A stretch of DNA of 38,655 bases from a virus, in IMG/VR virus record IMGVR_UViG_3300043639_000055, positions 1-38,655 of that record; one strand, given 5' to 3'. Both the position numbers and the translations under genes were made by a program. Below the pieces are notes generated by a model. The model did no database searches. It was not told the DNA's origin and saw nothing but the letters and a program-made list of their open reading frames with translations. This document shows positions 1-38,655 of the stretch, piece by piece (position 1 is the first letter of the stretch; each line of letters begins with the position of its first letter).

Positions 1-59
1 TCGGCACGCTCGAATCCACCGAGCAAGTCGTCCAGCCGACCTTCGCCACAGCGGCTTAA
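1..59 (+). CDS. C-terminal end of an upstream gene, probably tail tube or sheath
   Basis: An open frame enters from the left edge and stops with TAA at 57-59. It encodes only about 18 residues ending PTFATAA. In Mu-type tail modules the gene directly before the tail assembly chaperone encodes the tail tube protein, so position suggests that product. The fragment is too short to confirm it by sequence. Confidence 0.5.
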   Translation, partial: GTLESTEQVVQPTFATAA

Positions 60-129
60 CCCAAACCCGAGCGAACCAGCGGTGGCTAATAGCCGCCGCT
101 GGTGACGCACGTCAGCAAGGATCTCACCC

Positions 130-765
130 GTGGCAGACACCGTAACCAAACTCCCCTCGCAGCCGATCAAGTACCCTATCGCGTTTCAGCTGGGCGACAC
201 GCTGATCGACGGCGTCGTCATCAAGCCGTTGACCTTTGCTGGTTTTGTCGAGTGCATCGTGGCCGCTCAGGTGATGCAGGATCCGAAGATCTTCGAAGCG
301 CGCCTGCGTCGGCTGCGCATGAACAAGCAGGTCACCTACTATTCCGGCAACAGCGTCGTCGCGGTGACGATGGAAAACGCGCTGACAATGCCGATCCCTG
401 CGGTGCGCCTGATCATGGCGCATCTCGACGATGAAGAGGGCAAAGCCGGCAAGATCATCCGTGACGGTGACGGCATCGACAAGGCCATCGTGTACGAGCT
501 TGGAACGCCGCTGCCGATGGGGCAGGGGAAGCCGCCGATCAAGGAACTCGAGTTTCAGGCCAGCACCTACGGCGATATCGAGGACGTGATCGCGGTCGAC
601 ACCGCCATCCAGCAGACGCTGGTCATGATCACGACTCTCGCCAAGCCGCTCGGCACCACGCTGTCGTTGCTGCCTTCGTGGGCGATCAACCAGATCGCGG
701 TCACCGACGGCGTGTTGATATCGCGCGATGTCCTGCCGCGTTTTCTAGGGTCGCCGGACGAGTAG
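130..765 (+). CDS. Tail assembly chaperone (Mu gp41 / P2 gpE type)
   Basis: A 211-residue protein starting at GTG 130, with AAGGA at 117-121 as ribosome binding site. The N-terminus (residues 8-45) has the pattern of the phage tail assembly chaperone family: a strand with PIxF followed by GVVIKPLTFAGF. Such proteins coat the tape measure during tail polymerisation in the cytoplasm. The gene lies directly upstream of the tape measure, as expected. Its 3' end overlaps an open -1 frame that continues to 920, the layout of a programmed frameshift. The assignment rests on context plus weak sequence pattern. Confidence 0.65.
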   Translation: MADTVTKLPSQPIKYPIAFQLGDTLIDGVVIKPLTFAGFVECIVAAQVMQDPKIFEARLRRLRMNKQVTYYSGNSVVAVTMENALTMPIPAVRLIMAHLDDEEGKAGKIIRDGDGIDKAIVYELGTPLPMGQGKPPIKELEFQASTYGDIEDVIAVDTAIQQTLVMITTLAKPLGTTLSLLPSWAINQIAVTDGVLISRDVLPRFLGSPDE

Positions 766-920
766 CCGAGCGGGTAGAGCAGTATCGATACTACTCTGCC
801 TCGGCCGGCGACGTCAGATTGCTCAACATCCCGCAGCTGACGCTGCGCATTAGCCATTTCACAAAGGTGCACAGCAACGAGATGAAAAACCGGATCATCC
901 TCGCCGGAGGCAAGCCATAA
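744..920 (+). CDS. -1 frameshift extension of the tail assembly chaperone (GT-like)
   Basis: This frame is -1 relative to the 130-765 gene, overlaps its 3' end, and runs to TAA 918-920, one base before the tape measure start. It has no convincing start codon or Shine-Dalgarno sequence of its own. A possible slip site is CGT TTT CTA at 739-747, where a Phe tRNA on TTT could slip back onto TTT. A fused product would have about 263 residues and end in MKNRIILAGGKP. Lambda G/GT and P2 E/E' chaperones use the same arrangement. The slip site is not a canonical X XXY YYZ heptamer, so the exact position is uncertain. Confidence 0.55.
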   Translation, partial: SRVAGRVAERVEQYRYYSASAGDVRLLNIPQLTLRISHFTKVHSNEMKNRIILAGGKP

Positions 921-3785
921 ATGGCAAGTTTCACGGAGCAAGCTACCCTCAAGGTAGCCGATAAGTCTTCGGCACAGCTTCGCAAGATCAATGCGGAGTT
1001 GAAGAAGCTATTTGCGACCGCGAAATCGCTGAAGAGCATCAAGGTTGACGTCAAGATCAACACCGGCAACATCGGCAAAGCCACGGCCGATATCCGCAAG
1101 CTGCACACCGAGCTCAACAAGCTCAAGTCGCTGTCGCGCGCGCTGCGCATCAGCGTCAACACCGGCGGGCTGGCTGCCGCGAACGCCCAACTTGCCCGGC
1201 TGCGGCAACAGGCGGCGCGGCCGATCACCGTTCGCACGCAGCACCGTGGCGGCGGCGGTGGACCGGCCGGCCCCGGCGGTCCGAATCGACCGAGCCCGCG
1301 CTCCGGTGGCGCTGGCCCGCGTCGCACGCCGGGATCGGCATTCCTCGGCGGCATCGGTGGTGGCATCGGTATCGGCCTCGGCCGGCTCAACGAGACTTTC
1401 GGTCTTGTGGCGGTGGCGGGCTACGCGGCTGCCAAGGCGCTGCGCGCCGTGGCGAGCGCAGCTGAGAAGCGTGATCGTGCAGAGCTCATGGTCGACGCCA
1501 CGTCGTCGCCGCGACAGCGCGCGGTGTTCGACGCCGCAGACAAAGCCGCTGCGGCAGCTGGCGAAGACAAGGGCGCGCTGCGCTACAAAAAAGACCAGTT
1601 CAAAATGTTTCGCTCCTCGGTCTTGGGCGATGTCGGCAACACCGGCAAGCCGGGCGACGCGAACTATGTCGATCCGAAATCGGAAGCTGGCGCGCTTGAG
1701 CGTGCCGAGCGCGCTGACATTCTGGCGCGTGAACTGTTCAAGACCGTGGTGCCGGGGATGTACGCGCGCAACCCGAACCTGTCGCAGAACGAAGCGCAGG
1801 AGGAGTTGAAGAAGTACGCGCAGACGCTGGGCATCATGACCCAGAACATTTTCGAAAAGAACGCGCAAGGTCAGACTGTCCTGAGCAAGGAGTACCGCGA
1901 GCGCGTTGCGCCCGGTCTTGAGCTCGGCATGAAGGGCGCACCTGACCTGACGCTGGGTCAGATTCGCACCATGGCGGCAGCCATCAAGTCGCTGGGTTAC
2001 ACGGCGACGCCGCAGCAAATTGCTGAGATCATGTACAACATCAGCAGCAAGGGGCAGCGTGCCGGCAACGAAGCCTACCAGATGTACAAGACTGGTCTGG
2101 GCGTCACCGACGTTGCCAAGCTCAACACCGCCATCGAAGATCTCGGCCTGTTCATTCCGGGCACCGCCAAGCGCAATCCGAAATCCCACAAGGTAATAGC
2201 CGGCACCGGCATCCCGATAGAATTCAACGACCCGGAAACTGGCGAACCGATCAAGCTGGGCGAGCGTCCGAGCGAGTGGTGGCGGCAAGCCATGCAGAGC
2301 CCGGAGGTGCAGAAGCGCGCCAAGGATATGCTGGTCAAGCAAGCTGTCGATTCGTTGCCGAAGGGCTCGACAAAAGCCCAGAAAGCAAAGGCGGTAGCTG
2401 AAGCCGAGAATAAATATAAGGAAGGTGAGGCTGTCGCCGTCACCGACTACATCAACCGTGCGCTGGCCGGTGCCAGAGGCACGGCGCTACAAGGCATTCT
2501 CGATTCCATCCTAGGCGGCCAGATCGCCAAGTCCGGGTTGGCGCAGGCCGGCGAAGCGCCGGGGTGGGCAGAGCTCAATCGTCAGATGACCGAGCACTGG
2601 ACAGTGCAGGCGTCGAACCTCGGTACGGCGGTGGCTGACGCGGCCGGCGACCTCGGCAAGCTGGCCGCTGAATCGATTGGGCTGGCCAACATTCTGCGCG
2701 GCATGACGAACTTCGTCGATCAGAACCCGCTGATGTCTGGTGCCATCGCCATCGCCATCGGCACCGCTGTTTCCGCTGCGGTGCTGATCCCGATGGGACG
2801 GGCAGCCGCTGCACTGATTCGAGCGGCAGCTGTGATCGGTGGCGGTACCGCCGCCGCTGCCGGTGCGACCGGCGCGGTCATCGGCAGCGTCGGCAGGCTC
2901 GGCACCATCATGCGCGTCGGCGGCACGCTGATGCGCGTCGCCAACGGTGTCGGCGTCGCGCTGACGGCCGCTGAGGTGACCTACTATCTCGCCACCCGTT
3001 CTGCGGAGCAGGCGGCGAAGGATATGGAGCAGGTCAACGCTGCGAAGGAACTGGTGCGCAAGCAAGAGCGCGCGCAGGCCATCGAGCGCGAGCAGGATCT
3101 GCAAAAAGACACGCCGCAGAGCGAAGCCCAGAAAACCTACATGGCCGAACAGGCCAAGGTGCTGGAGGGTTTGCGGGTCGACATCGCGAAGCTCAACGGC
3201 ATTCTGGGGGCGACGCCTGTCGAGAGTGTCGATCCTGATTCGAAGATGTCGACGCAGGCGGAGGTCAACGCGCAGATCGCCAAGGCCGTGGCGGAGGCGC
3301 TGGCCAAGGGCAAGCCGCCGGAAGAGAAGCCGAAAGACAGGGTAAAGTCGACCGCGACGGAGCGGGCGGAAGCTGCGGCTGCCGCCGCAGCCGCTGCAAA
3401 GACGGCCACGCCACCTCCAGCCGAGACGAAGCCGCCCGCCGTAACGCCGGCCATGGCAGCGGCGGCAGCGCCGGCCAACGTCTCGGCGTTGACCAACCTG
3501 ATCCCGCAGCTGATCCAGTCGGCCACTTCGATCACGACCGGCGCGAGCACGCTGGCGACGTCCAGCGGCACGTTCGCGACGGTGTTCTCGACTGGGGCCA
3601 AGGCGATTGGCGATGCTGGTACCACGGCAGCCAACGCACTCAGTGGACAAGCGCCGGATATCGGTGCAAAAATCGGGGCCGCCGCAGCCAAGGCAATCAG
3701 TGGTGCGGTGTCGAACCTGAGCATCAGTGTGAATGCGAAGGTCAACGAGGGCCCCAACCGGGGCGCTCGTCCAGCAACCCAGTAG
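921..3785 (+). CDS. Tail tape measure protein
   Basis: A 954-residue protein with GGAGG at 906-910 before its ATG. Residues 1-100 are Lys/Leu-rich helical repeats (TADIRKLHTELNKLKSL-like) likely to form coiled coil, followed by a Gly/Pro-rich linker near 110-155. A long hydrophobic Ala/Gly/Ile-rich segment lies at about 600-680 and a Lys/Glu/Ala-rich coil with Pro-rich linkers at about 700-860. Length, composition and position after the chaperone are those of tape measure proteins, which set tail length and pass through the tail tube at infection. At about 0.15 nm per residue the tail would be roughly 140 nm. No muramidase motif was recognised. Confidence 0.9.
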   Translation: MASFTEQATLKVADKSSAQLRKINAELKKLFATAKSLKSIKVDVKINTGNIGKATADIRKLHTELNKLKSLSRALRISVNTGGLAAANAQLARLRQQAARPITVRTQHRGGGGGPAGPGGPNRPSPRSGGAGPRRTPGSAFLGGIGGGIGIGLGRLNETFGLVAVAGYAAAKALRAVASAAEKRDRAELMVDATSSPRQRAVFDAADKAAAAAGEDKGALRYKKDQFKMFRSSVLGDVGNTGKPGDANYVDPKSEAGALERAERADILARELFKTVVPGMYARNPNLSQNEAQEELKKYAQTLGIMTQNIFEKNAQGQTVLSKEYRERVAPGLELGMKGAPDLTLGQIRTMAAAIKSLGYTATPQQIAEIMYNISSKGQRAGNEAYQMYKTGLGVTDVAKLNTAIEDLGLFIPGTAKRNPKSHKVIAGTGIPIEFNDPETGEPIKLGERPSEWWRQAMQSPEVQKRAKDMLVKQAVDSLPKGSTKAQKAKAVAEAENKYKEGEAVAVTDYINRALAGARGTALQGILDSILGGQIAKSGLAQAGEAPGWAELNRQMTEHWTVQASNLGTAVADAAGDLGKLAAESIGLANILRGMTNFVDQNPLMSGAIAIAIGTAVSAAVLIPMGRAAAALIRAAAVIGGGTAAAAGATGAVIGSVGRLGTIMRVGGTLMRVANGVGVALTAAEVTYYLATRSAEQAAKDMEQVNAAKELVRKQERAQAIEREQDLQKDTPQSEAQKTYMAEQAKVLEGLRVDIAKLNGILGATPVESVDPDSKMSTQAEVNAQIAKAVAEALAKGKPPEEKPKDRVKSTATERAEAAAAAAAAAKTATPPPAETKPPAVTPAMAAAAAPANVSALTNLIPQLIQSATSITTGASTLATSSGTFATVFSTGAKAIGDAGTTAANALSGQAPDIGAKIGAAAAKAISGAVSNLSISVNAKVNEGPNRGARPATQ

Positions 3786-3795
3786 GAGAACCTAA

Positions 3796-3903
3796 ATGGC
3801 CGTCGCTAAAAAGAAGAAAACCGCCAAGAAGTCAAAGACCGCTGCATCCCGCGCGAAGTCGCCGCAGAAGCGGTCGGCCGTGCGCAAGCCCAAAGCCGAC
3901 TAG
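3796..3903 (+). CDS. Small Lys-rich basic protein, 35 aa
   Basis: A 35-residue ORF between the tape measure and the gpN-like gene, with AGGAGAA at 3784-3790 just upstream of its ATG. The product (MAVAKKKKTAKKSKTAA...) is nearly all Lys, Ala, Ser and Arg and resembles the basic tail of histone-H1-like proteins. It is co-directional, tightly spaced and well positioned for translation, so it is probably real. Function is unknown; binding to DNA or to acidic tail components is possible. Confidence 0.6.
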   Translation: MAVAKKKKTAKKSKTAASRAKSPQKRSAVRKPKAD

Positions 3904-3912
3904 GGATATCCC

Positions 3913-5106
3913 ATGTCGCGGTCCGCCTGCGCCATCGGCAAGGACGTAGTACCCGCCTCGTTCAAGGGGGTGCAGTTCTATTGCACGGAAGCCGATGTCG
4001 AAGGCGGGCGTCGCGGGGCCGAGGGAGAATTCCCGTTCGGTGAAGACACTGCTTATGCAGATCTCGGAAGGAAGATTCGTGTTTATCATCTCACAGCGTA
4101 TTTCAGAGAAGACAACCACGTCTGGGACAGCGAGGCACTCTTCGCAGCTTGCGAATCCCCCGGCCCCGGTATGCTCGTCCACCCGACACGCGGCACCGTC
4201 ATGGTGGCGTGCCGGTCTGTCAAGGTTAAGGATGAAGTTGAGCAGAGCGCGGGTGAGACGTCTGTTGAGATGGAGTTCGTCGAAGCGAACATCGGCTTCA
4301 CGGGCATCCTCGGTTCGATCTTCGGAATCATCTCGTCAGGACTTGCCGGCACTTCGCAGGCGTCCTTTCTGAGGGACTACACGCCGACCCGGGTGTCGCA
4401 GCCGTGGCGCACCGACGTCATCAACAAGGCGCAGTCGCTGATCACCTCGACTTCAACGGCTGCGATCAAGACGCTGACGATGGACTCGCCGCAGAACGAC
4501 TGGCGCGTCACACTGCACATGCAGGAGGTAGCGCAGGACGACGGACTGGCGTCATCAGCGAAGACGGTCGACCGCGCTATGACCGATGGTTTCAGCCTGA
4601 TCACGCGCAATGTCGTCGATCCGAACCGCAAATTCAGCATTTTCCGTGGGCTCGCCAACGCGGCCACGAACTCAACGTCGCTGCCGGCCGGCGAGGGCAC
4701 GTTGAGCGACGAAGCCGTCGTCAGCCGCCATCGGATCCTCGCCGCCATCGGCATGGCCGATGCGGCGATGGGTCGGAAATACGCCACCATCGACGAGTGT
4801 CTGGCAGCGATGAACATGACGCTGGCCGTGTTGAAGGACGAGGCTGACGCGGCCTACGCGCACTGCGACAACAAGCTGTACATGGAGATCACGAAGTACA
4901 GCGTCGAGTTCGCCAAGATGATGAACGACCTGTCGTACCGGCTGCCGGCCAAGGTGATGGTCAATTTCTCCGGCGGCGTACATCCGCTGGTCGCGGCCTA
5001 CACGATCTACAAGGATGCCAAGCGGCACCGCGAGCTTGAACTGCGCAACGTCATCGACGCCAATGGCCGCATTGGCCCGATTGTTTCCGGTATCGCACCA
5101 GCATGA
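3913..5106 (+). CDS. DNA circularization / baseplate protein, Mu gpN family
   Basis: A 397-residue protein. Residues 8-125 carry the family signature of the DNA_circ_N domain: ASFKGVQFYCTEAD, then a DLGRKIRVYHLTAYF stretch, ALFAACESPGPGMLVHPTRG, and the closing EMEFVEAN. In Mu the homologue gpN is a virion tail/baseplate component needed for tail assembly; the circularization name is historical. The rest is helical and Ala-rich. It sits between the tape measure and the gp44-like hub, as in Mu. Confidence 0.88.
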   Translation: MSRSACAIGKDVVPASFKGVQFYCTEADVEGGRRGAEGEFPFGEDTAYADLGRKIRVYHLTAYFREDNHVWDSEALFAACESPGPGMLVHPTRGTVMVACRSVKVKDEVEQSAGETSVEMEFVEANIGFTGILGSIFGIISSGLAGTSQASFLRDYTPTRVSQPWRTDVINKAQSLITSTSTAAIKTLTMDSPQNDWRVTLHMQEVAQDDGLASSAKTVDRAMTDGFSLITRNVVDPNRKFSIFRGLANAATNSTSLPAGEGTLSDEAVVSRHRILAAIGMADAAMGRKYATIDECLAAMNMTLAVLKDEADAAYAHCDNKLYMEITKYSVEFAKMMNDLSYRLPAKVMVNFSGGVHPLVAAYTIYKDAKRHRELELRNVIDANGRIGPIVSGIAPA

Positions 5107-6437
5107 TGCCGCCCGTCGTCATAGCCATTGGCGGATCCGCGTTGGACACGTGGACCGAGATGACCCTGCAACGCTCGAAGGAAGAGCTTACCGGGGAATT
5201 GAGCGTAACGATCTTCGCCGGTGCGATGCAGTCGGGTCCGATGATCGCCGCCGCCAAATGCGGTGCTGAAGTCACGGTCTATGTCGGGGGCCAGCTGGCG
5301 TTCTGCGGCACGGTCGACAAGCGCACTGGCTCTGGCACCAAGAAGGGTAAGAAGGGCTCCGACGACGATAACCAGAAAGAGGGCAAGGGCGAGACCAAGG
5401 CCGGTGTCAACATCGGGCCGACCGAGTACACCGTCAAGCTCACGGCGCGCGGCAAGACCAAGCGGCTGATCGACTCGAGTCACCAGCATCCGACCACCAA
5501 TATGATGCAGCCGACGACGAAGGAAGTGATCGAGAAGCTGATCGAGCCGTGGGGCATCGGGCTCGAGTTCAAGGGCGAAGTCATCAAGCTCGACAAGCAG
5601 CGGTTTCGCGACGGCACGCGGGTGATCGACGAACTGCATCGCGTCGGGCTTGAGAACTGCTACTTCATGTACGAGACGCGCGAAGGCAAGCTGAAGGTCA
5701 CCGACGGTGTCGGTACCGATTCCGGCAGTGGCGATCCGCTGATTCTCGGCGTCAACATCCTGACGTTCTCGGCCGAGCAATCCGAGGACAAGGCCAAGTC
5801 GAAGATCAAGGTCAAGGGCCAGCGTTCGAAGAAGAACGTGTGGGGCAAGAAGGCGACGGAAAAAACCGTCAAGGAAATCAACAACAGCATGGTGAAGGAC
5901 AAGGTCTACCAGACCGTTCAGCACTATGGCGATGGTACCGACAAGGAGCTTGAGCGTCGCGCGCGGTTTGAGATGAATCAGCGCAACTCCGAAAGCAAGA
6001 AGCTCACCATCGAAGTGTTTCACGTGCAGACGCCGAGCGGGCAACCGTGGGACATCGGCAACTGCCACTACGTCGAGGTGCCGCCGGAAGGCATCTTCGA
6101 CATGTTCGAATGCACCGAGCTCACCTATCACGTCAACGCCGAGAAAGAGCTCAAGACCACGCTGACGCTGTCGCCGCCGCCATCAGGCGGTGAAGGTGGC
6201 GGCGGCGGCGGGTTCGGTCTGTCGTCGATCAACATGGGCATGGGTGCTGCTCGCCGCAGCCAAGCCAACATTCCGATCTCGGCTGACTCCTATCCAGATC
6301 CGTGGTCGCCGCCTATGCTGACCGCCATTCCGTTCGTGTCACTGGTCGAGCAGGCTGCCAAGCCAAAGCCTGAAGAAGATCCGCCGCCGGCTCCGCCGCC
6401 CCTCGTGCTTCCACCTTGGTTTGGAGAGACCTCATGA
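5103..6437 (+). CDS. Baseplate hub protein, Mu gpP (gp44) / late-control-D type
   Basis: A 444-residue protein whose ATG overlaps the upstream TGA, so the two are translationally coupled. The N-terminus (VVIAIGGSALDTWTEMTLQRS, then SGELSVTIF-like and GAEVTVYVGGQLAFCGTVD) matches the beta-barrel start of gp44/gpD hubs. A basic insert of Lys, Gly, Asp and Glu lies at about 75-100. The C-terminal 80 residues are Gly/Pro-rich and probably disordered. The hub links the tail tube to the central spike and begins tail assembly. Confidence 0.85.
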   Translation: MMPPVVIAIGGSALDTWTEMTLQRSKEELTGELSVTIFAGAMQSGPMIAAAKCGAEVTVYVGGQLAFCGTVDKRTGSGTKKGKKGSDDDNQKEGKGETKAGVNIGPTEYTVKLTARGKTKRLIDSSHQHPTTNMMQPTTKEVIEKLIEPWGIGLEFKGEVIKLDKQRFRDGTRVIDELHRVGLENCYFMYETREGKLKVTDGVGTDSGSGDPLILGVNILTFSAEQSEDKAKSKIKVKGQRSKKNVWGKKATEKTVKEINNSMVKDKVYQTVQHYGDGTDKELERRARFEMNQRNSESKKLTIEVFHVQTPSGQPWDIGNCHYVEVPPEGIFDMFECTELTYHVNAEKELKTTLTLSPPPSGGEGGGGGGFGLSSINMGMGAARRSQANIPISADSYPDPWSPPMLTAIPFVSLVEQAAKPKPEEDPPPAPPPLVLPPWFGETS

Positions 6438-7045
6438 CCTACCTCAGCTACAACGGGCGATCCAAGGACATTCAGGATCACTTCGAGCGCCACATTTACG
6501 GCGAGCTCGAATACATCGAGAGTGCCGGTGCGATCCTCAAGGTCAACGGCACCGACAGCAAGGACGAGGAAGTCGCCCTGCTGAACATCGGTGGCGTCGC
6601 CTACAAGCTGCCGAAGGACACCGACGCCGAGATCTTCGTGATGTCGTCGTCGTCGGACACGACGCTGAAGATGGCGATCCTGACGATCCCGCGCGACAAG
6701 CAGCGGCGCTGGCCGGAAGGCGAAGGCGGCATTCAGCACCCGACCGACCCGGAAGTGTCGCTGCATTTTTCCGACAAGCTGACTCACGTCACCAAGAACA
6801 AGTTCGCGGTCGGTGAGAAGGGCGAATTCGAAATCAAGGAAGATCAGGGCGTGTTCCGCGTCAAGAAGCTGATCGTCGATGGCGAGCTCGTCGTCAACAA
6901 GCGCGTCATTACGCCGGAGGTCGTCGCTGGCAGCGAAAACCCGCCCGGCTTCGAAGGCAACAAGCAAGAGGAAAAGAAATCCGGTGGCGGTGGCGGCGGC
7001 GGAACGCCGGCTCAGCTAGAACTGGTTTTCGACGATGCAGCATGA
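6434..7045 (+). CDS. Baseplate spike/assembly protein, Mu gp45 type
   Basis: The 203-residue form starts at ATG 6434, which overlaps the previous stop and has GGAGAG at 6423-6428; an in-frame ATG at 6416 would add six residues. The sequence has an OB-fold-like start, then a SSDTTLKMAILTIPRDKQRRW strip and a repetitive beta-helix-like middle (VSLHFSDKLTHVTKNKF). It ends in a Gly-rich tail. This fits gp45-type baseplate spike proteins. Order and coupling match the Mu tail operon. Confidence 0.75.
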   Translation: MTYLSYNGRSKDIQDHFERHIYGELEYIESAGAILKVNGTDSKDEEVALLNIGGVAYKLPKDTDAEIFVMSSSSDTTLKMAILTIPRDKQRRWPEGEGGIQHPTDPEVSLHFSDKLTHVTKNKFAVGEKGEFEIKEDQGVFRVKKLIVDGELVVNKRVITPEVVAGSENPPGFEGNKQEEKKSGGGGGGGTPAQLELVFDDAA

Positions 7046-7601
7046 TCCTTGCGTAGAATCGCAAGTTGGTCAGCGTCGTATCTTCTGGACGACGCAGATC
7101 CAGCCGTGCGGCAGCTACACGATGTGTGGCAGCGAGTGCGCGATCCCGGGACTGGAATATGAAAACCATCCCGAGATCCCGCACATGCAGCCGGGTGGCG
7201 TGCCGCGCACGATCAAGAACACCGAGTGGCTGCAAAGCCTGATCCTCAACATCCTGAACACGCGCTCGCGCACCGACGTGCGCTGCCCGACACCGGCGGC
7301 CGTCTATGGCCACTGGTCCGAATCGTATCGCGACGACGGTCTCTACATCGGATCGACGTTGTGGAATGCCGCCGAGAAGAGCTACGTTCGCACGGCAGAC
7401 GCTGTTAAAGCAATTGGTGCCGCCGTCCGGGCGGACATGGGGAAATTGATAGCTCAAGGCATCGCCGATTCTGTCGAGGTCGAGGCAACCTATCGCGGAT
7501 CAAACAGTGTTGGCGTGGTCGTCACGGTCAACACCAGCACAGGCCGCAGCCGCGTCGACCTCTCCGGCAGTTTCGTTTCCGACACATGGCTTTGGAACTG
7601 A
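7035..7601 (+). CDS. Baseplate wedge protein, Mu gp46 family
   Basis: A 188-residue protein overlapping the end of the spike gene by 11 bases. The central part shows the GP46 pattern: HWSESYRDDG, then IGSTLW about seven residues later, then a long helix and an antiparallel end (VEVEATYRGSNSVGVVVTV). The N-terminal 40 residues hold a cysteine-rich segment (PCGSYTMCGSECAI) that I do not associate with the family. gp46-type proteins link the hub to the gp47 wedge. Confidence 0.8.
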   Translation: MQHDPCVESQVGQRRIFWTTQIQPCGSYTMCGSECAIPGLEYENHPEIPHMQPGGVPRTIKNTEWLQSLILNILNTRSRTDVRCPTPAAVYGHWSESYRDDGLYIGSTLWNAAEKSYVRTADAVKAIGAAVRADMGKLIAQGIADSVEVEATYRGSNSVGVVVTVNTSTGRSRVDLSGSFVSDTWLWN

Positions 7602-7608
7602 GCGGCAC

Positions 7609-8838
7609 ATGACCTGCACAATCACACGACCGGATCCAAAAGAACTGTTCGACCATCTGAGCAACATGTTCTCGTCGACCGTGCTTGGCGGTGGCAGGAT
7701 CATTCCAGAATCGAACGAGTGGTACGTCGTCGCCAACGACTACGCCGCTGCCGAGCAGTACTATGCCATCGCCGACCAGATGTGGCGCGAGACCAATCCC
7801 GAGACCGCGTGTTGCGAGAATCTTTACAAGATGGCGGCGCAGCACGGCGTGTTTCCGAAGCCGGCGAGCCATGCCGAGGGATACGCGCGACTGTTCGGCG
7901 TCGAGGGAGCAACGATCCCGCCGTCGCTGGAGATCACAACCACGGCCGGCAACTTCGTGTCGGTCGGCTCGATCCCGCTGACCATGCCGCCCGAGGGCAC
8001 CATCGTCATCCGCATCCGGGCGCTGACGCCCGGCGCGGATTACAACGCGCAGGGCACCGTCACGACCGGCACGCTGACGACGCCGGCACCGGGTATCGAG
8101 CCCGAAGTCGTGATCTGCGGCGGCACGTTCTGCGGCGGCGCGGCCGAGGAAGATTGCGAGGCGTTTCGAAAACGATATCTGGAACGGCTCGCCTATCAGC
8201 CGAAGGCGACGATGGCGTGGATCCAAGCCAAGCTGATGGAATGGCCGTGCGCCACGCGCGTCTGCGTTCGCGAGGGCAGTTGCTGCCGCTGCGATCCGAC
8301 CTGCACAGAATGCACCGACTGCGGCTGCAAGAACTGCGGCAACCAGATGCAGTTCTATGTGTTGTTCGACGACACGTTCCCGTGCGGGATCCCGCCGCAG
8401 AGCGTGGTTGATGATATCACCGACTGGTTGTTCGGCGAACACCAAGGCTATGGCGAGGGGCAGGTCGAGATCGGCGTCTGCGGCCAGATCTACGCGCCGA
8501 TCCCGCTGATGGTGGACGTCATCATCGACATCGCCGGCTGCCCGTCGACCGGCCAGAAGCAGATGATCACCGAACAGATCGAGGCGCTGTTCAAGCGCAT
8601 CTGTCCGTCGATGCCGCTGCTGAACAAACAGTTGGAACTGATCATCGCCTCGATCATCGGGCCGGAGATCAACGCATCGGTGCGCTTCGAAGTCGTCGGC
8701 TACGAAGACCAGAAGCCGCCGTTCCCGCGCGAACTGGTCTACATGACCGAGTGCGGTCTTGAGCCGGAGTGCGACGTGCTGCCGTGCCTCAACGAAGTCT
8801 CGTTCGTCAATCCTGAGATGCGCAAGCCGCCATGCTGA
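7609..8838 (+). CDS. Baseplate J-like protein, Mu gp47 type, cysteine-rich
   Basis: The best start is ATG 7609, eight bases after the gp46-like stop, giving 409 residues; the frame is open further upstream. The J-family core is recognisable: GYARLFGVEGATIPPSLEITTTAGNFV, a TPGADYNAQGTVTTGTL stretch, and EEDCEAFRKRYLERL followed by an AWIQAKLMEWP helix. The protein has 24 cysteines. A run of about 25 residues near 215-240 holds nine of them in CC, CxC and CxxC spacing. This insert sits where gp47 homologues have a wedge arm and may bind metal or be cross-linked. Confidence 0.82.
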   Translation: MTCTITRPDPKELFDHLSNMFSSTVLGGGRIIPESNEWYVVANDYAAAEQYYAIADQMWRETNPETACCENLYKMAAQHGVFPKPASHAEGYARLFGVEGATIPPSLEITTTAGNFVSVGSIPLTMPPEGTIVIRIRALTPGADYNAQGTVTTGTLTTPAPGIEPEVVICGGTFCGGAAEEDCEAFRKRYLERLAYQPKATMAWIQAKLMEWPCATRVCVREGSCCRCDPTCTECTDCGCKNCGNQMQFYVLFDDTFPCGIPPQSVVDDITDWLFGEHQGYGEGQVEIGVCGQIYAPIPLMVDVIIDIAGCPSTGQKQMITEQIEALFKRICPSMPLLNKQLELIIASIIGPEINASVRFEVVGYEDQKPPFPRELVYMTECGLEPECDVLPCLNEVSFVNPEMRKPPC

Positions 8839-10751
8839 CGCCGGAAGAACTGGACCTCAATCAGCCGCCGAAAATCCCGGCTGTCCCGACGGATCCGAAT
8901 CACGCGGCCTCGAAGAAGTATGTGGACGAGCGGCGCGGTGCGCCACCATGGGACGACCTGCCGCTCGCGAACGGAATTGCTGACCCCGGAACGTCGGAGA
9001 AGTACGCACGTGGCGATCACACCCACCCCGGAGGCGGCGGAGCGCAAGGCCCGGCGGGACCAGCTGGTCCGGCTGGTCCTGCTGGTCCTGCTGGCCCTGC
9101 TGGTCCTGCCAGCACTGTTCCGGGGCCGCAGGGGCCGGTCGGCCCGGCGGGGCCGAAAGGCGACAAGGGAGATCAGGGCCTAGCCAGCACCGTCCCCGGT
9201 CCGCAGGGGCCGCAGGGGCCTGTTGGTCCGGTCGGTCCGGCCAGCACTGTGCCGGGTCCGCAGGGACCGCAGGGCCTGCCCGGTGCCGACAGCACGGTGC
9301 CCGGCCCGGAAGGCCCGCCCGGCGCGGACAGCACTGTGCCGGGTCCGCAGGGGCCGCAGGGCGAGATCGGCCCGCAGGGTGTGCAGGGCGTGCAGGGCGA
9401 GGTCGGCCCGCAGGGCGTGCCCGGTGCCGACAGCACGGTGCCGGGGCCGCAGGGTCCGCAGGGCGACATCGGCCCGCAGGGCATTCAGGGCGTGCAGGGT
9501 GTGCCCGGTCCGGCTGGTGCCGACAGCACGGTGCCGGGTCCGATAGGGCCGCAGGGACCGCAGGGCGTTCAGGGCGATCCCGGTGTGGCCGGCGTGCAGG
9601 GTCCGGTCGGCCCGGCTGGTGCCGACAGCACGGTGCCCGGCCCGCAGGGGCCGCAGGGTCCGCAGGGCGTACAGGGGCCGGCCAGCCCGGCGTCGGTCGT
9701 CACGGTCACGCCGGTCGGCAACATCGCGGCGACCAACGTGCAGGCGGCGCTGGCCGAACTGGACAGCGAGAAGGTTGCGAAGGCCGGCGATCTCATGACC
9801 GGCAATCTCGCCATCCAGCCGGTCGGCGGCGTCGTGTCGCTGAACCTGTACGGTGCGGCCAATACCAACGTCGATGTGCTGGGCCTCAAGAATGGACTGA
9901 CCCGCTGGCTCGCGCGGTTCGGCGACTCAGCCCCGGAAAGCGGCGCGAACGCCGGCTCTAATTTCGATATCTACTCGTACGTCGATGACGTGACGGCGGC
10001 TAATCTCAGGTTCAGCATCGACCGCGCGAGCGGGCGGGTCACGACCCACAACGGTCTGACTAACATCGGTGGCCTCACCAACGCTGGTGACGTTTACGTC
10101 TATCGTGACCTGTCGACAGGTGCGCTGTTCTTCGGGTCCGACGGCACCAACTACATCTATCTTGATGGCACGAATTACAGCCTTGTCGGTGGCAAGCTGT
10201 TACTCAGCGAAGGCGATCCGACTGCGCCGCTGCATGCCGCGACCAAGCAGTATGTCGATGGCAAAGGCGGTTTCGAAGCCGGCGTCGTGCTGCCGTTCTA
10301 CATGGCGGCAGCGCCGCTCGGCTGGACCAAGCTGGCGACGCAAAACGACAAGGCGCTGCGCGTCGTCTCTGGCGCAGGCGGTGTCGCTGGCGGCACCAAT
10401 CCGTTCTCGACGGTGTTTGCGCAGACGACGACCGGCAACCACACGATGACGTCGGTTGAATCTGGCACGGTTCAGTCGACCGGCCTCAACGCCATTTACG
10501 CTTACGCAGGCGGCAGCGGCGCGAACTTCACGGCGGTCGCGCAGAACAGCGCGCCGATCTACACTTTGACGGTCGCACAACTGGTCGGCGGCTATGTGGT
10601 GCCCTACACCACCGGCGCATCGTGGGCCTATACGACGTATGATCTTGCGAACGCCAACATCGTCGTGTCGGGCGGCGGTGGCGGCGCACATAACCACCCG
10701 ATGACGATGGCGATTCAATACTGCGATGTAATCCTGTGTCAGAAAAACTGA
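8832..10751 (+). CDS. Tail fibre with collagen-like stalk
   Basis: A 639-residue protein overlapping the J-like gene by 7 bases. Residues 1-70 form an N-terminal attachment region including [11 protein letters not shown]. Residues about 72-286 are Gly-X-Y collagen-like repeats, many in units such as [13 protein letters not shown], predicted to form a triple-helical stalk. Residues 290-475 are a beta-rich shaft with a KQYVDGK segment. The tip (about 478-639) begins [15 protein letters not shown] and ends [18 protein letters not shown], a tail-collar-like receptor-binding end. The tip is paralogous to that of the 11729-13057 fibre. Confidence 0.87.
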
Positions 10752-11719
10752 TGGCAAACATGGACCCACCTCTCTCCGGTCAACCGCCGATGGCGCAGAT
10801 CCCGCTCAACGTGTTGAGCGCGGACGGCTGCGTGCCGGCGGCGGTGGACTATCGTGAGTATTGCTGCCCGCCGCCGCTGTGCGGCAACGATCTCTGCTGC
10901 ACCTTCGTGGCATTCTTCAACCTGCTGCCGTCCGGTCCGTTGTGGGATTACTGGAAGGCGCAGGCGATCAGCTACTTCGAGAGCAACGAGGATCCGGCCG
11001 AGTGTCCACTGATCAACGACCCGGCCTGTCCGTCGCTGGTGCTGCACGCGATCTACACCGTGATGAAATTGCGTCACGTTGTGCACACCGCACTGTGGCC
11101 GGCGCTGCGCGAGAGCAATCCGTACACGGCGGTGACGACACTCGACAACCACCTCGCCGTGCTGCAATGGGAAGACTGGTACAACCAGCACTGCCGCTCG
11201 GTGCTGCTCGGCGAGATCACGCCGTACGAGATCTGGACCGAGTGCGGGCCGCTGTTCTGCCCGCCGGACTTCCCGCCCGAGCTTGAGAACGCGCTGAAGA
11301 AGGCCATCGCTACGGCGTTGACCCGCGCCAACATGGGCGTGATCAAGAACATGTGCGGCATCAACTGGATCATAGAACCGCTCGGCGCTGAGATCCGGCC
11401 GATCTATCCGCCGCCGGTCGCCGTGCCGCCGATCTATCCGCCCTACGACCCGGATAAGCCGTGCGAGACTCACTTCTGCGCCGAGGACATTTCGTTCTCG
11501 ATTTGCTACACGCGCGACTGGCTGGAGGGTGTAGGCTCAGGCGATGTTTGCGAGACTCAGTTGCCGCCGCCGCGCGTTCCCGCGTATTGGGATCGCGGCT
11601 GTGACAAGCCCGCCGGCCTCCCTGAACGAATCTGGCCCGGCGTGCTCGCTGCTGAATGTATCATCCGGTCGATGATGCCGCACAAATGTCCGGCCACGCC
11701 ACTCGTCCGCTGCTGTTGA
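10751..11719 (+). CDS. Baseplate/tail protein, Mu gp48 / YmfQ (DUF2313)-like, cysteine-rich
   Basis: The start at ATG 10751 (TGATG overlap with the fibre stop) gives 322 residues; an in-frame ATG at 10736 would add five. The family mark is the FFNLLPSGPLWDYW segment, like the LLPxGxxW motif of YmfQ/gp48. It has 21 cysteines, including YCCPPPLCGNDLCC and a C-terminal RCC, and Pro-rich linkers near 215-240. In Mu this gene follows gp47 directly; here a collagen fibre gene lies between them. Confidence 0.65.
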   Translation: MANMDPPLSGQPPMAQIPLNVLSADGCVPAAVDYREYCCPPPLCGNDLCCTFVAFFNLLPSGPLWDYWKAQAISYFESNEDPAECPLINDPACPSLVLHAIYTVMKLRHVVHTALWPALRESNPYTAVTTLDNHLAVLQWEDWYNQHCRSVLLGEITPYEIWTECGPLFCPPDFPPELENALKKAIATALTRANMGVIKNMCGINWIIEPLGAEIRPIYPPPVAVPPIYPPYDPDKPCETHFCAEDISFSICYTRDWLEGVGSGDVCETQLPPPRVPAYWDRGCDKPAGLPERIWPGVLAAECIIRSMMPHKCPATPLVRCC

Positions 11720-11728
11720 GGAAATAAC

Positions 11729-13057
11729 ATGGCCACTCCGACAGGCGTTTTTCCAGAAGAAGAAGCGGGCGGCGTACCGATCAGGAATCCTGACGGCACT
11801 CCGACCAACAACCCGGATGTGCAGAACGCCTACGCGCCACCGGCGACGTACGCTTCGTCATGCGTGATGACGGCGCTGCCGACCGATTGTACGGCGCGCA
11901 TCGAAGCGCGCCAGATCAACGCGATTGTCAGCGAACTGGTGGCGTTCGCCGAGTGTCTCGATCCCGATGGGCCGTGGGTCTGCGAGAACCACAACAATCT
12001 CTGCACGTCGTTCAACGTCTGGCTCGCGGCTTTCAGCACCTATCTCGACACGCGCTATGTGAATGTGACGGGAGATACGATGACCGGCGCGTTGATCGTG
12101 CCGGCTCCGGTCAATCCGGGTGACGCCGCCAACAAGCAGTATGTCGACGACAAGATCGCCGCTGCTGAAGGTCTCGACGAGAACAATTTTGTCAACGTCA
12201 TCGGCGACGTGATGACCGGCTCGCTGACCATACGGATGAACTCGCCGCAATTCATCTTGGAGAAAATGTCTTCTGCTCCGGGGGAAGGGGCGATCATCTG
12301 GGGCAGGCTCGCCAATCTCGGCCGCTGGTCCATCGTGATGGTCAATTCCACGGCCGAGACCGGCGTCAACAACACCGGATCGAACTGGGATCTATTCCGC
12401 TACGCCGACAATGGCGGGGTGATTGATTCAGTCCTGCACTTCGACCGTTCGAACGGCAACGGCTCGGTCAAGGATCCGGTCGCGCCGCAGCACATCGCCA
12501 CCAAGGCATATGTCGATGCGGCGGTCGCTGCGGTCGGCGGTGGCGGTGGCACGGTCGTGGAGGCGTTCCCGCCCGGCACCGTGATGATCTTCGCGCAGGC
12601 GGCGGCACCAACGGGATGGGTCAAGTCGCTGACGCACAATGACAAGGCGCTGCGCATCGTCTCCGGCACCACCGGCGGCGCGGCTGGCGGCACCAATGCG
12701 TTCTCGACGGTGATGGCGCAGACCACGACCGGCAACCACAGCGTCACTGCGGGGGAGAGCGGCGCAGGAATCACCATCAACAGCAGCGGATCTGTTTACA
12801 CTTATCCGTCCGGCGGCAGCGGCAACATCAGCCCGTACTGCGCCGACTACTGGTACCCGGTTGGTGTGCTACAAGCTGCGGGGAACGTAGGCTACATGGT
12901 GCCCTACTCCATCGGAGGTGCGATCAGCGCCGCGAACGTCTACTGGGGCAACAACACGCTGGGCGGTGGGTCGACCAACACGTCGAGCACGCCTCATAAT
13001 CATCCAGTCATGATGGGGATCCAGTACGTGGACGTCATCCTAGGAGTCAAAAGCTAA
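11729..13057 (+). CDS. Second tail fibre protein with collar-type tip
   Basis: A 442-residue protein with GAGGAAA 5' of the ATG. Residues 100-155 contain a GDTMTGALIVP and NKQYVDDK segment, repeated in weaker form at about 165-175 (GDVMTGSLTI), typical of phage fibre shafts. The C-terminal part from about residue 280 (PPGTVMIFAQAAAPTGW) to the end is closely similar to the tip of the 8832-10751 fibre, including [28 protein letters not shown] and a closing HNHP. It probably supplies an alternative or additional receptor-binding fibre. Confidence 0.82.
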   Translation: MATPTGVFPEEEAGGVPIRNPDGTPTNNPDVQNAYAPPATYASSCVMTALPTDCTARIEARQINAIVSELVAFAECLDPDGPWVCENHNNLCTSFNVWLAAFSTYLDTRYVNVTGDTMTGALIVPAPVNPGDAANKQYVDDKIAAAEGLDENNFVNVIGDVMTGSLTIRMNSPQFILEKMSSAPGEGAIIWGRLANLGRWSIVMVNSTAETGVNNTGSNWDLFRYADNGGVIDSVLHFDRSNGNGSVKDPVAPQHIATKAYVDAAVAAVGGGGGTVVEAFPPGTVMIFAQAAAPTGWVKSLTHNDKALRIVSGTTGGAAGGTNAFSTVMAQTTTGNHSVTAGESGAGITINSSGSVYTYPSGGSGNISPYCADYWYPVGVLQAAGNVGYMVPYSIGGAISAANVYWGNNTLGGGSTNTSSTPHNHPVMMGIQYVDVILGVKS

Positions 13058-13398
13058 TGGTCCAAATCGCACACGCCAACGAAGGTTTGATGTGTCCGCT
13101 GCACAAGAAGGACATGTCTGAGGTCTGCCACAAGTGTCCGTGGTGGACGCTGATACGCGGCAAGAACCCGCAGAGTGAAGAGATGATCGACCAGTGGCAG
13201 TGCGCCATCGCCATGCTGCCGATGCTGCTGGTCGAGAACGCGCAACAGTCGCGCGGCGTCGGGGCTGCGATGGAGACTTTCCGCAACGACGTCGTTGCCG
13301 GGGTGGCGAAATCTGTTGGCCAAGCCGTCGGCGCAACAATAGGATTGGCAGTACAGCAAGGGGTTTTGATCGATGCGCGCAACACTCATCGTTCCTGA
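13057..13398 (+). CDS. Hypothetical protein, 113 aa, N-terminal Cys/His cluster
   Basis: The start codon overlaps the fibre stop (TAATG). The N-terminal third has C13, H16, C24, H25 and C27 (MCPLHKKDM...VCHKCPW), a possible zinc site. The C-terminal part is a hydrophobic Ala/Val/Gly-rich helix (AAMETFRNDVVAGVAKSV) that could be membrane-associated or part of a bundle. I do not recognise the family. Its place among fibre genes suggests a fibre or baseplate accessory. Confidence 0.6.
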   Translation: MVQIAHANEGLMCPLHKKDMSEVCHKCPWWTLIRGKNPQSEEMIDQWQCAIAMLPMLLVENAQQSRGVGAAMETFRNDVVAGVAKSVGQAVGATIGLAVQQGVLIDARNTHRS

Positions 13399-13924
13399 TA
13401 ATCAGATGAAGATCGATGCCGGCAAGTTCCGGCACGTCGATCTGTCGGTGCTGGCTCATGAGGGCAAGCACGCGGTGCAGTGGTACGACACGTTTGGCGA
13501 GGTCGAGTTCGCCACCGAGTTCGTTGATGCGCCGGTGCTCGACCTTGAGACCAACGAGCCGACCGAGGCGACAATCAAGATGCCGCATCGCAAGCCGAAC
13601 GAGTACATCACTGACTTCGGGCCGTATGAGATGTTCGTCCCGCTCTACGAAGCCGAGGATGCGGCAAAGTCGGCGGAAGAGAAGGCGTTTCAGGACAAGA
13701 TGGAAGCCGACAAGGCGCTGTCTGACGCTGCGATGGCTAAAGCCAACGCCAGAACAGAGGCGTTCAACAAACTCCCCGACGCCGTAAGGAATCACGTGGT
13801 TCAAGAACTGCAAAAGCCGCAGGAAGAAGCTGCGCGACAGGCTGAACGCGCCCGTCGCGAAGCGTGGTCCAGACTGACGCCTGCCCAGCAACAGGCAATC
13901 ATCAACGCCGCCAAAGGAACGTGA
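13373..13924 (+). CDS. Hypothetical tail-fibre-associated protein with coiled coil, 183 aa
   Basis: It overlaps the previous gene by 26 bases. Residues 20-60 carry a LSVLAHEGKHAVQWYDTFGEVEF pattern like the HAVQW and GEVEF signature of small proteins that accompany phage tail fibres. Residues 93-175 are a long charged helix rich in Ala, Glu, Lys and Arg, predicted to be coiled coil. A role in fibre folding or assembly fits the neighbours but is inferred. Confidence 0.6.
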   Translation: MRATLIVPDNQMKIDAGKFRHVDLSVLAHEGKHAVQWYDTFGEVEFATEFVDAPVLDLETNEPTEATIKMPHRKPNEYITDFGPYEMFVPLYEAEDAAKSAEEKAFQDKMEADKALSDAAMAKANARTEAFNKLPDAVRNHVVQELQKPQEEAARQAERARREAWSRLTPAQQQAIINAAKGT

Positions 13925-13927
13925 ACC

Positions 13928-15235
13928 ATGACCGGAATGATGCCCGACAGCGGCGTACCTGCATCTGACGCCAAGAACTCGATCCTCGATCCCAACACCG
14001 TCAACTGCGACGAGCTTTGGTATTCGACGTCGCGGTGTCAGCCGCGATTCGATCCCGCTGCGGCCAACGCTGTCCTCGCCGAACTGATCAACGCGGTCAA
14101 CTGCGCGGGCATTCCGTACGACTGCTCCAAGCTCACCAACCTGTGCGACGCCATCGCGTACACCGTTCAGAACGGTGACTCGTGGTGCGCGCCGCTGACC
14201 AACGGGCCGAACGATTATCTCGGCGCGCTGAACCCGCCGCTGCTGGCGTATCCGACTGCCGATTGCTGCATGGCGATCAAGGTGATTCCGAACGTCAACA
14301 ACGCTGCCGGCGGCACCCGCGTCAACTTCAACAACCTCGGCTGGATCTCCGTCGTGCGCAACGATGGCGAGCCGTTGCAGGCCAACGACTGGACCGCCGG
14401 CATCCCGGTGATGATCATCTACTGCAACGGCCGCTTCGTCAGCATCGGCATGGTCGGCAGTCAGGTGCCGAAGCCGCTGTCGCGCCCGCTCGACCTCTGG
14501 GTCAACAACAGCTTCGGCAGCGACGCCCACGATGGCCTGTCGAACGACCCGGCGCATGCGTTGAACACGTTCCAGCGTGCCATCGACATCGCCTACAGCT
14601 ACCAGCCCGGCCAGTACCCGGTGAACATCCACATCATGAACGGTAGCGGACCGTATGCCGGCGGCATGTCGCCGCAATATGCCGGGCCGTCGCTGCACGT
14701 CATCGGCGAGGGACCGAACACCCGGCTGGTCGATACCCGGTTCTGCTTCCATGTGCAGGGACCGAACAACGCATCGCTCGACAACGTGTCGGTCCAGCAG
14801 ACCGGGCCGCTCGGCGGCGGTGGCACGGTCAGCAGCGGCTCCGGCGCATCGCTCGCCGTCAACCGGATCTACGCGCAGTCCGCTCCCGGTGGCGTGCTGC
14901 AAGCCAGCCGCAACGGCTCGATGGTCATCAACAACTGCACCTACTACGGCAACGCCTACTGCCTGTTTTATCTCAACTTCGGCGGATCGATGGAGTTCAC
15001 CGATCAGCAGCAGACCACGGCGCAGGCGCTCAGCGTCACTGTCGCCACCATGTTCTGCGGCGGAGCGACTGGCGGCATTCCCGGCTCGTGCCCGGCGTGG
15101 ATCGGTCCCGGTCTGGTGACCGGCAGCAAGTACAGCGTCAGCGGCAACGGCGTCATCAACGACCAGACGCCGGGCAAGAACTTCTTCGCCGGCACCGTTG
15201 CCGGCACCACCGCAACTGGCGGGCAGTACATCTAG
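13928..15235 (+). CDS. Tail spike/fibre with predicted beta-helix
   Basis: A 435-residue protein with AAGGAACG before ATG 13928. Residues 1-170 form an N-terminal domain with scattered cysteines. From about residue 190 the pattern LWVNNSFGSDAHDGLSND and NTFQRAIDIA is the usual entry into a right-handed beta-helix (pectin-lyase-like) found in phage spikes and polysaccharide-binding proteins. Short Val/Ile/Asn-rich rungs follow to about 390, and the protein ends GGQYI. It probably binds or cleaves surface polysaccharide; no catalytic residues could be assigned. Confidence 0.75.
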   Translation: MTGMMPDSGVPASDAKNSILDPNTVNCDELWYSTSRCQPRFDPAAANAVLAELINAVNCAGIPYDCSKLTNLCDAIAYTVQNGDSWCAPLTNGPNDYLGALNPPLLAYPTADCCMAIKVIPNVNNAAGGTRVNFNNLGWISVVRNDGEPLQANDWTAGIPVMIIYCNGRFVSIGMVGSQVPKPLSRPLDLWVNNSFGSDAHDGLSNDPAHALNTFQRAIDIAYSYQPGQYPVNIHIMNGSGPYAGGMSPQYAGPSLHVIGEGPNTRLVDTRFCFHVQGPNNASLDNVSVQQTGPLGGGGTVSSGSGASLAVNRIYAQSAPGGVLQASRNGSMVINNCTYYGNAYCLFYLNFGGSMEFTDQQQTTAQALSVTVATMFCGGATGGIPGSCPAWIGPGLVTGSKYSVSGNGVINDQTPGKNFFAGTVAGTTATGGQYI

Positions 15236-15246
15236 GGAGAGAACGA

Positions 15247-15504
15247 ATGGCTGTTACCGAAGCCGACAAGGACGAAGCGTTCCTGCGCATGAGTCAGATG
15301 CCAAGGGCGTTGTGGGAACGCTGGAAGGACGAGAGCTTGAACGGCAAGCGCGAGGTGACGCCTGCGCTGAACCTTGAACTGCTGCTGTTTGCGCTCACCC
15401 GTGATCGCGCCATCAATCCGAATCTCGATGCGTACACGTGGCTGACGCCGGAGAACAAGGAGATGGTTCGGGCCAAGTTTTATCGGGCTGAGCCGACGGA
15501 GTGA
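15247..15504 (+). CDS. Hypothetical protein, 85 aa
   Basis: Start ATG 15247 has AGGGAGAG at 15233-15240. The product is helical and charged (AFLRMSQMPRALWERWKDE ... TWLTPENKEMVRAKF) with no membrane segment. It lies between the spike gene and the lysis genes. Family not recognised. Confidence 0.6.
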   Translation: MAVTEADKDEAFLRMSQMPRALWERWKDESLNGKREVTPALNLELLLFALTRDRAINPNLDAYTWLTPENKEMVRAKFYRAEPTE

Positions 15505-15507
15505 CAG

Positions 15508-15792
15508 GTGCCCGAACTCAAGGGTTGGCTGCGCGAGAATTCAGGACTGGTCTACTTCCTGATCGGGCAGGCGATCTTTGTCGCCGGCCTGACCTTCAGC
15601 GGCTATGGCTACATGGTTCGGCTGGAGGCGCGCGTCGCTACGCTTGAGATTCGCGGCTCGCCGCATCTGGAGAAGATCGACACGCGGCTCACTGTGCTGG
15701 AGGGCGCGACGGCCGACAACAAGCGCAGCATCGAGCGCATCGTGGATGTGATGACCAAGGAACTGCACATCCCGCCAACAAGGGAGAAGTGA
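15508..15792 (+). CDS. One-helix membrane protein before the endolysin
   Basis: A 94-residue protein starting at GTG 15508 with GGAG at 15498-15501. Residues about 13-34 (LVYFLIGQAIFVAGLTFSGYG) form one transmembrane helix. Residues 36-88 are a charged amphipathic coil (RLEARVATLE ... IDTRLTVLE). The membrane-anchor-plus-coiled-coil plan resembles XhlA-type haemolysin/holin-accessory or spanin-like proteins. It lies one base before the amidase gene and so probably serves lysis. Confidence 0.6.
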   Translation: MPELKGWLRENSGLVYFLIGQAIFVAGLTFSGYGYMVRLEARVATLEIRGSPHLEKIDTRLTVLEGATADNKRSIERIVDVMTKELHIPPTREK

Positions 15793-15793
15793 C

Positions 15794-16759
15794 ATGGCCT
15801 TCAATTCAATCGTCGTTTCCAGCGGTCACGGCCTCTATGTGCGCGGAGCCAGCGGAATCATCGACGAGGTCGAGCAGGCCCGGCGCTTCACCGAATCACT
15901 GGCCAAGGAACTGCGCTATCGCGGTGTGGATGTGACCACCTACCACGACGACGTTTCCACCGGGCAGAGCGAGAACCTGAACCGAATTACTGATTTTCAT
16001 AATAGCCGCACCAGAGACCTAGACGTGAGCATCCACCTGAACGCTTACGAGCAGGTTTCCAAGCCGATGGGCGTCGAAGTGCTGTACGTGACGCAGGGAT
16101 CGCTGGCCGGCGAGATCTCGCTGGCGATCTCCAATGCCGGTGACCTGATCAACCGGGGTGCCAAGTACCGGGACGACCTCCATTTTTTAAACTCGACGGT
16201 CGAAAAAGCCGTGCTGCTGGAGCTATGCTTCGTGGACTCGGAAGCCGATGTTGACGCCTATCTGGGCAACTACGACGCTATCGTGGAAGCGGTCGCCGAC
16301 GTGCTCGGCGGGCTTTCCGGTGAGATCGAGGTGCCGCCGCCGGTCCACGAGACCAGCGTCACCGGCAAGATCTCCAGCTTTGGGGGGCCTGACGATGAAG
16401 GCGTCTCGCCTGACGAGGGTCTGGCGTTCATTTATTCTGTCGATGATGCGCCGCAGCTATTCCTTCCTTTCCAGCCTGAAGGGACAACCGGGCTGGCTCG
16501 GCGACTCAATCCTTACGTCCATTATTTCGCGATGCGTTTCGACTATGAAGTGCATCCGAAGGAGACGCTGCTGGAGAAGCTGGGGCTGATCCGAAACCTG
16601 CGCACCGGCGTGGCGCTCAAGGCCATGCCGGCCGACTGGGGCCCGCACGGCGCGACCGACCGGGTCGTTGACGTCTCCCCGTCGCTGATGGACGACCTCG
16701 GCCTCGAAACTGATGATATGGTCGAGGTGGTGTTCCCTTACACGGAGGAAAGCTCATGA
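15794..16759 (+). CDS. Endolysin: N-acetylmuramoyl-L-alanine amidase with C-terminal barrel-like domain
   Basis: A 321-residue protein. Residues 5-172 are an Amidase_3-type fold: SGHG with H12, acidic residues E25/E27, SIHLNA with H81, and LLELCFVDSEAD with E143, matching the zinc ligands and catalytic Glu. Residues about 188-318 form a second domain (KISSFGGPDDEGVSPDEGLAF ... GLETDDMVEVVFP) found in lysis proteins of rhizobial phages and resembling a double-psi beta-barrel. It cleaves peptidoglycan stem peptides from muramic acid. There is no signal peptide, so export should depend on a holin. Confidence 0.85.
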   Translation: MAFNSIVVSSGHGLYVRGASGIIDEVEQARRFTESLAKELRYRGVDVTTYHDDVSTGQSENLNRITDFHNSRTRDLDVSIHLNAYEQVSKPMGVEVLYVTQGSLAGEISLAISNAGDLINRGAKYRDDLHFLNSTVEKAVLLELCFVDSEADVDAYLGNYDAIVEAVADVLGGLSGEIEVPPPVHETSVTGKISSFGGPDDEGVSPDEGLAFIYSVDDAPQLFLPFQPEGTTGLARRLNPYVHYFAMRFDYEVHPKETLLEKLGLIRNLRTGVALKAMPADWGPHGATDRVVDVSPSLMDDLGLETDDMVEVVFPYTEESS

Positions 16760-16872
16760 TCGTCACCGTTTGCAGGCCCGCTTGCGGCAACACGCCCGTC
16801 CCGCTGCCGCCGGGAGCTCCGATCTTTACCCCCACCGCTACGGCTGCACCACCCCCACCCACTCGCAGATAG
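16756..16872 (+). CDS. Short Pro-rich protein, 38 aa
   Basis: Its ATG overlaps the endolysin TGA (ATGA), implying coupled translation. The product has two cysteines (C6, C10) and a Pro/Thr/Ala-rich tail ending PPPPTRR. No membrane helix. It is immediately followed by the holin candidate. Function unknown. Confidence 0.5.
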   Translation: MIVTVCRPACGNTPVPLPPGAPIFTPTATAAPPPPTRR

Positions 16873-16881
16873 GAGGACGTC

Positions 16882-17058
16882 ATGTCGGCCAACATCTGGT
16901 TCTGGATCATCTGGGTTTTCACACTGGTCTTCGGTCTCTGGGGAATGAACCCGTGGCGACCGTCCGGCGCTCCGTGGGCACCGTTCGGCGGCTGGCTGAT
17001 CCTGTTCATCCTGATCGGCATTCTCGGGATCTCGGTGTACGGCTCCCCTATACGCTGA
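16882..17058 (+). CDS. Holin candidate, two-helix membrane protein, 58 aa
   Basis: A strong AGGAGG at 16871-16876 precedes ATG 16882. Residues about 5-21 (IWFWIIWVFTLVFGLWG) and 39-54 (WLILFILIGILGISVY) are two transmembrane helices joined by a Pro/Trp-rich loop. Size and topology fit class II holins. The last position in the lysis group supports this; it could also be an antiholin or an unrelated small membrane protein. Confidence 0.6.
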   Translation: MSANIWFWIIWVFTLVFGLWGMNPWRPSGAPWAPFGGWLILFILIGILGISVYGSPIR

Positions 17059-17124
17059 GCGGCGGTCGCGGGTGGAATCGCTGCCACCGATGCCGCCGCC
17101 GCCGAAGCCGATTTGCAAAGGCTG

Positions 17125-17153
17125 TTGACGCCTGACGCAGTCGTGCCTACGAT
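17125..17153 (+). promoter_or_regulatory. Sigma-70-like promoter candidate
   Basis: TTGACG at 17125-17130, a 17-base spacer, and TACGAT at 17148-17153. Transcription would start near 17160 and meet the terminator at 17199-17232 after about 70 bases. Confidence 0.45.
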
Positions 17154-17157
17154 GACA

Positions 17158-17232
17158 CCAGATCGAAAGCTGTCCATGGCGGTGAATAGGTCTTAAAGAA
17201 AACCCCCGGTCGCGAAAGCGGCCGGGGGTTTT
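17158..17232 (+). ncRNA. Candidate small RNA of about 75 nt
   Basis: Bounded by the promoter-like pair at 17125-17153 and the strong intrinsic terminator at 17199-17232, with no full-length gene between. A 14-codon ORF (ATG 17152, stop 17194-17196) overlaps it but its start would fall in the -10 box, so a non-coding transcript is more likely. Purely inferred from signals. Confidence 0.3.
17199..17232. terminator. Bidirectional intrinsic terminator
   Basis: Stem CCCCCGG-T-CGC with GCG-G-CCGGGGG and GAAA tetraloop at 17214-17217, flanked by AAAA on the left and TTTT on the right. It can end the late + transcript and the - strand transcript of the exported-protein genes. Confidence 0.9.
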
Positions 17233-17236
17233 CGAT

Positions 17237-17335
17237 TCAACGGTTACGCCACTCGTCGAGTGCCCAAGCTATGATCCAGCCGATGAGCGCGGACGCAATA
17301 CACACCGCGATCATCGTGGGCAACCACGATGGCAT
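17237..17335 (-). CDS. Small single-helix membrane protein, 32 aa
   Basis: On the - strand ATG at 17335 abuts the stop of the PEP-CTERM-like gene (TAAATG), and the frame ends at TGA 17237-17239, just before the terminator. The product (MPSWLPTMIAVCIASALIGW...) is one hydrophobic helix followed by a charged end, DEWRNR. Position and hydrophobicity make it a plausible accessory peptide to the exported protein upstream. No family recognised. Confidence 0.5.
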   Translation of the reverse strand: MPSWLPTMIAVCIASALIGWIIAWALDEWRNR

Positions 17336-18049
17336 TTAGACCACGCGGAAGGCGTAGCCCTCGCGGCGACGCTTGCGCATCGACAGAAGACCGACGCCAG
17401 CAAAGCCAAGCACCATCATGGCCCATGTCGAGGCTTCCGGCACCGCCGCAACCTGCGGGATCGGCGCGGCGTCGATACGGTAGTGTTCGAAGTCGTTGAT
17501 CGAACCGCCGATGCCGAGGAACAGGTCCAGATCGACGATAACCTCACCATTGATGGTCGTGAAGTCGAAGCCCTTCTGCTGGTTGCCGTTGCCGAGATTG
17601 TAGCCGCCACCACCAAGCCCTGCGATGCCACCGGCAAGGTTGGTGAAGTTCAGGGTGTTGATGCTGCCGTCCGCTTCCGCGACCGTCAGCCTGAAGAACA
17701 CGTCGCCGGTGCCCTTGAGCGAGAAAATATCCCGCGTGGTGCCCAGCTGGACCGTGTTGGTGCTGTCAAAAACCGTGATGTCCAAATCGCGGGTGTTGAC
17801 GATCTTGATGTCCTGTCCGTTGGCAGCGCCAGCGAACCCGTTGGAAAGAGACAGGTCGCGGAAGCGAACGATCTCGTTGTTCTGGCCGTTGAGATGACCA
17901 AGGATCAGATGGCTGTCGTTGATGTCGATGCCGCTGAACACGACGTTGTTGCCGCTGCCACCGAGGCCGGTGGTATCGAGCAAAACATCGGCGCTGGCGG
18001 GGATCGCCGACAGCGTAAGCAGTGCGACAGTCAATAGTAGTTTTCTCAT
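17336..18049 (-). CDS. PEP-CTERM-like exported surface protein
   Basis: A 237-residue protein with a clear signal peptide (residues 1-20, ending SAIPASA-DV). A beta-rich, Asn/Gly/Asp-rich body follows with no cysteine. The C-terminus has the tripartite PEP-CTERM plan: VPEASTWAMM near 203-212, a hydrophobic helix to about 222, then RKRRR. In characterised hosts such proteins are processed by an exosortase and sorted to the outer surface or matrix. The motif here is PEA rather than the usual PEP, and eight residues follow the basic cluster. No exosortase gene lies in the window, so the host would have to supply it. Not a virion protein by any visible feature. Confidence 0.75.
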   Translation of the reverse strand: MRKLLLTVALLTLSAIPASADVLLDTTGLGGSGNNVVFSGIDINDSHLILGHLNGQNNEIVRFRDLSLSNGFAGAANGQDIKIVNTRDLDITVFDSTNTVQLGTTRDIFSLKGTGDVFFRLTVAEADGSINTLNFTNLAGGIAGLGGGGYNLGNGNQQKGFDFTTINGEVIVDLDLFLGIGGSINDFEHYRIDAAPIPQVAAVPEASTWAMMVLGFAGVGLLSMRKRRREGYAFRVV

Positions 18050-18085
18050 GGTTATGTCCTGTGTCGGGGAATTAAATACGATTTA

Positions 18086-18108
18086 AATGCCGCTTCCCTG
18101 AAGGCATT
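18086..18108 (-). terminator. Weak hairpin downstream of the YadA-like gene
   Basis: AATGCC at 18086-18091 pairs with GGCATT at 18103-18108, with an inner TTC/GAA pairing. On the - strand it is followed by TTTAAAT. It is a possible terminator between the two exported-protein genes; the stem is short. Confidence 0.35.
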
Positions 18109-18138
18109 GCAGTCTAGCAGTAGTGCGACGTGTTGTCT

Positions 18139-18148
18139 CTGGTATCAC
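18139..18148. promoter_or_regulatory. Operator-like site CTGGTATCAC
   Basis: One copy of the dispersed near-palindrome (consensus GTGRTAYCAC). It spans the stop codon of the YadA-like gene, upstream of the PEP-CTERM-like gene. Belongs to the repeated family described in the findings. Confidence 0.45.
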
Positions 18149-18942
18149 CAACCGATACGACCGCCGACCTGTCCGGCCCACTCGGTGCGCCCGCTGAAGG
18201 TGCTCCCCGCCGGCATGAACGACGCACCAGCGAAAACGCTGATGTTGCGGTTGACGCGAGCGATGCCCTTCATGCCGAAGGCGGCGCTCTCGTTGTTGAA
18301 GCCGAAGCCACCTGATATCGCGAAGTTCTCGTGGGTCTCCAGCCAGATCGGCAGCGCAAGAGCACTTGCCAGAGCCGTACCGTTGGAAGCGAACTTGTGG
18401 GCGTTGTAGTTGGCGTTGGCCTGAATGGCGGCGACGTCGGCAGCGGTCAGACCTTTGCCCGGGTCGCCTTTGTCGCCCTTCGCGCCGGCCACTCCTTGGA
18501 TACCTTGCGCGCCCTGCGCGCCGGTCGCCCCGGTGTCGCCCTTGGCACCGGTTGCCCCGGCCACCCCTTGGACGCCCTGCTGCCCTTGCGCCCCGGGCGC
18601 TCCGTTCGCTCCCGGCGCTCCGGCCGGACCTTGGGGCCCGGTCGCGCCGGGCGCACCAGCGACGCCCTGAACGCCTTGGAGGCCCTGAATGCCTTGGATG
18701 CCTTGTGCCCCGGGCAGTCCCTGCGGTCCCCGGGCGCAGTTCGACAGGTCCAGATTGACCCCGTAATTGCCGCCCAGCGGCGAGGTGTCGATGCTGGACC
18801 CCGGCCCGGCGACGTTCTGCTGGCCGCCCTGCTGTGTGGCCGTCCACTGGCCGCAGCCGGTGGTCGACCAGTTGTTGATGTTGTCCGCTCGCGCGGCTGC
18901 GGGTAGCGACAGCAGTGCTGCCAGAATGACGATTCGTTTCAC
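18145..18942 (-). CDS. Outer-membrane protein: collagen-like passenger with YadA-type anchor
   Basis: A 265-residue protein starting at GTG 18942 with GGGGG upstream. Residues 1-19 are a signal peptide ([13 protein letters not shown]). Residues 20-71 are a Gln/Asn-rich head with two cysteines. Residues 72-164 are uninterrupted Gly-X-Y collagen-like repeats. Residues about 188-265 ([14 protein letters not shown] ... [21 protein letters not shown]) fit a YadA-like membrane anchor, which trimerises as a 12-stranded barrel in trimeric autotransporters, and end with an aromatic residue. The product should display a collagen-like trimer on the host surface. The start codon lies inside a parS-like palindrome. 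Confidence 0.78.
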
Positions 18943-18949
18943 GTGAAAC
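18936..18949. promoter_or_regulatory. parS-like palindrome GTTTCACGTGAAAC
   Basis: A perfect 14-bp palindrome identical to positions 2-15 of the conserved ParB-binding site parS (TGTTTCACGTGAAACA). It includes the GTG start codon of the collagen/YadA-like gene (18940-18942). It could recruit host ParB, act as a partition site, or be an operator of another factor. Confidence 0.65.
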
Positions 18950-18991
18950 CCCCTGTGTGATGCTGAACCGGGACGCCCCGGGTGGTGCCGC

Positions 18992-19189
18992 CTACGAGCA
19001 GTAAGTCTTTGTGACGCTGCCGGATTTGTAGCTCCGGCAGGTCGATGAAGTGTTGCCGTGCCCGCTGCTGCTGCACGACGTGATGGTCGTCGAGCCGCTC
19101 TTGCGGGTGCTGCACGATGTCCCGGCCGACGCCGCCGTGGATGACAGCAGCAGGGACAGAAGAGCAGTGGACAGAATTGCGAATCGCAT
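18992..19189 (-). CDS. Small secreted Cys-containing protein, 65 aa
   Basis: Residues 1-22 are a signal peptide ([19 protein letters not shown]). The mature part of about 43 residues is Ser/Thr/Lys-rich with four cysteines (SCSTRKSG ... TSCSSSG ... TCRSYKSG ... YCS), spaced in a repeating pattern of two CSx[13 protein letters not shown]-like halves, suggesting two disulphides. GGAAACGGAG lies upstream of the ATG. Family not recognised. It is the first gene of the exported-protein cassette. Confidence 0.65.
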
Positions 19190-19229
19190 TGATAGTCTCC
19201 GTTTCCTGTGTCGCGTTTGATTTTAGCCG

Positions 19230-19265
19230 CCGGCCTTCGACGCCCCCGCCGAAGGCCGGTTTTTT
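19230..19265 (+). terminator. Intrinsic terminator oriented for + strand transcripts
   Basis: A perfect 10-bp stem, CCGGCCTTCG (19230-19239) with CGAAGGCCGG (19250-19259), followed by TTTTTT on the + strand at 19260-19265. On the - strand the stem follows the stop of the HTH gene but lacks a T-tract. It would block transcription entering the early block antisense, and may act weakly on the - strand too. Confidence 0.75.
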
Positions 19266-19521
19266 ATTTGCCGTTCATTTTCCGCCAGACGCGCCGGTAC
19301 CCGAGGGCGCGGCCGGCGGCTTCGATGGTGGCGCTTTGTGGCCGGCGTGTTTTGCCAAAAAACCATGCGCCCATCGTTCCAGCGGCTGGCCCCCCGGAAT
19401 CCTTAACGGCTCCCAGATCCTTGCTGTTAACGCGACGGCCGAAGTGGTCCTCAACCAGCGTCCTGATTTCATCAATGGCTGGATCCTTCTCACGGAAGCG
19501 GTAAGCCGAATATGTCTTCAT
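19264..19521 (-). CDS. Small HTH DNA-binding protein, 85 aa
   Basis: The ATG at 19521 overlaps the stop of the upstream gene (ATGA). The C-terminal half (TMGAWFFGKTRRPQSATIEAAGRALGY) resembles the recognition-helix end of XRE-like HTH domains, where a WFxGKTRRPQ loop precedes the last helix. Size suits a Cro-like or other phage regulator. An operator-like site lies at its 5' end (19520-19529), so it is one candidate for the factor binding the dispersed sites. No activity can be deduced. Confidence 0.6.
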   Translation of the reverse strand: MKTYSAYRFREKDPAIDEIRTLVEDHFGRRVNSKDLGAVKDSGGPAAGTMGAWFFGKTRRPQSATIEAAGRALGYRRVWRKMNGK

Positions 19522-19859
19522 GATACCACCGTGTAAACCGTGCTGGTGCCGGCACCGCTCTTTTTGACGATGTGTGACTTTACCAACTGCTTGATGAGGT
19601 AGCTGCGGCTTGCCGGCGCGAAGCCAGCGACCTTGCAGAACCCGGTGACGTCGGCCGCCTTGAACTTCGTCAGGCTGTTCGCCTTCGCATAGCGAGCGAA
19701 CTGCTCTTCCATGCTGCCGGACTGCGCCTGCACCTTGCCGTTCTTGTGCACGGCGTTGACGACCGGCAACACTTCAGGAATGCCGGCGGCGAGACCCGCC
19801 AACGCGCGGAGCGCGTCGGCGAGCTTCTTGTCGTCGCAGAAGAAGTTAACCTTGAACAC
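19518..19859 (-). CDS. Hypothetical protein, 113 aa, possible winged-helix end
   Basis: The start is taken as GTG 19859, with GGAG about nine bases upstream, giving MFKVNFFCDDKKLADALRAL. The upstream-extended frame overlaps the neighbour far more. The C-terminal 55 residues (FKAADVTGFCKVAGFAPASRSYLIKQLVKSHIVKKS) have the helix-turn-helix-like alternation of small replication or regulatory proteins. Family not recognised. Confidence 0.55.
   Translation of the reverse strand: MFKVNFFCDDKKLADALRALAGLAAGIPEVLPVVNAVHKNGKVQAQSGSMEEQFARYAKANSLTKFKAADVTGFCKVAGFAPASRSYLIKQLVKSHIVKKSGAGTSTVYTVVS
19520..19529. promoter_or_regulatory. Operator-like site ATGATACCAC
   Basis: A copy of the dispersed near-palindrome at the junction of the 113-aa gene and the HTH gene. 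It overlaps coding sequence (the TVVS end), so it may be functional or incidental. Confidence 0.4.
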
Positions 19860-20202
19860 GGCGGGCGTCTCCTTCGGTTGCGTCGGCGATGCGGCGCAGC
19901 GCGACAAGATTGCTGTCCACCTCCGCCACCTTCGGCTCGACGTTGAGGATCTTCAGGTGATGCGCCTGAAACGAATCGATGATCGACTGGCACGACGACA
20001 CGTGCGCGGTGACGTTCTCGGAAAGCGAGTTGGTGCCTTCCTCGAATTCCTTGATGTACTCCTCGACGGCCGCGCGCATCTCGCGGGTTTTTTCTTCCGC
20101 CGCTTCCACCGCAGCCAGCATCGCCTTGATGGCGCTCTCGGCCGTTGACTTGACCGCGCCGGTGGTGAGGCTGGCGATCCGGTTGGTCTCTGCTTCAGTC
20201 AT
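19846..20202 (-). CDS. Hypothetical coiled-coil protein, 118 aa
   Basis: Start ATG 20202. Residues 15-60 are Ala/Glu/Lys-rich helix (AIKAMLAAVEAAEEKTREM), and residues 60-105 continue as amphipathic helix with heptad-like spacing. It overlaps both neighbours slightly. Family not recognised. Confidence 0.55.
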   Translation of the reverse strand: MTEAETNRIASLTTGAVKSTAESAIKAMLAAVEAAEEKTREMRAAVEEYIKEFEEGTNSLSENVTAHVSSCQSIIDSFQAHHLKILNVEPKVAEVDSNLVALRRIADATEGDARRVQG

Positions 20203-20536
20203 TGTCTTTTCCCTTTTTGGTTGAGAACATTTTACGTATGTCAGCATGGAGCCGGCTGAAGATTTCCTGACCGGCCGGGCTTGCGGCCCACTCGTCACTC
20301 TCCTCCTTCGTTGCGTCGAACTCGCCTTCCGCAACACGGCCGGCGAATTTGATGAAGCCTGCCTTCGTCAACTCCTTGTGGAGTTGCGTGATCGGGCAGA
20401 CGTAGGTGTCGGCATAGTCGTCGAACTCGCCGGTCAGGGCGCGCACGGCGAACGCTTCATACTTGGCGGCGTTGGCCTTTGATGCCGTCGCCGCCACCTT
20501 GCGCAGTTCGGCAGCAAGCTTGTCTCTAGTTCGCAT
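20195..20536 (-). CDS. Hypothetical protein, 113 aa
   Basis: Helical, charged protein (MRTRDKLAAELRKVAATASK) with a central VCPITQLHKELTKAGFIKFAGRV segment and a Lys-rich end. It overlaps the next gene by 8 bases and the upstream TSCPD gene by 11. Family not recognised. Confidence 0.55.
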   Translation of the reverse strand: MRTRDKLAAELRKVAATASKANAAKYEAFAVRALTGEFDDYADTYVCPITQLHKELTKAGFIKFAGRVAEGEFDATKEESDEWAASPAGQEIFSRLHADIRKMFSTKKGKDND

Positions 20537-20849
20537 GATACATCTCCACCACTTTGTCGATCACCGCACCGACGATGGTGCGCGGTTCGTTTGTCGGCCA
20601 GCGTGCGACCGCGCTCTGGATCGTCGTCAGCGGCACGCCGTGCTGCAATGCCATCGACACCAGCACGGCACCGTCGCCGGCTATGGCGTCCATCTCGCTG
20701 CCGGCCTTGGCACCGTCGATGAAGACTTCGCCGACCCGGTCATCCGGGTAGAAGCCGACGGTGATCGAGAACACCGTGTTCTGGCCGCCGAACCGGATCT
20801 CGAAAGTCTCGTTGCGCCGCCGCTGCGGCAGTAGCTCGCGTCGTGTCAT
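20526..20849 (-). CDS. Stand-alone TSCPD-domain protein
   Basis: A 107-residue protein (ATG 20849, ATGA overlap with the upstream gene). Residues 35-100 carry the TSCPD pattern: GEVFIDGAKAGSEMDAIAGDGAVLVSMALQHGVPL, then a VGAVIDKVVE end. The TSCPD domain is best known at the C-terminus of vitamin-B12-dependent ribonucleotide reductase; here it occurs alone. Solo versions may modulate a host reductase or be unrelated binding modules. The domain name in the family refers to a Cys motif not preserved here. Confidence 0.7.
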   Translation of the reverse strand: MTRRELLPQRRRNETFEIRFGGQNTVFSITVGFYPDDRVGEVFIDGAKAGSEMDAIAGDGAVLVSMALQHGVPLTTIQSAVARWPTNEPRTIVGAVIDKVVEMYHAN

Positions 20850-21277
20850 CGTGGTCCTGTCAAAGCTGCGATCTCTTCCATCACGGGCTTGCCGTTGGGG
20901 AGCATCATGTGGGTGGCGAACACCTGTTCGAACGAGAGCACGCCTGTCTCGATGGCAGTGAGCTCGCCCTTGATCCAGTCGCGCAGGATCGAGTTGACCG
21001 CGATCAGTCCCTGATCGAGTGCCGCTTTTTCCCACTTCTCCTTGGGCAGCCGGCGCGCGCGATTCCACTGGTTCTGCTTCAGGAACATCGCCGCCCAGCC
21101 TTGTGCCGAGGCGCGCAGCTGCACCTGCCGCTTGCGATGCGTGAAGGCCAGCAGCACGGAGTGGTCGTCGAAATTGTCCATGAAGCCGACCGCCTCGCAG
21201 CCGAAGCCCTGCAACATCTTGACGATCTCCGCGCGCGCCTTCACGCCGCTGGTCGCATTGGCGTATGGAATCTTCAT
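20846..21277 (-). CDS. Conserved phage hypothetical protein, 143 aa
   Basis: Start ATG 21277 overlaps the helicase stop by one base (TGATG); ATG 21286 is possible. The N-terminus reads MKIPYANATSGVKARAEIV, then a beta-rich stretch (CEAVGFMDNFDDHSVLLAFTHRKRQVQLRAS) and a helical C-terminus. I associate this kind of sequence with small conserved proteins next to helicases in rhizobial phages. No function is known. Confidence 0.6.
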   Translation of the reverse strand: MKIPYANATSGVKARAEIVKMLQGFGCEAVGFMDNFDDHSVLLAFTHRKRQVQLRASAQGWAAMFLKQNQWNRARRLPKEKWEKAALDQGLIAVNSILRDWIKGELTAIETGVLSFEQVFATHMMLPNGKPVMEEIAALTGPR

Positions 21278-22725
21278 CAGATCCATTCCCGATAATTGTC
21301 GCCGGTAATGGCGTTGCTCAGCACGACTTTGGCGCGCAGCGCGTCGATGATCTTGTCCTCGACCGTGCCGGGGCAGCACAAATCGTAATAGCCGACGCTG
21401 CCACCCTTGCCGACCAGCTGCGCCCGTTCCTCGGACTGCGCGCGGTGCTCCAGCGAGAACGTGTTGGAGTAGTAGATCACGGTGTCCGCGACGTCCCACG
21501 TCCGGCCACGGCCGCCGGCTGCCGCCGTCGCCACCATGAAGCGGCAGTTCGGATTGGTCTTGAACGCAGCCTCGTCGGCCTCCCGAGTATCCTCGTTGTC
21601 GCCGTAGAAGTTCGCCACCGAACCCGGCCCGTATACCTTCTCAAGCGCCGCCGTGATGCGTTTGACGTTGGAACGATAGGCCGCCCAGATGATGGCCTTG
21701 CCATCGACGTTCTCCAGAATGTTCAGCATCTCGGTGGTGCGATTCTCCTTGATGTCGACCTCGTTGCCGTCGTCGCTCATGGTGACGCCGCACAGGATCT
21801 GGTGCAGCCGCAGCATCTGCGTCAGCACGATGGTAGCAGTAACTCGTTCCGCGTTCTCCAGCTGCGCCACGGCGAACTGGTGCATCTCGTCGTAGGCGGT
21901 CTCCTGCTCGGCCGTCATCTCGACCTCGCGGCGGATGAACATCTTCTCCGGCAGGTCGTAACACTCCGACAGCCGGACCCGGTACGAGTGCTTGTCGATC
22001 CGGGCCCTGAGCTCTTCGAGGTTCTGGTAGCCGGCGACGACGTCGATCATGCGACCGCCGGGGCCGTACGGCTTGCGCTCGGTGATGGCGTAGCGCGCCT
22101 TGAACTGGCTGAACTTCTTGAAACCGATGATGGCCTTGTCGAGGAAGGCGAACTGCGACCAGAGATCGAGCGGCGACTGCGGCGACGGCAGCCCGGACAG
22201 GATGCGGCGCTTGCGCGCCAGCGGTGCCACTTCAAGACAGAACTCTGCGCGCGACGCCGTCGGATTCTTGATGGTGGTCGATTCGTCCACGATCATCGTG
22301 GTCGCGGCCTGCTCAAGGAATTGTTTGCAGAGCTCGCGCGCGGCCTTCACTGTCGAGAGCGCCTCGACGTTGACCAGCAGAATGCGTGGGCCGAAGTAAC
22401 CCATGAACGTCTTGAGTTCGCGCCGCTGCGCCGCCGTGGGGCCGGAGATCCAGTAGCCGATCATGGTGCGGCGTTCCAGATCGTCGCTCATATGCTTGAT
22501 GGCGTCGGTCTCCCACGTCCGGTAGACGCCGGCCGGCGCGATCACCAGCAACTGCTCGATCTCGCCAGCCGCCTCGTCCTCGCCGAACTCGTCGAGGATG
22601 GTCTTGGTCTTGCCGGTCCGCATTTCCATGAACAACGCGAACGCACTGGTGCCGTTCAGGGCGTTGATCGCCTTGTCCTGATGCTTCCAGCGCGGCAGCT
22701 TCGGCGTGTACAACCTACTTAGCAT
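21277..22725 (-). CDS. SNF2-type DNA helicase/translocase
   Basis: A 482-residue protein. Motif I (Walker A) is MEMRTGKTKT at 33-42 with K39. Motif II is MIVDESTTIKN (DES in place of the usual DEAH) at about 145-154. Motif III is LSGLPSPQSPLDLWSQF at about 176-192. The C-terminal RecA lobe has AAAGGRGRTWDVADTVIYYS and motif VI QSEERAQLVGKGG near 430-442. Phage SNF2-like helicases act in replication, recombination or DNA remodelling. Translationally coupled to the 143-aa gene downstream. Confidence 0.85.
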   Translation of the reverse strand: MLSRLYTPKLPRWKHQDKAINALNGTSAFALFMEMRTGKTKTILDEFGEDEAAGEIEQLLVIAPAGVYRTWETDAIKHMSDDLERRTMIGYWISGPTAAQRRELKTFMGYFGPRILLVNVEALSTVKAARELCKQFLEQAATTMIVDESTTIKNPTASRAEFCLEVAPLARKRRILSGLPSPQSPLDLWSQFAFLDKAIIGFKKFSQFKARYAITERKPYGPGGRMIDVVAGYQNLEELRARIDKHSYRVRLSECYDLPEKMFIRREVEMTAEQETAYDEMHQFAVAQLENAERVTATIVLTQMLRLHQILCGVTMSDDGNEVDIKENRTTEMLNILENVDGKAIIWAAYRSNVKRITAALEKVYGPGSVANFYGDNEDTREADEAAFKTNPNCRFMVATAAAGGRGRTWDVADTVIYYSNTFSLEHRAQSEERAQLVGKGGSVGYYDLCCPGTVEDKIIDALRAKVVLSNAITGDNYREWI

Positions 22726-22936
22726 CTTTGTGTCCCTTGATGGCGGCCCGCAGCGGAGCCATGATCAGCGTCTCGGTCCGGTCGGCGTTCTGGCGCAGGC
22801 TCTTCAGCATGGCGTGGCACGCCGCCACGCCTTCGATTGATGTCGCTCCGCCGGCCTTCTCGACGCGCTCGACCCACTGGTAGATCGCGTCGAGCGCGGC
22901 TGCCGCGTTCACGGCCGCTTGCAACAGGTCGCTCAC
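22715..22936 (-). CDS. Hypothetical protein, 73 aa
   Basis: Starts at GTG 22936, overlapping the upstream stop as GTGA. Product is one or two amphipathic helices (LLQAAVNAAAALDAIYQWVERVEKAG) ending with a Lys-rich tail, and overlaps the helicase start by 11 bases. Family not recognised. Confidence 0.5.
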   Translation of the reverse strand: MSDLLQAAVNAAAALDAIYQWVERVEKAGGATSIEGVAACHAMLKSLRQNADRTETLIMAPLRAAIKGHKDAK

Positions 22937-23247
22937 CGGCCGTTTGCCTTTCGGCGCACCGCTCGCGGCTCGACCCAGTACTCCACCTCCGGGTGACCCG
23001 GATACTTGGCGTCCTTGACCAGACGGAACGGTTCCTTGTTGGCGTCGATCTTCTCGATCAGCCGGTTCATGGTCACGGTGATGTTCTTCAGCGGGAACTT
23101 GACGTCCCACGCGCCCATCGCCTCGCGCGATGCGGCGATGTCGGCGCTGCCCACCTTCTTGCCGTTCTTCGGCAGGCTGGAGAACAGGTGGTACTCCATC
23201 ATCGTGTAGCGAATTTTAGGGAACTCGGTCAGCTTCATTTTGCTCAT
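22933..23247 (-). CDS. Hypothetical protein, 104 aa, possible winged helix
   Basis: MSKMKLTEFPKIRYTMMEYHLFSSLPKNGKKV followed by a helix and an NRLIEKID segment, then beta-rich YPGHPEVEYWVEPR. The order of helices and wing-like hairpin suggests a winged-helix DNA-binding protein. An operator-like site lies 7 bases upstream of its start. Function inferred only weakly. Confidence 0.5.
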   Translation of the reverse strand: MSKMKLTEFPKIRYTMMEYHLFSSLPKNGKKVGSADIAASREAMGAWDVKFPLKNITVTMNRLIEKIDANKEPFRLVKDAKYPGHPEVEYWVEPRAVRRKANGR

Positions 23248-23444
23248 TCCTTAGTGGTATCACAAGAAGTATTTACTTGCAAGACAATCCAGCCGATTTT
23301 TTCGAGTTCTCTGGCCATGTCATGCGGGGCGGAAACGGTGAGGCGGTCCGGCGGGATCCAGTTGTCGGACACAGCAGTCGTAAACCATTGCTCGATAGTG
23401 GCAATGGGTATTTGCATCTGTGCTGGCCAGACGATTTCTATCAT
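23244..23444 (-). CDS. Hypothetical protein, 66 aa
   Basis: ATGA overlaps at both ends tie it to its neighbours. The product (MIEIVWPAQMQIPIATIEQWF...) ends KIGWIVLQVNTSCDTTKE. Its last 12 codons contain an operator-like site, so control DNA for the next gene lies inside this one. Family not recognised. Confidence 0.5.
   Translation of the reverse strand: MIEIVWPAQMQIPIATIEQWFTTAVSDNWIPPDRLTVSAPHDMARELEKIGWIVLQVNTSCDTTKE
23254..23263. promoter_or_regulatory. Operator-like site GTGGTATCAC
   Basis: A full match to the dispersed consensus, just upstream of the 22933-23247 gene. A - strand TTGCAA at 23277-23282 lies 17 bases before a poor -10, so a repressible internal promoter is possible. Confidence 0.55.
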
Positions 23445-23650
23445 TGATTCTTCCGGCGCTGCATGGCAGCCGTCAGCGCGGTGAAGAAATCGTCGTCGAT
23501 GACGTAGTGCGCAATCGGATCGCCGTCCTCGTCGATCATCAGGACGTGCGGCAGGTTGCAGTCCGGGTTGGGGCAGAAGAAGATCGCAGCCCCGTCCGCT
23601 ACCGGCGTGGACAGGATCTCTTCATCGCTGAACTCTTTGGTCGTATTCAT
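23441..23650 (-). CDS. Hypothetical protein with FCxxxxC motif, 69 aa
   Basis: Start ATG 23650 has AGGAAGAG upstream. The core FFCPNPDCNLPHVLMIDEDG resembles that of the 24546-24755 protein (FCEDPNCGLHIIPIRRDG), followed in both by xPI and a beta strand. The two appear to be paralogous small proteins with a two-cysteine element. Function unknown. Confidence 0.55.
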   Translation of the reverse strand: MNTTKEFSDEEILSTPVADGAAIFFCPNPDCNLPHVLMIDEDGDPIAHYVIDDDFFTALTAAMQRRKNQ

Positions 23651-23651
23651 G

Positions 23652-23870
23652 CTAGCTCTTCCTGCGCTGTATTGCTTCAAGCAGAACGGTGATCGACACA
23701 CCGTCCCGGGCGGCTTCCTCGCCCAGCTGCCGGATCCCGGCCAGCACCGCGCGGTAGGCTTCGTCGCCGTTCTCCAGACGGTAGTTGTCCAGAACGGTGA
23801 ACGCCTGCCGCGCCAGTTCTTCCGACATGCCGGTCTGCTCGACGATCCTGCGGATGATTCGTTCGCTCAT
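23652..23870 (-). CDS. Hypothetical helical protein, 72 aa
   Basis: Coupled to the MazG-like gene by ATGA at 23867-23870. Helical throughout (IIRRIVEQTGMSEELARQAF ... AGIRQLGEEAARDGVSITVLLEAI). Family not recognised. Confidence 0.5.
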   Translation of the reverse strand: MSERIIRRIVEQTGMSEELARQAFTVLDNYRLENGDEAYRAVLAGIRQLGEEAARDGVSITVLLEAIQRRKS

Positions 23871-24247
23871 TCGATCCTCGTCCGCAGTCCGTTCTTCTCG
23901 GACGTTGCGTTGAACTTGGCGCGAACCGCCTCACCAAGGTTGACGTCGAAGTCCATGGCGGCGAGATCGAAGCAGATGATGCCGTCGGCCAGTTCTTCAG
24001 CCAGATGCGCCAGCGTCTCGCGCGAGCCACGGATGCCCATCCGCTCGCGCTCCAGCTTCTTGATGACGTTGCAGATGCGCCCGGCGGCAGCGCCCATCAG
24101 GATGACGGCCATTGCCTGCTCCAGCGCCTCGCCGACTTCACCGGCGAGCTCGTTGCCGCGATAGGAGGCGGTGATCTGGTTGTCGGCATCCCATTCGATC
24201 TGGCGGGCCTTGTTGGCGGCACGTAGCGAATCGAAACTCAACGTCAT
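23867..24247 (-). CDS. MazG-like nucleotide pyrophosphohydrolase
   Basis: A 126-residue protein with AGGAGA before ATG 24247. The all-alpha MazG pattern is clear: NELAGEVGEALEQAMA gives the EVGEALE acidic helix, then KKLERERMG, then LAHLAEELADGIICFDLAAM (EExxD), then a KFNATSEKNGLRTRI end. Such enzymes hydrolyse (d)NTPs to monophosphates and pyrophosphate with Mg2+. In phages they clean the nucleotide pool or act on ppGpp-related signalling. Substrate cannot be read from sequence. Confidence 0.8.
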   Translation of the reverse strand: MTLSFDSLRAANKARQIEWDADNQITASYRGNELAGEVGEALEQAMAVILMGAAAGRICNVIKKLERERMGIRGSRETLAHLAEELADGIICFDLAAMDFDVNLGEAVRAKFNATSEKNGLRTRIE

Positions 24248-24546
24248 GTTATCTCCTTGCACCATTGTTTGCCGTAGACGTGCACGATCTTCGTGCCCGC
24301 CTGTTGAAGCACCAGCCCCTGCTTGCCTTCGAGCGTGGTGTATTCCCCGATGACGACCCCTTCGAAGCCGTCATGTTCGATTCGCATCGGCTTGTGAAGC
24401 TCGGCCGGCGCACCGTCGATGATAAGTCTCAGCCGCAGGCTGACGACTTCGGCAATGGCGCGGGCGCAGCACTTCGCCACGTAGTGGTGGCTGCGTTCGG
24501 TGGTCGCCTGCTTTTGCAGATCGACCAGTGCATCGAGAATGTCCAT
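24244..24546 (-). CDS. Hypothetical protein, 100 aa
   Basis: ATGA-coupled on both sides. An N-terminal helix (MDILDALVDLQKQATTERSH) is followed by CCARAIAEVVSLRLRL and a beta-rich C-terminus (GFEGVVIGEYTTLEGKQGLVLQQ). Family not recognised. Confidence 0.5.
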   Translation of the reverse strand: MDILDALVDLQKQATTERSHHYVAKCCARAIAEVVSLRLRLIIDGAPAELHKPMRIEHDGFEGVVIGEYTTLEGKQGLVLQQAGTKIVHVYGKQWCKEIT

Positions 24547-24755
24547 CAGATCCTCTTGGTTGCTTTTTCGTACAGGTGGATCTTGCAGACGTCGATCAGA
24601 GTCACGGTGCTCTCCGGTCCCATCACGACCTCGCAGATCGGCGTGCCGTCGCGCCTTATCGGTATGATGTGCAGCCCGCAGTTCGGATCCTCGCAGAACG
24701 CAGCTTCAAAGCTGTGCGCTTTCTCCACGTCCGGCCGGTCGATGTTGCTACTCAT
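24546..24755 (-). CDS. Hypothetical protein with FCxxxxC motif, 69 aa
   Basis: AAFCEDPNCGLHIIPIRRDGTPI is its core, paralogous to that of the 23441-23650 protein of identical length. A single zinc-binding pair per chain would need dimerisation. ATGA-coupled to both neighbours. Function unknown. Confidence 0.55.
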   Translation of the reverse strand: MSSNIDRPDVEKAHSFEAAFCEDPNCGLHIIPIRRDGTPICEVVMGPESTVTLIDVCKIHLYEKATKRI

Positions 24756-25078
24756 TTCAGTCTCCTCAGTATCGCGAACGGCGACTCGGTCTCCGTCTCG
24801 CCGGTGGTGGCGACCAGTAGCGGTTCACTGGCCTTGCGTCGCTCGATTTCCGGGTGCCGTCCACCGTTGCATTTGCGATGCGCGGCGACGACGTTCCCGT
24901 GCCGTGGTGCGCCGCCCATGTGGCGGGGCACGATCTCGTCGAGGCTGACCTGCCAGTCGGTGTTGTGGTCAAGCGTCATCGGCAGGCCGCACCAGTGGCA
25001 TTTCCAGCCCTGCTTGATGGCCAAGCGGCGGCGCAGGGTCTTGAGCCCGGCGTGGTCTTCCGGCGTACGCAGCCTCAT
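24752..25078 (-). CDS. HNH-type endonuclease with altered first motif
   Basis: A 108-residue protein. CHWCGLPM (C27, C30) and HRKCNGGRH (C70) form the zinc-binding frame; VSLDEIVPRHMGG with N62 and H67 forms the beta-beta-alpha-metal core. The usual DH of the first HNH strand is DE here (D47, E48), so the canonical general-base His is missing. It may be inactive, use another His (H53), or be a DNA-binding derivative. Free-standing HNH proteins are common in phages as homing or packaging-associated nucleases. Confidence 0.75.
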   Translation of the reverse strand: MRLRTPEDHAGLKTLRRRLAIKQGWKCHWCGLPMTLDHNTDWQVSLDEIVPRHMGGAPRHGNVVAAHRKCNGGRHPEIERRKASEPLLVATTGETETESPFAILRRLK

Positions 25079-25428
25079 GCATTCTCCTTCTCCGGCGTCA
25101 TTGTCGGATGCAGGTCCGGTTCGTCTTCGTGGCCGAGCCAGAGATCCACGTCGTCGGCGATCTTCTTCAGATCCTCGATCCCCGGGGCGCGCTCGAATCG
25201 CTCGTCCCAGAAGCCGGCCTCGCGCCACACGAGATCATTGTACTTCACCTTCGGATTGACGATGCCTTGCAGCACGATGGCCGGGTACTTGCCTTTGACG
25301 ACGTACTTGCGCACGACGTAGCACTTGCTGCGCGCCGGGAAAGTCAGTTTGTACGAGCGGTAATTCCGCTTTGCCCACCTGAAATCGTCGTCGATGCAGA
25401 CCACCGACTCACCCGGCTTGAACTTCAT
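25075..25428 (-). CDS. Hypothetical protein, 117 aa
   Basis: Start ATG 25428 with GGAGAACG upstream. It begins with a beta-rich SH3/KOW-like stretch (MKFKPGESVVCIDDDFRWAK ... KCYVVRKYVVKGKYPAIVLQGI) and ends acidic. Fold guess only. Family not recognised. Confidence 0.5.
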   Translation of the reverse strand: MKFKPGESVVCIDDDFRWAKRNYRSYKLTFPARSKCYVVRKYVVKGKYPAIVLQGIVNPKVKYNDLVWREAGFWDERFERAPGIEDLKKIADDVDLWLGHEDEPDLHPTMTPEKENA

Positions 25429-25832
25429 CACTCGTTCTCCATACCCCACAGCAGCGCCGCGAGCTCGTCCAGATCGGCCACGTGTACGACACCGTCGCAC
25501 CAATGGAAGATGTGCTCGCCCTTGGGGCCGACCACGATAATCTGCTTGCCGGCCTGCAACGCGATGCCGAACTCGACATGGCGACCGCCGCCGATGGCCG
25601 GCTCGCTGCGCTGGCCGGCGAACGCCACCAGCGTGTCGGCCTTGAGCACGTCATAGACGTCCATCTTGGCGTACTCGACGCGCATCGCGTCGGTGACGGT
25701 GTGCGACTTGTCCTCTTCGTGCTCGACGTCGATCCATCGCGAGGTGATCTCGTGACCTTCGTTTTGCAGGAAGGCGCGAACGTCGCGCATCTTCATTTTG
25801 TCTTCGAACTTCGCCGCCAGATAGATCTTCAC
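25428..25832 (-). CDS. Nucleoside 2-deoxyribosyltransferase-like protein
   Basis: Starts at GTG 25832 (GTGA overlap). 134 residues with the Rossmann-like family pattern: MKIYLAAKFEDKMKMRDVRAF, then RWIDV, then DVLKADTLVAFAG and GGRHVEFGIALQAGKQIIVVG. E87 in HVEFG corresponds to the catalytic Glu region of nucleoside deoxyribosyltransferases. Related phage proteins salvage or modify nucleotides. Family membership is fairly clear; substrate is not. Confidence 0.72.
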   Translation of the reverse strand: MKIYLAAKFEDKMKMRDVRAFLQNEGHEITSRWIDVEHEEDKSHTVTDAMRVEYAKMDVYDVLKADTLVAFAGQRSEPAIGGGRHVEFGIALQAGKQIIVVGPKGEHIFHWCDGVVHVADLDELAALLWGMENE

Positions 25833-25972
25833 TCGATACCAGCCTTTCTCTCCAGTTTTTCGATGCGCTGGATCATCTGCTCCAGCAGGGTGAATAGTCG
25901 CTCGGCCGATTTCTCGCCGAGTTTGCCGCCGCACTTGACGTCGTGACGGATGCGGTCGAGTTCAGCCTTCAT
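25829..25972 (-). CDS. Hypothetical protein, 47 aa
   Basis: ATG 25972 to TGA 25829-25831, sharing GTGA with the deoxyribosyltransferase-like gene. Product is a short charged helix pair (MKAELDRIRHDVKCGGKL ... LLEQMIQRIEKLERK). Fills a gap that would otherwise break the chain of overlapping genes. Confidence 0.5.
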   Translation of the reverse strand: MKAELDRIRHDVKCGGKLGEKSAERLFTLLEQMIQRIEKLERKAGIE

Positions 25973-26141
25973 TTCCGTTTCCAATCTTCTCTGCCAGTCG
26001 CCGGCAGGAAAGCGCGATCAACTCAACCTCGACCGCCATCTTGTTGTCGCCGTCTCTTTCGAGCCGGCGCGCGTGGTCGTGCAGATCGTCGGCAATGCGC
26101 CACATCTTGGTCTGCAACGATCTGACTCCGGTGAGCTTCAC
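25962..26141 (-). CDS. Hypothetical protein, 59 aa
   Basis: GTG 26141 overlaps the upstream stop as GTGA; the frame ends at TGA 25962-25964. Product is helical (WRIADDLHDHARRLERDGDNK ... LIALSCRRLAEKIGNG). Family not recognised. Confidence 0.45.
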   Translation of the reverse strand: MKLTGVRSLQTKMWRIADDLHDHARRLERDGDNKMAVEVELIALSCRRLAEKIGNGNEG

Positions 26142-26362
26142 GGCATCTGCTTTCGCACGTTGCGGATCAGCAGCGCGAACTGCGCGATCAGTTCCGAGTC
26201 GTCGTTGCTCATCACCGACTGGGCACGCGGCACGCTGTTCATGGCGCTGTGGCCATCCCGGTACAGCGTGATGTCGAGCGTGACCTTGCGGCCGGTGCCG
26301 CGCGGCGACGGCTGGGCGGTGTCGGCCGCGAGCCGGCGGCGGGTGGCGTCGTTGTACTTCAT
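26138..26362 (-). CDS. Hypothetical protein, 74 aa
   Basis: GGAAGAAC precedes ATG 26362. Basic N-terminus (MKYNDATRRRLAAD), a central beta pair (RKVTLDITLYRDGHS), and a helical end. Family not recognised. Confidence 0.5.
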   Translation of the reverse strand: MKYNDATRRRLAADTAQPSPRGTGRKVTLDITLYRDGHSAMNSVPRAQSVMSNDDSELIAQFALLIRNVRKQMP

Positions 26363-26372
26363 CGGTTCTTCC

Positions 26373-26561
26373 TCAAAGTTGAATTATTTTTCCGCTGGGC
26401 AGAAGCTTGTGTGCCGGGCGGACCGGGTTGTTAGCGTGGAACTGCTTCCACACGCTCTTGGGGCAGTACTGCCCGTCGTGGTCCACCTCGACAAGGTGGC
26501 GGGCATCTTCGTTAGAGAGGCGGACAGGAATGCCTTGTCCGACAACTTGCACGCACTTCAT
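26373..26561 (-). CDS. Hypothetical protein, 62 aa
   Basis: Start taken at ATG 26561, which gives an ATGA overlap with the papain-like gene; an earlier ATG at 26591 is possible. Sequence MKCVQVVGQGIPVRLSNEDAR ... HDGQYCPKSVWKQFHA is compact alpha/beta. Family not recognised. Confidence 0.5.
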   Translation of the reverse strand: MKCVQVVGQGIPVRLSNEDARHLVEVDHDGQYCPKSVWKQFHANNPVRPAHKLLPSGKIIQL

Positions 26562-27025
26562 CGGTTGAATCTCCAGATCCCGTAGACGCATCGCGTGCCA
26601 TCACGCGAGCAATCGTATTCGTCGTACAGCACGCCGTGCACCACGGCGGTGTAGTGTTTGCTGAGCGCCAGCACCAGCCAGCCCTTCGGCAGTTCGTCCT
26701 CGCGGACATGCACCTTGCAGCCGCTGCCGATCTGCATCGTCGGCGTCCACGTAAAGCCCATCGCCGTCATGTAGTCCTTGAACGGCTTGCTCTTGGTCCA
26801 GATCCCGCGCGAGGCGGTGCGCTGGCCGGCCGCGCCGCGCTTCCTGCGGTGCTTTGTCATTCGCATGCTGGCGTTCAGTTCGGCCAGTTCGTTGTAGACC
26901 TCGATGTACGGCCGGCCCGAGGCGATGGCGACCGCGCGAGCGACGCAGTCACCGGCGACTTTCTCGTTCTTGAACCCGGCCTTGCGGCGACCGCCGTCGT
27001 CTTGGATGAATTGAATGGCAGACAT
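26558..27025 (-). CDS. Papain-like cysteine-peptidase-fold protein
   Basis: A 155-residue protein, first gene behind the promoter/operator at 27051-27078. GDCVARAVAIASGRPY places C27 at the start of a helix; GWLVLALSKHYTAVVHGVLYDEYD gives H124 on a strand, followed by D135/D138 and a closing strand CVYGIWRF. This Cys...His...Asp order with a hydrophobic helix is that of minimal papain-like enzymes. The substrate is unknown; anti-host or self-processing roles are speculation. Confidence 0.55.
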   Translation of the reverse strand: MSAIQFIQDDGGRRKAGFKNEKVAGDCVARAVAIASGRPYIEVYNELAELNASMRMTKHRRKRGAAGQRTASRGIWTKSKPFKDYMTAMGFTWTPTMQIGSGCKVHVREDELPKGWLVLALSKHYTAVVHGVLYDEYDCSRDGTRCVYGIWRFNR

Positions 27026-27050
27026 TTTCTATCTCCGTTTCGATATAAAC

Positions 27051-27060
27051 ATGGTATCAC
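27051..27060. promoter_or_regulatory. Operator-like site ATGGTATCAC
   Basis: Overlaps the -10 box of the - strand promoter at 27051-27078, so a bound repressor would block RNA polymerase directly. Confidence 0.65.
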
Positions 27061-27078
27061 GAACAGGATAGAAGTCAA
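27051..27078 (-). promoter_or_regulatory. Early promoter of the conserved family, for the papain-like gene unit
   Basis: On the - strand TTGACT (27078-27073), 16-base spacer, TACCAT (27056-27051). The upstream GAAAATAGTTG is shared with the promoters at 29487-29514 and 31377-31404. The TGA of the 349-aa gene lies within the -35 box. Confidence 0.7.
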
Positions 27079-28124
27079 CAACTATTTTCGTGTGTCACTG
27101 CGTAATCATGCAGCACGAAGCCGAGAGAAGTGTCGCCGCGCACGTGCTCGCGGATCCAGATCTTCTCGCCCGGGTGGAAGCGGTCGACCCGCCAGTGGCC
27201 GCGCACACTGTGGCCGCGCCGCCGGGCGATGGCGATGGCGCGCTTGGCGATGGTCTTGTACCGTTTCGCCGGCACCGTCAGCGAGACCACGGTGTGCTCT
27301 GAGAACTTCTTGTAGGATCCCCGGGAGACGTAACCACGGCTTGGCTTGACCTGCACCAGCGAGGTCGGCAGGTCGTTGATGGTGGCGAGCAGCGACCACA
27401 GGTACCGCGCGTCGTGCGCCAGTTCGCCCAGCGGGTTGAAGTACTGGTGGGCCATGCTCTTGAATTGCAGGTCTGCTTCGTGGCCGATGTGCGGCGCACG
27501 GATAACCGAAAAAGATTCGGTGTGGTAGTCCAGCACGCCAGTCATGATGCCGGGCGGCGTCGCCACGATTTCGGGATCGCCGGGGTCAACCCGGCACGGC
27601 TGGTTGCTGTGGTAGAACGGATCGCGCGGCCACGGCGGAATCGTGTCGTCGGACGTCCACGCATAGGCAAACTGCCCGGCGTTCGGGTAAGCCTGCCGCT
27701 TGTTCTCGTTGTCCCACGAATGGCTGGTGCAGTGGATCGCCATGAAGGTGGTCTCCAGCTGCGGGTGCTGCATCAACAGCCAGCCCGAGCGATCCGGCAC
27801 GCTGTCGGCCTCCGCCACGATGTCCGGGTGGTAGGCTTCCTTGACGCGCCTGCGGTGCGCCTGCTTGTCGTACTCGATCCACGTCGTGGCGTGGGGCAGC
27901 CGGGCCAGCTTGCGCATGCTCTCGACGAGGTGAGTGCGCGCAGCGATGGTCTGGCAGGCGTTGAGGCTGACGTAGCCGAGATCCGCCATGAACGCCGACA
28001 TGCCCTCGTCGATCACGAACTTGCGCGCTTGGGCGACGTGCGTGGCCAGCCAGTTGTTCTTGTCGATCTTGCGATAGACCGGCCGCTGCCATTCACGGAT
28101 CAGATCGTCGGCGAGCGTGGTCAT
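27075..28124 (-). CDS. Conserved phage hypothetical protein, 349 aa
   Basis: Start ATG 28124 with AAGGAA upstream. The N-terminal half is helical (WLATHVAQARKFVIDEGMSAFM). The last 90 residues hold a signature seen in other phage proteins: VSLTVPAKRYKTIAKRAIAIARRRGHSVRGHWR followed by WIREHVRGDTSLGFV, with conserved His, Arg and Asp. The Arg-rich HSVRGHWR segment suggests nucleic-acid binding. Role unknown. Confidence 0.6.
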   Translation of the reverse strand: MTTLADDLIREWQRPVYRKIDKNNWLATHVAQARKFVIDEGMSAFMADLGYVSLNACQTIAARTHLVESMRKLARLPHATTWIEYDKQAHRRRVKEAYHPDIVAEADSVPDRSGWLLMQHPQLETTFMAIHCTSHSWDNENKRQAYPNAGQFAYAWTSDDTIPPWPRDPFYHSNQPCRVDPGDPEIVATPPGIMTGVLDYHTESFSVIRAPHIGHEADLQFKSMAHQYFNPLGELAHDARYLWSLLATINDLPTSLVQVKPSRGYVSRGSYKKFSEHTVVSLTVPAKRYKTIAKRAIAIARRRGHSVRGHWRVDRFHPGEKIWIREHVRGDTSLGFVLHDYAVTHENSC

Positions 28125-28681
28125 CCGATTTCCTTGCGATAGTTGAAGTGGGTGCCGCCGGCATCGACGATGTCGACCAGTTCGCCATCGACGTATCCGA
28201 CGCAGCCCCTGCCCTGATTGTAGGTCAGGATGTGCGGGTAGACCTTGAACCGGCGCTCGCAGAAATACTTGCCTCTGTCGGTTATGCGGATGTAGCCGTT
28301 GCGCGGGTTGCCGTCTTCCTTGGTCCCGCCGTGCCACTCTGTGAGACCCCAGTACCGAAGCTTGGAATGGTCACGGTCGAGTTGCACGTAGGTCAGGTAT
28401 TTCGGACCGTGCAGCCAGTGGCCGGATGAATCATTCATGTGGAACTGCAAATTGCCGTAGAGCGTCGGGCGGATGAAGTAGCGGTACAGCGCCATCATCT
28501 GCGCCGCCATCACGCTGTTCAGCGCGCGTTTCTTGATGGCGTGCAGGGCATCGCAATGCTCGCAGCGCCACTTGCTGTCCATCAAATCCTTGGCCTGCTC
28601 CGGCGTGTGCACGGTCAGGTGCGACAGGCCGGGCGACGTATCGACATGCGGCCGGCGGCGCGATCCTCGGTAGCCGCTCAT
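28121..28681 (-). CDS. Hypothetical protein with Cys pair and winged-helix-like body, 186 aa
   Basis: Start ATG 28681 (ATGA overlap). WRCEHCDALHAIKKRALNSVMAAQMMALYRYF has a CxxC plus H (C39, C42, H46) leading into a helix, and the C-terminal GYIRITDRGKYFCERRFKV resembles the wing of an MarR-like fold. Probably a DNA-associated early protein. Confidence 0.55.
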   Translation of the reverse strand: MSGYRGSRRRPHVDTSPGLSHLTVHTPEQAKDLMDSKWRCEHCDALHAIKKRALNSVMAAQMMALYRYFIRPTLYGNLQFHMNDSSGHWLHGPKYLTYVQLDRDHSKLRYWGLTEWHGGTKEDGNPRNGYIRITDRGKYFCERRFKVYPHILTYNQGRGCVGYVDGELVDIVDAGGTHFNYRKEIG

Positions 28682-28929
28682 ATCCGCACCCACTCGGATC
28701 GCGCGCCGGAGAAGCGCAGCTGCACGGTGGACACGTCCCACTTCTGGGCGATGCACACCACGTGCGAGTTCGGCGGCGATTGGCCGGGGGCGCGGACGTA
28801 GAGCGCCTTGCCGTCCCAGTGCACGGCGTAGCTGATGCCGCCGGCAAGGCCGGCGAGCTTCGCCGCCTGACGCAGCGCGTCGTCGTAGCCGGGGTGCGCC
28901 ATCGCAGCGCGTTCATCAAGCTTGGTCAT
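28678..28929 (-). CDS. Hypothetical protein, 83 aa
   Basis: Helix (GYDDALRQAAKLAGLAGG) followed by a beta-rich C-terminus (ISYAVHWDGKALYVRAPG). Overlaps the upstream gene by 14 bases and is ATGA-coupled to the downstream one. Family not recognised. Confidence 0.5.
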   Translation of the reverse strand: MTKLDERAAMAHPGYDDALRQAAKLAGLAGGISYAVHWDGKALYVRAPGQSPPNSHVVCIAQKWDVSTVQLRFSGARSEWVRI

Positions 28930-29098
28930 CGTCCTCGTCCAGTTTGATGGCGTCGATGCGCCATTCGGTTTTCGATCCGCCCATCGGCAGCAGGTAGGTG
29001 CTGCCGACGGCGATGCCGCCGCTGTCGCGGAACGTGCACCAGCGGGTGCGACGCCTGCCTTCAGTCTCCTGAAGCTTCACTGTGGCTTCGGTGATCAC
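28916..29098 (-). CDS. Hypothetical protein, 60 aa
   Basis: GTG start at 29098 in a GTGA overlap. All-beta composition (RRTRWCTFRDSGGIAVGSTYLLPMGG) with an acidic end. Family not recognised. Confidence 0.45.
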   Translation of the reverse strand: MITEATVKLQETEGRRRTRWCTFRDSGGIAVGSTYLLPMGGSKTEWRIDAIKLDEDDDQA

Positions 29099-29277
29099 CC
29101 CGTGTACTCCGTGACCCGGATGCTATCGCCGGTGTTGATGACGACCTGCATGACGAAGTCGACCATCGCCTTGTTGATCTTGCCCTCCTCGTCCTGCTCG
29201 CCATCGGCGATGGTGAGGCTGGTCGAGTCGAGCGACATGCCGTGACTGTTGATCAGTTCGATGTGGACGACTTTCAT
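29095..29277 (-). CDS. Hypothetical protein, 60 aa, possible paralogue of its neighbour
   Basis: MKVVHIELINSHGMSLDSTSLTIADGE, then a helix (AMVDFVMQVVIN) and TGDSIRVTEYT. The strand-strand-helix-strand order and the GDSIRVTE end parallel GDTLTIITAE of the adjacent 60-aa protein, suggesting an old duplication. Confidence 0.5.
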   Translation of the reverse strand: MKVVHIELINSHGMSLDSTSLTIADGEQDEEGKINKAMVDFVMQVVINTGDSIRVTEYTG

Positions 29278-29278
29278 T

Positions 29279-29461
29279 TCACTCCTCGATTTCTGCTGTG
29301 ATGATGGTGAGCGTGTCGCCATCGTTCATGTGGTGGCGCTGGATCAACTGGATCGCAGCTTCGGCGATGACCTGCACGGTGGCGTCATCGTAGTTGAGCG
29401 TGATGTCGTGGATCCCGTAGTGCGGTTTCTCGAGCCGGACGACTGTTTTCCTGACTAGCAT
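29279..29461 (-). CDS. Hypothetical protein, 60 aa, first gene after a repressible promoter
   Basis: ATG 29461 with GAGGAG about eight bases upstream. MLVRKTVVRLEKPHYGIHDITLNYDDA, a helix, then NDGDTLTIITAEIEE. It is the first gene of the unit read from the promoter at 29487-29514. Confidence 0.5.
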   Translation of the reverse strand: MLVRKTVVRLEKPHYGIHDITLNYDDATVQVIAEAAIQLIQRHHMNDGDTLTIITAEIEE

Positions 29462-29478
29462 TGTGGTCTCCTCTGTTT

Positions 29479-29488
29479 GTGATACCAC
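29479..29488. promoter_or_regulatory. Operator-like site GTGATACCAC
   Basis: Lies at the downstream edge of the -10 box of the promoter at 29487-29514, over the predicted transcription start. Confidence 0.65.
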
Positions 29489-29514
29489 CATACGCGGTCA
29501 GGAATACAAGTCAA
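29487..29514 (-). promoter_or_regulatory. Early promoter of the conserved family, for the 29461-27075 unit
   Basis: On the - strand TTGACT (29514-29509), 16-base spacer, TATGGT (29492-29487), preceded by GAAAATAGTTG. The block GAAAATAGTTGTTGACTT is identical to those at 27073-27090 and 31365-31382. Confidence 0.72.
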
Positions 29515-29523
29515 CAACTATTT

Positions 29524-29769
29524 TCACACATCCGCATCGAAGATGACGGCTTGATATCGGTTCGGATCCAGACCCAGCCGCTTGACCGCGCGCATCATCG
29601 GATCGCTGCCGCCCGGGATGATGCAGACGTCCTTGCCGGTCCAGCCGTAGATGTCGACCCAGAACACGATACGGCCGTCGTTGTGCATGTCGCGGATCGG
29701 CATCGACGTCCTGTAGCGGTAGTCGATGCTGGCGGCGCGGATCGCCGCCGACCGTTCCCACTTCTTCAT
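29524..29769 (-). CDS. Hypothetical protein, 81 aa
   Basis: Start ATG 29769 (ATGA overlap). Alpha/beta product (RDMHNDGRIVFWVDIYGWTG ... VKRLGLDPNRYQAVIFDADV). Its stop is directly followed by the conserved promoter block. Family not recognised. Confidence 0.5.
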   Translation of the reverse strand: MKKWERSAAIRAASIDYRYRTSMPIRDMHNDGRIVFWVDIYGWTGKDVCIIPGGSDPMMRAVKRLGLDPNRYQAVIFDADV

Positions 29770-29975
29770 TTTGTCGGTTCCTTGGTGATAACAGTCGAGT
29801 GGGTGAGCGCGATGATCTTGCAGTTCTTCGGCGTGATCATGCTCCAGTGATCGCAGTGCTGGTCGCCACCACGCTTGAATACTTGGGCGTACCCGACGGC
29901 GAATCCGATGAAGCCCGGCGGCAGTACACACATGCCGCGCCGCTTCAGATACCAGATGGCCAGACGTTCGATCAC
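29766..29975 (-). CDS. Hypothetical protein, 69 aa
   Basis: MIERLAIWYLKRRGMCVLPPGFIGFAVGYAQVF is an amphipathic start of a kind seen in other small phage proteins; a weak hydrophobic stretch lies at 18-30. ATGA-coupled to both neighbours. Confidence 0.5.
   Translation of the reverse strand: MIERLAIWYLKRRGMCVLPPGFIGFAVGYAQVFKRGGDQHCDHWSMITPKNCKIIALTHSTVITKEPTK
29785..29794. promoter_or_regulatory. Weak operator-like site GTGATAACAG
   Basis: Two mismatches to the dispersed consensus, inside the 69-aa gene near its 3' end and upstream of the 81-aa gene. May be chance. Confidence 0.25.
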
Positions 29976-30349
29976 CTCATGCTCCTCAGTTTATCCATCA
30001 CCGTCTCCCAGCGCGTGCTGACATCGACGCCGTGGCCGTCCACGGCAGCCGTCTTGCACATGTCAACGTAGGCGACCGGCACGGCGAAGTAGAAGATCGC
30101 ATAGGTGCTGTCGTACGAATCGTCCTCGTCGCGCAGGTAGCCGGCGCGGCGCGTCATCTCCGCGTTCTGCTCCGCATACTCCTCGCGGTTGCCGCCGCCG
30201 GTGCGGGTGTAGACGATGATCTCGGTGCCGTCCTTGTTCAGGAAGCAGTCGCGGAATCGCGGCACGTTGCGGTGGTCGAGTTGGATCATGGCGAGCAACG
30301 GACCAGCCAGCTGGTTGACGCCGAAAACCATGTTGTACAGTCCGCTCAC
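29972..30349 (-). CDS. Conserved phage hypothetical protein, 125 aa
   Basis: GTG 30349 with AAAGGGACG upstream, GTGA overlap. LAGPLLAMIQLDHRNVPRFRDCFL, IIVYTRTGGGNREEY and YLRDEDDSYDSTYAIFYFAVP form a pattern I recognise from a widespread small phage/plasmid family of unknown function. The TRTGGGNR loop is its most conserved element. Confidence 0.65.
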   Translation of the reverse strand: MSGLYNMVFGVNQLAGPLLAMIQLDHRNVPRFRDCFLNKDGTEIIVYTRTGGGNREEYAEQNAEMTRRAGYLRDEDDSYDSTYAIFYFAVPVAYVDMCKTAAVDGHGVDVSTRWETVMDKLRSMR

Positions 30350-30573
30350 GTGCCGTCCCTTTCTGCTGTCATCGACCGTTCCCAGTCGATCAGCTTTCGG
30401 CAGTAGACGCTGCCGGTGTAGAAGTTCTTGTAGATGATCGTCGTCGGATACAGGTCTTGACGATCAACCTCGACGTTGGCGTAGCCCTGCACGACGTACA
30501 GATTGCCGTTGTGGTGCTGCCACCGCGTGTCGATCTTCGGCCATGTCGCCGGCTTCGTAAGATATATCTTCAT
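30346..30573 (-). CDS. DUF1653-like small protein, 75 aa
   Basis: Start ATG 30573 with GGAGAG five bases upstream. TRWQHHNGNLYVVQGYANVE ... TTIIYKNFYTGSVYCRKLIDW matches the beta-barrel pattern of DUF1653-type proteins (HhxGxxYxVxG ... YxxxxxGxxWxR). Function unknown. Confidence 0.55.
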   Translation of the reverse strand: MKIYLTKPATWPKIDTRWQHHNGNLYVVQGYANVEVDRQDLYPTTIIYKNFYTGSVYCRKLIDWERSMTAERDGT

Positions 30574-30574
30574 G

Positions 30575-30847
30575 TCACTCTCCATCGCACCATTCACATT
30601 CGCCGACACAGTCCTCCAGTCCGCACTCCATGCGGCTGATCAGGTCGGCGTAGTCCGGCTTCCATGGCCGGTTCGTGCAGTCGACCATCTCGTGCACGCC
30701 GCCATCGACCCACCGCTTGCGATGCGGGGCCTCGACCCGGCACTCGTGGGTGTTGCCGACCTTGTCATCCTCGACCTTCGCACCGAGGAACGATGCGATG
30801 GTCCTAACCTCGCGCAGCGTGCGCTGCTTTGCTGCCGGCTGTCCCAT
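30575..30847 (-). CDS. Hypothetical protein with C-terminal Cys cluster, 90 aa
   Basis: Basic N-terminal half, then MECGLEDCVGECEWCDGE at the C-terminus with four cysteines among acidic residues, a possible metal site. Family not recognised. Confidence 0.5.
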   Translation of the reverse strand: MGQPAAKQRTLREVRTIASFLGAKVEDDKVGNTHECRVEAPHRKRWVDGGVHEMVDCTNRPWKPDYADLISRMECGLEDCVGECEWCDGE

Positions 30848-30848
30848 G

Positions 30849-31058
30849 TCACACCACCGTGCAGTCGGCGAGCAGAACGCGAATGGTCTTCTTCGAGATG
30901 TCCAGCTTGACGCGGGCGATCTCGACGCGGGGACCGGCGATGACCGTGTTCGGCGCGACGCGCCGACCGTCGGTCTTCTTCAGGTAGGTGGAGGTGACTT
31001 CGCCGTAGCGGTCACCCATCATCCACCTGTCGGTGTAGGCCGGGATCTGAACGCGCAT
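30849..31058 (-). CDS. Conserved phage hypothetical protein, 69 aa
   Basis: ATGA overlap with the upstream gene. MRVQIPAYTDRWMMGDRYGEV ... IARVKLDISKKTIRVLLADCT has the all-beta pattern of a small phage family (DRWMMGDRYGEV, then LDxSxKTIRVxLxDC). Role unknown. Confidence 0.6.
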   Translation of the reverse strand: MRVQIPAYTDRWMMGDRYGEVTSTYLKKTDGRRVAPNTVIAGPRVEIARVKLDISKKTIRVLLADCTVV

Positions 31059-31288
31059 CACTTCTTCCTTTTGGTCTTGGTGGTGAACACCACCTCGCCG
31101 AAGCGGGTGTGGCCGCCGGTGGTGTTGAGCATCCGCAGGACGTTGTCCTTGTCGGTCGAGACTTCGACGATCTTGACGATGATGTCGTCGCGGCTGGTCT
31201 TGGCCAGTTCGTTGGCATCCTTCTTGGCGGACTCCAGCGTGGCATGGTAGGGCGACATGTCGCCGCTGTCGACGTAGTAGAATTTCAT
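31058..31288 (-). CDS. Hypothetical protein, 76 aa, first gene of its unit
   Basis: ATG 31288 with CGGAGACGG upstream. Alpha/beta product (MKFYYVDSGDMSPYHATLESAKKDANELAK) with a Lys-rich end. It is the first gene read from the promoter at 31315-31342. Confidence 0.5.
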   Translation of the reverse strand: MKFYYVDSGDMSPYHATLESAKKDANELAKTSRDDIIVKIVEVSTDKDNVLRMLNTTGGHTRFGEVVFTTKTKRKK

Positions 31289-31304
31289 TTGCCGTCTCCG
31301 TTGT

Positions 31305-31314
31305 TGGTATCCAC
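31305..31314. promoter_or_regulatory. Weak operator-like site TGGTATCCAC
   Basis: Shares TGGTATC and CAC with the consensus but has one extra C. Sits just downstream of the - strand -10 box. Confidence 0.3.
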
Positions 31315-31342
31315 AACATAGCACGTGGTATCAGGAAGTCAA
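31315..31342 (-). promoter_or_regulatory. Early promoter for the 31288-29524 unit
   Basis: On the - strand TTGACT (31342-31337), 16-base spacer, TATGTT (31320-31315). The operator at 31325-31334 lies inside the spacer. Confidence 0.7.
31325..31334. promoter_or_regulatory. Operator-like site GTGGTATCAG
   Basis: Between the -35 and -10 boxes of the - strand promoter, a classic position for steric repression. Confidence 0.68.
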
Positions 31343-31376
31343 CAGGGTATTTGCAAGAAAGTAATGAAAATAGTTG

Positions 31377-31404
31377 TTGACTTCTATGATTAGCCTGCTA
31401 TGAT
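31377..31404 (+). promoter_or_regulatory. Promoter of the isolated + strand gene
   Basis: TTGACT at 31377-31382, 16-base spacer, TATGAT at 31399-31404, the best -10 of the family. Preceded by the shared block beginning at 31365. No operator overlaps it, so it may be the least repressed member. Confidence 0.75.
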
Positions 31405-31437
31405 GCCTGTGTTGAAACCCAAACAGAAAGGAACATC

Positions 31438-31599
31438 GTGCAGATCCAGTCAGTCAAGAAGGAAGAGCTCGCTCTTCTGATCAACGGCCTCCGGTCCACC
31501 ATCGTGATGGACCAGCAGGATCTTCAAGCCCGCCTGCTGGAACAGCTGGAAGCCGAACTGCTTCAGAGGTTCGGTCTCAAATTGAGGGAGGCCGCCTGA
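31438..31599 (+). CDS. Isolated + strand small protein, 53 aa
   Basis: GTG 31438 with AAAGGAA at 31427-31433, behind a strong promoter. The product is a charged helix (MQIQSVKKEELALLINGL ... LQARLLEQLEAELLQRFG) likely to form a coiled coil or helical hairpin. It is the only + gene in an 18-kb - strand block and ends in a hairpin shared with the convergent gene. That layout (own strong promoter, no overlapping operator) suits a regulator or constitutively made protein, but there is no recognisable DNA-binding motif. Confidence 0.6.
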   Translation: MQIQSVKKEELALLINGLRSTIVMDQQDLQARLLEQLEAELLQRFGLKLREAA

Positions 31600-31634
31600 C
31601 AGGAAGGCCCCGGGGAAACCCGGGGCCGCTGTCA
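31597..31634. terminator. Symmetric hairpin between convergent genes
   Basis: Inner stem GGCCCCGGG (31606-31614) with CCCGGGGCC (31619-31627) around GAAA. Outer stem TGACAG (31597-31602) with CTGTCA (31629-31634). The outer arms contain the stop codons of both convergent genes. It lacks a T-tract on either side, so termination strength is uncertain. Confidence 0.7.
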
Positions 31635-31796
31635 TGCCAAGCCTATAATGAATCCGACGACGAATGCCGCCACCAGCCGGAACCGGGATATCGCACCCAG
31701 CGCCAGCAGGAAGACGAGCACGAACCCGATGACCGGCACCTTCCAGCAGAACCAGAGGATGATGCCTATTACAAAGCCGATAAGTCCCAGTTTCAT
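31632..31796 (-). CDS. Small hydrophobic membrane protein, 54 aa
   Basis: Starts at ATG 31796 (54 aa) or ATG 31802 (56 aa). Almost wholly hydrophobic: LGLIGFVIGIILWFCW, VIGFVLVFLLALGAI and RLVAAFVVGFIIGLA give two or three transmembrane helices. No Shine-Dalgarno is visible and the upstream promoter would start transcription at about the first codon, so the mRNA may be leaderless. Candidates are a superinfection-exclusion or other membrane-acting protein. Confidence 0.55.
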   Translation of the reverse strand: MKLGLIGFVIGIILWFCWKVPVIGFVLVFLLALGAISRFRLVAAFVVGFIIGLA

Positions 31797-31802
31797 TTGC
31801 AT

Positions 31803-31831
31803 TGAATATGATACCACAAACTAAAAGTCAA
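31803..31831 (-). promoter_or_regulatory. Promoter candidate for the small membrane protein
   Basis: On the - strand TTGACT (31831-31826), 17-base spacer, TATTCA (31808-31803). The operator at 31808-31817 fills the end of the spacer. The -10 is poor. Confidence 0.5.
31808..31817. promoter_or_regulatory. Operator-like site ATGATACCAC
   Basis: In the promoter spacer of the small membrane protein gene. A partial second copy (AGATACCAT) lies at 31831-31839. Confidence 0.6.
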
Positions 31832-32217
31832 GATACCATTAAGTGCTGGATGTAGTCCCAGTCCCATTTCGCAGCGCCGCCTGTCCAGCAACCGAGGCAC
31901 TGGACCTCGTCGAGCCGGGCGCTCTTGAGTTCGCGCATCTTGGATGCGTGGTAGAACCAGAGTTCGTCGAGGTTTCGCCGCACCGCGCAGAACACGCGCG
32001 GGTTATGCAGGAGTCGGCGCTCGCACCAGCCGACCTGCATCGGCCTGATCGTGCAGCGCCAGTGGTCGGCTTTTTTGTTCTCGATCCACCCCTCTATACC
32101 CATTTTGGCGTAGTTGAGGTCTGGTACCCCGGAAGAGGTACCACCTGTCTCGACGGCGAGCAGATCGAAGCCGCGCACGTGCTTGCGGAAGATCTTGCGC
32201 AGTTCGCCGTCACTCAT
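31828..32217 (-). CDS. VRR-NUC / PD-(D/E)XK nuclease
   Basis: A 129-residue protein. GGTSSGVPDLNY gives D33, and IEGWIENKKADHW gives E46 and K48, the PD-(D/E)XK core of VRR-NUC nucleases. A conserved Gln on the next helix (RPMQVGWCERRLL) also fits. Phage versions act on branched or single-strand DNA in recombination or replication. Its stop lies in the -35 region of the promoter for the membrane protein gene. Confidence 0.8.
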   Translation of the reverse strand: MSDGELRKIFRKHVRGFDLLAVETGGTSSGVPDLNYAKMGIEGWIENKKADHWRCTIRPMQVGWCERRLLHNPRVFCAVRRNLDELWFYHASKMRELKSARLDEVQCLGCWTGGAAKWDWDYIQHLMVS

Positions 32218-32449
32218 GCTTGTGCATCTTGTCGAGGAACGCGATCACCACTTCCCAGATGTCGTAGGAATTCCCGTCGCCGCCAACGCACGTAATCGTC
32301 GCCGGCTTGCCGTGCTCGACCGGCTTGACGCCCAGCCGGGCGGCGACCTCGCTGATGCGTGCCCACGGGTTTGGCGGTGTCATCGGTTGTTCAGTCACGG
32401 GATCGAAATCCCTTTCCCACTCGGTGCAGCCTGTGCTGTTCGTTCCCAT
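32210..32449 (-). CDS. Hypothetical protein, 79 aa
   Basis: ATG 32449, overlapping the nuclease start by 8 bases. N-terminal acidic/Pro-rich part, then ISEVAARLGVKPVEHGKPAT and a helix. Family not recognised. Confidence 0.5.
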   Translation of the reverse strand: MGTNSTGCTEWERDFDPVTEQPMTPPNPWARISEVAARLGVKPVEHGKPATITCVGGDGNSYDIWEVVIAFLDKMHKHE

Positions 32450-32451
32450 CA

Positions 32452-32727
32452 CTATGCGTTTCCATCCAGTCGGTTGACGATCCGCGCGACCACCGTCTCG
32501 GTGACGCTGCCGGGCCGGAGCTCGTATTCCTTGACCGCCCGGTGCCACTCCTCGGCGACAATCTGGCGCGCGGACACCGGCTCGCGCTCAAGCGCGTCCT
32601 CGACGATCTGCGCCCAGTTCTTCATCCGGTCCGCCTGAGCAGGATCCTTGCTGACGACACCGGCAATGGCGCGCACCGTCAGCACCATCTGCTCCAATGC
32701 AGTGCGCTCAAACGGGCGGAGTTGCAC
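32452..32727 (-). CDS. Hypothetical helical protein, 91 aa
   Basis: Mostly alpha-helical (FERTALEQMVLTVRAIAGVV ... VEDALEREPVSARQIVAEEW). Family not recognised. Overlaps the 51-aa gene by 20 bases. Confidence 0.5.
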   Translation of the reverse strand: MQLRPFERTALEQMVLTVRAIAGVVSKDPAQADRMKNWAQIVEDALEREPVSARQIVAEEWHRAVKEYELRPGSVTETVVARIVNRLDGNA

Positions 32728-32863
32728 TTACGGCCTCCTGTACTGCCTTCAGCAGTTCTTCGCTGGGCTGTTCCTTGCCGAACTTGGTTTCGTCCCACCA
32801 ACGCTGGCGCAGCGGCAGCGGCAGCTTGAACCAGACCTTGGCGACTTCATCCGGTAGTCTCAT
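32708..32863 (-). CDS. Hypothetical protein, 51 aa
   Basis: ATG 32863 to TGA 32708-32710. Product MRLPDEVAKVWFKLPLPLRQ followed by RWWDETKFG and a helix. It overlaps both neighbours by under 21 bases and restores the continuous overlapping-gene pattern. The codons look like real coding sequence. Confidence 0.5.
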   Translation of the reverse strand: MRLPDEVAKVWFKLPLPLRQRWWDETKFGKEQPSEELLKAVQEAVSATPPV

Positions 32864-33122
32864 CTTCCTGCTCCTTCTCGTAGTGTTTTTTGCACAGCAA
32901 TGCGAAGCCGCGTTCGTTCAGTTGCAGCGCGAGCGCCGCCGACGCCGAGTAGGACAGCATGGTGTTGAGCGCCAGCAGTGTGGCCTCGTCGTTCTCGATG
33001 CCGACCGTGGCGCAGCGGTCCATGAAGTCCTGTGCGATGGTCGCCAGCCGCAGGCTCATGTGATCGGCGAGATCGCGCGCAGCGACCTGCTTGAAGTCGA
33101 GCCGCTTCACCGGGTCACGCAT
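32847..33122 (-). CDS. Hypothetical helical protein, 91 aa
   Basis: Start ATG 33122. Helical product (VAARDLADHMSLRLATIAQDF ... LALNTMLSYSASAALALQL) ending acidic. Family not recognised. Confidence 0.5.
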   Translation of the reverse strand: MRDPVKRLDFKQVAARDLADHMSLRLATIAQDFMDRCATVGIENDEATLLALNTMLSYSASAALALQLNERGFALLCKKHYEKEQEDETTG

Positions 33123-33271
33123 TTGTAGGACACCTTCGACATCAGGGCCGGCGGCGATATCATCAGCTGCCGGGCGGCGAACTCCTCGCACGCACGCATC
33201 GACACGCGGCCGACCGGCGCGTACGCTTCGGCGCTCCCGTTGATCGACAGCACCAGCCAGAGCATCTTCAT
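33107..33271 (-). CDS. Hypothetical protein, 54 aa
   Basis: ATGA overlap with the alpha-CTD-like gene. Starts MKMLWLVLSINGSAEAYAP, where the hydrophobic start is too short for a clear membrane helix, and ends with a basic KVSYKCVTR. Confidence 0.45.
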   Translation of the reverse strand: MKMLWLVLSINGSAEAYAPVGRVSMRACEEFAARQLMISPPALMSKVSYKCVTR

Positions 33272-33636
33272 TTTGCGCACCGCTTCGAGCAATAGATGTC
33301 GAAGTGCGATCCGTTCTGCTGAGAGATCCAGCCCGCTTCCTCGACCACCTTGGCCACGTTGATCCTGCCGTCGCGTGTCTTGACAGATCTCTGGTTGTTG
33401 GCACCGCACATCGAGCAATAAAAACCTACCATCACAGTGCTGACGGTGCTCGGCTCAAGTTCTTCCAGACATTCTTTCCAGCGCCGCAGCGAACCCCGGT
33501 TGAAGTTCGGCCCCTTCAGCAATTGGGCGTCACTCAGCGTGCGCGCCTGTCCGACAGTTTCGCAGCCCAGATTCTTCAGGCAGTTGCGCACGCGCACTGG
33601 CAGCTTGAGGCTGTCTAGTTTCAGGTCGTCGATCAT
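33268..33636 (-). CDS. RNA-polymerase alpha-CTD-like protein fused to a Cys cluster
   Basis: A 122-residue protein. Residues 5-60 (LKLPVRVRNCLKNLGCETVGQ ... DAQLLKGPNFNRGSLRRWKE) match the C-terminal domain of RNA polymerase alpha. Residues equivalent to E. coli R265, N268, C269 and S299 are kept (R15, N18, C19, S49); those equivalent to G296, K298 and E302 are changed. Residues 72-122 add C74, C77, C116 and C120, a probable zinc site. Alpha-CTD binds UP elements and activators, so this could redirect host transcription or compete for promoter DNA. The fold could also serve general helix-hairpin-helix DNA binding. Confidence 0.75.
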   Translation of the reverse strand: MIDDLKLDSLKLPVRVRNCLKNLGCETVGQARTLSDAQLLKGPNFNRGSLRRWKECLEELEPSTVSTVMVGFYCSMCGANNQRSVKTRDGRINVAKVVEEAGWISQQNGSHFDIYCSKRCAK

Positions 33637-34649
33637 TATGCTGCCTCTGCCGGTGCTTCAGCGCCCCATGCACTCCAGCCCGGCCGCGTCTTGCGAGCGT
33701 TGAGTTCAATCTTTGGAATGTTGGGATAGTACTGCTCGATCATCTCCATGAAGCATTCCGGCTTGGCGGAGTGCCTACCCTTCGGAACTTGCTGCACCGA
33801 TTCCCACTGCGTGCCCATGGCGGGCGCTGGGATCTTGCCACGGGTGCCGATCAGCAGGATCTCGTGCTTGCTGCGATTCCAGCGGCCAGTGCTGATCTTG
33901 TCTTTGTGCCAGACGTAGTTCGATTTGTATTCGAAGCCCCACGCTTCCATAACGTGGATTGCGATGCGCAGATGCTGGTTGGTCGTCCACAGGAACAGCA
34001 CCGCATCCGGGGCCGCAATCGAATCGACGTCGCGCGCTGCGATCACCGACGCTGCACTGGTGGCGTAGGGCGGTGCGCGGTCAGATCCGGTGGCTTCGTC
34101 CCATACCTCGTCCTTCCACTCCGGGTCTGCGTAGACGACACCGTAGCGCGCGTTCGGCAGCGCCTTGATCTTCGTCGCGGTGGCGACCTCGCGGGCGGCT
34201 CGCGCCTTGGTCTTCTCGGCCTGCTGCTCCTTGCGCGCCGCCTTGACCACTGCGGCGTCGCCTTCGGTGGCGGCCACTGCGATCTGCACTGAGCGCGCGA
34301 CCTGCTTCTCGAATTTCTCTTCGGACATCGCTGCCGACTTGCGCGCCCGGTCTGCAAGGTGCTTGTCGATACCTTGGTCAGATAGCGTTTTTCTATTGGG
34401 TCGCTCGGCGACCTTTTTCCGGCCGCGTTTGAGCTTGCCGGTCTTGCGGTCGGCTTCCATCAACTCGCCGAGACGACGCTCGGCGCGCTTCCTGATCGCG
34501 GTCGCATGCGCGATCAGGTCGCCGTCTTTGGCCAGCTTGGCGTATACCGCCATGGCGACGGCCTTGTCGCGGATACTCTTGACTTCATCGACACGTGTTG
34601 CGCTGGCCAACGCTTTGCGGGCGGCGTCGTATTGAACAAGCTTGGTCAT
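33636..34649 (-). CDS. MT-A70-family DNA N6-adenine methyltransferase with DPEW motif
   Basis: A 337-residue protein. Residues 1-160 are charged helices with an ERRLGELM segment, likely a DNA-contacting arm. The catalytic part starts ARYGVVYADPEW (D175-W178): DPEW where the family has DPPW. It continues with DAVLFLWTTNQHLRIAIHVMEAWGFEYKSNYVWHKD, SKHEILLIGTRG and ECFMEMIEQYYP. These are the MT-A70 landmarks. Phage enzymes of this type methylate adenine, often against restriction. The P-to-E change in the catalytic motif is unusual. TAATG overlap with the alpha-CTD-like gene. Confidence 0.82.
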   Translation of the reverse strand: MTKLVQYDAARKALASATRVDEVKSIRDKAVAMAVYAKLAKDGDLIAHATAIRKRAERRLGELMEADRKTGKLKRGRKKVAERPNRKTLSDQGIDKHLADRARKSAAMSEEKFEKQVARSVQIAVAATEGDAAVVKAARKEQQAEKTKARAAREVATATKIKALPNARYGVVYADPEWKDEVWDEATGSDRAPPYATSAASVIAARDVDSIAAPDAVLFLWTTNQHLRIAIHVMEAWGFEYKSNYVWHKDKISTGRWNRSKHEILLIGTRGKIPAPAMGTQWESVQQVPKGRHSAKPECFMEMIEQYYPNIPKIELNARKTRPGWSAWGAEAPAEAA

Positions 34650-34674
34650 CGTCGCCGCCCTAGTTTTGATGTGA

Positions 34675-35565
34675 TCAGGCGATAGCCGGATACGCCCGGT
34701 TCTCTTTGAAGGTGACGTCGGATGCGATCACCTTGCGACCCGCGCGATAGGCGTTCCAGACCTGCACGATCAGTGCGTTGATCCAGACGTCGTTGAGCCG
34801 GCCGCCATTGTCCTTGCGGGCTTTCGCCAGCGCAGCGGTCAGCTTGCGCGCACCGTTCGCGTTCTTGTCGAAGTCAATAGCCAGTTTCTTGGTGACTGTG
34901 GCGCTCTTCTTTTCGAACAGGTAGAAGTGTGCTGCCAATGCTGGGTGCGGCACGGTCTTGCTGGCACATTTGGCGCGGGCGATAGCGCGTTCCATCGCGT
35001 CCGCATCGACCTTCTCCTTGTAGAAGGCCCACGCCTCCTGACTGGAGAACGACAGCCGCGCCTCCGGGTCGCCCAGTCCGTAGATCATCAGCCAGCGAGT
35101 CGCGCCGGAGGCGATGCCGTAGTCCGGCACTCCGGCGATATAGAACGCATCGCTGTTCTTGCGTGACGCGCCGGAGTTGATGGTCGTGAAGACGTTGTCG
35201 TCGATTCCGAACACGACATAGGTCTTGAAGCTCTTGTTCGAACTGACGCAGCCCAGCAGGCGGTTCTGCCCGTCCAGCATCTTCTGCCGGCCAAAGATCA
35301 GCGGCTCGCCGGTCAGCATCCAGTCGCCACGTTCCATCGCTTCGGCATAGCGGCGGATGCGCGCCGGCTTGCGCTTGCGGTTGCCGGTGGTGTTGTAGGT
35401 GTCGAGAAGCCAGTCGGCGAACGACGGCGTGATGGTGATGACCCGGGAGTTTTCCGGCGGGTCTTTCATCAGGAGCTTGAAGATCTCCTGCTGCTTGGCG
35501 AGCGGTGCGTTGGGGTCAATAAAGCGCGGCGACCCCTGCTTGGGGGCGAGTTGACTAACAGACAT
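34675..35565 (-). CDS. ParB/Srx-fold-like protein with DGQNRL motif
   Basis: Start ATG 35565 with AGGTGG upstream gives 296 residues; ATG 35592 is also open. Residues 70-140 (IRRYAEAMERGDWMLTGEPLIF, MLDGQNRLLGCV, FKTYVVFGIDDNVFTTINSGASR) match phage and actinobacterial proteins with a ParB-like DGQHRL core. The Q-N-R form keeps the Arg. The C-terminal half is helical and basic. It lacks the canonical ParB HTH and GERR motif, so it is not an obvious partition protein. DNA binding or nucleotide-dependent action is inferred. Confidence 0.62.
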   Translation of the reverse strand: MSVSQLAPKQGSPRFIDPNAPLAKQQEIFKLLMKDPPENSRVITITPSFADWLLDTYNTTGNRKRKPARIRRYAEAMERGDWMLTGEPLIFGRQKMLDGQNRLLGCVSSNKSFKTYVVFGIDDNVFTTINSGASRKNSDAFYIAGVPDYGIASGATRWLMIYGLGDPEARLSFSSQEAWAFYKEKVDADAMERAIARAKCASKTVPHPALAAHFYLFEKKSATVTKKLAIDFDKNANGARKLTAALAKARKDNGGRLNDVWINALIVQVWNAYRAGRKVIASDVTFKENRAYPAIA

Positions 35566-35662
35566 AAGAACCACCTTGGTGGGTGCCGGCATCTGGCCCC
35601 TGCCAGCATGGGGTGCGTCAACCTACTGATACCAAGAACTGGTTGTCAACTGCTCGCCCCCA
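35541..35662. repeat. Inverted repeat TGGGGGCGAG flanking the ParB-like gene start
   Basis: TGGGGGCGAG at 35541-35550 and its complement at 35653-35662, each followed on its own strand by TTGAC within a few bases (directly, and after CA plus G). The pair brackets the promoter/operator and the start of the ParB-like gene. May be regulatory or coincidental. Confidence 0.45.
35626..35635. promoter_or_regulatory. Operator-like site CTGATACCAA with weak promoter
   Basis: Lies downstream of a - strand TTGACA (35649-35644). The only -10 candidate is TAGGTT at 18 bases, so the promoter is uncertain. The core TGATACCA is intact. Confidence 0.5.
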
Positions 35663-35897
35663 GAGGCGGAGCCGGTGCCAGCATCTCGTCCAGTTCCTTG
35701 ATGCGTTTGTTCAGGGTCCAGACCAGATCCTCGCCCATGCCCTGTGACTGTCGTGGCAGCAGGCTGAGCACGATGACGAGGTTGTCGTAGGCTTCAGCCT
35801 TCGGCTTCAGCCGGTCGATCACCGCACGCAAGGTCATGATCTCGTCCTTGCAGCGGTTCATCATCTCTACGGCTTCGCGGTTGGTGATGTCTCGCAT
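35646..35897 (-). CDS. Hypothetical coiled-coil protein, 83 aa
   Basis: Helical with heptad-like spacing (REAVEMMNRCKDEIMTLRAVIDRLK ... LVWTLNKRIKELDEML). Its end overlaps the -35 of the next unit. Family not recognised. Confidence 0.5.
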   Translation of the reverse strand: MRDITNREAVEMMNRCKDEIMTLRAVIDRLKPKAEAYDNLVIVLSLLPRQSQGMGEDLVWTLNKRIKELDEMLAPAPPLGASS

Positions 35898-36121
35898 TTA
35901 ACCTCCCTTGGTGCCGACATGCGGGTGATGGCAGCCATTCCTTTTTCCAGAAGATCCTTGGCCTCGGTGATGCGGCCGGTCCGCATCGCCGCCAGTGCCG
36001 CCGCCATGGCGTTGACCGCGACACGATTGATGTGGAGATAGTGGTGCGCCTGCGTGACGCTGTGATTGCCGACGCGGATCGCTTCGTCGAACATCTCTCT
36101 ACTGATCTCGTTCTCAACCAC
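35867..36121 (-). CDS. Hypothetical helical protein, 84 aa
   Basis: Helical product (EMFDEAIRVGNHSVTQAHHYLHINRVAVNAMAAALAAM). Overlaps the next gene by 31 bases, more than usual here, so its end or the neighbour's start may differ. Confidence 0.5.
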   Translation of the reverse strand: MVENEISREMFDEAIRVGNHSVTQAHHYLHINRVAVNAMAAALAAMRTGRITEAKDLLEKGMAAITRMSAPREVKCETSPTAKP

Positions 36122-36458
36122 GTTCGAACTCCGGGTCGTTGATGATGCGGTTCAGTTCCGGGTAGCACCGGGCCAGCCGGCGCAACGCGCCCAGCGGCAC
36201 CTTTACCATGACCGAGTCGTGCGCGCCCTCCATCAATCGGGTCATGCTGTCGATCTCCAGATTGTTCAGCGCGAGCTCGACGGCGTTGATCGCCTCGCGC
36301 ATTGCGTACTGCTTCGGCGGCATGTTCCAGCCGGAGATCGTCTTGGCGGCGAGTTTGGTGCCGGGACAGTTCGGCGTGATGCAGCGCGCCATGCCCGGCG
36401 GGCCGACCTTCTCACCCGGCTGGTTGCCGCAGAACTCACACGGCCGTCGCGCTGTCAC
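36114..36458 (-). CDS. Lar-like zinc-finger protein, 114 aa
   Basis: GTG 36458 in a GTGA overlap. PCEFCGNQPGE and ARCITPNCPGT supply four cysteines, followed by a TISGWN segment, resembling Lar/restriction-alleviation-type zinc proteins whose domain ends with a W-N. The C-terminal 70 residues are helical. Lar modulates host type I restriction in Rac prophage; the same role here is only a possibility. Confidence 0.5.
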   Translation of the reverse strand: MTARRPCEFCGNQPGEKVGPPGMARCITPNCPGTKLAAKTISGWNMPPKQYAMREAINAVELALNNLEIDSMTRLMEGAHDSVMVKVPLGALRRLARCYPELNRIINDPEFERG

Positions 36459-36931
36459 TCGTTCTCTCCCTTGATGATGACGCGCTTCAACGTGTCGATG
36501 GCGTGGATCGCCTCGCCACCGCAGACCGGGCACGGCAGCATGGGCGCGGCGTTCCCGTAGTACCGATATTTATCGACGATGCGCGCCAGCGAATTAAAAT
36601 TCAGCGTCGGCAACATCTGGTGGCCGGGGTAATAGCTCGGGTCGAACTCGTAGTCAGTTCGCTTGGCGTACATCGCGTCCATGACATCGCGACCAAGTTG
36701 CTTCCATGGGATTTGCCCATAGCTCGGGATCGGGCGGTCGTCGCTACCCGGCTTGGTTGGTACCGAAGTGTCGAGCGACGTGCACAGCTTGCGGTCGCGG
36801 TGGTTGTTGAAGGTCTCGATGAACGCCTTGGTGTCGATGACGATCCCGATGCTGGTCGCGTCGAAGTTTCGCACGCTGACCGCTGCCGAGATGGCATCGA
36901 AGATCGCCTGATCCGTGTTTACTTCCGACAC
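36455..36931 (-). CDS. Hypothetical protein with C-terminal CPVCGG finger, 158 aa
   Basis: Start taken at GTG 36931, with AGGAG six bases upstream; a TTG at 36937 would sit directly on that site. LARIVDKYRYYGNAAPMLPCPVCGG near the C-terminus contains a CxxC pair, but the second zinc pair is not visible, so the site may be completed by dimerisation or by the adjacent Cys-rich protein. Confidence 0.5.
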   Translation of the reverse strand: MSEVNTDQAIFDAISAAVSVRNFDATSIGIVIDTKAFIETFNNHRDRKLCTSLDTSVPTKPGSDDRPIPSYGQIPWKQLGRDVMDAMYAKRTDYEFDPSYYPGHQMLPTLNFNSLARIVDKYRYYGNAAPMLPCPVCGGEAIHAIDTLKRVIIKGENE

Positions 36932-37341
36932 CGCCAACTCCTTCCGCCACGGGTTGTGACCTTGCGCATGCCATGCCGGGAACAGACATCACGACCACGA
37001 CGCTCGGGCCGGTAGATCTTGCGGCGACGCACCGGCAGCGGCTCTTCCTCCACCGCATCCGCCACCTCGGGCTGGGGGACTGGAGGTGGCGGAGCGGCTT
37101 CGGCAGGCACGATAGGAATTGTTCGTACCGGCACCACCGAGGGGGCAATGTAGCGATCTTCGAAATCGGCCTTACGCAAAACTTGGGTGACCGAAACAGG
37201 CTTCGGTGAAGACCTTGTCGCCCATACGCACGTAACTGCAAACAACACGCCGACAGCCCCTGCTATCGCGAACCCCCTCCAATGTCGATCTGCTCCGAGA
37301 TCCATCCATTGAGTTTCCAGTGGAAAAGGTCGGTCAATCAT
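36919..37341 (-). CDS. Membrane-anchored hypothetical protein, 140 aa
   Basis: Residues about 22-42 (GFAIAGAVGVLFAVTCVWAT) are one transmembrane helix. The next 60 residues are Pro/Glu-rich and extended. The C-terminus (DVCSRHGMRKVTTRGGRSWRCRK) is basic with two cysteines, a pattern seen at the end of rhizobial secreted proteins. Topology suggests a periplasmic Arg-rich tail. Its start is overlapped by a variant operator (37340-37349). Confidence 0.55.
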   Translation of the reverse strand: MIDRPFPLETQWMDLGADRHWRGFAIAGAVGVLFAVTCVWATRSSPKPVSVTQVLRKADFEDRYIAPSVVPVRTIPIVPAEAAPPPPVPQPEVADAVEEEPLPVRRRKIYRPERRGRDVCSRHGMRKVTTRGGRSWRCRK

Positions 37342-37349
37342 GGTATCGC
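37340..37349. promoter_or_regulatory. Weak operator-like site ATGGTATCGC
   Basis: Two mismatches to consensus; overlaps the start codon of the membrane-anchored protein gene. Together with 37366-37375 it makes a spaced pair in the divergent region. Confidence 0.35.
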
Positions 37350-37365
37350 CTTCGTATCGGGTTTC

Positions 37366-37375
37366 GTGGTATCAG
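37366..37375. promoter_or_regulatory. Operator-like site GTGGTATCAG before the RHH gene
   Basis: Twelve bases upstream of the ATG of the ribbon-helix-helix gene, in the divergent region with the membrane-anchored protein gene. Suits autoregulation. Confidence 0.6.
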
Positions 37376-37387
37376 GTGAAAGTGAAC

Positions 37388-37639
37388 ATGGCAACGAAAA
37401 AGAAGCGCGCTACCAAAAAGGCCCCCAAGAAAAAGATTGGCCGGCCTAAGTCGACTGGCATGGGCACGCCCATGGTGGTCCGAATGCACGATCCGCAGAT
37501 CGAGGCTATTGACCTCTGGATCGGCGACAACGGACTATCCCGTCCAGAAGCGATTCGCCAGCTGGTGAAGTGGGCGCTGGAACACGTCAAGAAGCCGGTG
37601 GCGATCCCGGCGACCAACGGCGCGGAGCTCCACGGGTGA
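37388..37639 (+). CDS. Ribbon-helix-helix regulator with Lys-rich N-terminus
   Basis: An 83-residue protein from ATG 37388; an in-frame ATG at 37340 is less likely because the operator would fall in its coding sequence. Residues 1-17 are Lys-rich, followed by an AT-hook-like IGRPKST. Residues 25-68 (MVVRMHDPQIEAIDLWIGDNG ... SRPEAIRQLVKWALE) are a typical MetJ/Arc ribbon-helix-helix with a strand, two helices and SRPEAIR at the second helix. Such dimers bind short palindromes. Preceded by two operator-like sites, so it is the best candidate for the dispersed-operator repressor. Confidence 0.75.
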   Translation: MATKKKRATKKAPKKKIGRPKSTGMGTPMVVRMHDPQIEAIDLWIGDNGLSRPEAIRQLVKWALEHVKKPVAIPATNGAELHG

Positions 37640-37833
37640 GTTGCGAAAGATGCGGCTGCGGAATCACGCAGCCGAAACGTGGGAAGCGGCGGCGGTGTGT
37701 CGAATGCAGCGTCATCGTGGCGCGAGAGAAGAATCGGGAAGACGTCCAGCGCAGCCGGATCAAGAAGATCCTGTCGGAGAGCACAACATGGTCATCGGCG
37801 TCACGCTTGTCGGCCTCGCGCTCGTCATGCTAG
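37636..37833 (+). CDS. Zinc-knuckle-like basic protein, 65 aa
   Basis: GTG 37636 overlaps the RHH stop (GTGA). CERCGCG and RRCVECS give two CxxC pairs, followed by an Arg/Lys-rich helix. It may bind nucleic acid together with the RHH protein. The last 15 codons are read in another frame by the 23-aa peptide. Confidence 0.55.
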   Translation: MSCERCGCGITQPKRGKRRRCVECSVIVAREKNREDVQRSRIKKILSESTTWSSASRLSASRSSC

Positions 37834-37859
37834 TGCTGGTACCATTCCTGATGACGTGA
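37788..37859 (+). CDS. Single-helix membrane peptide, 23 aa
   Basis: GGAGAG lies eight bases upstream of ATG 37788. MVIGVTLVGLALVMLVLVPF is one hydrophobic helix filling the whole peptide. Resembles KdpF-like or toxin-type transmembrane peptides in form only. It overlaps the end of the zinc-knuckle gene in a different frame. Confidence 0.45.
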   Translation: MVIGVTLVGLALVMLVLVPFLMT

Positions 37860-37949
37860 TCTAGGGGGGCGGATCTGCGGGTCCGGCACTCCAGCGTCGG
37901 GTGTGGCGGGGGTAAGACGCAAAAACCCTGCCTCCCTAAATCACGTCAT
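37851..37949. repeat. Long inverted repeat between convergent genes
   Basis: ATGACGTGAT (37851-37860) pairs perfectly with ATCACGTCAT (37940-37949). After one mismatch the arms continue as TAGGGGGG with CCTCCCTA (one G.T), giving an 18-pair stem around a loop of about 61 bases. The arms contain the stop codons of the 23-aa peptide (+) and the putative 36-aa ORF (-). Possible roles are a bidirectional transcript end, a structured RNA or a recombination site. Confidence 0.7.
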
Positions 37950-38046
37950 ACGGCGCGCAGGTCGTTGGTGCACTAACGACAGGTGACGCCGGCAGAGCGG
38001 GGCGGTACAGCGTCTGCGCCGTGGCGGTGATCACGGCCTCCGGCAC
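37936..38046 (-). CDS. Possible small ORF, 36 aa
   Basis: A frame open from upstream of 38046 to TAG 37936-37938, with GTG 38046 as possible start. MPEAVITATAQTLYRPALPA is plausible as protein but there is no good ribosome site. It could be non-coding leader for the inverted repeat. Confidence 0.25.
   Translation of the reverse strand: MPEAVITATAQTLYRPALPASPVVSAPTTCAPYDVI
37961..37980. repeat. 20-bp near-perfect palindrome
   Basis: GTCGTTGGTGCACTAACGAC reads the same on both strands apart from one G.T-type pair at positions 7 and 14. It lies 11 bases right of the long inverted repeat, in or after the 36-aa ORF. A dimeric protein-binding site or small hairpin. Confidence 0.6.
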
Positions 38047-38065
38047 GTCAAGGCCGCCCTGCTCG

Positions 38066-38428
38066 TCATGTTCTGGCCCCTCGTGGCAGCGGCAGACCTT
38101 CCGCTTCCTCGATCTCCTGCTGCGCCAGCGCCAGCGCACGCCACGCCAGCGCCACGCTGTGCCGGACCCGGTACTCCATGCCATCGACCATGATGATGTC
38201 GAAGCCGCCGCGCTCGGTCAGGTGGCGCATGATGCAGTCGGCGTGATCTGTCGACTTGGCCCGCGCGTGATGCAGCGGCTCGTCGGCATTGTGCTTCCTG
38301 TTGCCGAGGAAGCTGAGATTGGAGACCGCCGCGAGCGCGTCGGGAAAGTAGTCAAGTAGCCCTTCGCACATCGGAAACATCTTGCGGTACGCACTGTCCC
38401 CCTCGACGAGCCGCTTTCTCTCGCTCAT
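38066..38428 (-). CDS. dATP/dGTP diphosphohydrolase-like (DUF5664) protein
   Basis: AGGAGAG precedes ATG 38428; 120 residues. SAYRKMFPMCEGLLDYFPDALAAVSNLSFLGNRKH followed by HHARAKSTDHADCIMRHLTE matches the phage family annotated as dATP/dGTP diphosphohydrolase N-terminal (DUF5664), with its FPxALxxV, HN and DHxxCxxRH elements. MazG-related phage members hydrolyse purine dNTPs, in some phages as part of base-modification pathways. Match is by pattern only. Confidence 0.55.
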   Translation of the reverse strand: MSERKRLVEGDSAYRKMFPMCEGLLDYFPDALAAVSNLSFLGNRKHNADEPLHHARAKSTDHADCIMRHLTERGGFDIIMVDGMEYRVRHSVALAWRALALAQQEIEEAEGLPLPRGART

Positions 38429-38576
38429 GTTCTCTCCTGTTGGTCTCTTCGGCAAACGCCAGTGCGCTGAGATGGTCGTCGATGTGGTTCATGAAGTCGG
38501 CGACCTGCGACGAGGCGATGTGCTCCCGGGCAACGGCGCGGAGTTTGCGGGCGAGGTCGCGGAGGGGGCTTTCCAT
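38352..38576 (-). CDS. Hypothetical helical protein, 74 aa
   Basis: Start ATG 38576 (an earlier in-frame ATG at 38585). Helical (LRDLARKLRAVAREHIASSQVADFMNHIDDHLSALAF), then a basic tail. It overlaps the next gene by 77 bases, so the last third may be non-functional or the true coding part shorter. Confidence 0.45.
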   Translation of the reverse strand: MESPLRDLARKLRAVAREHIASSQVADFMNHIDDHLSALAFAEETNRREHEREKAARRGGQCVPQDVSDVRRAT

Positions 38577-38588
38577 ATTTCTCACATC

Positions 38589-38598
38589 GTGATATCAC
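38589..38598. promoter_or_regulatory. Operator-like site GTGATATCAC (perfect palindrome)
   Basis: The only fully symmetric copy of the dispersed motif. It lies between divergent genes (- start 38576, + start 38640). No clear -35/-10 pair was identified on either strand. Confidence 0.6.
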
Positions 38599-38639
38599 GC
38601 AGGCACTGAACCGTATACCTCACAGCAAAAGGAATTACC

Positions 38640-38655
38640 ATGCCTGAACTTCACT
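38640..38655 (+). CDS. Start of a gene running off the right edge
   Basis: ATG 38640 with AAAAGGAA at 38627-38634. Only MPELH is visible. Divergent from the 38352-38576 gene and behind the symmetric operator-like site. Confidence 0.5.

Follow-up and report, generated by a model that had tools for sequence, protein, structure and literature searches.

The promoter Pspac derives from phage SPO1, and its variant Pspac-hy is a strong promoter. Pspac-hy, which is used for expression, contains aaaaagttgttgacttt, nearly the same core as the sequence word described here (PMC4945081). In Listeria phage CKA15, whose early promoters have been mapped, TTGACTT is preceded by an AT-rich stretch that is conserved (PMC12282133). 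In the early ("uber") promoters of T4, an UP element, a -35 box, a TGn motif and a -10 box are combined; these promoters are read by the host RNA polymerase and outcompete the promoters of the host (PMC2988021). The proximal subsite of an UP element extends from -45 to -37 and is bound by the C-terminal domain of the alpha subunit (PMC2613000).

The window, i.e., the whole stretch of DNA analyzed here, equals one complete IMG/VR virus record of 38,655 bases with 62% GC, which is probably a phage fragment. Its + strand carries genes for the baseplate of a contractile tail, tail-fibre-like genes and an endolysin, and its - strand holds most of the replication-type genes. Two adjoining genes on the - strand both encode proteins with an apparent signal peptide. 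The product of the first (17336-18049), for which no PHROG match was found, ends in the C-terminal sequence VPEASTWAMMVLGFAGVGLLSMRKRR, resembling a PEP-CTERM sorting signal, and the product of the second (18145-18942) is a collagen-like protein.

An 18-base word at three predicted promoters

The exact 18-mer GAAAATAGTTGTTGACTT occurs three times in the record, at 27072-27089 (-), 29508-29525 (-) and 31366-31383 (+), and a search of the record with up to three mismatches allowed returned no matches beyond these exact copies. In dinucleotide shuffles, the mean number of matches at the same tolerance was 0.01, and no shuffle reached three. An earlier note on this DNA had reported the same 18 bases at three promoters; the copies are indeed exact, although the coordinates given at the time were off by one base. 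The word consists of AAAATAGTT followed by TTGACT. With TTGACT set as -35 to -30, AAAATAGTT occupies -45 to -37 in all three copies. Each copy continues with a 16-bp spacer, a -10 box, a short leader and a Shine-Dalgarno (SD)-like sequence, after which a gene begins. All three predicted promoters thus have -35 and -10 hexamers within the 16-18 bp spacing range and, at about -45 to -37, a proximal subsite rich in A, and all lie immediately 5' of a gene. The -10 boxes are TACCAT (27056-27051), TATGGT (29492-29487) and TATGAT (31399-31404), and two of the three match at only four of six positions. The 16-base spacer that had been claimed for all three copies was confirmed, whereas the TATNNT-like -10 box does not describe the first copy, where TACCAT follows the pattern TANNAT.

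The first two promoters, P1 and P2, point leftward, each towards the next gene on the - strand. Copy 1 contains the TGA stop codon (27075-27077) of the upstream gene, in which it reads ...E N S C stop, a context not found at the other two copies. At P1, a TG lies one base 5' of the -10 box, and the gene predicted to be driven from here (26558-27025, -; ATG at 27025) encodes a 155-aa protein of unknown function (phrog_3754). Copy 2 overlaps the TGA stop (29524-29526) of the upstream ORF, and the gene predicted to be transcribed from P2 covers 29279-29461 (-), with its ATG at 29461. Copy 3 is located in a divergent intergenic region. It belongs to the solitary rightward promoter P3, which has a TGC 5' of its -10 box and precedes a predicted target gene of 53 aa (31438-31599, +; GTG at 31438). 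This gene closes with a strong hairpin (31594-31637, +; -34.1 kcal/mol, z -5.1), which probably acts as a terminator despite the lack of a T run. Since the three copies sit in different coding contexts, coding does not explain the identity of the 18-mer.

Two further promoters had been proposed to retain only TTGACT. One of them, the divergent partner of P3 (31342-31315, -), has the arrangement TTGACT-16-TATGTT without the full block and is followed by a gene starting at 31288. The other (31831-31803, -) is a weaker candidate: TTGACT is present, but the -10 box is poor, either TATTCA with a 17-bp spacer or CATATT with a 15-bp spacer. A promoter scan of the record did not list it.

Operator-like sites and candidate regulators

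The sequence TGATACCA is present nine times in the record (0.3 expected), and the more general pattern TGRTAYCA 13 times (0.6 expected), so that operator-type repeats over promoter elements exceed chance. Most TGRTAYCA sites lie close to the start of a gene in the - strand region. A copy of TGATACCA at 27052-27059 (-) covers the -10 box of P1, and another at 29480-29487 (+) touches the -10 box of P2 by one base and covers the probable start point, whereas P3 is free of such a site. The statement that two of the three promoters carry the operator over the -10 box is therefore fair, if the one-base contact at P2 is counted. In addition, TGATACCA lies within the spacer of the divergent partner promoter (31326-31333), and the weaker candidate has the operator-like TGGTATCA at 31809-31816. 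Exact or one-mismatch TGRTAYCA sites were located at 18140, 19521, 23255, 27052, 29480, 31305/31326, 31809/31831, 35627, 37341/37367, 37837 and 38590; some are paired, 21-26 bp apart, and they are concentrated in the early region of the - strand.

The set likely represents the regulon of a phage repressor, which probably binds the 8-bp TGRTAYCA as an element separate from the 18-base block. One candidate regulator is a ribbon-helix-helix (RHH)-like protein encoded at 37388-37639 (+), with operator-like sites just 5' of its gene (37341-37348 and 37367-37374). Its Pfam score is below the cut-off and its match to a PHROG repressor has an E-value of 1.7e-5; a low-confidence single-sequence structure model yielded no significant fold match, and a sequence search found no solved relative. 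Another candidate is a small protein of the relative described below (L121, 10753-11061), which by eye resembles a helix-turn-helix protein and has sites around its gene; no library recognized it.

Conservation in a relative and recurrence in other phages

A relative of 51,229 bases (G001), found via its helicase, is collinear with the record in the reverse direction. The DNA identity between the two is 72-81%, with 81% around P1. The conservation comparison relates to this one relative: a search for a second relative across the P1 region recovered G001 alone, the record G002 stops before the promoter region, and a DNA search of the whole region against named phages gave just one weak, unrelated match. 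At orthologous junctions, G001 has predicted promoters at 3950 (P1), 1168 (P3) and 1202 (divergent partner). In all three, GAAAAT stands a short distance 5' of TTGACTTCT, while at the P2 orthologue TTGACTTCT is present and the A-tract is missing. Hence, the A-tract is retained at three of four promoters, one base further upstream than in the record, and the letters between it and the -35 box vary; in particular, the AGTTG letters have changed while GAAAAT has been kept. Some of the conservation of copy 1 in G001 could reflect coding, because this copy extends into codons of the gene upstream. The 53-aa protein is also conserved in the relative, behind the orthologous P3 promoter.

Over the -10 box of its P1 promoter (3969), G001 has TGGTACCA where the record has TGATACCA. 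A sequence of another kind, GRCTGTGCTA or close to it, recurs in its other -10 regions, so the operator part of these promoters seems to evolve faster than the part recognized by the polymerase. The GRCTGTGCTA-like sequence is common to the -10 regions at 1168, 1202, 3950 and ~1945, and at 10397-10440 (L119) of G001 it is arranged as the inverted repeat ACTGTGC-N14-GCACAGT, which may be a second operator. The relative also encodes a NusG-like transcription antiterminator immediately 5' of the terminase genes (L121, 10215-10715, -), which possibly controls its late genes.

Across IMG/VR, the exact 18-mer was found at 97 loci in 41 distinct contexts, which were grouped by flanking sequence with our own similarity threshold and may represent fewer independent origins. 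In 27 of the 41 contexts, a -10 box matching at least five of six positions of TATAAT follows at 16 or 17 bp, compared to 1.9% when random positions of these loci are taken and 2.3% when 18-mers with matching GC content are. The reversed 18-mer was detected at 16 IMG/VR loci (three contexts, none promoter-like), and reversing only the upstream eight letters left a single locus. Among the matches listed for the 16 A/T variants, GAAAAT outnumbered all others combined, and in these matches GAAAATAG appears to be strongly preferred over other sequences before GTTGTTGACTT across phages. The 84,980 bacterial and archaeal genomes searched contained the 18-mer at only 23 loci. In named phages, exact copies occur in Bacillus phage Troll, Escherichia phage PAS7 and an unannotated Escherichia phage record, and close variants in Vibrio phage nt-1 and Pseudomonas phage Laces98. 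Bacillus phage Troll also has several near-copies, AAATAGTTGTTGACTTTTAG, in a row before successive small genes. A match in a paper on ompU was rejected as a promoter, since it turned out to be a primer for cloning, placed at the end of a gfp gene. The 18-mer thus probably represents a common viral promoter design that has been reused in a GC-rich genome, and not a new kind of control element.

Function of the block and comparison with known promoters

We consider it very likely (probability about 0.85) that the three copies mark strong promoters of the UP/-35/-10 type for the host sigma-70 polymerase, some of them under repressor control. The block would form the upstream half of promoters for the housekeeping RNA polymerase of the host: region 4 of sigma would bind TTGACT, and AAAATAGTT would serve as a proximal UP element for the C-terminal domain of the alpha subunit, whose preference would depend on the host. 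The TG 5' of the -10 box at two of the three promoters could provide an extended -10 contact. Together, UP element, -35 box and TG would make strong, activator-independent promoters, which would suit early phage genes. A phage repressor that recognizes TGRTAYCA may block the polymerase at the -10 box, the start point or the spacer of P1, P2 and the 31342 promoter, while P3, which has no TGRTAYCA site, would stay on.

The identity upstream of the -35 box had previously been taken to indicate an UP-like element or an activator site in addition to sigma-70 boxes. The former is well supported by the position at -45 to -37, the retention of GAAAAT at three of four promoters in the relative and the preference across phages. 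Were the block a site for a phage-encoded activator, the promoters would fire only once this protein had been made. Such a site would account for an exact identity over 18 bases, which goes beyond the needs of a loose AT-rich UP element, and for the preference for particular letters among the matches listed. However, phages that are unrelated and infect hosts as distant as Bacillus, Escherichia and many uncultured ones all carry this word, and no phage regulator shared among them is known, which makes an activator site very unlikely. Moreover, the -35 boxes are good, unlike those of typical activator-dependent promoters, and the relative alters the AGTTG letters of the block but not GAAAAT.

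The three copies might also be recent copy-paste duplicates of a single promoter cassette, identical by descent and not by selection. This explanation concerns the origin of the copies and is compatible with promoter function. The copies within the record are identical, whereas the AGTTG letters vary among those of the relative, as recent duplication would predict. On the other hand, the identity ends with the block, after about 22 bases at most, the flanks and coding contexts differ, and the relative has predicted promoters sharing these features at the orthologous sites, so we regard recent duplication as unlikely. A chance or coding repeat devoid of promoter function could draw on the overlap of copy 1 with the last codons and the stop of the upstream gene, but it is hard to reconcile with an expectation of 0.01 copies, three different coding contexts, the -10 boxes and genes that come next, and the promoter-like setting of the word elsewhere; we give it hardly any credence.

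Beyond the preferred reading as host-type promoters, we tentatively suggest that GAAAATAGTTGTTGACTT might act as a composite word recognized by the polymerase, with a letter specificity that exceeds that of a generic AT-rich UP element. Phages unrelated to each other, and from distant bacterial hosts, would then have arrived at it by convergence, as it could be a near-best upstream promoter half for bacterial RNA polymerase generally. This broader proposal is possible, but the odds are against it. The frequency of the same exact word across unrelated phages was unexpected. With one 18-mer as promoter half in about 40 viral contexts, a set is available for testing whether UP/-35 recognition is shared across bacteria, and the 18-mer offers a simple search word for early promoters in uncultured phages. 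The promoter design, whose best-known examples come from AT-rich phages, is extended by the record to a GC-rich phage, where a repressor-like operator is added.

The repressor-controlled early promoters of temperate phages resemble the promoters studied here in having operator-like sites over the -10 box, the start or the spacer, and in the presence of a gene for a small DNA-binding protein with the same sites upstream. The promoters of the record differ in that the block-bearing P3 lacks a site and the repressor is a candidate; among the genes covered by the analysis, no integrase turned up. The early promoters of T4 show the same combination of UP, -35, TGn and -10 elements, whereas the promoters in the record have weaker -10 boxes and added operator-like sites, and the phage is not T4-like as far as its genes could be read. 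A further likeness is to the SPO1-type early promoters of the Herelleviridae, represented by Bacillus phage Troll, Listeria phage CKA15 and, as an engineered relative, Pspac-hy, which feature TTGTTGACTT, an A-rich stretch directly upstream and a -10 box of the sigma-A type; both the TTGACTT core and the conserved A-rich upstream sequence are found here. However, these are phages of Firmicutes that have many copies of such promoters, while the record represents a phage with 62% GC and has three copies, two of which are overlaid or touched by a repressor-like operator, unlike the SPO1 type. The baseplate genes match tail families other than that of the Herelleviridae, and the helicase has at most ~40% identity to named phages, with no Herelleviridae among those listed. 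As the record does not represent the early region of a Herelleviridae phage, we conclude that its promoters would work like the Herelleviridae type without being members of it.

Follow-up and report, generated by a model that had tools for sequence, protein, structure and literature searches.

A two-domain gene beside a methyltransferase

We identified, in an IMG/VR virus record of 38,655 bases that may be a fragment of a genome (hereafter the window, meaning the whole stretch of DNA analyzed), a gene for a basic protein (computed pI 9.1, charge +5.5) that joins a domain like the C-terminal domain of the RNA polymerase alpha subunit (alpha-CTD) to a segment with four cysteines. The gene, its two domains and its neighbors are as follows:

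33107..33271, minus strand: 54-aa small ORF (MKMLWLVLS...), downstream; an internal ATG of a 103-aa ORF (ORF list and junction)
33268..33636, minus strand: alpha-CTD gene, 122 aa, ATG start (ORF, PF03118 match and AlphaFold2 model of both domains)
33271..33450, minus strand: four-Cys domain, residues 63-122, with C74, C77, C116 and C120 (AlphaFold2 without alignment; BLASTP to Gumball gp56)
33451..33636, minus strand: alpha-CTD-like domain, residues 1-62, with R15, N18, C19 and S49 equivalent to R265, N268, C269 and S299 (PF03118, VIA-align, residue table)
33636..34649, minus strand: MT-A70 family DNA methyltransferase, upstream in the same operon (PF05063, E 3.6e-22; phrog_359, 'DNA methyltransferase')
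34675..35592, minus strand: 305-aa protein, phrog_5931 (unknown function), upstream of the methyltransferase gene (PHROG match; conserved in viral contigs L046 and L047)

The TAA of the methyltransferase gene and the ATG that opens the alpha-CTD gene have one base in common (junction TAATG), and the TGA of the alpha-CTD gene overlaps the ATG of the 54-aa ORF by four bases (ATGA). These overlaps at both ends place the alpha-CTD gene within an operon, and the one-base junction points to co-expression with the methyltransferase. The other half of the window carries myovirus baseplate, fiber and lysis genes; the closest recorded baseplate hub proteins, 43-47% identical, are those of Synechococcus phages Ssp-JY38 and Yong-L2-223 and Agrobacterium phages Milano, 7-7-1 and OLIVR4. 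A tail fiber gene in the window has collagen-like repeats (PF01391, 9048-9717).

Folds of the two halves

The N-terminal half matched the Pfam profile RNA_pol_A_CTD (PF03118) over residues 4-59 (42.1 bits, E 6.9e-11; cut-off 23.8), and helix-hairpin-helix families (PF14520 and kin) gave no Pfam match at E up to 1. A phmmer search of the PDB returned almost exclusively alpha subunits, the best match being alpha-CTD chain 9zum (1.3e-6); together with the overlaps with both neighboring genes, these matches rule out a chance ORF. The AlphaFold2 model, built on an alignment of 16 alpha-CTD-containing proteins, reached pLDDT 94-97 across residues 1-50; the rpoA sequences in that alignment may aid the fold, but the sequence matches do not depend on it. 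Nearly all of the top Foldseek rows were alpha subunits or alpha-CTDs (about 1.0 Å), and VIA-align superposed the model on solved alpha-CTDs with Z scores of 10-12 (rmsd 0.9-1.5 Å over 57-62 residues), ahead of the RAD51-type N-domains that ranked next (Z 8.5-9). The first-pass annotation, made from the sequence, had read this segment as an alpha-CTD fold and had named a generic helix-hairpin-helix as the alternative; profile, structure and residue-level tests support the former and the latter did not occur. No PHROGs family matched the alpha-CTD half. The assembly domain that forms the N terminus of RpoA is absent, the CTD match starting at residue 4 of the 122-aa protein, so the protein cannot assemble into polymerase as the alpha subunit does.

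The fused four-Cys segment, likewise anticipated, spans residues 63-122 with the spacing C74-x2-C77-x38-C116-x3-C120. Predicted alone and without an alignment, it formed a compact domain of its own fold, a beta-beta-alpha-beta-beta unit (AlphaFold2, pLDDT 84), and the Cys layout suggests that it probably holds zinc. Comparison of this model with the PDB returned nothing meaningful (best Z 2.6). In the viral library the best Foldseek rows were short actinophage proteins (probability 0.72-0.99 at E 0.01-0.4) of Arthrobacter phages Melons and Kuleana and Mycobacterium phages Gumball and Omnicron. Gumball gp56 (80 aa; judging by its length, the listed B5U3T4) likewise has a CxxCG, helix, CxxxC layout and aligned with the window protein in pairwise BLASTP (E 4e-4), each of the four Cys pairing with its counterpart; the phrog_24640 profile gave no match. 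Gp56 stands alone, without an alpha-CTD, and its PHROG (phrog_24640) is of unknown function. A Rhodococcus phage Madraxi match (E 10) was dismissed because the Cys layout is missing.

Contact residues, relatives and origin

In E. coli numbering, C269, S299, G296, K298 and E302 of the alpha-CTD are generally regarded as DNA contacts and D259 and E261 as the sigma contact. The residue table shows that the window protein keeps R265, N268, C269 and S299, as proposed in the first-pass annotation, and K271 as well. The positions equivalent to K298 and E302, also flagged there as altered, are G and R (K298G, E302R). Not flagged were G296N and two changes in the acidic sigma-contact patch, D259S and E261K, the latter reversing the charge. 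G296N, K298G and E302R take away part of a DNA-contact surface kept in nearly all other phage alpha-CTDs inspected, which counts against DNA binding: Goe8 gp005, L039, L041, L043 and L044 keep R265, N268, C269, G296, K/R298, S299 and E302, and in L042 S299 is replaced by C. DNA binding depends critically on R265 and N268, however (PMC11434276), and because both are kept it stays plausible, though the surface is not intact. The window protein probably binds AT-rich DNA.

With the bacterial RNA polymerase alpha CTD (PF03118; E. coli 1lb2, Caulobacter 9zum) the window protein thus has the profile, the fold and all five kept residues in common; it differs in the five substitutions, in the missing alpha N-terminal domain and in the position of its alpha-CTD ahead of a four-Cys domain. 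Other phages also carry such proteins. Alpha-CTD domains occur in seven other viral contigs (L039-L045), where the proteins that contain them range from 140 to 412 aa and vary in their N-terminal parts; Bacillus phage Goe8 gp005 (YP_009849950.1, 210 aa), annotated as RNA polymerase subunit alpha, has one at its C terminus; and in the viral structure library several uncultured Caudovirales proteins carry the name 'RNA polymerase, alpha subunit, C-terminal' (A0A6J5M7I6 and others). All resemble the window protein as small proteins with a lone phage-borne domain, but in those inspected, unlike in the window protein, the domain stands behind other modules, and most keep the full DNA-contact surface. 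Lone alpha-CTD proteins of phages are thus already in databases, some of them annotated, without a function, and a literature search found no functional study of a free or phage alpha-CTD protein. Among the contigs, L043 (5077-6315, 412 aa) and L045 (283-762, 159 aa; alpha-CTD degenerate) each encode a phage protein that pairs two DNA-binding domains related to polymerase, sigma70 region 4 and an alpha-CTD, in a single fusion. L041 (5755-6189) and L040 (2200-2670) combine an N-terminal half resembling phrog_2201 (as tested for L041) with a C-terminal alpha-CTD that has an intact DNA-contact set.

Lone alpha-CTD-like domains are also found in free proteins of Bradyrhizobium (about 71-214 aa; for example QRI73759.1 and loci L048, L062, L064 and L095-L103), present in about one sixth of 60 sampled genomes. 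They share with the window protein the TVGxxR and SD/GS motifs, the loss of E302 and, mostly, of K298; they differ in having no four-Cys domain, in the loss of C269 in all inspected and in their location in bacterial genomes and plasmids rather than phages. Two longer Bradyrhizobium proteins (L105:1541-2548, 335 aa; L106:1356-2534, 392 aa) begin with a T5orf172-like segment, whose match is weak and passes the cut-off only in L106, fused to two tandem alpha-CTDs very near those of host rpoA.

The window domain scored 49.4 bits with the rpoA CTD profile and equally with the profile of the Bradyrhizobium free family, and a tree joined it to the Bradyrhizobium group on a long branch (support 98/92). 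We rejected recent capture of a host rpoA CTD, against which these results and an identity of only about 40-45% speak. The equal scores and the tree make it likelier that this lone alpha-CTD is old and divergent than that it came recently from the host's rpoA. The search of alphaproteobacterial genomes returned host rpoA almost alone; a Yoonia plasmid match proved to be an unannotated full rpoA, and the match in MT839982 was an rpoA fragment followed by an apparent L17. Whole-protein or C-terminal-half queries found no homologue of both halves in phage records, plasmids, IMG/VR, GTDB contigs or 385 alphaproteobacterial genomes, and an alpha-CTD followed by a four-Cys domain was seen nowhere else in the databases searched. 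PF03118 was absent from the 33 viral contigs with related methyltransferases, several of them fragments; these include L002/L046, with 55% and 68% identity at the two neighboring genes. The alpha-CTD gene therefore looks accessory.

Promoter-like sites and candidate functions

The first-pass annotation had also described an upstream block shared by phage promoters. We found it in three exact copies: the string GAAAATAGTTG occurs exactly three times in the window (27079, minus; 29515, minus; 31366, plus) and in none of 100 shuffles, each copy directly preceding TTGACT, 16 nt and TAxxxT:

27051..27089, minus strand: promoter-like site, GAAAATAG upstream block, TTGACT, 16 nt, TACCAT
29487..29525, minus strand: promoter-like site, GAAAATAG, TTGACT, 16 nt, TATGGT
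31366..31404, plus strand: promoter-like site, GAAAATAG, TTGACT, 16 nt, TATGAT

An identical 11-base A-rich block thus lies immediately before the -35 at all three sites; the promoter string GAAAATAGTTGTTGAC was in none of the related loci. GAAAATAG falls at about -45 to -38, which in E. coli is the location of the proximal UP-element half-site, so the block sits where an alpha-CTD would bind. Read in the ordinary way, GAAAATAG would serve the host's own alpha-CTD as an UP element. The operon of the alpha-CTD gene does not directly follow any of the three sites, and to tie the gene's product to them, on their position, is speculation.

Our preferred account, with moderate confidence, is that the gene product binds the minor groove of DNA as a polymerase-independent protein of the alpha-CTD type, has a four-Cys domain besides, and is an accessory regulator of promoters with AT-rich upstream DNA. 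The reading draws on the PF03118 match above cut-off, the close superposition of the model on solved alpha-CTDs, the kept residues, the basic charge and a C-terminal domain predicted to fold alone, as well as on the A-rich block at the alpha-CTD site of phage promoters and on the structure of a Caulobacter alpha-CTD solved on its own with AT-rich DNA (9zum, among the Foldseek matches). The N-terminal domain would grip the AT-rich minor groove through R15 (R265) and adjacent helix ends, and the four-Cys domain, probably zinc-bound, would give a second contact, by dimerization or with a partner protein. Made together with the DNA methyltransferase from one operon, the protein would most likely be an accessory factor that regulates promoters, of the phage or of the host, whose upstream DNA is AT-rich.

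The first-pass annotation had gone further, proposing that a free alpha-CTD could act in trans: it would compete with host polymerase for UP elements or for activators that bind alpha-CTD, lowering host transcription, or would redirect polymerase to the phage promoters that carry GAAAATAG. Phages do attack the alpha-CTD by other means, such as Rac-dependent cleavage (PMC7552054), and the conserved R265, N268, C269 and S299 and the A-rich block just upstream of the -35 at three phage promoters agree with the idea. We nevertheless consider it unlikely, because D259S and E261K disrupt the contact to sigma, as K298G and E302R do that to DNA, the protein has neither an alpha N-terminal domain nor a polymerase tether, and the gene's own operon follows none of the three promoters. 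Competition with, or redirection of, host polymerase is thus unsupported, the sigma-facing patch being charge-reversed; the observation was right and beyond chance, the domain assignment was right, and the mechanism is speculative.

It is distinctly unlikely that the fold serves as a general DNA- or protein-binding module outside transcription, as in the RAD51 N-domain or in BREX PglW, a kinase with an alpha-CTD-like domain (PMC12839542). The match to RAD51-type domains and the loss of the sigma patch fit such a role, but PF03118 is the sole sequence match, no helix-hairpin-helix family appears, and alpha-CTDs outrank other folds structurally. Quite improbable is a DNA-binding protein that delivers the MT-A70 enzyme to phage DNA or restricts it there: the one-base overlap of the genes favors a partnership, but the enzyme family seems able to do without, given the 33 contigs, several of them fragments, in which related enzymes occur without PF03118. 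We give very little credence to an alpha-CTD supplied in trans that would bind GAAAATAG beside the -35 of the phage's own promoters while its four-Cys domain brings host polymerase there or retains it; to our knowledge, a detached UP-element reader is known from no characterized phage.

Lone alpha-CTD-like domains occur in unrelated phages as well as in Bradyrhizobium, and the domains they are combined with are many. Should one of them read UP elements in trans, this would be a new phage route to govern host polymerase; if it does not, the alpha-CTD fold would have been reused as an ordinary DNA-binding module.
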